A stretch of 64,000 nt of DNA. Source: Mesotoga prima MesG1.Ag.4.2. GTDB lineage: Bacteria > Thermotogota > Thermotogae > Petrotogales > Kosmotogaceae. The stretch lies in assembly GCF_000147715.2 (NCBI RefSeq), contig NC_017934.1, positions 1,054,001 through 1,118,000 of the forward strand. Direction: 5' to 3'. The translations under genes and the position numbers were made by a program. Positions 1 to 64,000 of the stretch are shown here, piece after piece; the first letter of the stretch is position 1; each line of letters begins with the position of its first letter. The notes under the pieces were generated by a model. That model was not told where the DNA came from and made no database searches. It saw only the letters and a program-made list of their open reading frames with translations.

Positions 1-1140
1 GGAGGCGTGATCGTTATGAACGACACCTGTTTGGGAGCTAGACCATTTTCAGAGAGAACCCAAGAGAAACCCGATCCGTTTCAAGCAGTTGCAGAGAGAC
101 TCCTTAAGTGGAGATCGCCGTGCGCTCGGTTCTCGGAGGGAGAATTTCGTTCAAATGGGGAAGTTGATGCGACGGTCTTTGTGGCACCGAAGTTCTGTGA
201 TTTCTATGATTTTGTGCGTCCTAAGGATGGCAAAAGTGTCTACAGAATAGAACTTGATTATCCTATCAATTCCCAAGGGCAGTTGTCGACGAGAATAGGA
301 GCATTGATGGAGAAGAATAGCGTAAGATCAGTGTCACCTTCCAAGGAGGGAATAAAGATGCTTTTCGCCGGGGTCGATTCCGGTTCTACCACGACTAACG
401 CAGTTCTGATAGACAAAGAAGGAAGAATCATTTTCTCGAAGACATTGAAGACCGGTGTAAGAGCTTCAAATACGGCCGAAGCTCTAATTGCGGAGATGAC
501 TGAAGTGGCCTCGAAGGAAGGCAAACGCATAGGAAAATGTGTTTCCACTGGTTATGGAAGGTTGCTGGTTTCCTCTGCAAGTGATAGGATTACGGAAATC
601 TCATGCCACGCCAGGGGAGTCTTCGAACTCTTTCCAGAGGCAAGGGGGATAATCGACGTCGGTGGTCAGGACAGCAAGGTAATTCGGCTATCCCCGGACG
701 GTAATGTCGATGACTTCGCCATGAACGACAAATGCGCAGCTGGAACGGGAAGGTTTCTGGAAGTTACGGCGGCCGCACTTGAACTTGAAATAGATGAGAT
801 GGCCCTTATGGCTAGGAAACGGAATAAAGACATCTCTATAAGTTCTGTCTGCACAGTTTTCGCAGAGTCCGAAGTCGTTTCCTTGATCGGAATGGGAGAG
901 AGGATCGAGAACATCTCGTCTGGTCTGTTTAGAGCCATTGCCAAGAGAGTTGGAGCAATGTATTCGAGACTTGGATCTCCCGTTCCCCTTGTTTTCACCG
1001 GGGGCGTTGCGAGAAACTCTGGAGTTGTTGACGCTTTGAAGGAACTTTTCGGAACAGAGATCATAGTCCCTGAAGCTCCGGAGATAGTGGGGGCCTTTGG
1101 AGCTGCGCTGATCGCAAGAGACTCGGTGGTTGAAGATTAG
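1..1140 (+). CDS. 2-hydroxyacyl-CoA dehydratase D-component fused to its ATP-dependent activase (5' end cut off)
   Basis: The frame is open from the first base of the window, so the true start lies upstream and the GTG at 7 is internal. The first ~110 codons resemble the C-terminal part of the HgdB/FldB-type dehydratase subunit (NDTCLGARPF, later KFCDFYD and a TRIGALME ending). From Met at 358 the protein is an ASKHA-fold activase of the BadF/BcrD/HgdC family: phosphate-binding GVDSGSTTTNAV, then CAAGTG and SVCTVF. The two cysteines are 39 residues apart, the spacing that holds the [4Fe-4S] cluster between subunits in HgdC. Activases pass an ATP-driven electron to the dehydratase. AAGGAGGG at 343-350 stands 7-8 bases before the Met at 358, so the activase may also be made separately. 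Family is secure; substrate is unknown. Confidence 0.85.
   Translation, partial: GGVIVMNDTCLGARPFSERTQEKPDPFQAVAERLLKWRSPCARFSEGEFRSNGEVDATVFVAPKFCDFYDFVRPKDGKSVYRIELDYPINSQGQLSTRIGALMEKNSVRSVSPSKEGIKMLFAGVDSGSTTTNAVLIDKEGRIIFSKTLKTGVRASNTAEALIAEMTEVASKEGKRIGKCVSTGYGRLLVSSASDRITEISCHARGVFELFPEARGIIDVGGQDSKVIRLSPDGNVDDFAMNDKCAAGTGRFLEVTAAALELEIDEMALMARKRNKDISISSVCTVFAESEVVSLIGMGERIENISSGLFRAIAKRVGAMYSRLGSPVPLVFTGGVARNSGVVDALKELFGTEIIVPEAPEIVGAFGAALIARDSVVED
343..360 (+). promoter_or_regulatory. Strong internal ribosome binding site before the activase domain
   Basis: AAGGAGGG at 343-350 is followed after about 7 bases by ATG at 358, exactly where the dehydratase-like part ends and the activase domain begins. 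This is the layout of an independent gene start, kept inside one open frame. Confidence 0.5.
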
Positions 1141-1216
1141 CTTTGATGAACTTGTGAGCTTCACTCAATATTGCTTCTTCACAAAACTTGGGAAGTGAGC
1201 CAATGGATTTTGATGA

Positions 1217-1411
1217 TTAACTGAAGAAAGTTCCAGAGATCAGAGAAGGTTTATTGAGGATATTTCTCATGTCAAACCCCACGAGGACAAATGGGTAGTC
1301 GACCATGAAAGTGAAGAGAAGATGATTCATGTGTTCGAAGAGAAGGTTGATGCAGTTAAGGCGGCCTCAGAGATGGCCAGGAACAGCCCGATAAAAGACT
1401 GTGATTCATGA
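1217..1411 (+). pseudogene. DUF2188-like remnant lacking a start
   Basis: This frame, opened by the stop at 1214, reads ...ISHVKPHEDKWVVDHESEEK and later FEEKVDAVKAASEMARNSP before TGA at 1409. It matches the short DUF2188 pattern (H-V-x-P-h-x-x-x-W-x-V, then a helix with A-x-x-x-A-x-x-x-A). There is no ATG, GTG or TTG with a ribosome site at the front; the nearby ATGs at 1203 and 1213 are in other frames and stop at once. It looks like a decayed or frameshifted small gene. DUF2188 has no well-established function. Confidence 0.5.
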
Positions 1412-1906
1412 TTCAAATGGAAACGTGGAAAAACAAAACGGTGTGAATTGGTAAGTCTCTTCAAGAATGCTTTGGAGCTACGAGAGTGTTTATTCCTGTG
1501 GCACTTCATAATAGATTGTCCAGACACTGTAAGATTTCGCAAAAACTCTGTTGTTTTGGAAGAAAGAAATAAACTGCGCAACGAGGCCACTCTATCTTGT
1601 TCAAAGCAAAGTTCAATCCATTTGAAAAACAAGTATGGAAGTCCAGGAGTAAACAGAATGAAGCAGCCTCGAGATAGCAGACGTTAATCTTAGAACACCA
1701 AAACATTACCTGAACAACAATGAAACAAGATCATATCTTCCCTGGTTGGAATTACAAATGCGTCTCAGAGCGGAAAATACACCCTTGGGCGGAAGCGATG
1801 AGTAAAAACGAGATAAGAGTAGTCGTTTTATACTCCGTGAGATCTCTTAAACAAAGCGGTTTTCACTGCTACCCTAATAGTTTTCAATGGAACATTTGCG
1901 ACTGAG
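1412..1906. other. Non-coding stretch, nothing recognised
   Basis: About 500 bases between the DUF2188 remnant and the cupin gene. Short open frames here have no ribosome site and no family resemblance. No tRNA, terminator or repeat copy was recognised. Confidence 0.4.
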
Positions 1907-2266
1907 TCACCTTTTATCTATTTTGAATACCCACTGCGCAAAGACTCCTGATTCAACGATTACAGTATGTGCTAGACCGGCTGGAATGAGAAGAGATTCG
2001 CCAATTTGAAGCGTATGTTCTTCATTAACTATCATTTCGTCGCTTCTGTACTCTCCTTCAGAAATCTCATCCACCTTCCCTGTGAGTTCACCGGTCTTGA
2101 CCTTTGCCTTTCCCGAGATTACTACATATAGATCGTGCTGATTCCTGTGTGCTTCAGGCCTTCCAGAAAACGGGGCTTTGAGCTCTACTGCTTTAGCCGA
2201 GAAGCCAGCCACTTTTTGCGCGAAATCAAGACTGTTTGCCGAGCATTTGATTGCCCTGTCTGCCAT
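1907..2266 (-). CDS. Small single-domain cupin protein
   Basis: A 119-residue protein with one conserved beta-barrel (cupin) domain. The first motif carries EAHRNQHDLYVV and the second LLIPAGLAHTV, so His and Glu side chains that usually bind a metal are present. The start at 2266 is chosen because AGGAGG sits 6 bases upstream; an upstream in-frame ATG at 2293 lacks a site. It follows the K+ channel gene on the same strand, about 50 bases away, and may share its transcript. Cupins include isomerases, dioxygenases and sugar sensors; the substrate cannot be told. Confidence 0.75.
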   Translation of the reverse strand: MADRAIKCSANSLDFAQKVAGFSAKAVELKAPFSGRPEAHRNQHDLYVVISGKAKVKTGELTGKVDEISEGEYRSDEMIVNEEHTLQIGESLLIPAGLAHTVIVESGVFAQWVFKIDKR

Positions 2267-2318
2267 CCTAGTCCTCCTTTTAATATCAAACATAGTTATG
2301 GTCCTTGAAAACTACTGG

Positions 2319-3434
2319 TTATAAATCTCCAAACTCTCCTGCTACAGGCGTCGAAAGATAGTTTCCCTCTAAGATAAGTGGGATGAACGAGTTGTTCTCT
2401 TGAGGCTCGACGTTCAAATTACCGCCGAGCAAGCTCTGAAGTTTTTCAACCTGCTCATGCTCACCAAGCACCATGAGACTGTCTCCCGGCTTTACAATAG
2501 TTGATGCGCTCGGGTTGAATTTGTTCACACCGTCGCAGACCGTTGCAATCACAATCAACCCAATCCTTTGAGGAATTTTCAAAGCTTCAAGCGTCATGCC
2601 CTCTGGTCTGAAATTGCCTGGCACTTTCACTTCTTCGAAGCGAAGCTGAAGCGAACCCGATTGAGATATCGTGTCAAGAAAGCCGATTACAGTTGGATTA
2701 AGCATCATCGTAACCATTCGATGCGCACCGATTTCTTGAATGGGAATCACTTTGTCGGCCCCGGCATAGTTCAGCTTGTTGATGTTCTCGCGATGGGCAA
2801 CTTTTGAGATTATCTTCATGCTCTTGTTCATTCCCCTGGCGGTGAGAACAACAAAAATGTTGTCCACGTCGTCCGGTAACCATGACATCAAACCTTGAGC
2901 CTTCTCTACTCCCGCGCTTTTTAGCGTTTCTTCTTCAGTGGCGTCTCCAGAAACATAGATCAGCTTTCCTCCCTCTCGTGAAGTCAAATCTTTGAGCCTC
3001 TCTTCGCTCTTCTCAACAATTACCACATCGTTATTTCTCTTCGACATCTCGTGAGCGATAGTCGACCCCAGATCACCACCGCCGATTACTATAAAATGAT
3101 TCTCAAGCTTCTCTATGGTTTTCAAAATTCTTCTCCTCCTGATCATTTTGTTTACCCTACCTTCGACGAGAAAGGCAGTTATGTTGGATACGGCGTAAAC
3201 AACTATGGTGATACTGGCAAGAATCACTATGCTTGTAAAGATTTTTCCTGCCTGAGAAAGTTCGGTAATCGTCCCATATCCGACAGTAGAGATCGTTATC
3301 ATTATCATAAATATCGAATCGATCGGACTGTACCCTTCGATTATCGAGTATCCGATAATTCCAACCAGAAACACTGCTGCCAGTAGAATGAGAGAGACTA
3401 CGATCTGTTTTGCACCGCCAGTTTCGTTCGTCAT
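2319..3434 (-). CDS. Two-helix potassium channel with RCK (TrkA-N/TrkA-C) domains
   Basis: A 371-residue MthK-like channel. Helix one (about residues 10-33), a pore loop with the K+ selectivity filter TVGYG at 50-54, and helix two (about 65-90) are followed by an RCK nucleotide-binding domain that begins FIVIGGGDLGS at about 114, and by a C-terminal TrkA-C domain from about 240. The RCK ring gates the pore in response to ligands such as Ca2+ or nucleotides. The gene diverges from the helicase gene across an 83-base gap and has GGAGG before its ATG. Family assignment is firm; the gating ligand is unknown. Confidence 0.92.
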   Translation of the reverse strand: MTNETGGAKQIVVSLILLAAVFLVGIIGYSIIEGYSPIDSIFMIMITISTVGYGTITELSQAGKIFTSIVILASITIVVYAVSNITAFLVEGRVNKMIRRRRILKTIEKLENHFIVIGGGDLGSTIAHEMSKRNNDVVIVEKSEERLKDLTSREGGKLIYVSGDATEEETLKSAGVEKAQGLMSWLPDDVDNIFVVLTARGMNKSMKIISKVAHRENINKLNYAGADKVIPIQEIGAHRMVTMMLNPTVIGFLDTISQSGSLQLRFEEVKVPGNFRPEGMTLEALKIPQRIGLIVIATVCDGVNKFNPSASTIVKPGDSLMVLGEHEQVEKLQSLLGGNLNVEPQENNSFIPLILEGNYLSTPVAGEFGDL

Positions 3435-3517
3435 GATTTCCTCCAGGTAGAAAGTGTCAAAGTGAAGCCACTTCGCCCTTATGGTAAAATCTTATCAGAA
3501 GGGGGCCGCTGTCGTCG

Positions 3518-5476
3518 ATGAAGAAATATACTCTCAAAAGTTCAGAAATTCCCGGATTTTTAACCGAAGGACTAGACGAAGAGCAGTTGAAGGCTGTCAT
3601 TGAATCAAGCGGCCGTTCTTTAATAGTTGCAGGACCGGGTTCTGGAAAGACAAGAGTCATAACTTACAAAATCGCTCATCTTGTTTCAAATTCAATAAAC
3701 CCCCAAAACATTCTTCTAGTGACTTTTACCAGGGCGGCTTCCAGAGAAATGATCGATCGCGCAAGACGTGTTAGCGGATCGAACCTTAAGGGAATGCTTT
3801 CGGGTACTTTTCACCATGTCTGCAATTATTTCTTGAGAAAGTATGCTAAGGCCGCTGGCTTAGCGGAAAATTTCACGATTCTTGACAGAGAAGATGCCAA
3901 AGACCTCATAAAACACTGTAGAACAGAATTACTAGAAGAGAGAAAGGGTATCAATAGTTCGACTCTTCCTTCAGCGGGCGTGCTACAGAGTATCTACTCG
4001 TATTCGGTTAATGTTCTTTCATCTCTTAGAGAGTCTACAGCGAGAAAGAACAGGAAGTTTCTCGGCTCTTATGATGAGATTGAAGAGATCTGGAAACGGT
4101 ACGTTCAAGAGAAGACTGTTCAGAACTGTGTCGACTATGACGATCTTCTCCTTAAAGCGCTAAAGCTCTTCAACGACAATCCATCGATCTTGAACAAAGA
4201 GGCCGAGAGGTTCAGATGGGTTCTAGTCGATGAGTTTCAAGATACGAACGTTCTTCAGTTCAGACTCGTTGAAATGCTTTCCTCGGTCCATGGGAACCTT
4301 ATTGTCGTAGGTGATGACGCTCAGTCCATCTACTCTTTCCGTGGAGCAAGGTTTGAGAATGTCTATGATTTTCTTTCGGCTAAAGATGCCAGGATCTACA
4401 AGATACAGACGAACTACCGTTCAACTCCTCAAATAGTCGAACTGATAAATTCGATAGTTCCTCAGGATTCAATTGAAAAACAGCTGAGAGCCGTTCGTAT
4501 GAACGGGCCGATCCCGGTTGTTGCCGAGACCTGGGACAATCTTGAGGAGGCATCTTTCGTTGCCCAGAGAATTCAAGAACATATAGATGACGGGGTAGAT
4601 CCCGAAAACATCGCCGTCCTGTATCGTTCGCACTATCACTCCCTTGAGCTACAGATGGAGATGGACAAGCGAAAAATGAATTTCACTCTCTACTCGGGTC
4701 CCAGATTTACAGAGACGGCCCACGTGAAGGATATTCTCGCATTGCTCAAAGTAATAGAGAATCCTCTTGATCAAGTTTCCTGGGGTAGGATTTTGAGGCT
4801 ATTTCCCGGCGTGGGAAATGCGACCTCCCTCAGGATAATTCAGGGTATCTCAGCAGCTGCCAACGACGGTCACAGAGCTGAGGAGGTAGTAAACTCCCAT
4901 GTGAGCAAACGGATAAAACTCGATAAACTCGTGAGTATTTTGGGTGCAACGAATGAAGAGGAGCCTCCAACGGAAATCGTTAGAAGGTTTTATGCCGATT
5001 TTTACGGTGATTATCTCGACGAGAAGTTTCCGGATGCTAGAGAGAGAAGAATGGATGTTGAAAGACTTATAGAGATCGCGGGCCGCTACATTTCCATATC
5101 CGATCTGCTTGAGGATCTGGCTGTCAGCGAAAAGATAGACATTGAGCGCGAGTCGGCTGAAAAACAGCCGTCGGTTGTACTTTCCACTGTGCATCAGGCG
5201 AAGGGTCTTGAATGGGAGGTCGTGTTTATTCTAGCGGCCAATCCCGGCGATTTCCCAAATTCAATGGCAATATTAGAAGGTTCTCTCAGCGAAGAAGAAC
5301 GAATATTCTATGTTGCCGTTACTAGGGCGAAAGATTATCTTTACATACTCAGGCAGAAGGGCGGGAGATCGAGACCTATGATAGGGAACAGATACGTCTT
5401 TAGAAGCGGGCATGATTTCGTAGAGAAGCTCCCTAAAAACTGCTTCGAAAGATGGGATGTCAGCTGGGATTCCTAA
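3518..5476 (+). CDS. UvrD/Rep-family (SF1A) ATP-dependent DNA helicase
   Basis: A 652-residue 3'-5' helicase. Walker A is AGPGSGKT (Lys44), motif II is VDEFQDT, motif III is GDDAQSIYSFRGA, motif V is STVHQAKGLEWE and motif VI is VAVTRAKDYLY, all in the expected order. Such enzymes unwind DNA in repair and restart of replication. It is slightly shorter than typical UvrD/PcrA (about 720) and ends soon after motif VI without the usual C-terminal extension. The ribosome site is a weak AGAAGGGGG about 12 bases before the ATG. A TAAAAT at 3485-3490 could be the -10 box. UvrD and PcrA cannot be told apart here. Confidence 0.9.
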   Translation: MKKYTLKSSEIPGFLTEGLDEEQLKAVIESSGRSLIVAGPGSGKTRVITYKIAHLVSNSINPQNILLVTFTRAASREMIDRARRVSGSNLKGMLSGTFHHVCNYFLRKYAKAAGLAENFTILDREDAKDLIKHCRTELLEERKGINSSTLPSAGVLQSIYSYSVNVLSSLRESTARKNRKFLGSYDEIEEIWKRYVQEKTVQNCVDYDDLLLKALKLFNDNPSILNKEAERFRWVLVDEFQDTNVLQFRLVEMLSSVHGNLIVVGDDAQSIYSFRGARFENVYDFLSAKDARIYKIQTNYRSTPQIVELINSIVPQDSIEKQLRAVRMNGPIPVVAETWDNLEEASFVAQRIQEHIDDGVDPENIAVLYRSHYHSLELQMEMDKRKMNFTLYSGPRFTETAHVKDILALLKVIENPLDQVSWGRILRLFPGVGNATSLRIIQGISAAANDGHRAEEVVNSHVSKRIKLDKLVSILGATNEEEPPTEIVRRFYADFYGDYLDEKFPDARERRMDVERLIEIAGRYISISDLLEDLAVSEKIDIERESAEKQPSVVLSTVHQAKGLEWEVVFILAANPGDFPNSMAILEGSLSEEERIFYVAVTRAKDYLYILRQKGGRSRPMIGNRYVFRSGHDFVEKLPKNCFERWDVSWDS

Positions 5477-5522
5477 TGGAGACAATTGTTCCAATATAGT
5501 AGCAAAGTAGGAGGGAGAAGAA

Positions 5523-7670
5523 ATGAACTCACTGTACTTACCACTTGTAGCAGGGATCATATCTACCATCTTTGCTTTCGTCATGTTGCGGAGAACTCTT
5601 GGGTTTTCGCAGGGTAACGACAGGATGAAAGAGCTATCTAAGTACGTTCAAGAAGGTGCCTCTGCTTTTTTGGAGGAAGAAGCAAAAAAGATATTCCTTG
5701 TTGCGGTAATTCTTGCAGCCGTCCTGGGAATAATCTTTCAGTCTTTCAAGTACCCGATTGTCCTTCTCTTTGGAGCCCTTGTTTCTGAGGCCGCAGGAGT
5801 AATCGGAATGTATGCGGCCACGAGAGCGAATGCAAGGGTAGCAGCCGGGGCAGAGAGCGGATTGTCAAGTGCTTTCAAAGTTGCTTTTTCAAGCGGATCC
5901 GTTATGGGGCTCGCCGTCGCCGGTTTCTCCTTAACGGGTTTGGCAGTTGTAATGCTGGTTTTTAAGAGCTCCTTTGTTTTTGAAGGCATTACCGATCTTT
6001 CGAAAGCCTTTGGAAGGATCTCTTACATAGACGGTGTAATGATACTCAGCTCTTATTCACTCGGAGCCAGTCTCATTGCGCTGTTCGACAGGGTAGGCGG
6101 AGGTATGTACACTAAGGCGGCTGACATGAGTGCCGACCTTGTGGGAAAGATCGAAGAGCATATCGAAGAGGACGACCCGAGAAATCCCGCAACAATAGCC
6201 GATAACGTAGGTGACAACGTTGGCGACGTTGCAGGTTTGGGGGCGGACATTCTCGAGTCTTATGTGGCTTCGATCGTCTCTGCAATAGTTCTTGCTATTT
6301 TCATGAAGTTTGCTGATCATGGAACTATGACCGAGTCCCAGTATTATGGGCTGATATTGCTTCCGGTCCTGATAGCCGGCGCCGGTGTTCTTTCTTCACT
6401 GATTGGTGTTCTTGTAGTTGCAAGCTTGAAGTCTAAGGATGCCCGCAAGAGTCTCAGTTTTGGGAATCTATTTACCGGCGGTCTTGTCCTGGCATCGGTA
6501 GCGATAGTTATAGGGATCGCAGCGCCCGATTATCCATTCAAAGATGCATTCTTAATCAATCCCGAATTCGTTTCACGGTGGAGACTTTTTTTTGCAATTG
6601 CTTCCGGCTTGATTGCAGGAATAATCATCTCAAAGCTCAGCGAGTATTACACGTCCGATGACTACAAACCTACAAGAAAACTCGCGAAAGACACTCAAAG
6701 TGGAGTCGCGATAAACATCACCGGCGGTCTCGCTCTTGGAATGGGCAGCACTCTATGGCCAGTGATAACCTTAGCTATTGCCATACTTGCGGCATATTTG
6801 TCTGCAGGGGTCTACGGAATAGCCATAGCGGCCCTTGGAATGCTTTCCTTTGTCGGATATATCGTTTCTGTTGACTCTTACGGCCCAGTTGCGGACAACG
6901 CGGGCGGTATTGCTCAGATGGCAAATCTGGATCCGAAGGTAAGGAAGCTCACAGACCGACTAGATTCTGTAGGCAACACTACTGCGGCCATAGGGAAGGG
7001 CTTTGCAATAGGGTCTGCAGCTTTTGCTGCTCTTTCACTAATAGTATCTTACATATGGGGTTCGGCTGGGACAGCGGAAGAAATCATAAACAATCCAGTA
7101 ATTAATCTGGTAGAGCCCTATACACTTATCGGAATTCTTTTAGGAGGAATGCTTCCCTTCTTCTTCACGTCACTTTTGATCAAGGGAGTGGCCGATACAG
7201 CAAATCTAATGATAGTTGAGATTAGAAGGCAGTTCAAGGAAACTCCTGGGATCAGGACTGGAGAAGCTGTGCCTGACTACAGGAGATGCATTGAAATTAC
7301 GACAAAGGGTGCGGTTAGCAGAATGCTTACTCCCGGAGTTGTGGCGATCGCCTCACCGTTCATTGTTGGATTCCTTTTTGGTAGGTCGGCAGTTGCCGGT
7401 TTGCTGGTTGGCGGACTCTCCAGCGCAATCATGATAGCTATATTCAGTGCAAACTCCGGAGGAGCCTGGGACAATGCGAAGAAATTCATTGAAACCGGTG
7501 AGTATGGAGGAAAGGGTACGCCGACTCACGAAGCTGCAGTCGTAGGAGATACAGTGGGAGATCCGCTGAAGGACACCGTTGGTCCTTCTATGGATATTCT
7601 TATCAAGTTGATGTCTGTAGTTTCTCTGGTCTTTGGCTCTCTCTTCCCGGTAACACCATTCTTTATGTAA
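5523..7670 (+). CDS. hppA: Membrane-bound ion-translocating pyrophosphatase, K+-dependent type
   Basis: A 715-residue, multi-helix integral membrane enzyme that couples hydrolysis of PPi to export of Na+ or H+. The substrate-binding segments are clear: DMSADLVGKIEE and DNVGDNVGDVAGLGAD near residue 230, and a C-terminal GDTVGDPLKDTVGPS. The segment GNTTAAIGKG has Ala where K+-independent enzymes have Lys, so this is the K+-dependent class, which contains the Na+ pumps such as that of Thermotoga maritima. Start ATG has GGAGG about 9 bases upstream. A strong terminator follows. The ion pumped (Na+ or H+) is inferred, not proven. Confidence 0.95.
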   Translation: MNSLYLPLVAGIISTIFAFVMLRRTLGFSQGNDRMKELSKYVQEGASAFLEEEAKKIFLVAVILAAVLGIIFQSFKYPIVLLFGALVSEAAGVIGMYAATRANARVAAGAESGLSSAFKVAFSSGSVMGLAVAGFSLTGLAVVMLVFKSSFVFEGITDLSKAFGRISYIDGVMILSSYSLGASLIALFDRVGGGMYTKAADMSADLVGKIEEHIEEDDPRNPATIADNVGDNVGDVAGLGADILESYVASIVSAIVLAIFMKFADHGTMTESQYYGLILLPVLIAGAGVLSSLIGVLVVASLKSKDARKSLSFGNLFTGGLVLASVAIVIGIAAPDYPFKDAFLINPEFVSRWRLFFAIASGLIAGIIISKLSEYYTSDDYKPTRKLAKDTQSGVAINITGGLALGMGSTLWPVITLAIAILAAYLSAGVYGIAIAALGMLSFVGYIVSVDSYGPVADNAGGIAQMANLDPKVRKLTDRLDSVGNTTAAIGKGFAIGSAAFAALSLIVSYIWGSAGTAEEIINNPVINLVEPYTLIGILLGGMLPFFFTSLLIKGVADTANLMIVEIRRQFKETPGIRTGEAVPDYRRCIEITTKGAVSRMLTPGVVAIASPFIVGFLFGRSAVAGLLVGGLSSAIMIAIFSANSGGAWDNAKKFIETGEYGGKGTPTHEAAVVGDTVGDPLKDTVGPSMDILIKLMSVVSLVFGSLFPVTPFFM

Positions 7671-7686
7671 AATAGTTATATGGTTG

Positions 7687-7713
7687 GCGCGGTCTTCAAG
7701 ACCGCGCTTTTTT
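7687..7713 (+). terminator. Rho-independent terminator of the pyrophosphatase gene
   Basis: GCGCGGTC, loop TTCAA, GACCGCGC, then six T. The stem is perfect and lies 16 bases after the stop codon. Confidence 0.95.
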
Positions 7714-7753
7714 CTTCTTGAAGTACCTCTGTCAAAGTTGCAATACCTCGTGT

Positions 7754-7766
7754 TAGAATTCTCTCA
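7754..7766 (+). promoter_or_regulatory. Possible -10 box giving a leaderless MFS transcript
   Basis: TAGAAT at 7754-7759 lies only 6 bases before the ATG at 7766, and there is no SD sequence. Transcription from this box would start at or next to the ATG. The -35 region (around 7730) is poor. Confidence 0.35.
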
Positions 7767-8932
7767 TGGACACAAAGAAAGCTTTTAGCCTGATTTCATC
7801 TTATGGTTTCTTTCTCTTTGGGTTTACATCAATAATACTTGGAAGCGCATTGCCGGCTATCGAGAAGAGCTTTGGCTTAGACCATCAGATCGCAGGCGTT
7901 TTGCTTTCACTTCCTACGCTTGCCTTTATGGCTTCGGCTATTGTCGTTAGTTCTCTCTCTAATCGATTTGGACCCTTTAAATTGCTTGCCGCAGGCATTG
8001 TGTGCATTGCTGCAGGATTGACCGTCCTCTCTGTTGGTCGGTCATTCTGGCTTTTGTTAGTAGGAAGTATGACAGTGAGCTTCGGGACGGGAAGTATGGA
8101 AACTTCAATTGGAATAGCAGTCTCAGGACTGAACTACAAAAAGCCTGGGGGAGCTTTGAACCTCATGCATTCTTTCTTTGCGATAGGTTCAATTATCTCG
8201 CCTCTTATCGTGGCGGCCTTTCTTGTTGACTACACGTCATGGTGGAAGCCGTTTCTCATAGCTCTCTTTGTATCGCTTCTGCTGTTATCATTCATTCCGT
8301 TTCTTTACGGAATACCCTTTGTAGGAAGTGATGAGAAGGCTACTCACTTCAGAAAGGAGATTTTTTCCAAGAAGATCTTCTGGCTTATTATGGTGGGTGT
8401 TCTTCTTTATGTGGGCTACGAGATTGGTTTCACTTCATGGCTTTCGAGCTTCATGTTTGAATCGAAGGGTATTGAGATGAGATACGCGAGCATCTTTCCG
8501 GCGCTTCTCTGGGCAGGGATATTCGTCGGGAGATTACTGGCCGGGATCTTCGTCGATAAACTTGGATACGAGCTGTCGCTTTTGATGATGGTGATAATAG
8601 CTTTTGTTTCGTTTGGAGCAGCGTTGCTTCTCCAATCCGCCATTGCGATTGCGTTAGCGGTAGTATTTGCTGGTTTTGGCTTTTCTGGAACTTTTCCCAC
8701 GCTTCAAGCCATCCTCATATCCTCCATGAAAAATGGAATCGGGTTCGCAATTGGAATGTTCACAGTTGCTGCATCAATTGGCGGCGCAATGTCTAATTTC
8801 CTCGTAGGGCTTCTTGGCCATCACTTCGGTATGATGGCCGGTGTTATCTTCATCTTGTTTCTCATCTTTCTTGAGATGGTCGTTGTGCTTTTAATAATGA
8901 GAGTCAGGAAGGTGAGAGTCGATGCACAGTAA
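7766..8932 (+). CDS. Major facilitator superfamily transporter
   Basis: A 388-residue protein with about 12 hydrophobic helices in two halves. The loop after helix two reads SNRFGPFKLL and the equivalent loop of the second half reads AGIFVDKLGYEL, the usual MFS repeat signature. No substrate motif is recognised. The gene overlaps the following flavoprotein gene by 11 bases, so the two are probably translated together. No SD precedes the ATG, and the closest -10-like box is 6 bases upstream, suggesting a leaderless message. Confidence 0.88.
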   Translation: MDTKKAFSLISSYGFFLFGFTSIILGSALPAIEKSFGLDHQIAGVLLSLPTLAFMASAIVVSSLSNRFGPFKLLAAGIVCIAAGLTVLSVGRSFWLLLVGSMTVSFGTGSMETSIGIAVSGLNYKKPGGALNLMHSFFAIGSIISPLIVAAFLVDYTSWWKPFLIALFVSLLLLSFIPFLYGIPFVGSDEKATHFRKEIFSKKIFWLIMVGVLLYVGYEIGFTSWLSSFMFESKGIEMRYASIFPALLWAGIFVGRLLAGIFVDKLGYELSLLMMVIIAFVSFGAALLLQSAIAIALAVVFAGFGFSGTFPTLQAILISSMKNGIGFAIGMFTVAASIGGAMSNFLVGLLGHHFGMMAGVIFILFLIFLEMVVVLLIMRVRKVRVDAQ

Positions 8933-10040
8933 GGTAATAATAGTTGGAGCAGGCCCCGCTGGACTCGCCGCCTCAAGAATCTTTGCCCGTGACGGAATAG
9001 ATTTCCTTCTTCTTGATTCTAAAAGCTTCCCACGAGAAAAGGGCTGCGGAGGGGGTTTGACGCCAAGATCTTTGAAGAGGGTCCACGAGATATTTCCCGA
9101 AGTGGATATCGAGGGCTTCGACTGTCACGAGTTAAGCATAAACAGGTTAATCGACGGACAGATGAAGCATCTTACTACTCTGATGTCAAAGAAGACAATA
9201 TTCAAAACTGTTGACAGGAAGGAATTTGATAATGCTCTTCTCAAATCCATAGTTGAGAGAGGCGGTAGATTCCTTTCTTCAAGAGTGAGAGAGATCGTGA
9301 AAGAGGAACAAGGTTTTGTCGTTAAGACAGATGAAAGAGAGTTGACCTCTGACTATGTAATCGTTTCGGCCGGCGTTTTTGGGGCAAAACTCCTTGGACA
9401 TGAACCACCCTCTTTTGGAGTTGCATATTATGGTTACAGCTCTCCCACGGGAAGTGCTTCCGTCACCTTTATCCCCAATGGTTACCTTTGGAGTTTCCCT
9501 GGTGAGTCTTTCGACTCTGTTGGAGGTGGGATTTACCCCGATTCGGAGAAGACTCCCTCTTATGAAGAGATGAGTACCTTGATAAAGAGATCTTTCGGTG
9601 AAGAGATTGATTTGCGGGGGACACCAATCCCTACTTTCAATACCGATGTAGTTCTTAGTTTGAACAACCTATACACGAATTTGCTGGTTGCAGGAGACAG
9701 CGCGGGACTTGTTGATAACTGGACGGGCGCCGGTATCGATTTTGCTCTCGATTCTGGCAGACAGGCTGCACTCTCGATCATTGAGGATGGTTACAAAGGC
9801 AAAACTGTTAACGAAAGATATCTTGAAAGGCTCTTCCCGGCAGCCAGGCATCTGCAAATCGCAGACGCCTTCAGAAAAAGGTTCAACAGGAATTTCGAAG
9901 AACATTTAGATCTTCTCAAGGGAAGAATGACTGGGAAACTTCTTTCTAACTATCTTGGCTACTACGTTAAGGGTCCTTACAGACTCGCATTCAAAAGCCT
10001 ATTCACTCGTGGAATCTCAAGTCGCCAACTACACTGCTGA
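8922..10040 (+). CDS. FAD-dependent oxidoreductase of the geranylgeranyl reductase family
   Basis: A 372-residue flavoprotein. The N-terminal dinucleotide fold has VIIVGAGPAGLAA (residues 5-17) and a DSKSFPREKGCGGGLTPR segment with the Cys found in the family; the FAD-binding GDSAGLVDNWTGAGID lies near 265-280. The mid-section PNGYLWSFPGESFDSVGGG matches the Y-x-W-x-F-P...V-G-x-G pattern of geranylgeranyl reductases, which saturate isoprenoid chains. It shares an operon with the MFS gene. Related proteins act on other lipids or quinones, so the substrate is open. Its 3' end overlaps the convergent ABC gene by 12 bases. Confidence 0.82.
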   Translation: MHSKVIIVGAGPAGLAASRIFARDGIDFLLLDSKSFPREKGCGGGLTPRSLKRVHEIFPEVDIEGFDCHELSINRLIDGQMKHLTTLMSKKTIFKTVDRKEFDNALLKSIVERGGRFLSSRVREIVKEEQGFVVKTDERELTSDYVIVSAGVFGAKLLGHEPPSFGVAYYGYSSPTGSASVTFIPNGYLWSFPGESFDSVGGGIYPDSEKTPSYEEMSTLIKRSFGEEIDLRGTPIPTFNTDVVLSLNNLYTNLLVAGDSAGLVDNWTGAGIDFALDSGRQAALSIIEDGYKGKTVNERYLERLFPAARHLQIADAFRKRFNRNFEEHLDLLKGRMTGKLLSNYLGYYVKGPYRLAFKSLFTRGISSRQLHC

Positions 10041-10748
10041 AGTCACCCGAGGAACGATATTTCTCATCCCGTCATTAACCACTTCGCCTTCCATCAGTCT
10101 CATCAGCCTTTCTCCATATGAATTAGCGATATCCATGTTGTGTGTGATCATGATTATCGTAATGTCATATTCTCTGTTTATCCTTTCAGTCAACTCCATG
10201 ACTCTGGAAGCGCTGTCAGGGTCTAGAGAAGCAGTGTGTTCGTCGAGAAGGAGAAGCCGCGGTTTCGACAAGATCGCCATCACCATGGCCAGAGACTGTT
10301 TCTGCCCACCTGAAAGCTCGCCTGCCTTGGTTTTCAGTCTGTCTTCGAGCCCCAGTCCCAGATCCCTTAGCAACGATATTGCCTCTTCTTTGACGGAACT
10401 GAACTTGAAAGGCCTATTTCCCTTCTTTGAGGCTATTATCAGATTTTCGGCAATGGTGAGGGCCGGAAATATGCCTGTGTTCGGATCCTGGTAAACCCTA
10501 CCGATGAACTCCGCAAGTTTGTGTGGCTTCATGTAATTCATTGTCTTACCGTCGATCATGTAGAGACCGGATGTCGGCTGAACCTCACCGAGTATCACCT
10601 TAAGAAGGGTGGATTTTCCCGCACCGTTTGGCCCCACGATTGTCACGAACTGCCCCTCTAGAACTGTGAGACTCACATTTTTCAGTGCCACCCTTTCGTT
10701 TTCCATCCCTGGATTGTATGTAACAGTCAGATCTTTGAATTCGACCAT
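10029..10748 (-). CDS. ABC transporter ATPase, TrpZ-like (putative aromatic amino acid importer)
   Basis: A 239-residue nucleotide-binding subunit. Walker A is GPNGAGKST, the signature is LSGGQKQS, Walker B is LLLLDEHTASLDP and the switch His is in MITHNMD. The Q-loop reads VYQDPNTG. It is the last gene of a three-gene unit (binding protein, permease, ATPase) and overlaps the permease gene by 22 bases. This transporter class is annotated as a putative tryptophan/tyrosine importer in other bacteria. Control by the upstream attenuator should extend to this gene. Confidence 0.9.
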   Translation of the reverse strand: MVEFKDLTVTYNPGMENERVALKNVSLTVLEGQFVTIVGPNGAGKSTLLKVILGEVQPTSGLYMIDGKTMNYMKPHKLAEFIGRVYQDPNTGIFPALTIAENLIIASKKGNRPFKFSSVKEEAISLLRDLGLGLEDRLKTKAGELSGGQKQSLAMVMAILSKPRLLLLDEHTASLDPDSASRVMELTERINREYDITIIMITHNMDIANSYGERLMRLMEGEVVNDGMRNIVPRVTSAV

Positions 10749-11740
10749 AACCTCTTCACCTCCTGCTTCACCTTTCGTTTACCTCCACTTGAAGAAAGCT
10801 GACGCAATCCAATAACCGTGATAATAAAAACTGCTGTGAGTAGTTTCATGTCGCTTGCAAGAAAGCCGATCCTATATCCGTATCTCATCGCTAGGGAGAG
10901 AAGTGCCTGATATATCACTCCACCCACTATTGGAGAAAGCAGGCCGTAGAAAAGCTTTACTCTCCCGAGAAGTATCTCGCCCATTATTACCGAAGCCAGT
11001 CCCGTTACAACCATTCCCTGCCCAATCGTTGCGTCAGAGAACCCACTGTAGAGGGCGAAAAGTCCGCCACTCAACCCTATAACGCAGTTGGCAATGGTAA
11101 GCCCCGCAATGGCAAGAACATCCTGGGATATTCCGAAAGACACCACCCCCGAGGGATTACTGCCAAATGCTCTCAGTGTCATTCCCGGGTCAGATTTCAA
11201 TGCAACCGACAGAACTACAACCACAGCAGAAATTAAGACAACTATTAGTAACAAGTCAGAACCATCGAGCTGGTTATTAAAGATATTCTTGGCAACTACC
11301 GTTGTTCTTGATTGGCGCTTCTCAGTGTTGATCTCAAGCTCTTCGAAAAGGTTATCTAGGCCAGTACCGCCGCTCATCTCCTCGAAGCTTTGAGTTGTCC
11401 CCTCTGGAACGACTCTTGGAACTGGGAGATTGGGTCCGCCCATTACCCTGAGATTGACTGAGTAAAGCATTGTCATGACCAAAATTCCGGCAAGAAGAAC
11501 GTTGATCTTGAGCTTTCTATGAATAGTCCCCGTAATGCTTCCGGCAATGGCTCCCGTTAAGGCGGCTAGCATTATCGCAATCCAGGCGGGAAGACCGGAG
11601 ACAAGTGCTTTTACGGCAACGGCTGCTCCGAGGGCAAAGGAACCGTCCGTCGTAAGATCGGGAAGATCAACAATTCTGAATGATATGTAGACTCCCAGGG
11701 CCATCAGGCCGATTATCAATCCCTGTTCCAGAATCGCCAT
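10727..11740 (-). CDS. ABC transporter permease, TrpY-like
   Basis: A 337-residue hydrophobic subunit of the COG4120 type, related to the LivH/BPD_transp_2 fold, with about 8-9 helices. It starts with an amphipathic segment and has the DLTTDGSFALGAA loop typical of this class. The hydrophilic insert around residues 110-165, with EEMSGGTGLDN and a Lys/Arg-rich part, is a loop between helices. It lies 4 bases downstream of the binding-protein gene and overlaps the ATPase gene. Confidence 0.88.
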   Translation of the reverse strand: MAILEQGLIIGLMALGVYISFRIVDLPDLTTDGSFALGAAVAVKALVSGLPAWIAIMLAALTGAIAGSITGTIHRKLKINVLLAGILVMTMLYSVNLRVMGGPNLPVPRVVPEGTTQSFEEMSGGTGLDNLFEELEINTEKRQSRTTVVAKNIFNNQLDGSDLLLIVVLISAVVVVLSVALKSDPGMTLRAFGSNPSGVVSFGISQDVLAIAGLTIANCVIGLSGGLFALYSGFSDATIGQGMVVTGLASVIMGEILLGRVKLFYGLLSPIVGGVIYQALLSLAMRYGYRIGFLASDMKLLTAVFIITVIGLRQLSSSGGKRKVKQEVKRLWSNSKI

Positions 11741-11744
11741 GAAC

Positions 11745-12716
11745 TTACCTTTCCGTCTCTACACCATCGGTTACTATCAGATTAGCCAGATCTAGGACCG
11801 ATTGTGGAATCTCTACGCCGATTTCTTCTGCGATGTCTGTGTTGACGAAAAGAATCAAGGAATCCTGTCCCAGTATCTTAGTTTCGAGTTCCGAAGGAGG
11901 AGTACCCTTAAGAATTTCAACAACCAGTTCTCCGGTGGCTCTACCGACCTGGTAGTAATTAAATCCAAAGCCGATCAGACCGCCAGATCTTGCAATATCT
12001 ATATCTCCCGCGACAATTGCGACCTTTTCTCTCAAGGCAACCGTAGAAATCGATTCTATGCTTGAGGCAGCAGTGTTATCTGTACCGATGTAGATTGCGT
12101 CTACATCTTTTATCTGGGCATTTAGAGAGGCGACCATTTCGGCGGTCGTAGAACCTGTGATATCTATTAGTTCTAGTCCAAGAGCGTCACAGGCTTCTTT
12201 GGCAAACTCCCTTATTGTCACGGAGTTGGCCTCTCCGGAATTGTAAATCACTCCCACCCTTTCGACATCCGGAAGAGTAAGTTTCAGCAGCTGAAGCTGG
12301 GTTTTTACAGGTGTCATGTCGCTTATCCCAACCACGTTTCCAGGGTTCTTTCCAAATGCCGGTACAAGGTTTGCGCTGACCGGATCGGTTACGGCGCTGA
12401 AAACCACGGGAATTGTCTTTGAAGCATTTACAAGTGCCTGAGCCGACGGAGTTGCTATTCCGACCATTACAGCTGCTTTTAATGATACGAACTGCTTTGC
12501 AATGGCTACCGCAGTGGAAACCGATCCCTGAGCATTCTGGAAGTCAATAACAATGTTGTCCCCATCCTTGAAGCCACTCTCTTCAAGAACATCGATAATT
12601 CCTTCCCTCACTGCATCAAGAGCCGGGTGCTCTACTATCGCTGTAATCCCAACTGTTTGAACAGACAAACCAAGAATCCCTACCAGTAGTAATAGACACA
12701 CAAGAACCTGCTTCAT
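11745..12716 (-). CDS. ABC transporter substrate-binding protein, TrpX-like
   Basis: A 323-residue exported binding protein of the COG2984 (ABC_sub_bind) family. The start at 12716 has GGAGGG about 7 bases upstream; the longer open frame starting at 12779 would run through the attenuator hairpin and is not used. Residues 1-22 are a signal peptide (MKQVLVCLLLLVGILGLS). The mature part has the family's LVNASKTIPVVFSAVTDP and PGNVVGISDMTPV segments. Homologues bind tryptophan or tyrosine or are uncharacterised. The aromatic leader peptide upstream makes an aromatic amino acid the likely substrate. Confidence 0.9.
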   Translation of the reverse strand: MKQVLVCLLLLVGILGLSVQTVGITAIVEHPALDAVREGIIDVLEESGFKDGDNIVIDFQNAQGSVSTAVAIAKQFVSLKAAVMVGIATPSAQALVNASKTIPVVFSAVTDPVSANLVPAFGKNPGNVVGISDMTPVKTQLQLLKLTLPDVERVGVIYNSGEANSVTIREFAKEACDALGLELIDITGSTTAEMVASLNAQIKDVDAIYIGTDNTAASSIESISTVALREKVAIVAGDIDIARSGGLIGFGFNYYQVGRATGELVVEILKGTPPSELETKILGQDSLILFVNTDIAEEIGVEIPQSVLDLANLIVTDGVETER

Positions 12717-12735
12717 TCTACATCCCTCCTGATAT

Positions 12736-12776
12736 AAAAAAAGAGAGAGGACGCTTCTCAACGTCCTCTCTCTTTT
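12736..12776 (-). terminator. Attenuator: intrinsic terminator inside the leader of the TrpXYZ-like operon
   Basis: On the minus strand AAAAGAGAGAGGACG and CGTCCTCTCTCTTTT pair perfectly (15 bp, 8-base loop) and are followed by a T run. The hairpin lies between the leader-peptide stop (12793) and the SD of the binding-protein gene (about 12726), so it must be bypassed for the operon to be expressed. Confidence 0.9.
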
Positions 12777-12839
12777 CACTCTCTAGTGTATTTTAACTCA
12801 AGCACACACTGGAGGAGTCCGAAGAAAGGACGTTCCTCC
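12760..12839 (-). promoter_or_regulatory. Competing antiterminator and anti-antiterminator segments of the attenuator
   Basis: Minus-strand bases 12834-12822 (AACGTCCTTTCTT) can pair with the 5' arm of the terminator, 12772-12760, in 13 consecutive pairs including two G-U, which prevents the terminator. The same bases can instead fold upstream: GGAGG at 12839-12835 with CCTCC at 12815-12811, and GTCC with GGAC inside. GGAGG begins in codon 16 of the leader peptide, just after its Tyr-Trp-Phe codons, so a ribosome stalled there would mask it and free the antiterminator strand. Confidence 0.75.
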
Positions 12840-12885
12840 TAAACCAATAAGCGTATGCAAAGCTTATGAATGTTGCTCGAGTCAT
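12793..12885 (-). CDS. Aromatic-rich leader peptide (30 residues) controlling the ABC operon
   Basis: ATG at 12885 is preceded, 8 bases away, by GGAGG (12898-12894). The peptide begins MTRATFISFAYAYWFRRN and ends at TAA 12793. Phe9, Tyr11, Tyr13, Trp14 and Phe15 fall within seven codons, directly before the segments that form alternative RNA hairpins. This is the layout of leader peptides of trp, phe and pheST operons, where ribosome stalling at scarce charged tRNA permits read-through. Function is inferred from this layout; the peptide itself need have no activity. It is too short for ordinary gene calling and would normally be missed. Confidence 0.8.
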   Translation of the reverse strand: MTRATFISFAYAYWFRRNVLSSDSSSVCLS

Positions 12886-12899
12886 CACATTTACCTCCG

Positions 12900-12919
12900 A
12901 ATTTCTTTGATAAGAAATT
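12900..12919. repeat. Perfect inverted repeat over the predicted transcription start
   Basis: AATTTCTT, TGAT, AAGAAATT. It touches the -10 box of the leader-peptide promoter and covers the expected start site, the position of a repressor operator; alternatively it is a 5'-end hairpin. Confidence 0.45.
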
Positions 12920-12947
12920 TATACCACAAATAAATGTTACGGATCAA
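12918..12947 (-). promoter_or_regulatory. Predicted sigma-A promoter of the attenuated ABC operon
   Basis: Minus strand: -35 TTGATC (12947-12942), 18-base spacer, -10 TATAAA (12923-12918). It lies 33 bases upstream of the leader-peptide ATG. Confidence 0.6.
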
Positions 12948-12973
12948 CGGTAAAGACGAACGTTTTGTTTCCT

Positions 12974-13912
12974 TTATGTTCTCTCTTCCCTCGAATAAGG
13001 CACACCCGATGAAGCGGGAGCCCCGACCTTGCGCTTCAAAGTGTCTGTTGAAGTGAAGAAGAGCACGACAATCGTCAGCAAATAAGGAAGCATCTTCAGA
13101 AAGTCGGGTGAAATATGAGCGCCGACGGCCTGCAATCGTAGTCCTAGGGCGGTTATCCCCCCAAAGAGATACGCACCGATCAAAGCTTTAACGGGATCCC
13201 AGGTGGCGAACAGAACCAAGGCTATCGCTATCCACCCTCTGCCCGCAGTCATGTTTTCTATCCACATGGAGTTGTAGGCAAGCGAGAGATAGGCGCCTCC
13301 AATGGCCGTTATCGATCCGCCGAGAACCGTGTAAAAATACCTCACCGCGAAGACATTTATTCCTTTAGCATCGGCAGCCTCGGGGGATTCTCCCACCGCT
13401 CTGAGAGTAAGACCTGGCTTTGTTTTATAAATGAAGAACCACATAATCGGGACAAGCACAAAACTAATATAAACGAGTACGTCATGATTGAAAAGAACCT
13501 GACCGATGTAAGGAATGTCCGAGAGGAAGGGAATCTTAATTGGCTCGAAACGCCTTGCAATTACACCGATATAGTCTTTCCCCCAGAGGCCGCTTATTCC
13601 GGTACCGAGCATAGTAATGGCCAGACCGCTGACAATCTGGTTGACTCTCAGTGTAACTGTGAAGAAGGCATGAACAAGACCAAGGATTGCACCTGCAAGC
13701 ATTGCCAAAAGTAAAGCCGCGAGAAGGTTCGATGTTTGATATGAAGCGACAAAGCCACCAATGGCACCAACAAGCATAAGACCTTCCAGTCCAAGATTCA
13801 TAACTCCAGACCGCTCGGTGAATATTGTGCCTAGAACGGCAAAGAGCAGTGGTGTTCCAGCCCTAATGGTGGCGTTGAGAGTCGAGAGAATAAACGATTC
13901 GATATTATTCAA
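12974..13912 (-). CDS. Nucleoside-type ABC transporter permease, NupQ/COG1079 family
   Basis: A 312-residue membrane subunit with about 8-9 helices, including FTERSGVMNLGLEGLMLVGA near residue 30 and VGESPEAADAKGIN near 195, both typical of the BPD_transp_2 permeases that work with BMP-type binding proteins. TTG start with GGAGG 9 bases upstream. It overlaps the preceding permease gene by 8 bases and is the last gene of the four-gene importer operon. The substrate (nucleosides or related compounds) is inferred from the family. Confidence 0.9.
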   Translation of the reverse strand: MNNIESFILSTLNATIRAGTPLLFAVLGTIFTERSGVMNLGLEGLMLVGAIGGFVASYQTSNLLAALLLAMLAGAILGLVHAFFTVTLRVNQIVSGLAITMLGTGISGLWGKDYIGVIARRFEPIKIPFLSDIPYIGQVLFNHDVLVYISFVLVPIMWFFIYKTKPGLTLRAVGESPEAADAKGINVFAVRYFYTVLGGSITAIGGAYLSLAYNSMWIENMTAGRGWIAIALVLFATWDPVKALIGAYLFGGITALGLRLQAVGAHISPDFLKMLPYLLTIVVLFFTSTDTLKRKVGAPASSGVPYSREERT

Positions 13913-15020
13913 TGTGAGCCGCCTCCTCTTTGACGATTCTCAGCCTGTATCTGGAGATTGTTTCTCCTCCGAGAAGAGAGAAGAGAACCAGCCCTTGAAA
14001 GACCGAGATCAGAGCCATGGGAAGCTTATAAAACATCTGAAGCTGATCGTTGCCCACCAGCAACCCGCCGAAGAGAAAGGAAACGAGTAGAATCGCAATC
14101 GGATTGAGTTTGGCCAGCCATGCCACTATGATCGCCGTGTAGCCGTATCCGGGAGAAAAGCCATGCTGAAGTCTATGCTGAACGCCCATCATCTGTACAG
14201 CCCCTCCAAGTCCGGCGATCGCTCCACTTACTACGAGAGCAATAATCGTGTACCTGACAATGCTTATTCCAGAATATCTTGCGGCCTGTGCGTTATCCCC
14301 GACGATTTTGGAATTCATTCCCCAACTTGTCTTCCTATAGACGTAAAACAGAACAACTGCAATAGCAACAGCGATGAAGAAGCCAACGTGAAACTCACCT
14401 TTGAAGAGAGTTGGAAGCCTAGCTTGATCCGGGAACGGAGCCGTTCCGGGGAATCCATAACCTTTCGGGTCTTTCCAGGGACCATAGACAAGATAATCCA
14501 CCCAGAAGATCGCGACGTAGTTGAGCATCAGAGTGACCACAATCTCATCTGTCTTTGCGAACGCTTTCATCAAAGCGGGAATCAAGGCCCACAGGCCACC
14601 GGCGACTGCACCCGTGATTGATAGAAGCAGTATCATTGCCAGAGGAGAGGAGACATCTTTGAAAAGAAAGAGAGCTCCCCACGTCGCGGCCAGGGCACCC
14701 ATATAGAGCTGACCCTCTCCGCCAATGTTCCAGATCTTCATCCTGTATGCAAATGACAGTCCCAACCCCACGAAGGCTAGCGGTACCATTCTCATCAGCG
14801 TGCTGAAGATCCCATACTTATTTGCAAAAGGCCATGTAAGCATTTCCTTGTATGCATCAAACGTCTCACGAAAGGCAAGTGAAAAAGACCCTAGTCTTCC
14901 GTAGAAAAACACCATCAAGATTATCCCCATTAAGACCAGTGCGGCTACCACAGAAAGAATTGGCACGAGAATCGACGAATACTTCGGAATAACCAGCCTC
15001 TTCTCTATCTTCACTCTCAT
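13905..15020 (-). CDS. Nucleoside-type ABC transporter permease, NupP/COG4603 family
   Basis: A 371-residue membrane subunit. It has the family's WNIGGEGQLYMGALAA segment near residue 95, TDEIVVTLMLNYVA near 175 and VVGDNAQAARYSGI near 240. It pairs with the 12974-13912 permease to form the channel. Its start overlaps the end of the ATPase gene by 4 bases (ATGA), a sign of coupled translation. Confidence 0.9.
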   Translation of the reverse strand: MRVKIEKRLVIPKYSSILVPILSVVAALVLMGIILMVFFYGRLGSFSLAFRETFDAYKEMLTWPFANKYGIFSTLMRMVPLAFVGLGLSFAYRMKIWNIGGEGQLYMGALAATWGALFLFKDVSSPLAMILLLSITGAVAGGLWALIPALMKAFAKTDEIVVTLMLNYVAIFWVDYLVYGPWKDPKGYGFPGTAPFPDQARLPTLFKGEFHVGFFIAVAIAVVLFYVYRKTSWGMNSKIVGDNAQAARYSGISIVRYTIIALVVSGAIAGLGGAVQMMGVQHRLQHGFSPGYGYTAIIVAWLAKLNPIAILLVSFLFGGLLVGNDQLQMFYKLPMALISVFQGLVLFSLLGGETISRYRLRIVKEEAAHIE

Positions 15021-16543
15021 GATATCTCGCCCCGCTTTGAGCCGGCCATCATAAACCCTATTTCCTCTGTGAAAGACGGGTCGGGAGGTGTATATCCCAT
15101 AATTTCGCCCTCGTAAATCACCGCTACTCTGTCTGAAAGTCTGAAGATTTCATATAGCTCTCCTGCAAGAAGAAGAATAGCAGCTCCCCTTTCTTTGTGA
15201 GCCAAGAGAGTTTTGTAGACGAATTCCATGGCTCCAATGTCAAGCCCTCTTGTAGGATGCTCCGCGATTATGAGACAGGGCTTTGTTGAAAGTTCCCTGG
15301 CGAGAACGAGCTTCTGCAGATTTCCCCCCGAAAGAAACCTAGCCTGGGTTTTCGTTGAAGGAGTCGATATTGAATAATCTGAGATCAACTCTTTGGCTGC
15401 CCTCTGCATTGCCCTCGTGTTCAGATTAAAGGGCGATTGAGGGAGATACATGGAGTAAGAGTTCTTCATGAACACGTTTTCTGTAATAGATAACGAAGGA
15501 CAAGTTGCAACGGCTCTCCTGTCCTGAGGAATGAAAGCTACACCACCCTTTATTCTTTGGGCGACGTCAGTGTGACGAAGTATCTTGTCGTTTAACACCA
15601 CTTTGCCCTGGACAGGTTTTCTAAGACCGTAAATTGCCTCTGCAAGTTCTCTCTGACCGTTTCCGGCGACCCCTGCAATACCCAATATTTCGCCAGATTT
15701 TATGCTCAGACTGAGATTTTTTACTGCTTCAAGATTCTTGTCATTCTTAACGGTGAGATTTTCTACCTGAAGTACCGTTTTTCCAGGTTCGGTCTTGGGT
15801 TTGTCGAAATCTAGCAACACATCTCTTCCCACCATCATTCTGACCAGGGAGCGTCTGTCTACTGAATCCCTTACCTCTGTTCCAACAACTTTTCCGCCCC
15901 TCAGAACGGTGACTCTGTCGCTAATCTCAAGAACCTCGTCCAGCTTGTGACTTATAAAAATCACCGATGAGCCCTCATTCACTAGCTTCCTCATAGCCTT
16001 GAACAGTATCTCCGTTTCCTGGGGAGTTAAGACGGCAGTCGGCTCATCAAGGATTATCACTTTAGCTCCAGTGTAAAGAAGTTTAAGAATTTCTATTCTC
16101 TGTTTCTCTCCCACCGAAAGAGTCCAGACCCGTGCCCTGGGATTGACTGGAAGATCATAGCTTTTGCCCAACTTTTCGATGCTTGATTCGACCGTTTTGG
16201 TTTTTATAAAGAAGCCCATTCCCTTAAGACCAAGAACAATGTTTTCGGCGACCGTGAACGACGGTACTACCGTGAAGTGCTGCTGAACCATACCTATCCC
16301 GTATTTCAGAGCATTGTGGGGAGAAGAGATGGAAATCTGCTTGCCCTCCATGAATATCTCTCCCTCATCGGCCTTGTATATACCGAACAGAATATTCATG
16401 AGTGTGGTCTTTCCGGCTCCATTTTCTCCAAGAAGAGCATGAACTTCGCCTTTTTTTAGGTCAAGAGAGATATTTTCATTTGCTATTACACCGGGAAAGG
16501 CTTTGGTGATGTTTCTCATTTCTAGGATCGGAAGATCGGCCAA
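15017..16543 (-). CDS. Nucleoside-type ABC transporter ATPase with two nucleotide-binding domains, NupO/COG3845
   Basis: A 508-residue tandem ATPase. Domain one has GENGAGKTT, LSVGEKQRIEIL and ILDEPTAVLTP; domain two has the degenerate P-loop GVAGNGQRELAEA, LSGGNLQKLVLAREL and an AEHPTRGLD Walker B in which the usual Asp-Glu is Ala-Glu. A weak catalytic second site is common in this family. TTG start with GGAG about 9 bases upstream. A GC hairpin separates it from the binding-protein gene, 54 bases away. Confidence 0.92.
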   Translation of the reverse strand: MADLPILEMRNITKAFPGVIANENISLDLKKGEVHALLGENGAGKTTLMNILFGIYKADEGEIFMEGKQISISSPHNALKYGIGMVQQHFTVVPSFTVAENIVLGLKGMGFFIKTKTVESSIEKLGKSYDLPVNPRARVWTLSVGEKQRIEILKLLYTGAKVIILDEPTAVLTPQETEILFKAMRKLVNEGSSVIFISHKLDEVLEISDRVTVLRGGKVVGTEVRDSVDRRSLVRMMVGRDVLLDFDKPKTEPGKTVLQVENLTVKNDKNLEAVKNLSLSIKSGEILGIAGVAGNGQRELAEAIYGLRKPVQGKVVLNDKILRHTDVAQRIKGGVAFIPQDRRAVATCPSLSITENVFMKNSYSMYLPQSPFNLNTRAMQRAAKELISDYSISTPSTKTQARFLSGGNLQKLVLARELSTKPCLIIAEHPTRGLDIGAMEFVYKTLLAHKERGAAILLLAGELYEIFRLSDRVAVIYEGEIMGYTPPDPSFTEEIGFMMAGSKRGEIS

Positions 16544-16571
16544 GTAATATCACTCCAAAGAAAGAAATCGA

Positions 16572-16587
16572 GGGGCCTGGCGGCCCC
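16572..16587 (-). terminator. Intercistronic hairpin between BMP protein and its ATPase
   Basis: On the minus strand GGGGCC, loop GCCA, GGCCCC, followed by a loose T-rich stretch. It is likely a leaky terminator or an mRNA end protector that keeps the binding protein more abundant than the rest. Confidence 0.55.
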
Positions 16588-16596
16588 CCAAAACTA

Positions 16597-17649
16597 TCAC
16601 TGAATCTTTCCAACTACATTGTTTACGAACCAGTCCATGCTAAGAAGCTCTGCGTCAGTTGGTCTTTCGCCTTCAGCATACCTTAGAGCTCCTGACTGAT
16701 CGTAGACTGGACCGTCAAACGGGTGGAACAGACCCTGAACTATTGCTTCTCTCATGGTCATCACGAGTTTTGCCACACCATCTGGAACAAGATCGGATAC
16801 AAAGATGTCGACAACACCTTCTTTGATCCCTCCCCAGTACTGTTCATTGGTCCAGGTTCCGTCCATGACATTTCTGACTACATATTCATAAAATGGACCC
16901 CAGTCCCAAACGGGGGCTGCGAGGAAAGCATTTGGCGCGAAGGCACTCATGTCACTGTTGTATCCTATTGAAAAGACACCTCTATCTTCTGCTGCCTGCT
17001 GGGGAGCCGGTGAATCCTGATGCTGTGTTATCAAGTCTGCACCAATATCCAGAAGTGATTCCGCTGCCTCTTTCTCTCTTGCCGGATCAAACCAGGTGTT
17101 GGACCAGACTACATGGACCTTTACCTCGGGGTTAACGTACTGGACACCCATCGCAAAGGCGTTAATTCCACGTATTACCTCAGGTATTGGATAGGCGGCG
17201 ACGTAACCAATAATGTTGGTTTTCGTCATTGCTCCTGCGATCAGACCGCTAAGGAATCTCGGCTCATACATTCTTCCAAAATAGGTGCCGAGATTATCGG
17301 TGGTCATGTAACCTGAACAATGCATAAACGTTGAATTCGGGAAGGCCTGTGATACCTTTACCATACTGTCCATGTAGCCGAAGCTGGTCCCGAAGATGAG
17401 GTCGTATCCTCTTTGGGCATAACCTCTAAATACAACTTCCGCCTCAGCTCCTTCAGGTACGCTCTCAATGAAATCAGTAACGATTTGATCGCCGAAGACT
17501 CTTTCCAGGTGTAGTCTACCCTCGTTATGCATTGTGCTCCAGCCACCATCGCCCACCGGTGCAACATAAATGAAGGCTACTTTTAGTGGTGCTGCCAGAA
17601 GAGCTGCAGCAATCAGAATCATTGAGAAAAACAGGAAGATCTTCCTCAC
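16597..17649 (-). CDS. BMP-family (BmpA/TmpC-like) ABC transporter substrate-binding protein
   Basis: A 350-residue exported binding protein. Residues 1-20 form a signal peptide; the mature N-terminus has KVAFIYVAPVGDGGWS, the hallmark of the family that binds nucleosides such as guanosine or inosine. DLITQHQDSPAPQQAAED and GYNSDMSAFAP in the middle are ligand-site segments. Two starts are possible: GTG at 17649, 8 bases from GGGGG, or ATG at 17655, only 2 bases from it; spacing favours the GTG. No lipobox Cys is seen, so it is probably a soluble periplasmic protein held by the toga. First gene of the four-gene importer. Confidence 0.9.
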   Translation of the reverse strand: MRKIFLFFSMILIAAALLAAPLKVAFIYVAPVGDGGWSTMHNEGRLHLERVFGDQIVTDFIESVPEGAEAEVVFRGYAQRGYDLIFGTSFGYMDSMVKVSQAFPNSTFMHCSGYMTTDNLGTYFGRMYEPRFLSGLIAGAMTKTNIIGYVAAYPIPEVIRGINAFAMGVQYVNPEVKVHVVWSNTWFDPAREKEAAESLLDIGADLITQHQDSPAPQQAAEDRGVFSIGYNSDMSAFAPNAFLAAPVWDWGPFYEYVVRNVMDGTWTNEQYWGGIKEGVVDIFVSDLVPDGVAKLVMTMREAIVQGLFHPFDGPVYDQSGALRYAEGERPTDAELLSMDWFVNNVVGKIQ

Positions 17650-17694
17650 TGTCATTACCCCCTTTGTAGTGGAATAGGTTATCCTGACGTAGAA

Positions 17695-17723
17695 ATTATA
17701 CATTTATGAGCTTGCCAATCCAA
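17695..17723 (-). promoter_or_regulatory. Predicted promoter of the BMP/Nup-type operon
   Basis: Minus strand: -35 TTGGAT (17723-17718), 17-base spacer, perfect -10 TATAAT (17700-17695), about 46 bases before the start codon. Confidence 0.7.
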
Positions 17724-17893
17724 ATTTAAAGAGACGACCAAACTAGAAAACGACTGGGTGTATAAACTCATTAGAACAGCTTTTGGCAACATTTGAGCCA
17801 TCCTTCTTATTAAGTTAATTTTAGAGTTCGCTGCATAGTGGTAAAATATGATGAAAGAAGTGTTGATATTGATACAGCTGAAGGAGGGTAACT

Positions 17894-18379
17894 ATGATTA
17901 CAGCTAGAATGGAAAAGGAAATCAATAACCAGATAAAGGCGGAATTCGAATCTGCATTTATCTACATGAGCATGGCTGCCTGGTCTCACAAGAATGGATA
18001 CTTTGGGGCCGAGAACTTCATGTGGAAGCAGGCAAAAGAGGAAGAAGAGCACGCGATGAAGTTTATACAGTATCTTAAAGACGTCGATGCAACTGCGGAG
18101 ATCCCGGGCATTGAAAAACCAAACGGAGAATACGAGTCTTTGCTGGACGTTTTTGAAAAGGGGTTGGAGCATGAGAAGTACATTACTTCCAGGATCCACA
18201 ACCTTGTGAAAATCTCCGAAGAAGAGGGGGATTACGCAACGAACGACTTCATCCAGTGGTATGTTACCGAGCAAGTCGAAGAGGAAAGGAATTTCAGAGA
18301 TGTTGTGAAAAGACTGAAGATGGTTGGAAATCAAGCCAACGGGATCTTCATGATTGATTCTCAACTTGGCGAAAGATAA
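17894..18379 (+). CDS. ftnA: Ferritin (iron-storage protein)
   Basis: A 161-residue four-helix ferritin. The dinuclear ferroxidase ligands are at the standard positions: Glu17, Glu50, His53, Glu94, Gln127 and Glu130. It has no Met in the position that would bind heme in bacterioferritin, so it is the non-heme type. Twenty-four subunits form a shell that oxidises and stores iron and removes peroxide-reactive Fe2+. The SD AAGGAGGG is 6 bases from the ATG, TAAAAT at 17842-17847 may be the -10 box, and a strong terminator follows, so it is a single-gene unit. Confidence 0.95.
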   Translation: MITARMEKEINNQIKAEFESAFIYMSMAAWSHKNGYFGAENFMWKQAKEEEEHAMKFIQYLKDVDATAEIPGIEKPNGEYESLLDVFEKGLEHEKYITSRIHNLVKISEEEGDYATNDFIQWYVTEQVEEERNFRDVVKRLKMVGNQANGIFMIDSQLGER

Positions 18380-18385
18380 TCTTGT

Positions 18386-18416
18386 GCGGGATGACCTGTC
18401 ATCCCGCTTTCCTTTC
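18386..18416 (+). terminator. Rho-independent terminator after ferritin
   Basis: GCGGGATGA, loop CCTG, TCATCCCGC, then TTTCCTTTCT. Nine perfect stem pairs, 6 bases after the stop. Confidence 0.9.
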
Positions 18417-18456
18417 TGTCGAGATTCTTGTTCTCGGACCTGAGAGGGTGATTTAG

Positions 18457-20187
18457 ATGAGAAAGCTTCTTGCTTTGATACTTACCGTTTCCGTTCTGAC
18501 AATGGCTATGGCTTCTTATTTTCACCTTACGATTCTCCACACCTCCTTTGTTCCCGCTAATACTGCTCCCTTTGATTATTCCTCTGGGAAGAGCGAAGAC
18601 GTCTTTCCGGCAAGACTGGCTGTTTTTGTCAATCAGATGAGACTTTTCAATCCAAACACGTTGTTTATAGATACTGGAAATTTGATTCGGGGAACGCCTC
18701 TCTCTTACTATTCGGCTAAAATAGATTACTGCAATTTGAATCCATTTGTTGAGGCGATGAACGCTATCGGTCTCAACGCATCACTCATCGGGAGTGAAGA
18801 GTTCATTTATGGACCAGGTTTCCTTGAAGAAGCTATTTCGGCTTCTGAGTTTCCTCTTCTCTCGGCAAATATCGTCTTTAAATCTTCAGGAGAACCGGTT
18901 TTCTCGCCCTTTGAAGTCGTCGAGATAGAAGACGATGGCGAGAAGCTAAGAGTTGGCATCGTTGGTCTTGTGACGGAAGTTATTCCGCCCTGGCAAGAGG
19001 CCGAGTTTTTTGCCGGTCTATCCTTCGTTGACCCTGTCGATGCGGCTGGTGATTATCTCGGCAAGCTTAGAGAAGAGGTAGACGTTTTGGTTCTGGCATA
19101 TCGTGGGAGTAATGAAGAAGCCCATGAGATTATGAAGGCTCTTAGGGAAATAGATGTATTTTTGAAAGGCCCACAACTTACAACTAAATCGGCAATCGTT
19201 GATGGGGTTGTGATCTCTGGGCCCGGATATATAGACGAATCCGTGAGTAAGATCGATATCTATCTAGAAAAGACGGGTGAAGACTGGAAGATTTATGATA
19301 GATCGGTTGATGAGATTTCGATGTCTGGGTTCCTTCCTGACGAATCCGTTGTTGAGATCTTTAGAGGTTATAATGATCAAATCCAGAAGCTTCTGGATAC
19401 AAGAGTTGGTTTTGCAGTCGGTGATTTCTATGTTGAAGATGCTCTTGAAGCGAGACTTCGAGACAACCCTCTTGCCGAGTTCATTAACAGAGTGCAGATG
19501 GAAGTAACGGGAGCCAAGATTTCATGTACCTCGATTTTCGATCATGCGACAACCGGTTGGAAAACCGGACCGATAACCATTGGCGAGATCTACGAGGTTT
19601 ATCCTGTTCCAAGCACGCTCAAAGTTCTTGAGCTAACCGGCGAAGACATCAAAGAAGCCCTTGAATTCAATGCAGAACGCTTCGTTACCGATGATGGATT
19701 GCTTACTTTGGACCATTGGTCTGTTGATGATTATTCGAATTACGATATGTGGGAGGGAATTGAATACATAATCGCCATAGACAGGCCGGTCGGCGAAAGA
19801 GTCCTCAGTGTCTGGCATAATGGTAAACCGCTTGATATGGCAGAGACTTATGAAGTCTCTATGAGCAGTTTTCGTGCGGGAGGCGGCGGTTACAGCATGT
19901 TCGAGAATAAGCCGGTTGTAAGGGATGTGAAGCTTCAGATCTTTGAGATAATTACGGATTTCGTTCAGGAGAGATTTGCCATTAGTCCCCAGGTTGACAA
20001 CAACTGGTCGGTAGGAACAGGGTTCATTCACACGGTTGGATGGAACGAAACATTGAGATCAATTTCAGAGATGTATGACATCGAGGATTCTGAAATCATG
20101 AAATATAATCCCGATCTAGTAGGAGTTAAAAGCATTCCCGCAGGTTCGGAACTGATAGTTTACAGACCCTTTTTTCAAGACAAGTAA
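18457..20187 (+). CDS. 5'-nucleotidase/UshA-fold protein with degenerate metal site and C-terminal LysM
   Basis: A 576-residue exported protein (signal peptide about 1-20). The fold order is that of UshA: a metallophosphatase domain to about residue 280, a 5_nucleotid_C domain (about 310-520; NPLAEFINRVQ, TIGEIYEVYPV, SSFRAGGGGYSMF) and a LysM domain at the end (HTVGWNETLRSISEMYDI). The metal ligands are gone: the usual N-D-x-H reads HTSFVPAN, D-x-G-D reads DTGN, G-N-H-E-F-D reads GSEEFIYG, and the later G-G-H-x-H reads LKGPQLT. Hence it is probably not a working nucleotidase, but a binding or structural protein. LysM suggests contact with peptidoglycan. It is a single gene starting behind the ferritin terminator. 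Confidence 0.8.
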   Translation: MRKLLALILTVSVLTMAMASYFHLTILHTSFVPANTAPFDYSSGKSEDVFPARLAVFVNQMRLFNPNTLFIDTGNLIRGTPLSYYSAKIDYCNLNPFVEAMNAIGLNASLIGSEEFIYGPGFLEEAISASEFPLLSANIVFKSSGEPVFSPFEVVEIEDDGEKLRVGIVGLVTEVIPPWQEAEFFAGLSFVDPVDAAGDYLGKLREEVDVLVLAYRGSNEEAHEIMKALREIDVFLKGPQLTTKSAIVDGVVISGPGYIDESVSKIDIYLEKTGEDWKIYDRSVDEISMSGFLPDESVVEIFRGYNDQIQKLLDTRVGFAVGDFYVEDALEARLRDNPLAEFINRVQMEVTGAKISCTSIFDHATTGWKTGPITIGEIYEVYPVPSTLKVLELTGEDIKEALEFNAERFVTDDGLLTLDHWSVDDYSNYDMWEGIEYIIAIDRPVGERVLSVWHNGKPLDMAETYEVSMSSFRAGGGGYSMFENKPVVRDVKLQIFEIITDFVQERFAISPQVDNNWSVGTGFIHTVGWNETLRSISEMYDIEDSEIMKYNPDLVGVKSIPAGSELIVYRPFFQDK

Positions 20188-20249
20188 AATACCGGTAACT
20201 TCGACCCCTAATTCTGATATTTACTAACACAACTGTTTATCCACGATCT

Positions 20250-21110
20250 CTATTCGACATCTTTGAGAAACCTACGAACGGCCTCGATGTATTCCTTGGC
20301 TTTCTCAAGATGGTGTTCGTGAGATGCCCCTTCGAAGATCCTCATAGTTGCATTTGGAAATTTACTGCTGTAGTACCTGGTTGTTTCCGGTGTAGCTTCA
20401 TCGAATTCACCGCAAGTCAATAGGACGGGTACGGTAATGTTTTCGAGATGAGGTGTACAGTCGAAGTCTTTCAAAACGCCTGTTACTGTGAATTCGCTTG
20501 GCCCGTACATGTAGTTGTAGACCTCTTCCCCCATGCCGGCGACTGCTTCCTTCATACATTGAGGCCATGGCTTTACTCGACATACATATTTCCCATAGAA
20601 CTCCGAAATTGCCGAGTGATAACTCTCTCCATTGAAGTTACCGATTGATTCGGCCCTTTTGATAGCGGATTGTGAATGATCAGACAAGGTCTCAACCAGT
20701 TTTCTAGCATCGCTTTCAAATCTCGTGATGCTCATTGCCGGTCCCGACAGAACAAGACTTTCGACGAAACTGGGGTACTTGACGGAATATTCGCAGGCTA
20801 GAATAGTTCCCCAGGACTGGCCGAGAAGATGAATTGTCGAAAACCCTAACTCTTTTCTCAGACACTCGATTTCTTCCACGAAGCGATCAACTCTCCAGAG
20901 CGACCTATCCGATGGACGCTCTGATCTACCGCAACCCAGTTGGTCGTAGAAGACAACGGGCCTCTCATCTGAAAGCGCACTTATCGTCTCAAGGTAGTTG
21001 TGCGGAACACCAGGACCCCCATGAATCGTAATGAAAGGTTTCATCTTACTGTATCTACCTTGCACTTCATACCAGATTCGTCCGCCAGGAACGGTTACAT
21101 ATCCTTCCAC
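20250..21110 (-). CDS. pip: Proline iminopeptidase-like alpha/beta hydrolase (peptidase family S33)
   Basis: A 286-residue cytoplasmic hydrolase. HGGPG (oxyanion region, about residue 31), nucleophile GQSWGT (Ser99), Asp237 in GEFDEATP and His264 in SHEHHLE make the triad. DQLGCGRSERP is typical of prolyl aminopeptidases, which remove N-terminal proline. The GTG at 21110 is chosen because AGGAGG lies 7 bases before it; a TTG frame extends further upstream but would include the SD. It stands alone on the minus strand. No signal peptide is seen. Related esterases and amino-acid amidases cannot be excluded. Confidence 0.85.
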   Translation of the reverse strand: MEGYVTVPGGRIWYEVQGRYSKMKPFITIHGGPGVPHNYLETISALSDERPVVFYDQLGCGRSERPSDRSLWRVDRFVEEIECLRKELGFSTIHLLGQSWGTILACEYSVKYPSFVESLVLSGPAMSITRFESDARKLVETLSDHSQSAIKRAESIGNFNGESYHSAISEFYGKYVCRVKPWPQCMKEAVAGMGEEVYNYMYGPSEFTVTGVLKDFDCTPHLENITVPVLLTCGEFDEATPETTRYYSSKFPNATMRIFEGASHEHHLEKAKEYIEAVRRFLKDVE

Positions 21111-21545
21111 ACCTTCGCCTCCTTGAAACAAAAGTTCAGAACATTGCTCAGGATCAAACGCCAGTCGCGATTATTTGGTAATCCAGTTCTCTCGAACTAC
21201 AAAAGCACAACAAGCAGTGCTAAACACCGACATACAAGCCTATATTTCATGCATTCGATTTTCAAAAGAAGTATATCATCTGAGAGAAATCAATCTTCGA
21301 ACTGAAGCGAAAAAGAAAACGCTGAATAATTTCTTGCCGAAAACAAATAATATCTTCAGAAAGAGTACAAAATAACCAGAAAGAGAGACAATGAAACCAA
21401 AATTCGACCGAAGTCTTCCATAATCGTCTCAAGTCAAATGTGATGAGTCTATAATGGAATTTATCTGCAGCCCATGGAACTGTATAATTGTTTTGGTTTT
21501 CGATTCAGATTTCGCAACTCAGATTCAAAAAAGGGAGGAAGAACT
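21111..21545. other. Divergent intergenic region between peptidase and sugar operon
   Basis: This 435-base AT-rich gap must hold the promoters of both flanking genes. Two perfect TATAAT boxes are seen on the plus strand (21450-21455, 21483-21488). No tRNA, riboswitch or palindromic repeat was recognised. Confidence 0.4.
21450..21488 (+). promoter_or_regulatory. Two TATAAT -10 boxes for the sugar ABC operon
   Basis: TATAAT occurs at 21450-21455 and again at 21483-21488. Neither has a good -35 box (TCTCAA and TTTATC at 17-base spacing), which suggests activator-dependent or weak basal expression. Confidence 0.4.
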
Positions 21546-22553
21546 ATGAGACATGTAAGGCGTTCGGTGATGCTTCTGGTCATTCTCGCTATTGTCCTGG
21601 GAGGAGAAGCTCTTCTTGCAGGATTGACGTATGGTTATGTAACACCGGGACCGGACACTTGGTACCGGAAAGATGTTGAAGGCTTCGAGTATGCAGCAAG
21701 TCTAGTAGGCGCGCAAGTTGTTGTACTAAACTCCGACTACGATACAGAGAAGGAGATTACCAATATAAACACACTCATCAATATGGGTGTCGATGGAATG
21801 TGTGTTTTCTCTTTCAATCCTAACGGAGCTTTCATTGCTGCCAGGGAAGCCGCGAGAGCAGGAATACCTTTAGTTGTGACTGATAATGTGGGTCAGGTCC
21901 TCCAGTCAGATGATGATATTGTTGCGTGTATTGACTTCGACTGGGAAGGAATGGGAGTGAACATTGCAAACTACATTGCTGAGAATTACCCGGGCGAGAA
22001 TATTGCGTGCATAATGGGTCTCTTCGAACACGTTCCGGTGCAAATGTTCAGAAACACTTTTGAACCAAAGGTCAAAGAACTTGGCAAGAATGAAATTGTT
22101 GCAATCAGGGACGGGCAGTACACTCCAACGGTTGCAGTCGATCAGGCCCAGGATTTGATAGAGTCCGGCTACGAATTCTCTAACCTCTTTATCTTCAACG
22201 AAGAGATGGCGGCGGCAGTAGTTAGAATGCTAAAGACAAGAGGCCTTCTCAACAACCCGATCAGAGTAATAACCACAAACGGTGCTCCGTACGGAATAGA
22301 GCTGATCAAAGAAGGAAGCATCGATTACTCGATCTCGACTTCACCGGGATGGGAAGGATTTGTTTCATTCCTCGCTCTTCATGCATATACGCAGGGAGTG
22401 ATAACGGATCTGAACCAGCAGATTCTCCTTCCAAATACGCCGATAACCCCCGAGACTATCGATGACAAGACCAAGGTAGTTCCATGGGATATCGACCCAG
22501 TCTGGATCGATCTGACAAGAGAGTATTTCCCGCAGTACAATTCACTCTATTAA
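21546..22553 (+). CDS. Ribose-type sugar ABC transporter substrate-binding protein
   Basis: A 335-residue exported binding protein of the Peripla_BP_4/RbsB class. The start at 21546 follows GGGAGG by about 8 bases; an in-frame ATG at 21474 would add 24 residues that lack signal-peptide character and span the second -10 box. Residues 1-24 are the signal peptide. The mature part begins LTYGYVTPGPDTWYRKD, and IPLVVTDNVG and ITTNGAPYGIELIKEG are sugar-site segments. First gene of an operon with ATPase, permease and two isomerases, so the ligand is likely a pentose, ketohexose or polyol. Confidence 0.9.
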   Translation: MRHVRRSVMLLVILAIVLGGEALLAGLTYGYVTPGPDTWYRKDVEGFEYAASLVGAQVVVLNSDYDTEKEITNINTLINMGVDGMCVFSFNPNGAFIAAREAARAGIPLVVTDNVGQVLQSDDDIVACIDFDWEGMGVNIANYIAENYPGENIACIMGLFEHVPVQMFRNTFEPKVKELGKNEIVAIRDGQYTPTVAVDQAQDLIESGYEFSNLFIFNEEMAAAVVRMLKTRGLLNNPIRVITTNGAPYGIELIKEGSIDYSISTSPGWEGFVSFLALHAYTQGVITDLNQQILLPNTPITPETIDDKTKVVPWDIDPVWIDLTREYFPQYNSLY

Positions 22554-22570
22554 TTACGAAGATCAATAAG

Positions 22571-22606
22571 AGGGGATGAGAGTGGGAGCTCTTCATCCCC
22601 TTTCTG
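22571..22606 (+). terminator. Intercistronic hairpin after the sugar-binding protein
   Basis: AGGGGATGA pairs perfectly with TCATCCCCT, with an inner GAG/CTC, followed by a short T run (TTTCT). It probably lowers expression of the downstream transporter genes relative to the binding protein. Confidence 0.6.
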
Positions 22607-22633
22607 TTAATTCCATGGTAAAGGTGAGAAAAT

Positions 22634-24124
22634 ATGCAGAGTGAAGCGTTAGTGGAAATGGAAGATGTCACGAAAGTATACGGGATGCACAGAGCGCTTG
22701 ATGAAGTGTCATTCGATCTCTTCCCGGGAGAAGTCCATTGCCTTGTCGGAGAAAACGGTGCCGGGAAATCAACATTGATTAAAATCCTCTCAGGAGCAAT
22801 CTCGCCAGAGGCAGGTATCATCAAAATCGACGGCAAGGTAGTTGAAGAGCTAAACCCGCGTCAATCTATAGAAATGGGAATTGCTACAATATATCAGGAT
22901 GCCGAACTTGTAGACTCCCTGACCGTTGCTGATAACGTCTATCTCGGTAATGAAATCACCGGAAGAATACCTTTTGTAATCGACAGTAAAAGTCAGATGA
23001 AAAAAGTAAACGAGATCATAGCGGCGTTGAAAATGCATCTGCCAACTGGCGCTCTTGTTGAAGAACTCTCCGCCTCTCAGAAGCAGATGCTTCAAATAGT
23101 TAAGGCCCTGTATAGAGATGCAAGGGTTTTAATAATGGACGAACCAACCAGTTCCCTGGGAATGGATGAAACCAAGGCCCTAATGAATATTGTAAGGAAT
23201 CTGAGAGAACGGGGAATCGGGATAATCTATATATCTCATTACCTTGAAGAGATCTTCGAAATCGGCGATAGAGTAACAGTTCTCAAGGATGGAAAGAGCA
23301 TGGGAACCTCCTCGCTAGAAAGCGTAACTGTGGAAGAGATTATCAGAAAAATGGTTGGAAGGGACGCGTCGCTTTTCTATACTAGAAGAAAAGTCGATAT
23401 TGGAGAAGTTTCACTAGAAGTTAAGAACATCAGCAGATGGGGAATCGTCAATGATGTGAGCTTCGATGTGCGAAAAGGAGAGGTATTCGGTATAGGTGGC
23501 CTTGTGGGATCGGGAAGAAGTGAACTCGTTAACATTCTTTTTGGAGCGGACAAAGCAGACTCAGGGGAGATTCTACTTAACGGGAAGAAGCTCAGAATCA
23601 GGTCTCCACAAGATGCTATAAGACAGGGAATTGCTCTCATAACTGAAGACAGGAAGAAGTTGGCAATGCTTGGAGGAAGGGATGTTGTGGAGAACACAGC
23701 CTTGGTGCACAGTGAGAATTTCAGAGGCTTCCTTCTCAATTTGAAGGAGGAGGAAGATGTAACGGATGAGATTGTCAACAAGCTTTCGGTTGCAGTCCAA
23801 GACAGATCGCAGAAGATTGAAGAGCTTTCGGGTGGAAATCAGCAGAAGGTGATTATTGGTCGCTGGTTGATAGACGATTCGGATGTCTACATATTTGATG
23901 AACCAACTAAGGGCGTTGATATTGGAGCAAGAGAGCAGATTTATGAATTGATTGTTGAGCTTGCAGAACGGGGCAAATGCATTATCATGATCTCCTCCGA
24001 TATGCCCGAACTTCTGTCTATGAGTGACAGAATAGGCGTAATGAAAAACGGAAGAATGGTAGAGATCGTAAAGAACGATAATATTGAAGAAGAAGATATG
24101 ATAAGGCGCTTCATAGGAGTTTAG
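22634..24124 (+). CDS. Sugar ABC transporter ATPase with two nucleotide-binding domains (RbsA/MglA-like)
   Basis: A 496-residue tandem ATPase. Domain one: GENGAGKST, a divergent signature LSASQKQML, and IMDEPTSSLGMDE. Domain two: degenerate P-loop GGLVGSGRSELVN, full signature LSGGNQQKVIIGRWL and FDEPTKGVDIG. This arrangement is standard for CUT2-class monosaccharide importers. Start ATG 80 bases after the binding-protein gene, past the hairpin; the preceding AAGGTGAG is the likely ribosome site. Confidence 0.93.
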   Translation: MQSEALVEMEDVTKVYGMHRALDEVSFDLFPGEVHCLVGENGAGKSTLIKILSGAISPEAGIIKIDGKVVEELNPRQSIEMGIATIYQDAELVDSLTVADNVYLGNEITGRIPFVIDSKSQMKKVNEIIAALKMHLPTGALVEELSASQKQMLQIVKALYRDARVLIMDEPTSSLGMDETKALMNIVRNLRERGIGIIYISHYLEEIFEIGDRVTVLKDGKSMGTSSLESVTVEEIIRKMVGRDASLFYTRRKVDIGEVSLEVKNISRWGIVNDVSFDVRKGEVFGIGGLVGSGRSELVNILFGADKADSGEILLNGKKLRIRSPQDAIRQGIALITEDRKKLAMLGGRDVVENTALVHSENFRGFLLNLKEEEDVTDEIVNKLSVAVQDRSQKIEELSGGNQQKVIIGRWLIDDSDVYIFDEPTKGVDIGAREQIYELIVELAERGKCIIMISSDMPELLSMSDRIGVMKNGRMVEIVKNDNIEEEDMIRRFIGV

Positions 24125-24147
24125 ATCTCGCAGGAGGAATAAAAAGA

Positions 24148-25173
24148 ATGAGTAATAGCGACGTTTCATTTGAGGGAAGAAAGACTCTTACGAGAAAGAG
24201 AACCTCAATTCTGAAAAGCCAGTGGTTTTATCTTTTGGTTGCAGAAATTGTTATTGCTGTCATTACTGGATTGGTTAATCCAAGGTTTTTCTCGACGAGT
24301 AACATAATGAATGTTCTCGAACAGATAGCAGTTCTTGGCGTTGTTTCATCGGGAATGACGCTTCTGATAATCTCTGGGGAAATTGATATCTCTGTTGGAG
24401 CCAACATAGGGTTATCATCTGTAGTTATGGCAATGATTATAAAAGCCGGTCAGCCATATCTGATTGCCATAATTGCGGGCATTGCGCTAGCAGTTTTCAA
24501 TAGCCTTTTGGTGGGAATAACTGCGAGAGCTTTCAAAGCGCCATCTTTTATTACTTCTCTTGCATTTATAAGCGTCTTCCAAGGAGTAGCTCTTGCAATA
24601 ACCAAAGGTACCTTCCAGACAATCTATGGAAAATTCGAGTTCATTGGGACGTACAGGCTCTGGGAAATAGTCCCGTTGAGTTTTCTAATCAGTATAGCCG
24701 CCTACATCGTCATGCATTTCTTGCTTTCATACACAAAACTTGGAAGGCGCACTTACGCGGTTGGAAGCAATCCTTCAGCGGCATATCTTTCAGGTATTTC
24801 CGTCAACAAAGCCAAACTCAGCGCCTTTGCGTTGAATGGCTTGTTCATTGGAGTTGCTGCGATGGTTTTGCTTTCAAGAATTGGGGCGGCCCAACCTTCA
24901 ACCGGCACCGGTATTGAACTAAAGGCGATCGGCGCCGTTGTAATTGGGGGCACACCGCTCGCAGGAGGTAAAGGTAGAATAATTGGAACGTTCTTCGGTG
25001 TGCTTCTCATGGGTATCATTTCGAACTCTTTGAATATGCTACGCGTTAACCCTTACTTCCAGACTGTGACTTTTGGCCTACTGATCATCGCATCGCTTGC
25101 GGTAAGCGTTCTGAGTTCTTACAGGAAGAAGGAAAAGATAAAACCTCATTCCTCTAAGGAGGAGAACCGATGA
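24148..25173 (+). CDS. Sugar ABC transporter permease (RbsC-like)
   Basis: A 341-residue BPD_transp_2 permease with about 8-10 helices. SGEIDISVGANIGLSS near residue 90, GSNPSAAYLSGI near 205 and AIGAVVIGGTPLAGGKG near 260 are the conserved CUT2 permease segments. SD GGAGG 8-9 bases upstream; its end overlaps the next gene by 4 bases (ATGA). Confidence 0.93.
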   Translation: MSNSDVSFEGRKTLTRKRTSILKSQWFYLLVAEIVIAVITGLVNPRFFSTSNIMNVLEQIAVLGVVSSGMTLLIISGEIDISVGANIGLSSVVMAMIIKAGQPYLIAIIAGIALAVFNSLLVGITARAFKAPSFITSLAFISVFQGVALAITKGTFQTIYGKFEFIGTYRLWEIVPLSFLISIAAYIVMHFLLSYTKLGRRTYAVGSNPSAAYLSGISVNKAKLSAFALNGLFIGVAAMVLLSRIGAAQPSTGTGIELKAIGAVVIGGTPLAGGKGRIIGTFFGVLLMGIISNSLNMLRVNPYFQTVTFGLLIIASLAVSVLSSYRKKEKIKPHSSKEENR

Positions 25174-26102
25174 AGCCGCAAAACTTCGTTGTGATTAATC
25201 GAGAAATCGAAAGACGCTTTGTTGAAGAAAAGAAGAAGAACCCCGATAGGTTCGAACGCAAGCTCTCACTCTCTTGGAGCATCTGGATGTTCGGCACCGA
25301 GCCGATTGAAGACTCTCTCAGGAGACTACAGAATAATGGTTTGGAGTATGTAGAGATAAAGGGTGATACATCAATTTCTCGAGAGAGAATGAAACATGCC
25401 CTTGTGAGCTTCGGACTAAGAGTCTCTGGTGCATGCGGGATGTTTTCCCCTGAAAGGGATCTTTCAAGTCTAAATCCCGATTACCAGAAGAACGCCATCG
25501 ATTATATCCGAGAAGTCTCTCGCTACGTTTCAGGTATTGGAGGGACCTACATGATAGTTGTTCCTGGAGCTGTTGGTAGGCCCAAAGCAGTTGACAATTT
25601 TGAAATGGAGAGAAGCGCGGCGGCTTTGAAGAAGTGTGCGATCATCTTCGAGGAGACTGGCGTAAAACCTGCGATCGAGCCAATAAGGTCGGCCGAAGTC
25701 AGTATAGTGCACACCATTGATGAGGCACTTGAATATCTTCGATTTGTAAACGAGCCTTCCATTGGCTTTGTCAATGGGGATATCTACCACATGTTAAATG
25801 GCGAGCGGCACGTTGGCGAAGCCATTTTGAAGTGCGGAGAAAAACTTCTGAACCTCCACATCGCGGACAGTAACAGGGATGCCCCGGGAAAGGGGCAAAT
25901 CGATATTGACACGGCCATAATGGCTGCCTATCTTGTGGGAATGAACCGAGAGGGTAGATTCATAACATTTGAGCCTCTTGGTCCTTATCCCGACCCCTAC
26001 GTTCTCTCAACTGGGCCATGCGATGTCGATCTTATGGACAGGTTGGTTAGGGAATCTGTAGACTATTTCAGGGAACGTGAAGAAGTAGTACGTTCTCTTT
26101 GA
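25170..26102 (+). CDS. Sugar isomerase/epimerase, xylose-isomerase-like TIM barrel (first of a pair)
   Basis: A 310-residue cytoplasmic (beta/alpha)8 enzyme of the AP_endonuc_2 family. The divalent-metal ligands expected for ketose 3-epimerases are visible: Glu in AIEPIRSAEVS, Asp/His in NGDIYHM, His in NLHIADSNRD and Glu in TFEPLGP. About 40 extra residues precede the barrel. It is translated by coupling with the permease gene (4-base overlap) and followed by a second isomerase 15 bases later. It probably processes the imported sugar. The exact reaction (tagatose, allulose, inosose or other) is not readable. Confidence 0.85.
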   Translation: MKPQNFVVINREIERRFVEEKKKNPDRFERKLSLSWSIWMFGTEPIEDSLRRLQNNGLEYVEIKGDTSISRERMKHALVSFGLRVSGACGMFSPERDLSSLNPDYQKNAIDYIREVSRYVSGIGGTYMIVVPGAVGRPKAVDNFEMERSAAALKKCAIIFEETGVKPAIEPIRSAEVSIVHTIDEALEYLRFVNEPSIGFVNGDIYHMLNGERHVGEAILKCGEKLLNLHIADSNRDAPGKGQIDIDTAIMAAYLVGMNREGRFITFEPLGPYPDPYVLSTGPCDVDLMDRLVRESVDYFREREEVVRSL

Positions 26103-26117
26103 TCAGGAGGAATAAAA

Positions 26118-26987
26118 ATGAAGATCGGATTTCATACAGACGCATTCAATTCTGCCGTGTTTAGTTTCGAGAAGGCACTTCAGTGGGCTCAGAAGAACGA
26201 CGTTCACTATATTGAGCCGGGGATAATAGACGGTGTATCGTGGATTCACGGTCTCGGATACTTTCCACATATTTCTCTTTCAGAAGATCCTCTTAAGACA
26301 AAGCTGAAACTCCAAGAGTACGGTGTCCGCTTCTCGCAGATAGATTCCGCATTTCCTCTCTCTGGAAATGAGGGCTTCTACAACGGTGTTCCGTATGTTC
26401 TAAAATCGATCCCTTGGGCTAAACTGGCTGGCTGCGAAAACATTGCAACTACTGACGGGCTGAAGAAGCCGCTGGGATTCAGTGAAGATGAGGCCCTAGA
26501 GCTAATGAAGAGGGCCTACCGCATAATAGTTGAGACAGCGGAATTGTATGAAATAAACATCAACATCGAAGTACACGGCTACTTCACTACGAATCCGGAT
26601 CTCCTCGATAAAATGCTTAACTTTGTTCAAAGCGATAGGCTCGGTTTGAACCTCGATACAGGGAACAGTTTCATTGCTGGTCAAGATCCGGTAGCCTTTT
26701 GCGGTAGATTCATAGACAAGATCAAACATGTACATATTAAGGATGTCTCGAAAGACCTCGCAGATGCCATGAGAGGAAAGGATACTGGAATCGGAATTAG
26801 TCACTCTGCAATCGGCGATGGAGTCAACGCCGATAACATTAAAACTATCATCGCCATGTTAAGAGATTACGGTTACAATGGAACTCTAAGTATGGAGTGC
26901 GAGGGTATGGGTGGACCACTGATTGAAAGATCGCTTCAATGGTTGAGAAAAACACTTGAGGAGCTTGGCATTGAAGAAGAGAAGTGA
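26118..26987 (+). CDS. Sugar isomerase/epimerase, xylose-isomerase-like TIM barrel (second of a pair)
   Basis: A 289-residue AP_endonuc_2-family TIM barrel. Glu in INIEVHGYF, Asp/Asn in GLNLDTGNSF, His in KHVHIKDVSKD and Glu in SMECEGMGG are the predicted metal and substrate ligands. The fold matches its neighbour but the sequences differ clearly, so the two likely do successive steps or act on different epimers. SD AGGAGG 6-7 bases upstream. Last gene of the operon. Confidence 0.86.
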   Translation: MKIGFHTDAFNSAVFSFEKALQWAQKNDVHYIEPGIIDGVSWIHGLGYFPHISLSEDPLKTKLKLQEYGVRFSQIDSAFPLSGNEGFYNGVPYVLKSIPWAKLAGCENIATTDGLKKPLGFSEDEALELMKRAYRIIVETAELYEININIEVHGYFTTNPDLLDKMLNFVQSDRLGLNLDTGNSFIAGQDPVAFCGRFIDKIKHVHIKDVSKDLADAMRGKDTGIGISHSAIGDGVNADNIKTIIAMLRDYGYNGTLSMECEGMGGPLIERSLQWLRKTLEELGIEEEK

Positions 26988-27180
26988 AGCATCCCCCCGT
27001 TAAATCTTGATGGAGGGCGAGTTTGTCTCCATGAATTCGTCTTTTATATACGAAAATCCTAGATAGTTTTTCATTTTATTGCAAAGATGCAACTCTCTTT
27101 TAGAGAGCATTCAGTTACCTGTTTATCTATAATTCTACAATTATAACTGTCTCAAATCTTAATTGCCTCAGTTTCTTAGC

Positions 27181-27211
27181 AGATGGGGCTTCGTTACATG
27201 AAGTCCCATCT
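27181..27211 (+). terminator. Hairpin downstream of the sugar operon (possible terminator)
   Basis: AGATGGGGCTTC, 7-base loop, GAAGTCCCATCT: 12 pairs with one G-T. It lacks a proper T run and is 190 bases after the last gene, so the terminator role is uncertain. Confidence 0.35.
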
Positions 27212-27819
27212 GTTGTGATTTGGAGCTTCAAGAGTTCTCTTTTTGGGACTTCAGACTAGTTTCAATTCAACCAGCAGCAAACATTGTCAAAAACATTTCG
27301 ATAATGGCCATCCCGGAACGATGTAGATCCAATTTCTTCCCTTCAACCACAGTCTCATAAACTGTAAAATCGGATTCCAGTCACATGCAAACGCCTCAGC
27401 TAAAAGTCTTATTAGAGCGTTTCCTGGTCATCAAACCAACCCGTCAAAGCTCCTGCAACATGAGATATTCTCATTTTTTTGAGCCTCCCCCAAAATGCAT
27501 TTGGTTGAAGCTCCTGCTAAGGGCTACTTTTCGGAACTCCTTTTCAGGATCCTGCGCAAAACCTTGCACTTAGAAACCGTTATACGCCTGAGAGGAAAAA
27601 CCCGCTGATCGTTGGGAAGAGCCATCCTTTGTCTTGTCCAAGATCGGAGACCCGTCCTAAGAGATTAAGGGCAGAAGCGATGACTCCGGCAGGAGGCGAG
27701 ACCAACTTCGTCAGAACGCCCTTCGGCCCCCAATGGTTGGACAAGAGGTCAGAGAATCACGGTTTTACGATCTGAATGGGAGCCTCATTGTTTAGTTCTT
27801 TGGATAAGATCAAAACCGA

Positions 27820-27845
27820 GATCCCGAAACAAGTTCGGGATGACA
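27820..27845. repeat. Dispersed palindromic repeat, GATCCCGAA...TTCGGGATGACA type
   Basis: ATCCCGAA, ACAAG, TTCGGGAT followed by GACA. An identical 26-base copy lies at 29741-29766. Confidence 0.85.
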
Positions 27846-27948
27846 GTGTGTGGGACCTCCTGAAGGTGCTACCTGAATAACTGTCTCAGCATCATACGTG
27901 AAGATACCTAGACGGTGAGTTCTTTTCTTCTCGAGAAAGAACGCATTT

Positions 27949-28063
27949 GAGACGTTCGCTTCGCTCACGAGAAGACGAGAATTCTCGCATATCTTCAATC
28001 TCTCTCTTTCTCTCTTTTTTTCTCTCCTCTTCTCGCTCTTTCGTGAAAAAAGGAGTCCTTTTT
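27949..28063 (-). repeat. Inverted copy of the purine-rich island repeat
   Basis: Read on the minus strand this has the same order as the units at 53.9-54.4 kb: GGACTCC...TTTTTCACGAAAGAGCGAG, a purine tract (27999-28034), GATTGAA, then CTTCTCGTGAGCGAAGCGAA. Confidence 0.75.
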
Positions 28064-28231
28064 TTGCGTGACAAGTATCAAGTCAGGTTGACCGCCTAAG
28101 GGTACTGCGAATACATCATTTTTCGTCTGAACTTGGTTCAGCATCTAGGTCTTGAGAGCCGCTGTTCGCTGCAAAGAGCCGTCCTTTGTTGCCCGTCAAA
28201 GATCATGGACCCGTGTTTCGTCAAGACCCAG

Positions 28232-28256
28232 GATCCTGAAATGAATTCAGATGACA
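28232..28256. repeat. Dispersed palindromic repeat, degenerate copy
   Basis: GATCCTGAA...TTCAGATGACA, lacking one base of the right arm. The related inverse-orientation copy at 28125-28145 reads GTCTGAAC...GTTCAGCATC. Confidence 0.65.
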
Positions 28257-28317
28257 GCATAAGGCAATTTCGAATCCGGAAAATCCCGTCATTCTCGTGT
28301 ATTGTCAAAAGAGAGAG

Positions 28318-28331
28318 AGTATAGAATGAGG
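28318..28331. repeat. Left subterminal inverted repeat of the IS110 element
   Basis: AGTATAGAATGAGG; matches the reverse complement of 29629-29642 in 13 of 14 bases. It contains TATAGA, a possible -10 box. Confidence 0.7.
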
Positions 28332-28464
28332 GTAGAGGGAGTAGCCAGTCGTCATGCGTAGGCTTAGAGCCTGTAGTTCAGATTGGGCATCCTTCTTAAC
28401 ACGATTGAGAGTAATGGTCGAAAAGACCGCACCTTGTACGAGGTTGTGAAAGGAGGAACCCTCA
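28328..28464 (+). ncRNA. Candidate bridge RNA from the left end of the IS110 element
   Basis: The non-coding left end can form TGAGGGT/ACCCTCA closing pairs (28327-28333 with 28458-28464) and internal hairpins AGGCT-TAG-AGCCT (28360-28372), GGTC-GAAAA-GACC (28416-28428) and ACCT-TGTACG-AGGT (28431-28444), separated by unpaired stretches that could be guide loops. IS110 recombinases are known to use such an RNA to pair donor and target DNA. The boundaries and loop-target pairing are inferred. Confidence 0.5.
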
Positions 28465-29624
28465 TGTTGTATGTAGGAGTGGACATATCCAGTGAAAGTT
28501 TTGACGCTTGTTTCTATTTACCAGAGAAGAAGAAAATGAAAAGCATGAAGTACAAACAAGACAAGGAAGGTTTTAGGGAATTTCTAAAGAAGCTAAATAC
28601 TTACAAGGACGAGAAACAAGTCGGAATGGAAGCGACGGGTTCGTATCACAGCAACTTGTACGGATTTCTTAGGAGCAAAGGGATAGACGTACAGCTTCTC
28701 GATCCGTATACCCTTAGCAAATTCATGAAGGCTATGAGCAGGTCAAAGACAGACAAGAAAGATGCAAAAAGCATAGCGGTTGCAATGTACAGGATATTCG
28801 ATCTGCTGAGCGTTTCTCAAGTACCAGAGGAAGAGATGTCAGCATTCAGGGACTTGGTTAGGGTGAGAAGCACTGTAGTAGCAAACTGTTCTGATCTTCA
28901 AAGGAAACTGAAGAGCAAATTGAAGATTCATATGCCTGAGCTTCTTAAGACCTTCAGATCCGTTAGTTCACCTGTGCTGTTGCATCTGTTGAGTGTATAT
29001 CCATCCAGAGAAGAGATACTTGACAACGAGGAAGATGCAGTCAAATTGCTCAGCTCTCACAGAAACTGGAGTGAAAAGAAAGCGAGAGAGGTTATCGATT
29101 CACTCAAAGACTCAATAGGCAAGCCAGATACCTTTGGAACCTACTCAACGATTACCAGCACATTCATAGCTGAAATTAAGCTTCTCAAAGACCACGTGGA
29201 AGCCCTGAATGAGGAAATAAAGAAGTTTCTTGAGAAGTTCCCTGACAATCCCCTAAGAACCATACCAGGTATTGCTGAAGTCACGGAAGCCGAAATCGTA
29301 TCTGAAGTAGGCGACATAGACAGATTCTCTTCTGGGAAAGCCTTTGTATCGTACATAGGCCTTGATCCTGTTATTAAGCAGAGTGGTAACATGACTCGCG
29401 GCCTCTCAATTTCTAAGAAGGGTAACAAACATCTACGAAGAACCTTCTACCAGTTAGCTAAAAGCTTGATCAAAAACACTGAAAAGTACAGGAACAAATA
29501 CGAGAAGATGAAAAAGAGGGGGGTGAAAAATAAGGTGGCCCTAATAGCAACTGCAAGAGCTGCAGCTGAAATGGTCTACCAACTTTTGAAAAATAACGTT
29601 CCATTTGACCTTTCACTCTCATAA
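28464..29624 (+). CDS. IS110-family transposase (DEDD/serine bridge-RNA-type recombinase)
   Basis: A 386-residue recombinase. The RuvC-like N-terminal domain has Asp7 (YVGVDISS), Glu56 (GMEATGSY), Asp97 and Asp100 (KTDKKDA), the complete DEDD set. A central coiled-coil region (about 120-250) leads to the transposase_20 domain with LRTIPGIAEVTEAEI, FVSYIGLDP and a QSG motif whose Ser307 is the likely nucleophile, then KKGNKHLRR. Start at 28464 with AAGGAGG 7-8 bases upstream; the longer frame from 28383 would lie in the RNA region. Full length for the family, with no frameshift, so the element may be active. Confidence 0.92.
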   Translation: MLYVGVDISSESFDACFYLPEKKKMKSMKYKQDKEGFREFLKKLNTYKDEKQVGMEATGSYHSNLYGFLRSKGIDVQLLDPYTLSKFMKAMSRSKTDKKDAKSIAVAMYRIFDLLSVSQVPEEEMSAFRDLVRVRSTVVANCSDLQRKLKSKLKIHMPELLKTFRSVSSPVLLHLLSVYPSREEILDNEEDAVKLLSSHRNWSEKKAREVIDSLKDSIGKPDTFGTYSTITSTFIAEIKLLKDHVEALNEEIKKFLEKFPDNPLRTIPGIAEVTEAEIVSEVGDIDRFSSGKAFVSYIGLDPVIKQSGNMTRGLSISKKGNKHLRRTFYQLAKSLIKNTEKYRNKYEKMKKRGVKNKVALIATARAAAEMVYQLLKNNVPFDLSLS

Positions 29625-29628
29625 TTTT

Positions 29629-29642
29629 CCTAATTCTATACT
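29629..29642. repeat. Right subterminal inverted repeat of the IS110 element
   Basis: Reverse complement reads AGTATAGAATTAGG. It begins 5 bases after the transposase stop codon. TTGACA at 29642-29647 follows directly and could serve as a -35 box across a circle junction. Confidence 0.7.
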
Positions 29643-29740
29643 TGACAACTTAGAGTATCTGAATTTGTTTCAGAATCTTTCTCCTAAAGTTCTATCGAAC
29701 CCGCTAACTGCAACCCATAGGCATGGTATTTCTAAGCCCG

Positions 29741-29766
29741 GATCCCGAAACAAGTTCGGGATGACA
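29741..29766. repeat. Dispersed palindromic repeat, GATCCCGAA...TTCGGGATGACA type
   Basis: Identical over 26 bases to 27820-27845. ATCCCGAA, loop ACAAG, TTCGGGAT. Confidence 0.85.
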
Positions 29767-29979
29767 GAGTGAGGAACTTCCAAAAGCCGATGTTGGGATA
29801 ACTTCCTCAGTTGCATTGAAACCCTGAATTGATTGCCGGTTCTCTTCACGAGACCCGAGACTCCATACTCGATACCCTGTTTTTGGGGCTCCGTAATCTG
29901 AACTTGTTTCAGAATCTTTCTCCTGAAGTTCTATCGAACCCGCTTCCTCCCATCCATACTTATGGCTTACTAAAGCCTA

Positions 29980-30005
29980 GATCCTGAAATAAATTCAGGA
30001 TGACA
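29980..30005. repeat. Dispersed palindromic repeat, GATCCTGAA...TTCAGGATGACA variant
   Basis: ATCCTGAA, loop ATAAA, TTCAGGAT, then GACA. The third stem pair has changed on both arms (C-G to T-A) relative to the ATCCCGAA copies, so pairing is kept. Confidence 0.8.
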
Positions 30006-30270
30006 CGTTAGGTAATTTCGAATACATAAGATTCCGTCATGAATTCGTTTTAGCATCACTATTTAGGAGCCGCCGGACGCTCAAGAACGAAGACTCGCTA
30101 ATCGCTGGGAAGAGCCGTCGTTCGATGCGCGTCAAAGATCATGGACGCGTCCTTCTTCATGACCAAAGACCGGGATTCTGACACGAGCTTCGTCAGAATA
30201 ATAACATGTGGCGCTTTTTCAATAACCTGGAGAGTGATCCCGTAGTGTCTCCATCTAAATCCACTCACTT

Positions 30271-30403
30271 TGTCATCCCGTAGAGCCTGCCCTGAAAATT
30301 ACCCGTTCAGGGATCCTGTACGAGATCTCACCCTTCAAGACCCTATCGTATTTCTTACTTATCGGAGAACGGAGAACCGATAACGGATAACTCTTTTTTT
30401 TTT
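30271..30403. repeat. Long direct repeat with nested palindromes, copy 1
   Basis: Starts TGTCATCCCGTAGAGCCTGC and contains CCCTGAA...TTCAGGG. The second copy is at 30626-30751 in the same orientation. Confidence 0.8.
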
Positions 30404-30434
30404 AACTTCCATCGTGAAACTTGTAACTGTTGGT

Positions 30435-30483
30435 CTTTTTCGCGAGAGACAGGATCCTGACCAAGAGCATTGTCAGGATGACG
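30435..30483 (-). repeat. Inverse copy of the GTCATCCTGAC...GTCAGGATCC module
   Basis: On the minus strand it reads CGTCATCCTGACAATGCTC then GGTCAGGATCCTGTC and TCGCGAAAAAG, matching the three plus-strand copies at 53648, 53890 and 54241. Confidence 0.8.
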
Positions 30484-30625
30484 TGAAGGGGTGTCATTTC
30501 TTAGGCTTGCTTTGGGAGACGCACGGCAAAATCTAGCGACTTCGTTCTTAGTGTCCCCTCCCGCCATCCCGTAGTGCTCCTGCATGGGCCGAGATCGGAG
30601 CGGAGACTCAGGAAATAGCCGAGGT

Positions 30626-30751
30626 TGTCATCCCGTAGAGCCTGCCCCGAAAATTACCTGTTCAGGGATCCTTACGGGATCTCGCTCTTCAAGGCCCTAT
30701 CCGTATCCACTGCGGAGAACGGTGGACGGTCGACGGATAACCGTTTTTATG
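30626..30751. repeat. Long direct repeat with nested palindromes, copy 2
   Basis: Same order as copy 1 with scattered substitutions; the outer arms ATCCCGTA and TACGGGAT are a perfect inverted pair in this copy. Confidence 0.8.
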
Positions 30752-30871
30752 TAAGTGGCATCTTTTCGGTTGCAATCGGAGTTGCCAACAAATCAAGGCC
30801 ACGTTTTTGCGCTCTCTCACGTAAAATTGGAAAATTCTCTTCAAGCAAGCAGGAGTTCACAAAGACGTTAT

Positions 30872-30900
30872 TTGCAGGCGCAAGGGAAATAGTTTATACT
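30872..30900 (+). promoter_or_regulatory. Predicted promoter of the ccdA-thioredoxin pair
   Basis: -35 TTGCAG (30872-30877), 17-base spacer, -10 TATACT (30895-30900), 18 bases before the ccdA ATG. Confidence 0.65.
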
Positions 30901-30918
30901 ATACCCGGGAGGGGTAAT

Positions 30919-31653
30919 ATGAATGAATTGACCGCAGTAGCAACCGGAACTCTAGGTGTGTCACCAATGATAAGTCCAATCGTTACAACAAGCGTCACTT
31001 ACGGGAGTGCCTTTCTGGGAGGTTTACTTTCTTTCTTCTCGCCCTGCATACTTCCTCTGATTCCAGTTTTCTTCGGTGTACTTATGGGTGGGGCGGCCGA
31101 TGCAAAAGCTCGCTTTATCAGGGGAGTATTCTTCACTCTTGGGATGTCTATCTTTTTCTTCATACTTGGTATAGGAGCGACCGGACTCGGAACCTTCATC
31201 AGGCAGAATGAAGTGCTGATGAACGTAATTTCTGGAGGTCTCTTCGTCCTGTTTGCTTTCCTGTATCTCTTTGAGATAGGCATGAAGGGAGTAAACTTGA
31301 ACGTATGGAAATTTGGCGGTTCTGCTGTAAGCGGCTTCATACTTGGAGCAGTTCTTGGTCTCGTTTGGGTGCCTTGCGCCGGTCCGATTCTTGGTTCCAT
31401 TCTGGTCCTTGCAGCCAATCAATCGGCAGTTGCCGAGGGCGGGCTTATGCTTCTTGTCTATTCGTTGGGTCTGAGTATACCCTTCCTGACGCTAAGCGGA
31501 TTGGTGGCAAAGCTAACTTCAAAGCTCTCTTTTGGAGGAGAAAGCAAATGGAGAAAAGTGATCAGAGTATCTGTCTTCGTTGTTCTCCTAGCAGCCGGAT
31601 TGTTGACAATGACAGGAAACCTTAACTTACTACAGTTTGCAACGGGAGGTTGA
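30919..31653 (+). CDS. ccdA: CcdA-type membrane thiol-disulfide carrier
   Basis: A 244-residue membrane protein with six helices of the CcdA/DsbD-beta family. The redox pair is Cys43 (FSPCILPLIP) and Cys153 (VWVPCAGPILG), each in a proline-flanked helix. It carries electrons from cytoplasmic thioredoxin to extracytoplasmic thiol proteins. The ATG at 30919 has GGGAGGGG 5-6 bases upstream; a longer frame from 30625 extends into repeats and the promoter and is rejected. The next gene, 3 bases after its stop, encodes an exported thioredoxin-like partner. Confidence 0.93.
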   Translation: MNELTAVATGTLGVSPMISPIVTTSVTYGSAFLGGLLSFFSPCILPLIPVFFGVLMGGAADAKARFIRGVFFTLGMSIFFFILGIGATGLGTFIRQNEVLMNVISGGLFVLFAFLYLFEIGMKGVNLNVWKFGGSAVSGFILGAVLGLVWVPCAGPILGSILVLAANQSAVAEGGLMLLVYSLGLSIPFLTLSGLVAKLTSKLSFGGESKWRKVIRVSVFVVLLAAGLLTMTGNLNLLQFATGG

Positions 31654-31656
31654 TTT

Positions 31657-32331
31657 ATGAAGAAAGTTGTTTTTCTACTAGTTTTACTTTTACCAGGAAT
31701 AATATTCTCGTATGTCGGAATGCTAGATGATTTCGACACAGCGCTTAAGCTAGCCAAGATAGAAGATAAGGAAGCTATCGTAATGTTCTCGGATACCAGC
31801 TGCGTCTACTGTGTGAAGTTTGTGAAGGAAACTCTCGCAGATGAAACCGTACAGGATCTTTTGAAAGCAGGTTTCGTTTTCTCCCAGATATACAAAAGCA
31901 ATCCGGGGAATGCCTCTTATGTTGTCGGAGAGGAATGGAAAGAGATGTCATACGGTGAGCTCTATGCTTATTTTCAGATCAGAGGCACACCTACATTTTG
32001 GTTCTTCACAAGCGAAAACGCATTATTGACTAACCTGCCAGGTTACGTTCCCGCGAAGGACTTCACGACTATACTTCGGTTCCTTGGCGAGAGAGCGTAC
32101 GAGACAGCAACCTTTGAAGATTATCGAAGCAAAGAATCTACTTTCATGGGAGAACCGAAGATCGTGCGTGTAAGTGAAGAGGATTATAACTATGTTCTCC
32201 AGAACGACCCGATTGCCAGGGAATACAAGGATCAAGAGGTCGACAAATTCACGGTCTGGTTGACGAAAGATGAGTCGACTGCCGAATCCCTGCTGGAAGA
32301 GGGAGTCTTCAGAGTCATTCTATTGAACTGA
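31657..32331 (+). CDS. Exported thioredoxin-fold protein, partner of CcdA
   Basis: A 224-residue protein. Residues 1-18 are a signal peptide (MKKVVFLLVLLLPGIIFS). The thioredoxin-like domain has Cys49-Val-Tyr-Cys52 in FSDTSCVYCVKF and the cis-proline loop GTPTFWFF near residue 112, as in SoxW/thioredoxin_2 proteins. A C-terminal part of about 70 residues is not recognised. It lies 3 bases behind ccdA and is presumably reduced by it in the periplasm. It converges with the macro-domain gene and overlaps its end by 17 bases. Confidence 0.87.
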   Translation: MKKVVFLLVLLLPGIIFSYVGMLDDFDTALKLAKIEDKEAIVMFSDTSCVYCVKFVKETLADETVQDLLKAGFVFSQIYKSNPGNASYVVGEEWKEMSYGELYAYFQIRGTPTFWFFTSENALLTNLPGYVPAKDFTTILRFLGERAYETATFEDYRSKESTFMGEPKIVRVSEEDYNYVLQNDPIAREYKDQEVDKFTVWLTKDESTAESLLEEGVFRVILLN

Positions 32332-32875
32332 AAAAATCGAGGGCAATTGACAGAAACTCGTCGTAAGCCTTTCTGTCGAGAAGGCACATTTTTATAAGCC
32401 TCAGAGATGAAGACTTGTTTTGCGAAAAGTGATCCATTACTGACTTTAGGAATTGCTCTGCGCAAATAGACACCGGAACACCAAAAATACCAGTTGAGAT
32501 CGCCGGAGTGGCAAGCGTAACAGCAGTCATTTCGGCGGCTTTTTTTAGGACGTTTGCAAATGAACAGTAAAGCTTGGATTCAAGATCTAGTTCTCCGTAC
32601 TGAGGACCAAAAACGTGAATTATCTTCTTTGCGAGCAGGTTTCCAGCGCCCGTTACCGCGACTTCAGAGGTCTTCAGAGGGCCATTCTTCCTAACGTAGG
32701 CATCGCTCTCAAGCTGAATCTCTTTTCCTCCAGCCCTGACTAATGCTCCAGCAACACCCCCTCCATGTCTCAAATAACTATTTGCGGCATTGACGATTAC
32801 GTCTACCTCCTGTTCCGTTATATCGGATATTTCGAGCTGAATGACTCTACCTTCTCTAAGAATGAAACTCTTCAT
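32315..32875 (-). CDS. Macro-domain protein (ADP-ribose binding or hydrolysing)
   Basis: A 186-residue single macro domain. DVIVNAANSYLRHGGGVAGAL near residue 25 is the ADP-ribose-binding signature, with the Asn and Gly-rich loop of deacetylating or de-ADP-ribosylating members, and TPAISTGIFGVP is the second loop. Start ATG at 32875 overlaps the rarA stop (ATGA) and has GGAGG 5 bases upstream, so the two are translated together. Last gene of a seven-gene minus-strand run. Position next to RarA and a uracil-DNA glycosylase points to a DNA-repair setting, but this is only context. Confidence 0.9.
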   Translation of the reverse strand: MKSFILREGRVIQLEISDITEQEVDVIVNAANSYLRHGGGVAGALVRAGGKEIQLESDAYVRKNGPLKTSEVAVTGAGNLLAKKIIHVFGPQYGELDLESKLYCSFANVLKKAAEMTAVTLATPAISTGIFGVPVSICAEQFLKSVMDHFSQNKSSSLRLIKMCLLDRKAYDEFLSIALDFFSSIE

Positions 32876-34185
32876 TCTTCCTCCGGATAGTTCTTCATGC
32901 CCTTCCATAACGACCTGAGCCTTTCAAAAAGGAATTTCTCTTTGCCACTGTTTCCTGGAACATAGAATACTTCCTCCTTTATCGGTTCCGGCAGATAATA
33001 CTCACGGGAAAACCCTCCGGAGTTGTGCGGATAATTGTAGCCTTTACCATAGCCCAACTCCTTCATCATCTTAGTAACCGGATTTCTTAGTTTTAGAGGG
33101 ATTTCTAGATTCGGGGTAGTCTTTACCTTTTCTTGTGCCTTCACCATGGCCAAATAGGTTCTGTTGCTTTTGGTTGCGACTGAAAGATAGATTGCCGCTT
33201 CAGATAGGTTCAGAATGCATTCAGGCAAGCCGACATTATTCACTGCCTGAAAGGCCGCGTTTGCTATCACCAGGGCCATGGGATCGGAGAGGCCAATATC
33301 TTCTGAGGAGAAGATCACCATTCTTCGAGCGATGAACTTAGGATCCTCACCGCCCTCTAGCATCCTTAACATGTAGTACAGAGCCGCATCGGGATCGCTT
33401 CCCCTAAGGCTCTTGATGAATGCAGAGACGATGTCATAATGCTCTTCGCCCTTCTTTGTGTAACGACCCGCAGGCAGGACAGACAGTTCATTCATGACTT
33501 CAAGGTCGAGAACGGGTTTGTCTAGAGCAGCGGCACTCTCGACAAGGGTATCGAGAAGATTGAGGGCAATTCTTGCATCTCCTCCACTACTTTGCGCGAT
33601 TACTTCAATTACCTCACCGTCAACAGTAACTCCGGACTCCTTGAGGATAAGATCCTTTTCCAATGCCTTATTTAGAAGCGCCGAAATGTCTGAGTCCTTC
33701 AAACCTTTAAGAATCACCAGCCTACAGCGAGATAGAAGGGCGGGATTGACTTCGAAGCTAGGATTTTCTGTAGTCGCTCCAATGAGGATAATAATTCCCT
33801 TTTCAGTTACGGGAAGAAAGACATCCTGCTGGCTCTTGTTAAGTCGATGAATCTCGTCAACAAAAAGCACCAGTTGTTGCCCAACTCTCTTCAGTCTCTC
33901 CCCATGGGCAAAATGCTTCTTAAGATCTGCCGTTCCCTGTAAGCTTGCGCTGAAAAACTCGAAATGGTAGTCATTTCCCAGCTTCGATCTAATGATTTCG
34001 CCTATCGTTGTTTTTCCCGTGCCGGGAGGCCCATACAGGATCATTGAAAAGAGCTTGCCGCTGTCGACTGCTCCGCGGATTATTCCCTTTTTTCCCGTCA
34101 AGTGCTCCTGACCTACAATGTCGTCGAACTCTTTCGGCCTCAGTCTCTCACTGAGAGGAGTCCAGTCCGCTTCTGAAATACTCAA
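32872..34185 (-). CDS. rarA: RarA/MgsA replication-associated AAA+ ATPase
   Basis: A 437-residue clamp-loader-like ATPase. Walker A GPPGTGKTT, Walker B LFVDEIHRLNKSQQD, sensor 1 GATTENPSFEVNPALLSRC and the C-terminal MgsA domain with SLRGSDPDAALYYMLRMLEGGEDP and YPHNSGGF are all present. It acts at stalled forks with SSB. The TTG at 34185 is chosen: GGAG lies 4 bases upstream and the usual PLSERLRPKEFDDIVGQEHL follows. It begins 38 bases inside the epimerase gene. A longer frame from 34233 has no site. Confidence 0.93.
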   Translation of the reverse strand: MSISEADWTPLSERLRPKEFDDIVGQEHLTGKKGIIRGAVDSGKLFSMILYGPPGTGKTTIGEIIRSKLGNDYHFEFFSASLQGTADLKKHFAHGERLKRVGQQLVLFVDEIHRLNKSQQDVFLPVTEKGIIILIGATTENPSFEVNPALLSRCRLVILKGLKDSDISALLNKALEKDLILKESGVTVDGEVIEVIAQSSGGDARIALNLLDTLVESAAALDKPVLDLEVMNELSVLPAGRYTKKGEEHYDIVSAFIKSLRGSDPDAALYYMLRMLEGGEDPKFIARRMVIFSSEDIGLSDPMALVIANAAFQAVNNVGLPECILNLSEAAIYLSVATKSNRTYLAMVKAQEKVKTTPNLEIPLKLRNPVTKMMKELGYGKGYNYPHNSGGFSREYYLPEPIKEEVFYVPGNSGKEKFLFERLRSLWKGMKNYPEEE

Positions 34186-35092
34186 TTGTCTCCTTAATCC
34201 CCCTTTCAAGCTGAGTAGAAGGTTCCCATCCAAGCAAGGATCTCGCCCTTTCTATGTTGAGAATTGATTTCTTAACGTCACCCGGCCGTGGTTCCTTGTG
34301 CACGGCTTCTCTTGAATAACCGGCGATCGGCTTCATTATGTCAAACAACTCGTTTACCGATGTCCCAATTCCGGTTCCGATGTTTATCACAGTGTTTTCA
34401 CATTTCTCTATCGCCAGAAGATTCGCCCTAGCGACGTCGCCAACGTATACATAATCCCTTACGCATTCCCCGTCCCCGAAGATTACGACCTCTTGATTAT
34501 GGAGCATTCTCTCGGAAAAGATCGCTACAACTCCGGCCTCTCCGTACGGATCCTGACGGGGGCCATATACATTTGCGTATCTCAAAACAGTGTATTTGAT
34601 GCCAAGCTCACTCGAAAAGAATCTGAGATAGTTCTCCGTTGCGTACTTTGCAATTCCATACGGTGACAAGGGTTTCGGCAGTTCCTCTTCATCTGTAGGG
34701 ATCCTTTTCACATCGTCACCGTAAATCGCTCCACCAGTTGAAGAGAAGATCACTTTTTTCAAGCCGTATTTTGCAGCGATTTTCAGAAGCCTCAAAGAAC
34801 CGATAATATTCACCATCGCATCTTCTTCAGGCTCTCTCACAGATCTAGAGACGCTTATTTGAGCTGCAAGATGAAAGAGAACTGTAGGCCTGTGAAGCAT
34901 GAATACCCTTTCCATCATCTCCTGATCGGTGATGTCCTGCTCGTAAAACAGCGCCCTGGGATCAAGATTCTCTATCTTACCGCTCGAAAGATTGTCCACT
35001 ACGACTGGTATTTTTCCTGATGAAATCAGGTGATCAACGACATGCGAGCCAATGAATCCCGCTCCTCCAGTAACCAGGTAATTTTCAGCCAT
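34148..35092 (-). CDS. NAD-dependent sugar-nucleotide epimerase (UDP-glucose 4-epimerase-like)
   Basis: A 314-residue extended short-chain dehydrogenase. The NAD-binding TGGAGFIGSHV (residues 8-18), DNLSSG, FHLAAQISV, catalytic Ser/Thr in SSTGGAIYG and Tyr-x-x-x-Lys in SPYGIAKYA are all seen; RYANVYGPRQDP and GDGECVRDYVYVGDVA are sugar-nucleotide segments. It resembles the GalE/WbpP group that makes precursors for cell-surface glycans. Located between the Lpt fusion/UDG genes and rarA. The sugar is not determined. Confidence 0.88.
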   Translation of the reverse strand: MAENYLVTGGAGFIGSHVVDHLISSGKIPVVVDNLSSGKIENLDPRALFYEQDITDQEMMERVFMLHRPTVLFHLAAQISVSRSVREPEEDAMVNIIGSLRLLKIAAKYGLKKVIFSSTGGAIYGDDVKRIPTDEEELPKPLSPYGIAKYATENYLRFFSSELGIKYTVLRYANVYGPRQDPYGEAGVVAIFSERMLHNQEVVIFGDGECVRDYVYVGDVARANLLAIEKCENTVINIGTGIGTSVNELFDIMKPIAGYSREAVHKEPRPGDVKKSILNIERARSLLGWEPSTQLERGIKETIEYFRSGLDSSQ

Positions 35093-35101
35093 TCTATCCT
35101 C

Positions 35102-35719
35102 CTAAATGTCAATATTTCTGCCAGAGAGCAATTGATCATACATCTTTCTAACATTTTGAATGTCCTCCCAGGTAAGGCTTTTTGGTGATCCGGGAGCCCT
35201 CGATGCATTTCTGAGAAGATAACTAGGGTGAAACATAGCAAAGACCTTGATTCCGCCGATCCAGTCGAAAATCCGTCCCCTGACCTTTGTTATCTGAATT
35301 CCCTCTTCATTCACAAAATATGAAAGTGCCGTGGCTCCGAGCGCAACGATAAGCTTTGGCCTTATTATCGCTAGTTGAGAGAGCATGTATGGCGAACAGG
35401 CTTTCTGTTCCTCCGCAGTCGGAACTCTGTTCTTAGGAGGTCTGCACTTTACGATATTTGTTATGAAAATATCTTCTCTCGAAAGTTTCACTGACTCCAG
35501 AATCTTTGTAAGCAACTCACCGGCCCTGCCGACAAAGGGCCTGCCTGAAGCATCTTCATCGGCCCCGGGACCTTCACCCACAAAAACAACGGGAGTTTCA
35601 ATTGAACCTTCACCGGGAACTGTGTTGGTTCTCGATGAGCTCAAAGGACAAAGACTACAGTCACTTATCTTTGAATTGAGTTCAAGAAGAAGCTCTTTCC
35701 TCTTTACATAGTCAGTCAA
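35102..35719 (-). CDS. Family 4 (Fe-S) uracil-DNA glycosylase
   Basis: A 205-residue thermophile-type UDG. Four cysteines for a [4Fe-4S] cluster are Cys21, Cys24, Cys92 and Cys108. The active-site motif GEGPGADEDASGRPFVG (residues 48-64) and the HPSYLLR motif near 160 match the TTUDGA group. It removes uracil arising from cytosine deamination and starts base-excision repair. TTG start; GAGG about 9 bases upstream. Confidence 0.93.
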   Translation of the reverse strand: MTDYVKRKELLLELNSKISDCSLCPLSSSRTNTVPGEGSIETPVVFVGEGPGADEDASGRPFVGRAGELLTKILESVKLSREDIFITNIVKCRPPKNRVPTAEEQKACSPYMLSQLAIIRPKLIVALGATALSYFVNEEGIQITKVRGRIFDWIGGIKVFAMFHPSYLLRNASRAPGSPKSLTWEDIQNVRKMYDQLLSGRNIDI

Positions 35720-35730
35720 CAGTTTTCACC

Positions 35731-38700
35731 TCAGAATCTGAACCTGAAGAACGGAGCGCCCTTGTAAAGGCCAATCACAAAGTATCTATCCTTCAGTTCC
35801 TTTATGTAGTATTTTAGTGCGATACTTTCGACTGTGTCCTGAATAGTTGTGACATCACTGCCAAAGCTTAATCTCAAGATAAGCTCCAGTGCCATACAGT
35901 GGAGATCAAAATACATCGGAGAGACCTTGGCTATCGACTCGTCCCACATTGAGATGTCTCCCGCATATGTCCCGATTTCGACAAAGCTTCTCTTTCCGCT
36001 CCCGTCAATTCCCAGTGAGAGTCTGTTCAGGACGCCTGGGGTATCTGAAATGGAACCCATAGGAAAGTAAAGCTCATTAATGTGCATTGTGAAGTACAGA
36101 TCCTCGCTCTTTCTAAGCTCCATCGACAGTCCGAATTCATCAAACTTGGCGTTGGTCCCACCCAACAGTGGCTTGTTCCCGAGCTTCACGTTTGATATTC
36201 CAAAGGAATAGGCGGTATCGCCGGTCTCCGATGCCGTTGAAGTTGCAATGAAATACTCTCCTACAGATAGTGAGAAAACTGACAGCCTGGTTGACTGCCA
36301 CAACAGGAATTGTGCCTGCGTTTCAGACTTTGTGAAGTACTTCTCCGGATACTTGTATTTCGAGTCGAACTCAGAAAAACCCGTAGTGAAGTCAATCGAA
36401 GCGTTTTTCCATGAAACATCGCCTATCGAGAGATCGTTGACCTCTATTTTTAGTCGATCATAGATCTTTCTCGAACCGAACAGATAGGGATATCTGAACT
36501 TGACGCCGAGTTCGGCAAAGTCCTTTACTCTAATCGAGGAGCCAAAAACAAGATCTTTGAGCATCCTTTCATCGTCCGCCACGCTTGGTGAGGCGTCGAA
36601 AGTCCAGTCGAGAGTGAATTCAAAGCTGGTCTCAGTTGCGACTTTGATTGTCAACCTCTCCTTGTTGACAAAGTCGTCAAGCTTGTCGCCGGTCTGCCAG
36701 TAAACCTTGCTTTTCGTACTGTGAGAAAAGACCTCGGAATCAAATGTGACCGAGTATGATGTCTCGGATGCCTGTGAAGTGACAGGCATAAAAACAGTCT
36801 CGGTCTTTTGACCTAGAGTCACTTCCCATAACGCGAATTCAGCCTCAGTAGTAAGAATTCCCTTGCCAAGCCAGTTCATCTCTGTTGGACTTGCCACTAG
36901 TTCTTCGTAATCCAATTCCAGGGCATAGTCAGCCTTGAATATCTCCGTATCGATACCGGTCAACAGTTTTCCCGGATGATCGAGCCTCCATTCCCTGTTT
37001 ATGAAATCATAGGTAAGAACGGGGTTGTACTGAAGGCCGACATAGTACCAATCGAAAGGTCTAAAGGTAACCTCGTTCTTGAGAGTGACGGGAATTTCGT
37101 TTTTGGTTAGTTCCCAACCCTCTTCCGAGTCATATATGAAACCAGCTTCATAAGCTGGTTCTAGGATTACATCCACCGAAAGCAATCCCCATTCGCCTTT
37201 ATAAAGCTCAATATCCTTGTACACACGAAGCTTCTTTCCTTCAATCTTAAATGACTTGTCGTATCTAGATTCAAAATAGAACTTAAGTTCCACCGAGACA
37301 AAGCCGTCATAAAGAATGTCGAAGGGATCTATCCAGAAAAGTTTATCTTTGTTCTTCTCATGGAGCGAATCGAAATCCAGTGCATATCTGCCGTTTACCT
37401 TCAGTTTCCCGTCATCCGAGGCATATGTCAAGTAGTTTCTTCCAATTCCTTTGTTGTCAGAGGGCATTATGATATTGAGTTCAGTAGTTGAAGCATCGAA
37501 TGTGCTCTTGATATCACCGCCAATCTTCAGGTTGCCAGCGGTGAAAAGGTATTTGTTCACCTCCAGCACGAAATCCTCCATGTTCGAGGGGTCGAATAGT
37601 TCCGTTACCGTTGCCGCATTTGAGGCCAAGGTGAAGTTCAGTGAATCTACCGAAGCGTCGGCACCAAAAAGGGAGCTTTCCGTCTTCAAAACCGAGGCCT
37701 TGGTCCTCAAAGAGTACAGCACCTTATTATTCACATATCTCTGACCGAAAAGGCCGTTTACATTGAACTCCGATGTGCTTAACTTGAAGAAACCTGCATC
37801 AATACTGCCATCGGATGGTACGGTAAGGTTTTGAAGATTCACCATCCAAAGGTTCTCATCATCGTATCTTGCGAAGGCTCCAATTACGTCTAGTTCAGGC
37901 TCCCAGTCCTGAGGCGAGAGAAGCTGAACATATGCCAACTGCATCTCCGTCGCATTCATTGATTCCTTGACTGCAAACGGATCGAGCTGAGTTACTTTGT
38001 TCTTTGAGATGGTTTCACCAAGATTTATTCCACTGAATGGAGTTTGAAGTTCCTTTAACGAAGGACCGCTAAGATAAAGGGCTCCTCCCTGAATCCTCAG
38101 CCAGTCGAAAGCGGGTTTTAGCAAAACGTACGCCCCGTAACTCGTTTCCTTCTGCTGTCCGAACTGCCCGAACAGTTCCAAATCTCCCAAGGGTGTGTAT
38201 AAGACGGACTTCGCAGTGAAGGCGTCTTCGGTGGAAATCCAGTCCCTGTACCAGGTTCCCTGTAGGAGTAACCAGTCCAGTTCTAAATACCGTAAAGTTA
38301 TTCTTGTCTTGGCTTCGGTAATGCCGCTAAGGTCAACGTCGAAAGGCCTTCGTTCTGGGTCGTCGAGAGGAAAGTAATAAGCTGGAAGATAGAATACAGG
38401 AACATTGCCGATATACATAAGCATGTTCTGCACCGACATTCCCTTTCCAGGTGTAACTACCGCGGAGGAGACTCTGAAGCGGTAATGGGGGTGGGTCTTG
38501 TCACATGTAGTTACATATCCTTCTCCAATATTGAAGGTAGGAGATGCTTCCATAGTCGACTGCACATAGTCACCGAAGACATAAAACGGTACCTTCGAAC
38601 CGGTTTTTGAAGTATCGCCTCTGGCGGCCGGAACCTCAAGTTCCGTTCTAGAGTAAACCTGCATACTTTCGACGCGCTCATTTGTCAAGTCTAGAATCAG

Positions 38701-40083
38701 CCTGTCCGAGAGAATAGTGGTCTCATCACTGAGCATCTTCACGTTTCCCCAGAAGGAGATCGATTCCGGAGTGGAATCCACATTTAGTATCGAAGCATTG
38801 GAGGCTTCAATCGTAGCGTTCATGGTCTCGCTGAAATACTCTACCTTGACTCCACCACCAAGTAGTATCTCCCTGCCACTCTTGGTTCCGGCAATTGTAC
38901 CTCCGACGATCTTCACATTAGATCCTTCAAGGAGACCGGGAACGAGAAGAAGAAGAACAATTGCCGATACTTTCATTATTCTTGTAAACAGCTCCGACAA
39001 TCTATAACTGGCTTTAGTATCGATGAGGGAGTATATTATCACACCAAGTATAGAAAAGGTAATATTCGGTATCCATGGTGCCAGGGATGGGTTTATAAGG
39101 TTCTCCTTTCCCATTCCACTCAACCAGGCTCCCGATCCCTGATAGATGACGACCAGAAGAAAGGTGAGTATGACAGACCATGACTTAGACTGAAGATTGA
39201 ACATCAACGAAACAGGAACGCCAAGAAGAACAATGACGAGAGGAGCGATGGACATTGAGTACTTCTCTTGCAGAGCGACCTCGAGCGAGGAGGTATTGAT
39301 CCCCGTATTCTTGAAGGCTTCGATATCATCCCTCAGTTCTTTACTTGTCTTTTCCTTTGGAGATTTGAAGCTGGCCAGATAACGTTCGATATCTTCATCT
39401 ATTTCGAACTCGGCAGTGCCAAACTGCATCTCAACGCCAAGAAAGCCCGATTCGTCTGTCTGATAGATATTAGCTTTGCTCAAAATCCATTTGTTCGAAG
39501 AGATTACCGCGCTTTCCGCCGTTGTAAGCGTAACTTGACCCCTCGAAACTTCATATATGGAGACGTTCTTGAGCTCTTTCGTATCCTGATCGATTCTCCT
39601 CACGTAGATCATTCTTCCCTGGCTATCCTGCATAAATACGTTTTCCTTGAGAGTAACTTCCGGTTGCTTGTAGACGAATCTCGCCATCGCCTCATTTGCC
39701 TTTGTCGAAGCTGCCGGTACGAGATAGTCGTTCAAGAGATAAGCAAAGCCACTGAAAATAATACCTATGAGAAGAAAGGGTATAACCAACCTCTTCAAGG
39801 ATATGCCGTGGGTTTGAAGGGCAATCAGTTCGTTGTCTGAGCGCATTCTTGAAAGTACCCAGAATATCGCAAGGAGTATTCCCACTGGAATTCCCAGGAC
39901 AATAAACTCGGGAAGATTGTAATAAATGAGTAGAAAGAGTTTATCGATTCCAACCTTGTATCTTATAATCATATCTGAGAGATAGTAAAGCAGCTCCAAA
40001 CTTACGAAGATTATGAACCCCGCGAGACCAACAAATATCGAACCCAACGCTTGAGCTCCTATATACTTTATAAGAGTCTTCAA
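35731..40083 (-). CDS. LptF/G permease fused to LptA/LptD-like outer-membrane export protein
   Basis: One uninterrupted 1450-codon frame. Residues about 1-360 are a YjgP/YjgQ (LptF/G) permease: three helices, a periplasmic domain (about 120-270) and three more helices ending YSLIDTKASY. Met370 begins a segment shaped like a signal peptide (MKVSAIVLLLLVPGLLEGS). Next comes an OstA/LptA-like domain (about 390-500) and an LptD-like part with NVPVFYLPAYYFPLDDPERRP near 590, then a long aromatic beta-strand region that ends in FFRFRF, an outer-membrane beta-signal. In other bacteria these are three proteins carrying lipopolysaccharide from inner to outer membrane. TTG start, close behind phoU. No lptB or lipid A genes are seen nearby. 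The cargo is unknown. Confidence 0.88.
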   Translation of the reverse strand: MKTLIKYIGAQALGSIFVGLAGFIIFVSLELLYYLSDMIIRYKVGIDKLFLLIYYNLPEFIVLGIPVGILLAIFWVLSRMRSDNELIALQTHGISLKRLVIPFLLIGIIFSGFAYLLNDYLVPAASTKANEAMARFVYKQPEVTLKENVFMQDSQGRMIYVRRIDQDTKELKNVSIYEVSRGQVTLTTAESAVISSNKWILSKANIYQTDESGFLGVEMQFGTAEFEIDEDIERYLASFKSPKEKTSKELRDDIEAFKNTGINTSSLEVALQEKYSMSIAPLVIVLLGVPVSLMFNLQSKSWSVILTFLLVVIYQGSGAWLSGMGKENLINPSLAPWIPNITFSILGVIIYSLIDTKASYRLSELFTRIMKVSAIVLLLLVPGLLEGSNVKIVGGTIAGTKSGREILLGGGVKVEYFSETMNATIEASNASILNVDSTPESISFWGNVKMLSDETTILSDRLILDLTNERVESMQVYSRTELEVPAARGDTSKTGSKVPFYVFGDYVQSTMEASPTFNIGEGYVTTCDKTHPHYRFRVSSAVVTPGKGMSVQNMLMYIGNVPVFYLPAYYFPLDDPERRPFDVDLSGITEAKTRITLRYLELDWLLLQGTWYRDWISTEDAFTAKSVLYTPLGDLELFGQFGQQKETSYGAYVLLKPAFDWLRIQGGALYLSGPSLKELQTPFSGINLGETISKNKVTQLDPFAVKESMNATEMQLAYVQLLSPQDWEPELDVIGAFARYDDENLWMVNLQNLTVPSDGSIDAGFFKLSTSEFNVNGLFGQRYVNNKVLYSLRTKASVLKTESSLFGADASVDSLNFTLASNAATVTELFDPSNMEDFVLEVNKYLFTAGNLKIGGDIKSTFDASTTELNIIMPSDNKGIGRNYLTYASDDGKLKVNGRYALDFDSLHEKNKDKLFWIDPFDILYDGFVSVELKFYFESRYDKSFKIEGKKLRVYKDIELYKGEWGLLSVDVILEPAYEAGFIYDSEEGWELTKNEIPVTLKNEVTFRPFDWYYVGLQYNPVLTYDFINREWRLDHPGKLLTGIDTEIFKADYALELDYEELVASPTEMNWLGKGILTTEAEFALWEVTLGQKTETVFMPVTSQASETSYSVTFDSEVFSHSTKSKVYWQTGDKLDDFVNKERLTIKVATETSFEFTLDWTFDASPSVADDERMLKDLVFGSSIRVKDFAELGVKFRYPYLFGSRKIYDRLKIEVNDLSIGDVSWKNASIDFTTGFSEFDSKYKYPEKYFTKSETQAQFLLWQSTRLSVFSLSVGEYFIATSTASETGDTAYSFGISNVKLGNKPLLGGTNAKFDEFGLSMELRKSEDLYFTMHINELYFPMGSISDTPGVLNRLSLGIDGSGKRSFVEIGTYAGDISMWDESIAKVSPMYFDLHCMALELILRLSFGSDVTTIQDTVESIALKYYIKELKDRYFVIGLYKGAPFFRFRF

Positions 40084-40089
40084 GAAGAA

Positions 40090-40791
40090 TCACCCCTCTT
40101 CATTCTGGGTTTCAAAATCCACAGGCTTGAAATCGTCGTTAACGCATCTATAGTGTCTTCCAGTTTCTATGTAAACTGCCGCTTCCATCAATTCCGTTGA
40201 AAGATCGGCAATCTCTTCCAGTGCACAGAAGATCATCATAAGGTCAAACGCCCTACCAACAACCGAAGGCGATTGCTCGCAATAACGAATCAGATCAGAC
40301 TTCACCTCTTCTTGCATTCGATCAATAGCGTCATCGCTCTTACAGAGCCTCTCTGCTTCAGACAGAGATGGTTCAACGAGATTGTCTATTGCTCCCTTAG
40401 TCATAATCGAGACAGATTCAAACATAGACTTCATCTTGTCGTAGTATCCGATAGGCGGTCTCTTCGAAAGTGAAAGACTTGTCTCGCAAATGAAGACACA
40501 CTTATCACCTATTCTCTCCAGGGCACTGACGATATTCATTGAGAGCGTCAAAAGCCTCAGCTCTTTGCCAGTTGGAGTCAATATACCCGTTAGACCAATT
40601 ATCATTGCCTGCAGCTCCACCTGATGGTAATCTATCACAGAATCGGAATATATCACATCTCTCGCCTGGTGTTCATTTCGCTCTAGTACTGCGACCATTG
40701 TCTTGTTGAAGATGCTCTGGACATACCTGGCCATTCTCAAGATCTCGATTCTCAAATTACCTATTCTTTCAAGGCCTACTTTAGATATCAT
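40090..40791 (-). CDS. PhoU-family protein
   Basis: A 233-residue all-helical protein with two PhoU repeats, each with an acidic metal-binding helix (ALERIGDKCVFI near 88 and ALEEIADLSTEL near 197). PhoU proteins restrain phosphate uptake and the PhoR kinase; free-standing copies also control other transporters. No pst genes are nearby. The ATG at 40791 is chosen because the upstream ATG at 40809 would place the GGAGG site inside the gene. It overlaps nadK by 11 bases and precedes the Lpt fusion by 6. Confidence 0.85.
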   Translation of the reverse strand: MISKVGLERIGNLRIEILRMARYVQSIFNKTMVAVLERNEHQARDVIYSDSVIDYHQVELQAMIIGLTGILTPTGKELRLLTLSMNIVSALERIGDKCVFICETSLSLSKRPPIGYYDKMKSMFESVSIMTKGAIDNLVEPSLSEAERLCKSDDAIDRMQEEVKSDLIRYCEQSPSVVGRAFDLMMIFCALEEIADLSTELMEAAVYIETGRHYRCVNDDFKPVDFETQNEEG

Positions 40792-41599
40792 CCTTAAGCC
40801 GACCTCCAAAAGCGAGCCTTCTCTTGAGCAAAGCGACGAAATCGAAGCTTCCTTCCCTGAGAAGAGTCACCTTTCTATCTGAGAGTGAAACTTCAATGGT
40901 TTCCCCGGTCCTCAGTTCAGAGACGAGCTCCCCATCCACATAGGCTTCTAGAGGAAAGCCCTTGTCTTGTTTCACTTCCATTCTCACTTTTCTAGAGGCT
41001 CCTATGACTATCGATCCAACGAAGGGATTATGGGGGCATATTGGCGTTATCTGGAAGCAATTGGCCTCGGGATCAACAAGTGCGCCGCCCGCCGCCATCG
41101 TATAAGCAGTGGAGCCCGTATTTGTGGCAAAGATTATGCCATCGCCTACGACTTGGTAGCTGCTTTGCCCTGATATTTCTACTGACAAGGAGACAGTCCT
41201 GCTTGGTGTTGAACGCTCGACGACGCAATCGTTGAGAGCATATCTTACGGTTCCATCAAGGCTTATCTCCATTACATTCCTATCGACACCATCGAGTTTT
41301 CCCTCCTGCAAAAGGTCGAGGGCCGTATGCAGCATGCTGAGTTCAAAGGCAGCTAGGAATCCGACACTACCAACTCTGAAGCTCATGATGGGAAGATTGT
41401 TGAGAACAGCCATCTGTACTGCCTCGAGGACCGTTCCGTCTCCCCCAAACGTAAGGATGACATCCTGCTCCGGAACGGAACAGGAAGCACGATCTTCGCA
41501 GAAGGAAGTATCGATCTTATGTAATTCTATCTCTCTTGAAAGCCAGTCAAGCATCTCGGCGGAGATTCTGGTTCTGTTGTAGAACACTGCAGCCTTCAT
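40781..41599 (-). CDS. nadK: NAD kinase
   Basis: A 272-residue kinase that phosphorylates NAD to NADP. The GGDGT motif (LTFGGDGTVLEA, about residue 53) and the substrate loop NTGSTAYTMAAGGALVDP near 155 are present. The start at 41599 follows a GGGGTGAG site; a longer frame from 41644 is unsupported. It heads the operon nadK-phoU-lpt fusion-udg-epimerase-rarA-macro, as spacing throughout is tight or overlapping. Confidence 0.93.
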   Translation of the reverse strand: MKAAVFYNRTRISAEMLDWLSREIELHKIDTSFCEDRASCSVPEQDVILTFGGDGTVLEAVQMAVLNNLPIMSFRVGSVGFLAAFELSMLHTALDLLQEGKLDGVDRNVMEISLDGTVRYALNDCVVERSTPSRTVSLSVEISGQSSYQVVGDGIIFATNTGSTAYTMAAGGALVDPEANCFQITPICPHNPFVGSIVIGASRKVRMEVKQDKGFPLEAYVDGELVSELRTGETIEVSLSDRKVTLLREGSFDFVALLKRRLAFGGRLKDDI

Positions 41600-41746
41600 A
41601 ACTCTCACCCCGCGATAAATGAAGGAAAACTTTCTCCTAAGCAAACTCTGAAAATGCTCTTATAAAACAAAAGATTATCCAGCAAAAATGGCCTTGTCGA
41701 CTTACAGGTTCCGGTATAGATGGGCCTGTCCGAAGAAACAGCCATC

Positions 41747-42796
41747 CTATTCCTCTACCTCTTCTCTATGATCAGCGTAGTTCCAGAGCGGAGTATTTCT
41801 TCCCTCAAGGGGGAGGCCGAGGTGCCTGTATGCCTTTTCCGTAACCATCCTTCCCCGACTTGTCCTTACGAGGAATCCACTCTGAAGTAAGAATGGTTCA
41901 TATACTTCGCTTATTGTTTCCGGCTCAATTCCTAGCGAAGCGGCAATGGCCTTTACACCTGCAGGTCCGCCGTTATAGCTTTCAATGAGAATCGATAAGA
42001 GTTTTTTGTCCATTGAATCGAGTCCTTCCGAATCTATTGAAAGCAGAGTCATTGCCGATTCAACGGTCTCCATGGTGATTTCGCTTTCACCTTCAACGGT
42101 GACGATGTCTCTTACTCTCCTTAACAGCCTATTTGCGATTCTTGGGGTACCTCGCGACCTTCTTGCGAGCAGAAGGGCTGCATCGTCCCGAATCGAAGTC
42201 CCCAAAAGGGTGGCAGAGCGTAGAATAATCTGCTTTAGATCCCTGTCCGGATAGAACTCCATTTCGAGTATCATACCGAACCTATTTCGAAGAGGAGCCC
42301 CTATGAAACCGCTTCTCGTAGTTGCACCAACTAGAGTGAAGGGATTCAGATCGAGACGTATAGATCTCGCGCTTGGTCCCTTACCAATCATTATGTCAAG
42401 CTGAAAATCCTCCATAGCCGAATACAGTATCTCTTCAACGCTTCTGTTCAGTCTGTGAATTTCATCTATGAAAAGCACATCGTCTCGCTCCAGGCCGGTT
42501 AGAATTGCGGCCAGATCTCCTTGCTTCTCTATGACAGGTCCTGAAGTAACGTATATCTCAGATCCCAGCTCGTTAGCGATTATATGGGCAAGAGTAGTCT
42601 TTCCCAGTCCCGGGGGGCCGGCCAGCAGTGTGTGGTCAAGGGCTTCACGCCGTACCTTTGCAGCCTCAATCGCCACTCGAAGCCTTTGCCTTATCTGGTT
42701 CTGACCAATATACTCCTGTAGAGTCTTAGGCCTAAGACTCTTGATTGAATTATCCTCTTGTACCTCGCCGGGCGTAAGGAAGCGTTCTTCTCGCAT
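41747..42796 (-). CDS. ruvB: Holliday junction branch-migration helicase subunit RuvB
   Basis: A 349-residue AAA+ ATPase. [13 protein letters not shown] at the front, Walker [10 protein letters not shown], Walker [23 protein letters not shown] sensor and the C-terminal winged helix ending [21 protein letters not shown] are diagnostic. It drives branch migration with RuvA. GGAGG 6 bases upstream of ATG. It follows asnS by 8 bases. Confidence 0.97.
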
Positions 42797-42804
42797 ATAA
42801 CCTC

Positions 42805-44103
42805 CTAAGGATGAATCCTGTAGAGCGTTCTTGCAAAGGGTATCGCTTCTCTGATGTGTTCAAGACCTGCAATCCATGCAACAATTCTTTCGATTCCCAT
42901 ACCGAAGCCGCTGTGTGGAACCGTACCATAGTCTCGCAGGTCGAGATACCAGTCGTATGATTCGACATCGAGACCATACTCCTGTATTCTTTCGACAAGC
43001 AAGTCGCGGTCGTGAATTCTCTCAGAAGCCCCGATTATCTCTCCATAGCCTTCTGGGGCCAGCATGTCATCACATAGGACTACTTCCGGTCTCTCGGGAT
43101 CGGGCTGCATGTAGAAGGCTTTCATCATTCTTGGGTACCGTTCGACAACAACCGGTTTTTCGAACTCATTTGCAATTGCCGTTTCTTCATCGCCTCCGAT
43201 GTCGTCTCCCCATTTGATATCGAACCCCTTCTTTACCAGAAGCTTTATTGCCTCGTCATAGGTTATTCTAGGGAATGGAGTCTCGATCTTCTCTAGTCTC
43301 GACGTATCTCGTCCAACAGAGCGAAGATACTCTCCGGCTCTTTCGAGAGTTTTCTTAACGACATAGGTGACGAGATCCTCCTGAAGCTTGATATTATCGT
43401 CGTGCCCGTAATACGCGACTTCTGCTTCGTTCATCCAGAACTCTATGAGATGTCTTCTTGTCTTTGATTTTTCTGCTCTGAAAGTTGGTCCAAGATTATA
43501 GACCTTTCCAAGAGCCATAGCGGCCGCTTCAAGGTAAAGCTGTCCCGTCTGCGCTAGATATGCCTTTCCATAATCGAAGTAGTCTATTTCGAATGTATTT
43601 CCGGCGCTTTCTCCAATTGACCCGGTGAATATCGGGGTGTCTACCAGGACAAAGCCCCGATCATTGTAAAACTCTCTGACGGCACGTATTATCTCATGAC
43701 GAATCTTAAGAACATGGGTCTGCCGCTGAGTCCTCAGCCAAAGATGCCTGTTGTCCATAAGAAAATCAATCGAGTGGTCAGGCTTGTTAATTGGAAAGTC
43801 CTTTTCAGGGATCTGAAGAATTTCGACGTCCTCCACCAATACTTCGACTCCGCCGGGAGCTCTTTCCTCGGCCTTTACAAGACCGGTGACTATAAGGCTT
43901 GACTCCATTTTCAAGGAGGCCGCAACCTGAAAGACGCTCTCGGGCACGCTTGACTTCTCTACGATTGCCTGAACGAATCCGGAACCATCCCTCAAGAAGA
44001 GGAACTGGATCTTCCCACTCGATCTTTTTCTTCTCAGCCAACCCCTGATCTGTACGTGTTCATTTATGTGTTTACCTAGTGAAGAAATCTCTGCGACTTT
44101 CAT
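42805..44103 (-). CDS. asnS: Asparaginyl-tRNA synthetase
   Basis: A 432-residue class IIb synthetase. An OB-fold anticodon domain ([23 protein letters not shown], quoted here only by its ends QIRGWLRRK and FLFLRDG) is followed by motif 2 ([19 protein letters not shown]) and motif 3 ([13 protein letters not shown]). The sequence is of the AsnS, not AspS, type; a bacterial-type aspS is at 46036. The ATG at 44103 has GGAGG 5 bases upstream. Its promoter lies immediately behind the Omp-alpha terminator. Confidence 0.95.
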
Positions 44104-44134
44104 AAGCACCTCCAGCAACAACTCGTCAGCTTCA

Positions 44135-44140
44135 ATTATA
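44135..44140 (-). promoter_or_regulatory. -10 box of the asnS-ruvB transcript
   Basis: TATAAT on the minus strand, 32 bases before the asnS ATG. The -35 position falls inside the preceding terminator stem and is weak. Confidence 0.5.
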
Positions 44141-44142
44141 GC

Positions 44143-44167
44143 AAAAACCCGGGGTTAAACCCCGGGT
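44143..44167 (-). terminator. Rho-independent terminator of the Omp-alpha-like gene
   Basis: On the minus strand ACCCGGGG, loop TTTAA, CCCCGGGT, followed by a T run. Perfect 8-bp stem, 23 bases after the stop codon. Confidence 0.95.
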
Positions 44168-44190
44168 CAATCATTACGAAAGCTATTCTA

Positions 44191-45930
44191 CTATCTTATT
44201 CCTGAATCAATAAGAACCCATATGGATATTCCTAGAGCAGCAAGCGAACTTACTGTAGAGAGAATCAGCCAGGGTGAAGTCTTTTTCTGAAGTGCTTCAA
44301 CATCCTGTTTTGTGGCGGCGTCAACAGTGGCCTTGTTGATCTCGGCTACTCTTTCCGAGAGATTCACAATAACAGGCTGAGTCTCAAGGTCGCTAATTTT
44401 GAGGTATCTTTCAAGATTGACTACCGTTGTGTTTAGCCTCGATTCTAGTGAATCCGCTCTGGTCTTCAGTGCCTTGATCTCACTTTCGTTCTTTCCTAGC
44501 TGTGTGTTAACCGTATCCATTCCAAGAGAGATTCTGGAAAGACTCGCGTCGACGGTCACGTTAAGCATATCCATATTCTCATTAATCCTTGCCTCGAGAT
44601 CACCGATGCTAGCCTGTGTTGCAGCAAAGTTCTTCGACTGCTGATCGGTAAGAGCGTTGAACTTGGAATTCAGAGCGTTAAGGTCGCTCCTGAGAGTGGA
44701 TACAGTGCTAACCGAAGACTTTAGAGAAGCGAGTTCATTTTCATGGATAGTAACGATTTCGTTTATCGCATTGATGCTTCTTTGGAGATTTCCAATATCG
44801 CTCTTGATAATTCCGGTTTCAGAAGCGAAGTCGTCTCTCAGGGTTTGGAGATCCTTATACAACACTTCGCTGGAGTTTTTAACCTGCGCAAGCTCGTCGA
44901 TCCCAGCATAAAGATTCAAGTTTGCCTTAAGGTCGGTCTTGGTCACGTAGTTCTGGAGATCTCCGATTTTTGCGTAATCCGAAGAAATCGCGTTCACTCT
45001 TGCCGAAAGATAATCAAGCTTATCAATCGCCTCGGTAGGAAGCTTCACATTAGCAATCTGATCTTCAAGAGAAGAGATCTTGTTCTGGAGATCTCTCACG
45101 CTCAGCACATCGCCAGAAAGTGTCGTCATTGATTCCTTGATCGATGCAATTTCGATTGCATTTGCAGATGCCCTGTTGATTATTGTGCTGAGTTTGGCAT
45201 CATAGTCACTTAACGAAGAAGACAATGACCTTACAGTTGAATCAAGAGTCGAAATAGCCCTTTCGTTTGAAGAAATACTGCTCTGTATCATACTTACGTT
45301 GCCACTGAGTGTGTCAACTCTTCTAACGGCATCGTTGACCTTTGATTCCATAACCGTGAGATCAGACATGCTGTTCTGTACATTCTGTACATCAAGAGCA
45401 AGCATGTCCAGCTTTTTGGTGGTCAAGGAAAGATCTTCAACGAATTTCATGATCTGCTGTCTGAGTGATTCGACAGTGCTCTGAGATACACTCCCGTTTG
45501 TAGAGATTCCCAGAGAGCTAATTCTGTTTTCGAGAGCGGTTATTCTCAGCTGTAGATCCATGGTGTCGATAAGTCTTCCGGTGGAATCCGTCAAAGCCAG
45601 TTCCAAAGCTTCAAGTCTTGACATAACCGTACCATCTACCGCTCCGTTCTGGGGGACGGTACCCTGCCTGGCGAAGTTCAGTTCAACGTAATCGAGCGTC
45701 TTCTTTAACATGACAGCCGTCTGATACCTTGTCAGAGCATCGTTTCCATTGAAATAAGTTTTGCCGTCGGCCTGCACAATCCCGGTTAGAATACCGAGGT
45801 CAGAAAGCTTCATCACGGCATCGTAAGCCCAGTGATTTGAACTAACATCAACGTAATTGACCGCAGCGAATGCTGAAGTAAATGCCAGACCGAGAATAAG
45901 CAGTGAGGCAAGTAAAACTTTCATTTTCAA
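44191..45930 (-). CDS. Omp-alpha-like outer-membrane rod protein (SLH domain, coiled coil, C-terminal anchor)
   Basis: A 579-residue exported protein. Signal peptide about 1-22, one SLH domain (YVDVSSNHWAYDAVMKLSDL to about residue 80), then over 400 residues of heptad-like coiled coil rich in Ser, Asp and Leu, and a C-terminal hydrophobic helix (SPWLILSTVSSLAALGISIWV) with a short tail. This is the plan of Omp-alpha of Thermotoga maritima, which links peptidoglycan to the toga across a wide periplasm. The TTG at 45930 is 8 bases from GGAGG; an ATG two codons later is the alternative. A strong terminator follows, so it is expressed alone, probably at high level. Confidence 0.9.
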   Translation of the reverse strand: MKMKVLLASLLILGLAFTSAFAAVNYVDVSSNHWAYDAVMKLSDLGILTGIVQADGKTYFNGNDALTRYQTAVMLKKTLDYVELNFARQGTVPQNGAVDGTVMSRLEALELALTDSTGRLIDTMDLQLRITALENRISSLGISTNGSVSQSTVESLRQQIMKFVEDLSLTTKKLDMLALDVQNVQNSMSDLTVMESKVNDAVRRVDTLSGNVSMIQSSISSNERAISTLDSTVRSLSSSLSDYDAKLSTIINRASANAIEIASIKESMTTLSGDVLSVRDLQNKISSLEDQIANVKLPTEAIDKLDYLSARVNAISSDYAKIGDLQNYVTKTDLKANLNLYAGIDELAQVKNSSEVLYKDLQTLRDDFASETGIIKSDIGNLQRSINAINEIVTIHENELASLKSSVSTVSTLRSDLNALNSKFNALTDQQSKNFAATQASIGDLEARINENMDMLNVTVDASLSRISLGMDTVNTQLGKNESEIKALKTRADSLESRLNTTVVNLERYLKISDLETQPVIVNLSERVAEINKATVDAATKQDVEALQKKTSPWLILSTVSSLAALGISIWVLIDSGIR

Positions 45931-45983
45931 TTTCTACACCTCCCCGAAGGAAATATTCTAAATGATTCTACCACAAATCTAGA

Positions 45984-46012
45984 TTCCATCCTAGAAACTG
46001 GCATGGTAATAT
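45984..46012 (+). promoter_or_regulatory. Predicted promoter of the aspS operon
   Basis: -35 TTCCAT (45984-45989), 17-base spacer, -10 TAATAT (46007-46012), 24 bases before the TTG start. Confidence 0.5.
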
Positions 46013-46035
46013 TATCTCTGTGGGAGGTGTTGGAG

Positions 46036-47802
46036 TTGAAGAAAAGAACGCACACCTGTGGGGAATTGAGGGCTTCCGACACGGGGACAGTAGTTACATT
46101 GAACGGCTGGGTCGATCGTATAAGAGACCTCGGCGGAATCAAGTTTGTTCAGGTGAGAGATAGATATGGTTTCACACAGGTGGTCTTTGATCCTCAAGAT
46201 AATGAGCTTTACAACATGGCGTTGAAGTTGGGGAACGAGTTTTGCATTTCCGTAACTGGCTCCGTTAGGAAAAGACCCGATGATGCAATCAATCTTAGGC
46301 TTCCCACTGGGGAGATAGAGATTGTGGCCTCGGAGATGGGAATACTTTCAGATGCCGAAGTGCCGCCGATTTACATAAATATCGATGAAGAGTCGGCCGA
46401 AGAGATGCATCTTCGTTATAGATACCTTGATCTAAGACGGCCAAAGATGCAAAGAAACATTCTTACCCGACATAGATTCGTTCAGGCCGTTAGAGAGTAC
46501 CTTAACAATAACGGCTTTGTAGATGTGGAAACACCGATCCTGGGAAAATCCACCCCAGAAGGGGCAAGAGATTTCCTCGTGCCCTCTCGTCTAAAGGCAG
46601 GCAAGTTCTATGCTCTTCCACAATCTCCTCAGATATTCAAACAGCTGCTCATGGTTGCCGGTTTCGATAGATACTATCAGATTGCCAAATGCTTCAGAGA
46701 CGAGGACTTCAGGGCCGACAGGCAGCCGGAGTTCACGCAGATCGACTTGGAGATGTCCTTTGCAGATGAGGAAGATGTCTTCTCGATGACCGAAGGCTTG
46801 ATGAAATATGCGTTTGAGAAGGCAGCTTCCGCCGATATCAGTACACCGTTCAGGAGATTCACGTATCAGGAGGTCGTTGAGTTCTACGGCAGCGACAAAC
46901 CCGATACTAGATATGGAATGAAGATTCACGATATTACTTCGATCTTCGAAAAAACGGCTTTCAAAGTTATCTCTGATTCTATAGACAAGGGCGAGAAAGT
47001 CAAGGGTTTTATCGTAGAAAACAAGGCCGATAGATTTTCAAGAAAAAAGCTCGACGAATACACCGCATTTGCAAAAGAGAGCGGTCTTGGAGGTTTGATG
47101 TGGCTGAAAGTTGAGGGTGACGGTCTGAAGTCATCTATACTTAAGCACTGTCCAGAAGAGCTCTCGTCATTGGTCTCTCTTTTCGCTGCGAATGAAAACG
47201 ACCTGATTCTATTCAGCCTAGGAGAGGGGCTTCCGCTTTCAAAGGCTCTAGGACAGATGAGGAACAAGATTATTAAAGAGGAAGAGTTCTCGGTAGAGGG
47301 ATTTGAGTTTCTTTGGGTAACGGATTTTCCCATGTTTTCCTACAACGAAGAAGAGCAAAGGATAGAGGCCGAGCATCATCCCTTTACTATGCCGGATCTG
47401 GAAGATCTTGAGAAATATGGAGAAAGTGATCCTTTGAAAGTTAGATCGAAAGCCTATGATCTAGTTCTCAACGGTTACGAAATAGCGAGCGGTTCAGTCA
47501 GGATTCACAGGAGAGATATTCAAAGCAGGGTATTTGATCTAATTGGGCTTTCACGGGAAGAGGCGACGGAGAAATTCGGCTATCTGCTAGAAGCCTTCAA
47601 ATACGGTCCACCTCCTCACGCAGGAATTGCTCCCGGTCTAGATAGAATCATCGCAATCATCGTTGGCGCTCAGTCTATAAGGGAAGTAATAGCATTTCCG
47701 AAGGTCGCCAGCGGCGCAGATCTGATGACCTCCGCACCTTCCGAGGTTTCGCAGAAGCAGCTTGATTTGCTTAAACTACAGTTGAAAGATACGGAGAACT
47801 GA
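46036..47802 (+). CDS. aspS: Aspartyl-tRNA synthetase, bacterial type
   Basis: A 588-residue class IIb synthetase. The N-terminal RTHTCGELR and OB fold, motif 2 (CFRDEDFRADRQPEFTQID), the GAD insertion domain (about 280-415) and motif 3 (GIAPGLDRIIAII) are in order; the GAD domain marks the bacterial form. The TTG at 46036 is chosen: GGGAGG is 8 bases upstream and the protein then starts MKKRTHTCGEL. The open frame from 46003 would read through that site. It heads the operon aspS, cmk-ispH, rpsA, der, plsY. Confidence 0.96.
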   Translation: MKKRTHTCGELRASDTGTVVTLNGWVDRIRDLGGIKFVQVRDRYGFTQVVFDPQDNELYNMALKLGNEFCISVTGSVRKRPDDAINLRLPTGEIEIVASEMGILSDAEVPPIYINIDEESAEEMHLRYRYLDLRRPKMQRNILTRHRFVQAVREYLNNNGFVDVETPILGKSTPEGARDFLVPSRLKAGKFYALPQSPQIFKQLLMVAGFDRYYQIAKCFRDEDFRADRQPEFTQIDLEMSFADEEDVFSMTEGLMKYAFEKAASADISTPFRRFTYQEVVEFYGSDKPDTRYGMKIHDITSIFEKTAFKVISDSIDKGEKVKGFIVENKADRFSRKKLDEYTAFAKESGLGGLMWLKVEGDGLKSSILKHCPEELSSLVSLFAANENDLILFSLGEGLPLSKALGQMRNKIIKEEEFSVEGFEFLWVTDFPMFSYNEEEQRIEAEHHPFTMPDLEDLEKYGESDPLKVRSKAYDLVLNGYEIASGSVRIHRRDIQSRVFDLIGLSREEATEKFGYLLEAFKYGPPPHAGIAPGLDRIIAIIVGAQSIREVIAFPKVASGADLMTSAPSEVSQKQLDLLKLQLKDTEN

Positions 47803-47804
47803 AG

Positions 47805-49328
47805 TTGAGGATCGCCATCGACGGGCCGGCGGCATCGGGAAAATCTACTGTTGCAAGGCTGGTTGCTGAGAAACTGGATTTTGTTTATATTGACACGGGT
47901 GCAATGTACAGAGCACTCGCTCTGAAGGCCAAGAAAGCCGGAATTTCCTTTTCCAACGCCGATGAAATGGCTGAACTGATGAGCCATACGTATTTCTCGC
48001 TTTCGGATTCCGGTATCATCCTAGACGGAAGCCCGCTTGGTGACGAGATAAGAACCAGAGAGGTTTCGCTCCTTTCCTCAGATATCGCAAAGTATTCTTA
48101 TGTACGAGATTTTTTGACTGAGCAGCAGAGGACGCTTTCAAAGCAGGGAAACGTTGTTATGGAAGGGCGAGACATCGGTACTGTTGTTATTCCCGAAGCT
48201 GAGCTTAAAATATTTCTTACTGCATCTGCCGGCGAAAGAGCCAGAAGGAGAGTTAAGCAGCTGAAATCCAGTGGGGTAGAAGCTACCTATGACGAAATTC
48301 TCGCAGAGATAGAAAGAAGGGATCTTAACGACTCGACGAGATCCGTTGCCCCACTAAAGGCGGCCTCGGATGCCATAATTCTGGACACTACAGGTATGAG
48401 TATTGAAGAAGTTGTTTCAAGAATCGTATCACTGGCGGAGAAGCGACAGAGAGTCCACCTTGCAAGGTCAGTAGGCTTCTGCTACGGAGTCGACAGGGCT
48501 GTCAGTGAGGCTGTGAAACTGCTTAAGTCGGGAAAGAAGGTATATGCAACAGGAGAAATCGTTCATAACGAGAAAGTGATGGACGATCTAAAGCAGCTGG
48601 GTCTAGAAGTAATAGATGACTGCATTTTATCTGGAAGACATGAAGGTGTCGCAATAATCAGGGCTCATGGAATCGACCCTGCTTCGGAAGAGAAATTACG
48701 GCGTGTTTTCGATGAAGTAATAGATCTGACCTGCCCTATAGTGTACAATGTATTTAGCCTGGCTGTAGATCTTCAGCGGCAAGGCAGTTTTATTGTGGTA
48801 TATGGAAAGAAGAACCATGCCGAAGTAACTGCTCTTTCAGGTAGACTGAATAGGTATCTCATAGTCGAACCCGGAGAGAACTACGAGGAAGTTCTAAAAA
48901 AATTAGAAGGACTTGACCAAATTGCAATTGTCTCTCAAACGACAATGAGCAGTCTGGAATTTGAGAACTTCTCAGGGTTCGCGAAATCGCGTCTTGGAGA
49001 ACGTGTCGCTGTTTATAATACGATTTGCAAGGTTACAATACAGCGTGAATCTGAAGCCGAACGTCTGGCAAAGATTTCCGATACGGTAATTGTGATAGGT
49101 GGAAAAAACAGCTCAAACACAAAGAAACTGGTAGAAATAGTCCAAAGACTCGGTAAGAGGGCACTACATGTAACAGAGCTGACTGATCTTCCTCAAGGCG
49201 ATATGGGGAAGGTTGCCATAATTAGCGGCACATCAACTCCGTACGAGCAAATCCAGAAGATACTGGATTACATAGACAATAAGAGGGAGGTAACCAACAA
49301 TGGAAGAGAAAATGAATCGGCAAGATGA
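47805..49328 (+). CDS. Bifunctional fusion: CMP kinase and IspH (HMBPP reductase)
   Basis: A 507-residue two-domain protein. Residues 1-218 are cytidylate kinase (P-loop DGPAASGKST, then DTGAMYRALA and GRDIGTVV). Residues from about 222 are IspH, the last enzyme of the MEP isoprenoid pathway, with [4Fe-4S] cysteines in VGFCYGV, DLTCPIV and NTICKVT. TTG start 2 bases after the aspS stop. The rpsA start lies 29 bases inside its end. The domains have unrelated reactions; the fusion, known in some Firmicutes and relatives, probably reflects their conserved gene order. Confidence 0.94.
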   Translation: MRIAIDGPAASGKSTVARLVAEKLDFVYIDTGAMYRALALKAKKAGISFSNADEMAELMSHTYFSLSDSGIILDGSPLGDEIRTREVSLLSSDIAKYSYVRDFLTEQQRTLSKQGNVVMEGRDIGTVVIPEAELKIFLTASAGERARRRVKQLKSSGVEATYDEILAEIERRDLNDSTRSVAPLKAASDAIILDTTGMSIEEVVSRIVSLAEKRQRVHLARSVGFCYGVDRAVSEAVKLLKSGKKVYATGEIVHNEKVMDDLKQLGLEVIDDCILSGRHEGVAIIRAHGIDPASEEKLRRVFDEVIDLTCPIVYNVFSLAVDLQRQGSFIVVYGKKNHAEVTALSGRLNRYLIVEPGENYEEVLKKLEGLDQIAIVSQTTMSSLEFENFSGFAKSRLGERVAVYNTICKVTIQRESEAERLAKISDTVIVIGGKNSSNTKKLVEIVQRLGKRALHVTELTDLPQGDMGKVAIISGTSTPYEQIQKILDYIDNKREVTNNGRENESAR

Positions 49329-51015
49329 AAACCTGAGCATGGAGGAGATATTTGAACAGATGGATGTTTCCTCAGCAAGGAAGGGAAGTAGAAAGGATGC
49401 AGAGGTTTTCTCCATTCAGCCAGACGGCTTGATGGTGATCATGGACGGAAAGCTAGACGGGTTCGTACCCGCGGATCAGCTGGTAAATGAACTGGAAGAG
49501 TACAACGTTGGAGATAAGATAGAAGTCATGGTCATTAAGACTAACGAAGAAGAGGGAAGAAGTACTGTCTCCGAGAAGAGGGTCCATGCTAGACAGGCAG
49601 TAAGCAAGGTTGAGAAGGCCTACAGAGAAGGAAAAGCGATTGACGGAAAGATCGTTTCAGAAACAAAGGCAGGATACAACGTCAGATTAGTTAAGACGGT
49701 CCCGGCCTTCCTACCCGGATCCGAGTCGGGTATCAGAAAGGGAGATCCCGCTCCAGAGGGAACGTTGAAATTCAAGGTAATAAGGTTCAAGAGACAGAGG
49801 AACGGCATAAACGTTGTTGTTTCTCTAAGGGCATTCCAGGAAGAAGCTATCAAGGCTTACTTCGAGACGATCGAAGTCGGTCAGGAGCTTGAAGGAACGG
49901 TTGAATCCATCAAGAACTTCGGCGCCTTTGTCAAGCTCAACGACAACGTGACCGCTCTTATTCCAGCCTCAGAGATGAGTTGGGATCCCAGTGTAAGAAT
50001 CAGCGATCTTCTCAAGCCTGGGCAGACGGTCAGGACCAAAGTAATCGGGGTCGATGAAGCTGAAAAGAAAATCTCCCTTTCTCTCAAGCAGATGACTGAA
50101 GACCCCTGGTCCACACTGAAAGACAGGTATGAGGTTGACTCTACAGTAGTGGGAACCGTTAAGAATATCACCCCATTCGGATTCTTTGTTTCGCTCGAAC
50201 CCGGAGTAGAGGGTTTGGTTCACATCTCAGAAGTCTTCTGGGGAAACATCAAGAAGGATCTCAAGAGCGTTGTGGAAGTGGGAGACGAAGTCAAAGTAAC
50301 CATCAAGGAAATCAATGAGGAAAAGAGAACTCTCTCTCTTTCTTACAGAGAAGCTATGGGAGATCCTTGGCAGAACATAGGCGACAAGTACAAGGAAGGT
50401 GACATCCTCAAGGCGAAGACTGCAAAGGTACTTCCTACTGGCGTCATTCTCGAGCTTGAAGAGTATGTTTCAGGATTTGTACCGGTTTCCGAAGTCTCCT
50501 GGAACTTTGTCGACAGAATCGAAGATGTTGTGAAAGAAGGAGACGAGATAGAAGTCAAGATCCTTTCAATAGACTCCGTAAACAGAAGAATGAGACTGAG
50601 TATAAAACAGGCCTATTCCGACCCCTGGGAAAAGGTTTCGGCCGAACTATCGGTCGGTGACCACGTGACTGGAACTGTCACAAGGCTCACGAAGTCCGGC
50701 GCGATAGTCTTGATTGACTCTTACGGAGTTGAAGCCTTCCTTCCTGTCTCTCAGGTTTCTCTAGAAAGGACAGAGAATATCGAAGATTCCGTACAGGTTG
50801 GTAGACATGACCAGTTCAAAATAATCAGGCTTGTCTACGATCCCGACAACGACACAAGAAACATGGTAGTTTCCATAAGACAGCTTATAAAGGACAAAGA
50901 GGCTGCCGAGACTGATAAGGCCCTCAAGGATCTGAACGGAAATGGATCGGTTAACTCCAACAGTTTGGGAGAAATGATAAAGAACCAGCTCGAGGAAGAA
51001 GGAGAAAGCCTCTAG
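49300..51015 (+). CDS. rpsA: Ribosomal protein S1
   Basis: A 571-residue chain of S1 (OB-fold) repeats. After a short leader (residues 1-35), repeats start near 35, 110, 195, 280, 365 and 450, with clear segments such as GTVESIKNFGAFVKLND and GTVKNITPFGFFVSLE. S1 draws mRNA to the 30S subunit. The ATG at 49300 is 9 bases from GGGAGG and lies within the end of the IspH part. Its stop overlaps the GTG of der. Confidence 0.93.
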   Translation: MEEKMNRQDENLSMEEIFEQMDVSSARKGSRKDAEVFSIQPDGLMVIMDGKLDGFVPADQLVNELEEYNVGDKIEVMVIKTNEEEGRSTVSEKRVHARQAVSKVEKAYREGKAIDGKIVSETKAGYNVRLVKTVPAFLPGSESGIRKGDPAPEGTLKFKVIRFKRQRNGINVVVSLRAFQEEAIKAYFETIEVGQELEGTVESIKNFGAFVKLNDNVTALIPASEMSWDPSVRISDLLKPGQTVRTKVIGVDEAEKKISLSLKQMTEDPWSTLKDRYEVDSTVVGTVKNITPFGFFVSLEPGVEGLVHISEVFWGNIKKDLKSVVEVGDEVKVTIKEINEEKRTLSLSYREAMGDPWQNIGDKYKEGDILKAKTAKVLPTGVILELEEYVSGFVPVSEVSWNFVDRIEDVVKEGDEIEVKILSIDSVNRRMRLSIKQAYSDPWEKVSAELSVGDHVTGTVTRLTKSGAIVLIDSYGVEAFLPVSQVSLERTENIEDSVQVGRHDQFKIIRLVYDPDNDTRNMVVSIRQLIKDKEAAETDKALKDLNGNGSVNSNSLGEMIKNQLEEEGESL

Positions 51016-52340
51016 TGGCTACCGTCCTGATAATTGGACGACCAAATGTTGGAAAGTCAACTCTCTTCAATAGGCTTGTTGGTGGTAGAAGGGCCATAGT
51101 TGATGATCTTCCCGGTGTGACGCGTGATTTCACAGTGGGTAGAGTCAACTGGCAGCAGCGAACATTTCAGCTTGTCGATACCTGTGGCCTTTTCGAAAAT
51201 CCCGAGAATATAGTTGAAGAAAAGATGAAAGAGGTCACCCTCGAACTACTGAGCGAGGGTGACCTTATTCTGTTCGTCGTTGATGGAAGATTTGGCCTCA
51301 CTAGTGCTGATCAAGTGCTAGCGGACTACTTGAGAAAGCAGAGAATTGAAGTAATCTTCGTTGCAAATAAGGTGGAGAATCCAGAGTCTTTCTATTCAAA
51401 TATGGGAAACGAGATCTTTTCACTTGGTTTCGGAGATCCGATCAAGATTTCTGCCGCTCACGGCCTCAATATCGATTTACTTCTCGACGAGATTTTTGAG
51501 AGGTTGGAAACATTGGGCCACTCTGTCCATTTAGAAAGCAATGACGAATCTGAGCTCAAGATTGCGATTGTTGGGAAGCCCAACGCTGGAAAATCCTCGA
51601 TCTTCAACTGGATTGTCGGAAGCCCAAGAAGTCTAGTTACTGAAGTATCCGGCACAACTCGTGATACTGTTGACGAGACGGTGGAGGTTGATGGCATTCC
51701 AATCACATTTATAGACACCGCAGGAATTAGGAAGAAGTCCAAAGTAAAAGTTATGAACGTAGAGTACTACAGTGTCATGAGGGCTATTGATGCACTCGAG
51801 AGATCGGATATCATGGTGATGGTGATCGATTCGGCGGACGGGGTTGGAAATCAGGATCAGCGAATCGCTGGCCTGGCAGAAAAGAATGGGAAGGCGACAA
51901 TTGCGGTTTTCAACAAGTGTGATCTTGTAGATGAAAGAAGAAGAAAGGCACTACTAAGAACCTTCAAGCAGGATCTTTATTTCATAGATTACAGCCCGGT
52001 GATCTTTACCTCTACACTGACCGGCGAAGGAATGGACGAGCTAATCGACAGCATAAAGCTGGTAAGCAAGAAGATCGACCTGAGATTGCCGACTGGACTT
52101 CTTAACACCATTCTTCAAAGATACTCTGAAGGGACCCCTGCCCCAGGTAAGGGGAAAAAACGGGGCAAGATTTATTATGGATCGCAGATCGCCAGTAGAC
52201 CCCCAATAATCATGCTAAATGTGAACGATCCTTCACTTTTCAGCGAACCTTATCTGCGAGGCATAAGGAATACGATTCGTTTGAATTTCGATCCATTCGA
52301 AGGGACTCCGATCTTCTTGAAACTCAGGAGGAAGAGATGA
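51015..52340 (+). CDS. der: GTPase Der (EngA), ribosome assembly factor
   Basis: A 441-residue protein with two tandem G domains and a C-terminal KH-like domain. P-loops are GRPNVGKST (residues 8-16) and GKPNAGKSS (about 190); the second domain has DTAGIR and NKCD. Der is needed for 50S assembly. GTG start shares its first base with the rpsA stop (TAGTG). Confidence 0.97.
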   Translation: MATVLIIGRPNVGKSTLFNRLVGGRRAIVDDLPGVTRDFTVGRVNWQQRTFQLVDTCGLFENPENIVEEKMKEVTLELLSEGDLILFVVDGRFGLTSADQVLADYLRKQRIEVIFVANKVENPESFYSNMGNEIFSLGFGDPIKISAAHGLNIDLLLDEIFERLETLGHSVHLESNDESELKIAIVGKPNAGKSSIFNWIVGSPRSLVTEVSGTTRDTVDETVEVDGIPITFIDTAGIRKKSKVKVMNVEYYSVMRAIDALERSDIMVMVIDSADGVGNQDQRIAGLAEKNGKATIAVFNKCDLVDERRRKALLRTFKQDLYFIDYSPVIFTSTLTGEGMDELIDSIKLVSKKIDLRLPTGLLNTILQRYSEGTPAPGKGKKRGKIYYGSQIASRPPIIMLNVNDPSLFSEPYLRGIRNTIRLNFDPFEGTPIFLKLRRKR

Positions 52341-52960
52341 GGTATCTTCTATTTGCCTTGGTCGGATATGTCATGGGCTCTATTCCATTCAGTTTCATTG
52401 TTCCACTTGTCAAAGGTGTGAACATCACAAAGGTTGGAAGCGGAAACGTAGGTGGAACGAATGTACTAAGGAGCATGGGCGGGTATGCCGGGGCCGTCGC
52501 AATGATTCTCGATGGAGTGAAGGCTTTTCTTCCCGTACTGATAGCTCGGGCGGTCTTTGGAGTCTCTCTGCCAGAAGGAATGATGATAGGTTTCTTCGCA
52601 GCAGTTGGTCACAGCTACTCGATATTTCTGAAGTTTAGAGGCGGTAAGGCTGTGGCCTGTACCGTGGGAACGCTTTCCGGAACCCTTCCGTGGTACGTGG
52701 CAGTCTTTTTTGGCATCTGGATTCCCATTGTTCTCGTTACCCAATACGTTTCTCTCGGATCACTCTTGGCTCTGGCTATCCTCTCCGGAATACTCTTTCT
52801 CACAGAGGGGTATGCGGTTGGCCTATGGATGCTGGCCTTCTTCGGACTCTCACTCTTCAGACACAGAAAAAACGTTCTGGCCCTCTTTAGAGGTGAGGAA
52901 AGAAAAACCGATCTCATCGCTGCCTTCAAGCGGAAACGCAACGAAATGAAAAATCGTTAG
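52337..52960 (+). CDS. plsY: Acyl-phosphate:glycerol-3-phosphate acyltransferase
   Basis: A 207-residue membrane enzyme with about five helices that makes lysophosphatidic acid from acyl phosphate. Family motifs GSIPFSFIV, GSGNVGGTNVLR and FLKFRGGKAVA are present. The ATG overlaps the der stop (ATGA). Last gene of the operon; no terminator follows, and the repeat island begins at once. Confidence 0.95.
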   Translation: MRYLLFALVGYVMGSIPFSFIVPLVKGVNITKVGSGNVGGTNVLRSMGGYAGAVAMILDGVKAFLPVLIARAVFGVSLPEGMMIGFFAAVGHSYSIFLKFRGGKAVACTVGTLSGTLPWYVAVFFGIWIPIVLVTQYVSLGSLLALAILSGILFLTEGYAVGLWMLAFFGLSLFRHRKNVLALFRGEERKTDLIAAFKRKRNEMKNR

Positions 52961-53253
52961 GCAGTTTCCTGGATGCATCTGTGAAAAGCTGCTCGTGGTC
53001 GCCAGTCGCGCTAAGTGCAGCCAGTCCTTGCTTCGCAAAGGCCAATTCCGACTTCGTAGGTAAAAAATCCGCAAGGCGATTGCTGTGGATTGCAGATCGC
53101 TGCTGAAAAACCGTTTTCGTCCATCCCAGAGAACGACCAGCCCTTTGGAAGAGCAATAAGAGCGGTTCTTCGTTTGTCGAAGAGAGTTTGTCCTTGGTTC
53201 CAGATCGAGGATTTGTTTTTCGTTCTTGAATAAGGTCAAAAAACCATGACCTA

Positions 53254-53277
53254 GATGCTGAAACAAGTTCAGCTGAC
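53254..53277. repeat. Dispersed palindromic repeat, degenerate copy
   Basis: GATGCTGAAACAAGTTCAGC then TGAC; the loop AACAAGTT matches the copies at 27820 and 29741. Confidence 0.7.
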
Positions 53278-53564
53278 GGATTTAGACGCTTTCGGAACAA
53301 GCATTCGTTGTCGTTCCACGGAGCCTGCCCTGAAGCTTGCCCCAATATGCACCTGTTTGGGGTCTCTGTTCAGGCAAACTGCACGAAATCTCATGTCTTC
53401 AAGCTTCTTACCTCTGCCCTCTCACATCTTTTTTCCATGAACCTGGACGCGTAGCGTCGGAACGAAGAACCGGTCCTCTTGTCGGAGGACCGTTGACGGA
53501 CAACATAGCCTTCACAGCGTTCAGCGGGTTTTGGTTCTTAAGCGTACAGCAGTTCTTTGGGCGA

Positions 53565-53827
53565 GATCCCGTACAGGAGCACTACGGGATGACAGAAGAG
53601 GAGTTCGTCGGGGGAGACTCTACGGGATGTCAGTATTACTCCCTTCACGTCATCCTGACAATGCTCCTGGTCAGGATCCCTGTCCCTCGCGAAAAAGGGA
53701 CGTGAGGAGGATCGTCAGTCCCTATTTTCGCTCTCGTCTTCTCGTGAGCGAAGCGAACTCTCGAACATACGCTTTCTCGGCTCTTGTAAGCGTTCAGCGA
53801 TCAGCGAAAAGCGGGTCTTTGATGGGA
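53565..53827 (+). repeat. Composite island repeat, unit 1
   Basis: Begins GATCCCGTACAGGAGCACTA and CGGGATGACA, then CGTCATCCTGAC...GTCAGGATCC (53648) and CTCGCGAAAAAGGGA, then CTTCTCGTGAGCGAAGCGAA. The purine tract is missing in this unit. Confidence 0.85.
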
Positions 53828-54157
53828 GATCCCGTACAGGAGCACAACGGGATGACAGCAGGAGGGCATTAGGCGATGACACCCCCAAACGTCATCCTGA
53901 CAATGCTCCTGGTCAGGATCCCTGTCCCTCGCGAAAAAGGGACTCCATTTTTCACGAAAGAGCGAGAACAGGAGAGAGAAGAAGAGAGGAAAAGAGAGAA
54001 AGGGAGAGAAGAGAGAGAGAAAAAGAGATTGAAAACACGCGAGAAGTCTCGCCTTCTCGTGAGCGAAGCGAACTCTCGAACATACGCTTTGTCGGCTCTT
54101 GTAAGCGTTCAGCGATCAGCGAAAAGCGGGTCTTTGAAAAGCGGGTCTTTGATGAAA
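53828..54157 (+). repeat. Composite island repeat, unit 2
   Basis: Same modules as unit 1 plus the 59-base purine tract (53970-54028) between CACGAAAGAGCGAGAAC and GATTGAAAACACGCGAG. It ends with AGCGTTCAGCGATCAGCG and a duplicated GCGGGTCTTTGA. Confidence 0.85.
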
Positions 54158-54415
54158 GATCCCGTACAGGAGCACTACGAGATGACAGAAGAGGAGTTCG
54201 TCGGGGCAGACTCTACGGGATGTTAGTATTACTCGCTTCACGTCATCCCGACAATGGTCCTGGTCAGGATCTCTGCCCCTCGCGAAAAAGGGACTCCATT
54301 TTTCACGAAAGAGCGAGAACAGGAGAGAGAAGAAGAGAGGAAGAGAGAGAAAAAGAGATTGAAAACACGCGAGAAGTCTCGCCTTCTCGTGAGCGAAGCG
54401 AACTCTCGACAATGG
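54158..54415 (+). repeat. Composite island repeat, unit 3
   Basis: Same order as unit 2, with a shorter purine tract (54321-54358), and broken off after GAGCGAAGCGAACTCTCGA. Confidence 0.85.
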
Positions 54416-54613
54416 ATTTTCTCCGTTTTCTCTTTGGAGAAACTAGATGCTGAAATACGACGGGACGTGCCGGTTTCACGAAGGCTACCAAGGGGCCGAA
54501 GCAATTTAGGTATGACGGCATTTGACTTCTTTTTATTCTTTGGTTTGCAACTTGGAACAAACAACATGTAACTGCTCTTTCGAAGGAGGGGTTCACAATC
54601 TTAGACGGGCAAC

Positions 54614-57289
<2,676 letters not shown>

Positions 57290-57295
57290 GCTCAA

Positions 57296-58810
57296 TCATC
57301 CTCGCTCTGCAAAGAGTTTCAAGGTTTCCTCGATAGCCTTCTTCAAAAGCTTCTCCGTCTCTTCTTCGATGACCTTCTTCTCTCTTATGGAAGCCAAAAC
57401 ATTCGAATAGGAAGCTCGCAAGGTTTTCAAAAGAGTAGTCTCGAATGTCGATACCCTGGAAGTATCAAGGTCGTCAAGGTAACCTTTCGTGCCGGCATAG
57501 AGAACGACTACTTGCTCTTCTACCGGCATCGGCACGTACTGGTCTTGCTTGAGAAGCTCGGTTAGCTTTTCTCCCCTCGTCAACTGGTCTCTGGTTGCCT
57601 TGTCGAGTTCCGTAGCGAACTGTGCAAAGGAAAGCAAGTCTCTATACTGGGCCAGCTCAATTCTCAAACTGCCGGCAATCTTCTTCATGGCTTTGATCTG
57701 CGCAGCGCCCCCTACCCTTGAAACCGACAATCCAACGTTTATTGCGGGCCTGTTACCGGCATAGAAGAGGTTGGGATCCAGGTAGATCTGCCCATCCGTA
57801 ATTGATATGACGTTTGTCGGTATGTATGCGGAAACGTCATTTGCCTGTGTCTCAATTATCGGCAGGGCAGTCAAAGAGCCACCGCCGAAATTCTCGTTGA
57901 GTCTGGCGGCTCTCTCAAGCAATCTTGAATGCAGGTAAAAGACATCTCCGGGATAGGCTTCTCTTCCAGGCGGCCTTCTGAGAAGTAGAGATAGTTCTCT
58001 GTAAGCAGATGCGTGTTTTGAAAGATCGTCATAGATCACGAGCGAATCCTGTCCTTCGAACATGAAGTGTTCGCCCATCGCAGCTCCTGCATAGGGTGCC
58101 AGATAAGAAAGCGCGGCAGTGTCTGAAGCTGAAGCGAAGACTATCGTTGTATATTCCATTGCCCCAAACTGATTAAGCTTGTCGATAATCCTTGCAAGGG
58201 CTGCCGTTTTCTGGCCGATAGCAACATATATGCACTTAACGTTCTGACCTTTCTGATTGATAATCGTATCGATAGCTATTGCTGTCTTACCTGTCTGTCT
58301 GTCTCCAATAATTAGCTCTCTCTGGCCACGGCCAATTGGGATCGTAGCATCTATCGCCTTTATTCCCGTCTGAAGAGGGGTGTCTACTGGCTTTCTCATG
58401 ACGACACCTGTTGCCTTTACGTCGACAGGTCTGAAGCTCTTCGTATCGATCGGTCCCTTTCCATCCAGTGGAATTCCCAGGGGATTAACCACTCTACCGA
58501 GAAGCTCGGGTCCCGTAGGGACTTCCATAATTCTGGCCGTTCTTCGAACCAGGTCTCCTTCTTTTATCTCTTTGTATCCCCCAAGAATAACGATACCAAC
58601 GTTGTCCTCTTCAAGGTTCAGTGCAAGACCGTAGACACCGTTATCGAACTTGACAAGTTCGTTTGCCATAACCCCTTTCAGACCATAGGCTCTCGCTATG
58701 CCATCGCCGATCTGAATTACCTTTCCGGCTTCAAAATAATCAAACTCTATGTCAGTCTTCTCTAGCTGATTCTGTATTACTTTCGTGATCTCAGATGGAC
58801 TGATCTTCAC
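57296..58810 (-). CDS. atpA: F-ATPase alpha subunit
   Basis: A 504-residue non-catalytic nucleotide-binding subunit. Walker [12 protein letters not shown] near residue 170, [20 protein letters not shown] and the Ser-Val-Ser-Arg motif ([11 protein letters not shown]) are present. GTG start overlaps the delta stop. Confidence 0.97.
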
Positions 58811-59358
58811 TCAATCACCTCCCGAGGGCCCGAGCGCAGCTCCTGGCTCACTCTTTTTAAACGACCACTGAGACTAGTGTCGATTACCTCATCACTGAAT
58901 CTAATTACGTATCCCGCAATCAACGAAGGATCCACAGTTACTTTCAACAAACCCTGCATCCCTGTTTTTTCTCTTACCTTCTCCAGTATGGCCTCTTCCT
59001 CTTCTGAAGTAAGTTCAACTGCAGAATCGACCTCAACATTTATCATTCTGCCTTCAACTAGGAGCCTTGCGGAAAAAGCGTTCTCGATGTCGGGAAGGAG
59101 CTCAAGCCTCTTCATCGAAACCAGAAGCGCTGCCAATCTTTCGATCTGCTTCAGAGGTCTTTGGACAAAACTCAGGAGTATTCCCGTCTTTTTTTCACCC
59201 TGAACTGTGGGATCGAAAAGAAACTTCGAGAGCTCCTCGTTCGAGATGCTCTGAGAGAGTTGCTGAAGTTGAGAAAGAGCTGTCTCTCGGTTTTCTGAAG
59301 GCAGACTATCGAAAAGAGCGTTAGCATACTTCGAAGCCAGCGAAAGAATTCTCTTCAC
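58807..59358 (-). CDS. atpH: F-ATPase delta subunit
   Basis: A 183-residue stator subunit: an N-terminal helical bundle ([12 protein letters not shown]) and a C-terminal domain with [19 protein letters not shown], typical of OSCP/delta. GTG start overlaps the b-subunit stop. Confidence 0.94.
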
Positions 59359-59840
59359 TCCTTATCCCCCATGCTCTCAAGAATTCTCCTGGCGTACTGT
59401 TTTCTCGCAGCCTCGTCCATATCCTTCTGGAGAAATTTCCCCACCATGGCAACTGCAGCAGTTACTATCGCACCCTTAATTTCACCGGCGGCCTCTTCTC
59501 GCTCCCGTTGAATCTGCAGTTCTGCAGCCTTGTACATCCTCTGTATTTCCTGCTGCGCTCCTTCTCTGGCCTGTCTCACGATTTCCTCTGCCTGTCTCTC
59601 GGCCTGTGAGATTATCTCATTGGAGGATGATCGCGCCTCTTGAATCTTCGCCTCGTATTCTCTCTTGAGGTCGTTTGCTTCAGTTCTCAGCTTTTCGGCC
59701 TCGGCAATTTCACCGCTGATTTTCTCTTTTCGCTGCTTCATGATATCGAAGAACTTGTCGAAAAGAAGCTTCTTCAGAACGAAAAAGAGCAGCAAAAAGT
59801 TCAGTATCGACAATATGGCTGTCAAATTCAGTTCAATCAA
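59355..59840 (-). CDS. atpF: F-ATPase b subunit
   Basis: A 161-residue stator: one N-terminal membrane helix (LTAILSILNFLLLFFVLKKLLF region) and a long charged coiled coil (REEAAGEIKGAIVTAA near 120). TTG start with GGAGGGG upstream. Confidence 0.94.
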   Translation of the reverse strand: MIELNLTAILSILNFLLLFFVLKKLLFDKFFDIMKQRKEKISGEIAEAEKLRTEANDLKREYEAKIQEARSSSNEIISQAERQAEEIVRQAREGAQQEIQRMYKAAELQIQREREEAAGEIKGAIVTAAVAMVGKFLQKDMDEAARKQYARRILESMGDKE

Positions 59841-59872
59841 GTTATCACCCCTCCTCTAGTCAGGGGAAGATT

Positions 59873-60130
<258 letters not shown>

Positions 60131-60970
60131 TTACTCTATTAATGAGCTAATATATGCAATTGCGAGTATTGTAAATATCAACGCCTGTATCGCCCCGAAG
60201 AAAAGCCCGAATATTCCCCACAGAGCTGCCGGCAAAACAAAGTATTTGACAAGGTAACCAAGAATCAGTACTAGAATTGCCCCTCCCATTATGTTCCCGA
60301 AGAGCCTGAGCGCATGAGAAATCGGTTTTGCGATTTCACCGATTATGTTTATCGGAAACATCCACCAAATGGGTTCGAAGAAACTTTTGACCCAGCTCTT
60401 CAGACCCTTGACTCTTATTGCGTACACATGACTCATGACGAACACGAATAAAGCGAGCATGAGATTCATGTTGAGGTCCGATGTAGGAGCATACCACGTA
60501 TCGGCGAGGATCGTGAATGTGACCCCTCCGTTTTCCGTAGGGAAGGCATTTATTCCAGGGAAACTGCCGATAATATTCGAGACCAGAATGAAAAGGAAAA
60601 GTGAGGCCGCAATATCGAAGATCGGCCTGACGTATTCCTTTCTAGTCACTGAATCCTTCACAAGATCGTAAACGTATTCGAGGAGAGACTCGAGAAGACT
60701 CTGTTTCTTACCCGGGATAATCTTGAAGACCTTCACTCTTGTTACCATAAATATTATCAGACCCATTACTACCCAGGTCATGATTATCGTTAAGGGGTTT
60801 ACCCTGCTGAGAGGACCTTCTCCAAAGGGAAGCTGATAGATCCATCGCTGACCAACGCCCTCAAGCTGGAACTTGTAGTCTGTGACAACCATATATATGA
60901 GAACGGCGATATATCCTCCAGAAATAACTCCGAGGAATATCTTGTCGGATTTAGTGAGATTAAGATTCAC
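60131..60970 (-). CDS. atpB: F-ATPase a subunit
   Basis: A 279-residue membrane stator with 5-6 helices. The essential Arg is in SHALRLFGNIMGG. GTG at 60970 is 7 bases from GGGAGG; the frame open from 60985 would include that site. It overlaps the atpI end by 11 bases. Confidence 0.95.
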   Translation of the reverse strand: MNLNLTKSDKIFLGVISGGYIAVLIYMVVTDYKFQLEGVGQRWIYQLPFGEGPLSRVNPLTIIMTWVVMGLIIFMVTRVKVFKIIPGKKQSLLESLLEYVYDLVKDSVTRKEYVRPIFDIAASLFLFILVSNIIGSFPGINAFPTENGGVTFTILADTWYAPTSDLNMNLMLALFVFVMSHVYAIRVKGLKSWVKSFFEPIWWMFPINIIGEIAKPISHALRLFGNIMGGAILVLILGYLVKYFVLPAALWGIFGLFFGAIQALIFTILAIAYISSLIE

Positions 60971-61310
60971 AGAGCCACCTCCCAAAGGCTATTGCTGCGA
61001 TTTTAAGATTCATGATTCCGAGAAAACTTCCTAAGAAGAACCCGGGTGAAACTGTAGATGCAGTTGCAAAACAAATGCCATAGAAGGCGTATCTTACGAG
61101 GAAACCGGTCGGGGCTCTCTTTTTCTCGGTTATCATGATATGTGCATCGTAATTTATCAGCAGCAGAGCTAGCAAGGAAAATGCAGTTCCGTAAAAGACA
61201 CCCAGTTCAGAACCGGGAAGCGGTATAAAGGCAAGGATACCGCTTTCAACTATTGCCAGGGCTGCCAGTATTGTCGCTGTTTTTATCATCATTGTCCTTG
61301 TCTCTATCAT
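60960..61310 (-). CDS. atpI: ATP synthase protein I-like membrane protein
   Basis: A 116-residue protein with four predicted helices, at the position of AtpI, a helper in c-ring assembly or Mg2+/Ca2+ entry. Sequence conservation is low, so position is the main evidence. Start at 61310 overlaps atpZ; ATG at 61292 (with AAGG before it) is an alternative. Confidence 0.75.
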   Translation of the reverse strand: MIETRTMMIKTATILAALAIVESGILAFIPLPGSELGVFYGTAFSLLALLLINYDAHIMITEKKRAPTGFLVRYAFYGICFATASTVSPGFFLGSFLGIMNLKIAAIAFGRWLCES

Positions 61311-61527
61311 ATCGTTCTGCCTCTTTCAATAGATATCTTATTCCATTATATATGCCCGAGAAGGCTCCGAAAAGTAGGAAAAAAGAAATCCATACCTTAC
61401 CCATTCCGAGGAACCTATACAGTAGGTATCCTATACCCCCCGAAACCACTATGTTCGCGATCACAATAACTGCAAACTGATAAAGCGTTGACAGCGCCGT
61501 CCAGTTTATTTTGTTTTTCTCATTCAA
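61246..61527 (-). CDS. atpZ: AtpZ/F0F1 ATPase-associated small membrane protein
   Basis: A 93-residue protein with two helices (ALSTLYQFAVIVIANIVVSG and FFLLFGAFSGIYNGIRYL) and an acidic, Asn/Asp-rich tail, as in the ATPase_gene1 family found before atpI in many Na+-type operons. TTG start. It opens the atp operon 18 bases after the polA stop. Confidence 0.8.
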   Translation of the reverse strand: MNEKNKINWTALSTLYQFAVIVIANIVVSGGIGYLLYRFLGMGKVWISFFLLFGAFSGIYNGIRYLLKEAERYDRDKDNDDKNSDNTGSPGNS

Positions 61528-61545
61528 AGGGGTGACGTCTCCCTT

Positions 61546-64000
61546 TCAGCACCAGTAATCACCTACAGAGATTTCAATATCCAGGGGAACGCTCAGTTCT
61601 ACAACCTCAGACATTCCCTCCTTAAGAATCTCTTTCAGCTTTTCAATCTCCTTCTCTGGAGCTTCATAGACCATTTCATCGTGTACCTGGAGAATAGCAA
61701 AGCTTTCCATTTCTTTTTCTTTCAGCAGGTTATAGATCTTTATCATGGCCATCTTCATTATGTCAGCAGCCGTTCCCTGAATGGGCGTATTGATAGCTAT
61801 TCTCTCGCCTTCCTGGATTACGTTTCTATTCTTAGTCTTAAACTGAGGGATCTCCCGCTTTCTGCCAAACATCGTCCTCACAAAGCACTTTTCTTTGGCC
61901 TCAGAAATTGTGTCCCTAATGAAGGCCCTTACCTCAGGAAAGGCTTTGAAATAATTCGAAATCATCTCTTCGGCAACATTTGTGGGAATCCTTAGTCTGC
62001 TTGCCAGTCCGTAGGAAGAGATTCCGTATATTATAGAGAAGTTTATCATCTTCCCTATTCTTCTCTGCTCTTCACTTACTTCGCTTTCTTTAATTCCGTA
62101 AAGATTTGATGCCGTTAAACTGTGTACATCTTTGTCGTTTTTAAAAGCGTCAAGAAGCTGCTTGTCCTGGCTTAGGTGTGCGAGAATCCTAAGTTCGATC
62201 TGGGAGTAATCTGCGCTCACAATCTTCCAGCCCTTCTTCTGAGGAATGACGCATTTCCTGATTTCTTTTCCCTCTTCGTCCCTAATGGGTAGATTCTGCA
62301 TATTTGGGTTGCTGCTTGACAGTCTTCCCGTCCCCGTTCCCGTCTGGTGATAGCTGGTGTGAATTCTTCCTGTCACTTTGTTGACGAGTTCGGGAAGCGA
62401 GTCCAGGTAAGTCGATTTCAGCTTCTGGTACTTCCTATAATCGAGGAGCTTCTGCACCGCAGGATGTTCATCTGCGATTTCTTCCAAAGCGTCGGCGCTC
62501 GTCGAGTAGGAGCCACCCTTCGTTTTTTTTGAAGGTGTGAGGCCAAGTCTTTCAAAGAGAACCTTCCCAACCTGTGAAGGGGAGTTGGGATTGAACTGCT
62601 CTCCCGTAAGGTCAAACAACTCCTCGAGGATTTTATCGAGAATCTTTCCGTACTTCTCTGAAAGGTTTTTGAGCGAAGGAACGTCGAAGTAAACACCATT
62701 TAGTTCGAGGTCGGCAAGCACCGGAATTAGTGCCAGTTCGACCTTTCTAAATATCTCTTCAAGTTCCTGTTCATATATCTTTTTTCTAAGAACCGAAGAA
62801 AGCCTGAGCGAAATATCCGCGTCCTCCACCGAATAGCGTGCAGCCTCTTCCAGAGGTACCTTGGTGAAATCATCGCCCAGTTGATTTTTCTTCATTAGAT
62901 CCTCGAATTTTATCGTTTTGTACCCGAGGAATTTCATCGCTAGCTCATCGAGATTGAACCTCTTTGCATCTGGAGAAAGGAGATAAGCAGCCAGCATCGT
63001 GTCAAAGTCGGGAACAACTGGATGGATACCGTTGACTGCTAAGACAGAATAATCGAATTTCAAATTCTGCCCGATTATCTTAGTCGATCTATCTTCAAGA
63101 AGCTTCTTAAGATTTTTCAGGACATAGTCTCGGTCTGCCTGCCACCCGTCAGACTCGTGTGCAATCGGAATGTAGTAACCGGACCCCTCATCGATGGAAA
63201 TCGAGACTCCTACGATCTTCGCGCAATGAGGATCGAGAGAGGAAGTCTCAAGATCTATTGCAAATATTGGGTTGGAAACCAGTTTCTCGAAAAGCCTCTC
63301 GAGTTCATTTTCGCTCTTGACTAGTCTGTATCCATCTATCTCTGCAAAAGAATCATCGGCCTTATCGGTTAGGTTGAATTCATTCATCATAGATGAGAAT
63401 TCGAGTTTTAGGAAGATCTTTCGCAAATCGTTCTTTCTGAAACCCTCATACTTTATGTCGTCGAGCTCTATGTTCAGATCCTCATTGTCAAGTAGCTTTA
63501 CAAGCTCCATCGAAAGTTCAAGCGAGCTTCTGCCGTCTATCAACTTCTTTCTCAGTCCAGGGCTGAGTTTCCTGATGTTTGCATAGATTCCTTCGATGTC
63601 ACCGTATTCTTTGAGAAGCTTCTGGGCGGTCTTTATTCCGATTCCTGGAACACCGGGTATGTTATCCGACGAATCCCCTGCGAGAGATAGAAGAGCATGG
63701 AGCCTTTCCGGTTCCAGTTCATACCTGGACAAGACCTTCTCTCTGTCGTAGAGATCGAGATCCGTAAGACCCGTAACGAATCGCAATATGTGAACCTTGT
63801 CGTCCACCAGCTGAAGAAGGTCCTTATCGCCAGTTATTACAAGTACTTCGTCTACTTTATCACGGTACTTCTTCGCAGCCGTTGCGACGATATCGTCGGC
63901 TTCGATTCCGGCTATCGAAAGAAACTTTATGCCGAAGGCCTCGACAAGTTCCGGTACGTCCTTAAGTTGTGCGACAAGGGCATCTGGCATAGCTTCCCGA
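61546..64000 (-). CDS. polA: DNA polymerase I (N-terminus cut by the window end)
   Basis: A fragment of 818 codons that stays open to the window edge; ATG at 63990 is internal (REAMPDALVAQL corresponds to the inner part of the 5'-nuclease). The 5'-nuclease keeps GIEADDIVA, ITGDKDLLQL and SLAGDSSDNIPGVPGIG. The 3'-5' exonuclease is intact: AIDLETSSLD, NLKFDYSV and YSVEDADISL. Polymerase motifs A (SADYSQIELRILAH), B (RRIGKMINFSIIYG) and C (QVHDEMVYE) are present. The atp operon starts 18 bases later and may be co-transcribed. Confidence 0.96.
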   Translation of the reverse strand, partial: REAMPDALVAQLKDVPELVEAFGIKFLSIAGIEADDIVATAAKKYRDKVDEVLVITGDKDLLQLVDDKVHILRFVTGLTDLDLYDREKVLSRYELEPERLHALLSLAGDSSDNIPGVPGIGIKTAQKLLKEYGDIEGIYANIRKLSPGLRKKLIDGRSSLELSMELVKLLDNEDLNIELDDIKYEGFRKNDLRKIFLKLEFSSMMNEFNLTDKADDSFAEIDGYRLVKSENELERLFEKLVSNPIFAIDLETSSLDPHCAKIVGVSISIDEGSGYYIPIAHESDGWQADRDYVLKNLKKLLEDRSTKIIGQNLKFDYSVLAVNGIHPVVPDFDTMLAAYLLSPDAKRFNLDELAMKFLGYKTIKFEDLMKKNQLGDDFTKVPLEEAARYSVEDADISLRLSSVLRKKIYEQELEEIFRKVELALIPVLADLELNGVYFDVPSLKNLSEKYGKILDKILEELFDLTGEQFNPNSPSQVGKVLFERLGLTPSKKTKGGSYSTSADALEEIADEHPAVQKLLDYRKYQKLKSTYLDSLPELVNKVTGRIHTSYHQTGTGTGRLSSSNPNMQNLPIRDEEGKEIRKCVIPQKKGWKIVSADYSQIELRILAHLSQDKQLLDAFKNDKDVHSLTASNLYGIKESEVSEEQRRIGKMINFSIIYGISSYGLASRLRIPTNVAEEMISNYFKAFPEVRAFIRDTISEAKEKCFVRTMFGRKREIPQFKTKNRNVIQEGERIAINTPIQGTAADIMKMAMIKIYNLLKEKEMESFAILQVHDEMVYEAPEKEIEKLKEILKEGMSEVVELSVPLDIEISVGDYWC

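Follow-up and report, generated by a model that had tools for sequence, protein, structure and literature searches.

A candidate ribosome-mediated attenuator with Tyr, Trp and Phe codons upstream of an aromatic amino acid importer in Mesotoga prima and other Thermotogota

We report a putative ribosome-mediated transcription attenuator on the minus strand of the Mesotoga prima window (the whole stretch of 64,000 nucleotides that was analyzed). In response to a shortage of charged tRNA-Tyr, tRNA-Trp or tRNA-Phe it raises, with a probability of about 0.88, the expression of the genes for an ABC importer of aromatic amino acids. Computation shows the parts, how they are conserved, how the stems covary, where the aromatic codons stand and how these codons change with the operon or paralogue served; we infer stalling of the ribosome at each of the control codons, efficient termination in vivo, and both sensing and transport of all three amino acids. 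The site possesses a translatable open reading frame with Shine-Dalgarno sequence and start codon, control codons placed to free an antiterminator, and an antiterminator and a terminator that exclude each other, the latter being intrinsic with a T run. Its parts and the genes behind it are the following.

12947-12736, minus strand: whole attenuator module (sequence)
12942-12947, minus strand: promoter -35 element TTGATC (sequence; relatives keep TTGATC, TTGACC or TTGACA)
12918-12923, minus strand: promoter -10 element TATAAA, with TGG before it an extended -10, TGGTATAAA (sequence; kept in relatives)
12894-12898, minus strand: Shine-Dalgarno sequence GGAGG of the leader peptide (sequence)
12793-12885, minus strand: leader peptide frame, MTRATFISFAYAYWFRRNVLSSDSSSVCLS and stop (sequence; frame and aromatic run kept in all 47 relatives)
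12841-12849, minus strand: core control codons Tyr13-Trp14-Phe15, TAT TGG TTT (offsets -5, -4 and -3 from the antiterminator arm)
12834-12839, minus strand: region 1, 5' arm of the 1:2 hairpin, GGAGGA (folding, covariation)
12831-12828 with 12820-12817, minus strand: inner 1:2 pairing GTCC/GGAC, enclosed by GGAGGA/TCCTCC
12811-12816, minus strand: 3' arm of the 1:2 hairpin, TCCTCC (folding, covariation)
12822-12834, minus strand: region 2, 5' arm of the antiterminator, AACGTCCTTTCTT (arm comparison across leaders, covariation)
12760-12777, minus strand: region 3, 5' arm of the terminator, of which 12772-12760 doubles as 3' arm of the antiterminator
12736-12755, minus strand: region 4, 3' arm of the terminator and T run (sequence, folding, covariation)
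12725-12730, minus strand: Shine-Dalgarno sequence AGGAGG of the binding-protein gene (sequence)
11745-12716, minus strand: TrpX-like substrate-binding protein (PF04392), 323 aa (family match)
10727-11740, minus strand: TrpY-like permease, BPD_transp_2 (family match)
10029-10748, minus strand: TrpZ-like ABC ATPase (family match)

The promoter elements are spaced by 18 nt, and the leader frame runs over 30 codons from the ATG at 12885 to the stop codon TAA at 12795-12793, with aromatic residues at F9, Y11, Y13, W14 and F15. Promoter, Shine-Dalgarno sequence, peptide and the 13-bp antiterminator (12834-12822 with 12772-12760, two of the pairs being G-U) were all found as the initial annotation had described them. 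It had also listed a 15-bp terminator and an alternative hairpin starting just after the aromatic codons. The terminator hairpin with its T run is present, but its stem is slightly longer, with 18 bp (12777-12760 with 12755-12738) around a GAGA loop; the alternative hairpin is present as well, but is not confined to the sequence after the aromatic codons, since codons 10-12 can be part of its outer arm (12858-12850 with 12810-12802).

The mechanism we propose is that a ribosome waiting at Tyr13, Trp14 or Phe15 would cover region 1 (12839-12834), and all or most of region 2 (12834-12822) would stay available for pairing with region 3 (12772-12760). In that case no terminator would form, and RNA polymerase would run on into the trpX-like, permease and ATPase genes. 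If no ribosome is present, or once it has moved on, pairing would be 1:2 and 3:4, and the terminator so formed would stop transcription near 12736. The 3' edge of the ribosome was assumed to lie approximately 16 nt past the first base of the P site. With Trp14 in the A site this assumed edge falls at about 12833, so that GGAGGA is covered and region 2 is left nearly whole, which agrees with the earlier proposal that a ribosome at Trp14 covers GGAGG (12839-12835) and frees the sequence from GTCC onward. The positions of Tyr13 and Phe15 would flank this optimum. In masked-footprint folding, a ribosome past Arg16 covers region 2 and abolishes the antiterminator.

The RNA from 12842 to 12733 folds at -50 kcal/mol (z = -7.0, with none of 200 shuffles as good), and the antiterminator segment has z = -5.3 in the shuffle comparison. 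The full RNA without a ribosome folds as 1:2 hairpin plus terminator. If the RNA ends with region 3, the antiterminator is favored over the 1:2 hairpin at equilibrium even without a ribosome, and the off state must therefore rely on the order of folding, on coupling and on region 4. Masked-footprint folding at equilibrium brought out no decisive role for region 1, because the antiterminator wins whenever region 2 is free; all it confirmed is where the effective range of codon offsets ends downstream, at approximately offset -3. In E. coli trpL the stop codon lies between regions 1 and 2 and the terminating ribosome sits on region 2; here the leader stop codon lies about 30 nt (median) beyond region 2, and a terminating ribosome is therefore not sitting on it.

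To describe the distribution of the leader, 103 Thermotogota genomes were surveyed, 40 of which contain the binding protein (47 genes). The initial annotation had named an alignment of the leader across this phylum as a check on its reading; a leader frame and a terminator precede all 47 genes, with the aromatic codons in a fixed register. A Shine-Dalgarno-like motif lies upstream of 46 of these leaders, the exception (L011) being cut at a contig end. The aromatic runs themselves vary, from FAYAYWFRR in the source genus and FAYAYWWFRG in its Pseudothermotoga relatives to YFYFWYWKD and YYYWYGKG in family f2 and VYYFRR in G014. If the register is counted from the first codon of the antiterminator arm, aromatic residues occupy offsets -5, -4 and -3 in 91, 96 and 96% of the 47 leaders, and offsets 0 to +2 in 0%. 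Throughout the source genus Tyr, Trp and Phe hold the three consecutive core positions, and codon 9 swaps between TTT and TAC, aromatic for aromatic. One leader (L037) has one in-frame TGG fewer than its family. Tyr occurs in the control window of 42 of the 47 transporter leaders, the five without it being leaders of paralogues. All three aromatic residues fall within this control window in 34 of 47, and the leaders of trp operons and of several duplicated transporters hold a single residue; this gives strong, if indirect, support to the earlier suggestion that the leader senses all three. Outside the phylum, none of the 72 nearest loci shows a leader of this kind followed by a terminator; the lone weak leader candidate (L063) has no terminator. 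This rules out the leader as a trait of the transporter family everywhere.

To count covariation in both hairpins, the other comparative check named at the outset, the structure of 14 leaders (two families) was written by hand, because automatic calls of the 1:2 hairpin chose different helices in some leaders. In the terminator and 1:2 hairpin 94.6% of the cells are paired and 10 pairs have both sides changed; in the antiterminator 90% of the cells are paired and five pairs have double changes. One must keep in mind that related sequences are not independent, so that covariation and shuffle counts are descriptive; compensatory changes are nevertheless found, and none of 500 shuffles and no slid version reaches the observed covariation scores. 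In distant leaders arms of unrelated sequence are still complementary (GGCATCCAC/GTGGATGCC, AGACACCCA/TGGGTGTCT, ACACTCGTTCAAGT/ATTTGAGCGAGTGT). When the antiterminators were compared to shuffles, again descriptively, 31 of the 47 leaders reached the floor of p = 1/301; the weak ones were mainly L010, L015, L016, G051a and G033b. The g15 leaders, L010 and two G033 leaders have short antiterminator arms that are not clearly above shuffles. A separate observation concerns L031-L037 (for example L033), in which the region 1 sequence AGGGGAA recurs after the leader stop codon (AGGGGAATC), providing a second partner for the 3' arm of the 1:2 hairpin within the antiterminator loop.

The binding protein scores 271 bits against PF04392 and 263.2 bits against the TrpX equivalog model NF041285, which is under the curated cut-off of 390. 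Its solved relatives VC_1101, CD0873 and SP1069 belong to the same family and bind Phe, Tyr and Trp, respectively (PMC6816091). The residues that hold the ligand backbone in S. suis TrpX (T108, A127, T129, D152, N233) correspond to T89, A108, T110, D133 and N214 of the window protein and are invariant or nearly so. An aromatic amino acid as substrate, as initially assigned, is thus consistent with the retained ligands. Two specificity positions were named for this family, the Tyr-hydroxyl position (Glu263 of CD0873) and the position of Tyr279 in CD0873 and Gln284 in SP1069 (PMC6816091). The window protein has Asp238 (codon 12005-12003) at the former, a conservative change from Glu, and Tyr254 at the latter, where all 47 Thermotogota proteins have Tyr in place of the Trp-type Gln. 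By these two-position rules the pocket looks closest to the Tyr type and not to the Trp type. The label TrpXYZ-type therefore holds for the family, but not for a TrpX equivalog, given the score below the cut-off, the missing Trp-type Gln and the Tyr-type-looking pocket; Trp as the sole substrate, as the family name would have it, is weakened by the same residues. A BMP-type (PnrA-like) ABC transporter operon occupies 12974-17703 of the window on the minus strand and ends 27 bp upstream of the attenuator promoter, and the terminator of the attenuator may also end read-through transcripts from it.

Leaders on other operons carry other codons. Before trpE we found Trp-only or Trp-rich leaders (NWWWHL, NWWWLWG, NNCWWHRE; L142-L145, L253, L254, L255), with Trp-only leaders ending in NWWWHL on the trp operons of family f2. 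The shikimate operons of many families have Tyr-rich leaders, such as NKYYWYFSKTP in f2 and NYYYYGRTRF in f5, and in family f11 (L156-L160, L163, L165) a leader containing NYYYFWFNRGTCP and a terminator stand before DAHP synthase, conserved in the genus. In the source genome attenuators were sought with the model R1 and in selected stretches. Its shikimate/tyrA operon (DAHP synthase, aroA, aroE, aroC, aroKB, aroQ, tyrA) is fronted at L141:1514-1670 (G000 C1, about 1967513) by the leader MIDFRFSWINAYSYYYNNRSICL with the Tyr-rich segment WINAYSYYYNNR and the terminator GGGTCTCC/GGAGACCC; the antiterminator seems to be built differently. No Phe leader was visible in this search on the prephenate dehydratase gene. 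A covariance model built from transporter leaders also matches the aro operon (114.9 bits) and the trp operon (62.9 bits) of G066, where the leaders read FFYAYWFRG (aro), NWWWLWG (trp) and FSYAYWFRG (transporter). One RNA module is present in G066 on all three operons, its codons differing by operon.

Transporters present in a single copy mostly have leaders with a mixture of Tyr, Trp and Phe. The transporter tree places duplications in three lineages. In G039 and G051, with three copies each, one leader is of the Phe kind (FxFAF), one is mixed (YxFWY) and one is of the Tyr kind (YAYY); of the two G013 leaders one is mixed and the other has WWW; in G033 we found WWW, FSFF and a mixture. As read from these codons, the leaders of some duplicated importers are re-coded to Phe-only, Trp-only or Tyr-only. 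The binding proteins behind all 42 leaders with Tyr in the control window have the Tyr-hydroxyl Asp. Of the five proteins behind Tyr-less leaders, three have Phe in its place (by the tree, G039a/G051a as one event and G013b as a second, independent one), and the other two, G033a and G033b, retain Asp. Small as these numbers are, they are suggestive of a loss of leader Tyr that goes with the loss of the Tyr-hydroxyl Asp, twice. A wider reading appears somewhat more likely than not: a phylum-wide, codon-programmable attenuator of aromatic metabolism, in which the RNA frame is fixed, a stretch of three codons sets the amino acid that is sensed, and the module has passed from one to another of the trp, shikimate and transporter operons, its codons changing along with the pocket upon duplication of the importer.

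A further hint arises from the metabolic setting. The genes trpE and trpA are missing from the source genome and genus, and the genome has prephenate dehydratase and prephenate dehydrogenase; Trp should therefore need import, and Phe and Tyr can be made. The central position of Trp in the leader and the Tyr leader on the shikimate operon would fit this setting. The lack of trpE and trpA also speaks for an alternative in which the same attenuator answers to a single signal, Tyr or, in these Trp auxotrophs, Trp, the other aromatic codons being incidental or retained for the sake of the RNA structure. Only five of the transporter leaders, all of them of paralogues, lack Tyr, the pocket has the Tyr-type Asp and Tyr instead of the Trp-type Gln, and codons 10-12 also take part in the outer stem of the 1:2 hairpin. 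We still regard this alternative as rather unlikely: Tyr, Trp and Phe hold their three core positions genus-wide, the change at codon 9 is from TTT to TAC, and leaders with a single residue are found on operons for which one amino acid would be expected, as with WWW on trp operons, so that the mixed codons look selected.

That a T-box, a metabolite riboswitch or a protein controls the attenuation, with the small frame being incidental, is very improbable, even if streptococcal TrpXYZ operons are T-box-controlled (PMC9382623). No Rfam family, the T-box model (stem I specifier, T-box antiterminator) and the amino acid leader families included, matched the window at gathering scores, with matches at chance level only below them, and T-boxes as well as other known RNA families were discarded for this reason. 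The conserved frame and codon register, with in-frame gain or loss of codons such as the one TGG fewer in L037, also argue against it, and T-boxes are reported to be restricted to other phyla (PMC3766115).

We further scanned for modules of Shine-Dalgarno sequence, aromatic-rich short frame and terminator. On both strands of the window this site was the single match; five Markov-shuffled copies of the window and 480 kb of relatives from non-Thermotogota phyla gave none, and a chance combination of frame and terminator was discarded by these controls. An ordinary terminator of the BMP-type operon ending at 12974 plus a chance frame is hardly credible: no other strong terminator is listed between 12974 and the leader, but the antiterminator covaries, the scan finds no chance equivalents, and the module also occurs in relatives whose upstream region is quite unlike that of the window, as in L033-L035 with their apparent tRNA gene.

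The preferred reading, a leader-peptide attenuator, places the site beside the ribosome-mediated attenuation of the E. coli trpL type, known from trp, phe, his, thr, leu and ilv leaders. Both have a leader peptide with control codons, exclusive 1:2, 2:3 and 3:4 pairings and an intrinsic terminator before the first structural gene. Unlike that type, the window leader combines codons for Tyr, Trp and Phe, belongs to an importer, has region 2 within the leader frame and has no match to Rfam leader families. Multivalent attenuation, with several amino acids per leader, is represented by the enterobacterial ilvGMEDA and thr leaders; these read branched-chain amino acids or Thr/Ile on biosynthetic operons, whereas the window leader reads aromatics on a transporter. 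The homologous trpXYZ transporter of Streptococcus suis and S. pneumoniae is likewise controlled by transcription attenuation according to aminoacyl-tRNA supply, but its T-box reads uncharged tRNA-Trp directly and thereby one amino acid, in place of a translated leader with several codons (PMC9382623). Tyrosine control is usually ascribed to T-boxes (PMC1262725), and attenuators with a leader peptide have been described chiefly in Proteobacteria and Actinobacteria (PMC2965389). The His leader peptides of Firmicutes are, as here, peptide leaders in place of T-boxes outside these two phyla, and differ from the window leader in phylum, amino acid and target genes (PMC2965389).

A search of openly searchable papers found nothing on point for Thermotoga and leader peptides. 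Vitreschak et al. 2004 reportedly mention Thermotogales attenuators. The class of attenuation is known; by the searchable literature the tri-aromatic importer version and the re-coding after duplication appear to be new. If true, a deep-branching, largely thermophilic phylum would use peptide leaders across its aromatic metabolism, importer included, and the leader would represent a readable label of each transporter's substrate. The duplicated importers would provide a natural experiment in which leader codons predict the substrate, and the Tyr-rich leaders before DAHP synthase in f11 and other families make the idea testable in culturable species.

Two minor observations concern single genomes. 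In G033, copies b and c have the first part of the leader peptide in common, and the binding-protein gene of copy c (L043, G033 C5) apparently contains a partial internal repeat across an assembly N run. At L256:505-700 (G041 C43) a leader containing SAWWWHRSLFFEG and a terminator lie upstream of ferredoxin-like and aldehyde:ferredoxin oxidoreductase-like genes, which were named by eye from the sequence; this suggests a Trp-linked function for the oxidoreductase-like enzyme.

Follow-up and report, generated by a model that had tools for sequence, protein, structure and literature searches.

An LptF-LptD fusion gene of Thermotogota and the signal-peptide-like segment at its join

A long reading frame in Mesotoga prima raises the question of how one gene can supply parts for both membranes of the cell envelope. 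The gene lies in the window, which is the whole 64,000-nucleotide stretch of DNA that was analysed. The initial annotation described it as one protein joining an inner-membrane LptF/G permease, a periplasmic LptA bridge and an outer-membrane LptD barrel, and suggested that an LptD-like product might be released either by signal peptidase or through an internal start at Met370. The frame is on the minus strand and runs uninterrupted for 1450 codons from a TTG start at 40083 to a stop at 35731, and its product ends in FFRFRF. Residues 1-368 make up a whole LptF permease and residues 388-1450 a whole LptD, fused in one intact gene. The features of the locus are collected in Table 1.

Table 1. Coordinates of the fusion gene features and of the upstream gene in the window
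Feature	Position	Strand	Basis or remark
PhoU-like gene directly upstream of the fusion	40090..40809	-	1sum match, E 2.2e-33
Good ribosome-binding site GAGGGGTG	40091..40098	-	7 nt 5' of the TTG start; read from sequence
LptF/LptG permease module, residues 1-368	38980..40083	-	PF03739, phmmer, model of a homologue
Internal signal-peptide-like segment, residues 369-387	38923..38979	-	predicted signal peptidase I cut after Gly387
LptD N-terminal LptA-like (beta-taco) domain, residues ~388-545	38449..38922	-	LptD_N Pfam, model, hhalign
Cys527 codon, TTC-x(4)-PHY motif	38503..38505	-	aligned to E. coli LptD FTSC
LptD outer-membrane beta-barrel, residues ~546-1450	35734..38448	-	AlphaFold2 model and Foldseek
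Cys1396 codon, LHC motif near the C-terminus	35896..35898	-	conservation; proposed partner of Cys527

The permease and LptD modules

The permease has three transmembrane helices, a periplasmic jellyroll and three further transmembrane helices. The LptF/LptG family PF03739 matches residues 6-351 (E 6.6e-80, 269 bits against a cut-off of 27.9) over positions 1-351 of its 353, and phmmer aligns residues 24-368 with solved LptF chains (E 2e-8). A structure model of a shorter homologue from Athalassotoga, predicted at full length with a mean pLDDT of 79.4, places LptF/G in residues 1-354, with a Z score of 27.4 to LptG (6mjp_G) and 24.5 to LptF (8frn_F). The two equivalog models for LptF and LptG, TIGR04407 and TIGR04408, both match at 157-162 bits, below the cut-offs of 230 and 240, so that the permease is of the LptF/G type and assignable to neither specifically.

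The C-terminal part is LptD, as established by profile matches, fold matches and a cysteine pair. The LptD_N Pfam family (PF03968) matches 21 of 30 homologues, with a best E-value of 8e-9, and does not match the window sequence itself; NCBIfam LptD models match 8-9 of the 30 (best 5.5e-11). The LptD equivalog NF003358 scores 18.6 bits against a cut-off of 944, but this threshold defines a whole-length equivalog and the shortfall only means that the LptD of the fusion is not close to that group. Identity in the LptD part falls to only about 15% beyond the Kosmotogaceae. Among solved structures, LptA and LptD are found by a profile search with the C-terminal part, and hhalign aligns this part with E. 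coli LptD across the N-domain of the latter (E 9e-6). The AlphaFold2 model of window residues 388-1450 is nearly all strand, with a mean pLDDT of 67.9 and a stretch of about 180 residues that is poorly modelled. The 15 best Foldseek matches of this model are all LptD, with E-values down to 6.1e-15, and the beta-barrel predicted by the initial annotation is therefore borne out as a barrel of the LptD type. Foldseek likewise puts LptD on top for the Athalassotoga model, in which residues 385-1067 are LptD (Z up to 20) and the alignment begins at E. coli LptD residue 48. The LptF and LptD folds are thus both recovered within a single full-length model.

The proposed LptA bridge calls for a correction. 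An LptA-like domain is present and superposes on LptA in the window model (Z 13.7, rmsd 2.4, 118 residues), but it is the N-terminal domain of LptD itself. Stand-alone LptA is ruled out as a component of the fusion, since a separate gene elsewhere encodes it as a protein of 221 amino acids that has a signal peptide itself.

The window protein has no cysteines besides C527 and C1396. C527 is kept in all 85 aligned homologues, while C1396 is kept in 72 and absent from 13. C527 aligns with C173 of E. coli LptD, in its FTSC motif, by hhalign, and C1396 corresponds to C725, a correspondence judged by eye. Interdomain disulfides have been described in LptD (PMC3944529). A C527-C1396 disulfide, as in the N- to C-terminal pair C173-C725, is proposed on the basis of this alignment.

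Distribution and history of the fusion

An LptF permease match is found in 100 of 103 Thermotogota genomes, nearly always in a frame of 1076-1494 amino acids. The search across the phylum recovered 85 full-length fusions of at least 1000 amino acids, including that of T. maritima, which were aligned. Most of the shorter permease matches are cut off by the end of a contig, and a few sit in frames interrupted by a frameshift or a stop, probably through assembly errors. The closest named relative of the window fusion is in a Mesotoga metagenome-assembled genome (91% identity over residues 1-430). A BLASTP alignment with the T. maritima protein, presumably the product of TM1735, is continuous through LptF, the join and the LptD N-domain, with 38% identity over 632 positions. 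In a scan of 84,980 species using patterns derived from Thermotogota, all 45 loci were either Thermotogota by name or, in one case named only 'bacterium', close in sequence.

An assembly artefact, in which a missed stop or a frameshift merges two genes, is refuted by the 85 aligned proteins, which come from different genomes with complete genomes among them, and by the unbroken T. maritima alignment, and its probability is negligible. The frameshift that the initial annotation had named as grounds for rejecting the fusion is not seen, and its view that permease and barrel share one unbroken frame stands for the window, for the genus and across the phylum.

Two genomes are clearly unfused. In G053 the LptF gene ends at a stop, and 5 nt further on LptD starts anew as MHLRYKSFSPVLFIISLFFIILSGTKVFSA, a classic signal peptide with a basic n-region of its own, in the place homologous to the join segment of the fusion. 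G005 carries a pair of neighbouring LptF/G genes; its LptD is encoded separately, starts as MVIKKFKKNQIFHILILIILLIPLMAFTQ with a signal peptide, and has the cysteine pair as well. A permease-domain tree places both genomes among fused relatives, G053 with support of 98/90. For G005 the grouping with its fused family has support of 98/97, although the branches there are long. This nesting makes the fusion look older and the splits secondary, and the unfused state of both genomes is most likely the result of secondary fission, as far as the tree can tell.

The fusion of T. maritima likewise has a PhoU gene upstream, which aligns with PDB 1sum along its entire length of 235 residues, and the PhoU-like gene of the window is a relative of it. 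An adjoining sugar-nucleotide epimerase had been taken as a sign of an envelope role. A pattern search finds such a neighbour in only 3 of the 24 fusion loci with sufficient downstream sequence, which rules it out as a conserved partner.

The join segment and the fate of the chain

A hydrophobic stretch with a basic flank follows LptF in all 85 homologues. It ends in a pattern of a small or aliphatic residue (-3), an aromatic residue, mostly Phe (-2), and Ser, Gly or Ala (-1), from which a few members depart. The -1 column contains S36/G23/A18 and is 91% small, and no residue exceeds 45% in the non-redundant set. The site in the window, L385-E386-G387, falls short of a canonical AxA. Crude -3/-1 scoring does not separate the segment from the exits of LptF TM3 and TM5, and this score was dropped as proof of a signal peptidase site. 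The unfused LptD genes begin with a signal peptide at the same place. By homology with these genes the join segment is a predicted internal signal peptide, which agrees with the signal-peptide-like stretch noticed at Met370, and such a segment suggests that the chain is cut in two at the join. Release of an LptD-like product, as first supposed, would then be the likely outcome.

The C-terminus of LptF is cytoplasmic in the established topology. A seventh membrane crossing is therefore required for the LptD part. The preferred reading, given a probability of about two in three, is that LptF and LptD are made as a polyprotein of the glycolipid-export (Lpt) machine which is cut by signal peptidase I, so that LptF stays behind and LptD goes to the outer membrane. 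On insertion the C-terminus of LptF would lie in the cytoplasm, and residues 369-387 would then serve as the internal signal peptide for transport of the LptD part through the inner membrane. Signal peptidase I would cut at about Gly387/Ser388. LptF would remain in the inner membrane, probably as a homodimer with LptB (LptB2F2), and the released LptD would pass to BamA, form the C527-C1396 disulfide and insert in the outer membrane, where it would dock on the stand-alone LptA.

The chain might instead stay uncut, with residues 369-387 as a seventh transmembrane helix like the anchor of LptC and the LptD N-domain acting as LptC/LptA. The hydrophobic length of the segment (median 17) is similar to that of the shorter LptF transmembrane helices, the domain that follows in the window model also resembles LptC (Z 12.6, 117 residues), and no stand-alone LptC was found by profile search of the Mesotoga genome. 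However, nearly all homologues lack a linker, and the first strand of LptD begins 2-3 residues past the aromatic-[SGA] motif, so that an uncut chain has a single domain of LptA size with which to cross the periplasm. The periplasm of Thermotogales balloons at the poles (PMC3387000), and this space would also have to be spanned. The -3/-1 pattern is conserved by residue class, as at a cut site, a separate LptA exists and the unfused relatives carry a signal peptide at the join position. An uncut chain is therefore unlikely. It is quite unlikely that the whole chain, with seven helices and a barrel, forms a covalent lipid conduit across the envelope and at the same time sets how far apart the two membranes lie.

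Cleavage could also be the work of another envelope protease that cuts inside the N-terminal part of LptD. Join residues 374-387 have a confidence below 50 in the Athalassotoga model, and f6 relatives have a linker of about 40 residues after the segment; most members, however, have none between the segment and the first strand of LptD, and this route is very unlikely.

The remaining alternative is that ribosomes start near Met370 and produce a pre-LptD as a distinct protein, in addition to the long chain or in its place. An ATG at codon 370 of the window gene does open the signal-peptide-like stretch, but a Met anywhere in the join region occurs in only 36 of the 85 homologues. A start codon preceded by a Shine-Dalgarno-like sequence is found at the join in 9 of 85; control stretches have one in 5-14 of 85, so that the join shows no excess, whereas the true start has one in 70 of 80. 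The internal start put forward in the initial annotation is rejected on these grounds, and its probability is slim.

The Lpt machine, its cargo and known systems

Much of the machine expected by the polyprotein reading is encoded in the Mesotoga genome. Stand-alone LptB is present (291.7 bits against a cut-off of 240) in a gene beside Skp/OmpH, and genes for signal peptidase I, BamA and Skp/OmpH were found. The search for a stand-alone LptB and LptC was thus successful for the first only: weak matches to LptC profiles fall mostly on stand-alone OstA-type frames and do not establish LptC. There is a single permease gene, and a homodimer is therefore expected.

LpxC was found in 0 of 103 Thermotogota genomes, and neither LpxB nor KdtA gave a match above the cut-off in these genomes, while E. 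coli and other controls were detected in the same searches. The cargo is therefore probably not LPS, in line with the earlier suggestion of a cargo other than classical LPS, and would instead be a glycolipid or another amphipathic lipid of the envelope.

No paper describing an LptF-LptD fusion was found in the literature searched, nor did that literature yield a precedent for a cleaved polyprotein. The parts are known; relative to the literature found, what is new is how the gene is built, its internal signal peptide and the occurrence of LptD in Thermotogota in fused form. A survey reports that Thermotogae lack nearly all of the outer-membrane genes studied except bamA, in a set that included lptD (PMC8871954). 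Contrary to that survey, the present analysis finds LptD in nearly every Thermotogota genome, and its divergence may be the reason that it was overlooked. The LptD of Thermotogota is hidden both by its fusion to LptF and by its high divergence.

The presence of LptD in Thermotogota alters the gene inventory on which arguments over how the outer membrane arose are based, and it is in keeping with a diderm ancestry in which LPS was lost. The fusion offers a concrete and testable lipid-export route for the toga. It is also a probable bacterial polyprotein in which an internal signal peptide delivers an outer-membrane barrel, and it would lock the synthesis of permease and translocon at one-to-one.

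Borrelia burgdorferi, like Thermotogota, is a diderm with Lpt components and no LPS, for which a published study proposes a glycolipid cargo and notes Lpt orthologues in Thermotoga maritima (PMC10353723). Its Lpt genes are all separate and include LptF, LptG and LptC, and the terms 'fusion' and 'fused' are absent from that paper (PMC10353723). The Lpt cluster of diderm Firmicutes likewise has a single LptF/G homologue, together with OstA-domain proteins; unlike Thermotogota, these bacteria have LPS genes and no LptD was found, and the accessible part of that study mentions no LptF-LptD fusion (PMC5007114).

The Lpt system of E. coli (LptB2FGC-LptA-LptDE) shares the LptF fold, the LptB ATPase and the LptA bridge, and its LptD has the same LptA-like N-domain, 'TTC' and C-terminal cysteines and large barrel. 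In Thermotogota, LptF and LptD are one gene, Mesotoga has one permease copy in place of the LptF/LptG pair, LptC was not detected in its genome, and LpxC is absent with no LpxB or KdtA above the cut-off. The LptD of the fusion also lacks the region that holds E. coli C31, the match starting at residue 48. A parallel in gene design is fbcH of Bradyrhizobium, which encodes a polyprotein of cytochromes b and c1 that is cleaved by signal peptidase. There too a single gene joins a polytopic inner-membrane protein to an exported protein through an internal signal peptide, although the families are unrelated and the exported product in Thermotogota is an outer-membrane barrel.

Unfused Lpt genes

Two genomes carry clearly unfused genes. 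The unfused state in G053 is most likely a secondary fission of the LptF-LptD fusion; the break falls exactly at the join, the signal-peptide-like segment between the two parts, and the LptD there has a new signal-peptide n-region. The other genome, G005, has LptD as a separate gene and two diverged LptF/G genes side by side, which are sisters in the tree on long branches. This pair is possibly a heterodimer that re-evolved through duplication.

Variation in the LptD part

The LptD part is about 1065 aa in Kosmotogaceae versus roughly 700-850 aa elsewhere. In the fusion homologues L059 (G007) and L066 (G006) of family f6, a T/P/S-rich linker of ~40 residues separates the signal segment from LptD.

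Location of the features
Feature	Position	Strand	Remark
IS110 family transposase	window 28383-29624	+	
Poorly modelled stretch, LptD part	window residues 580-760, nt about 37800-38350		~180 residues
SLH-domain protein	window 44191-45930	-	SLH match E 3.9e-5
Cytidylate kinase and IspH/LytB, single ORF	window 47805-49328	+	
S1-domain-like protein	window 49300-51015		immediately after preceding ORF
Probable split of the fusion into LptF and LptD	L170 4735-8482		G053
Unfused Lpt set	L088 2974-5316 and L202 1363-3909		G005

Other genes in the window

The cytidylate kinase (residues 1-212) precedes IspH/LytB (217-490) in their shared ORF. Besides its SLH domain, the SLH protein has a signal peptide, a long coiled coil and a hydrophobic C-terminal anchor, features in which it resembles the toga tether Omp-alpha.
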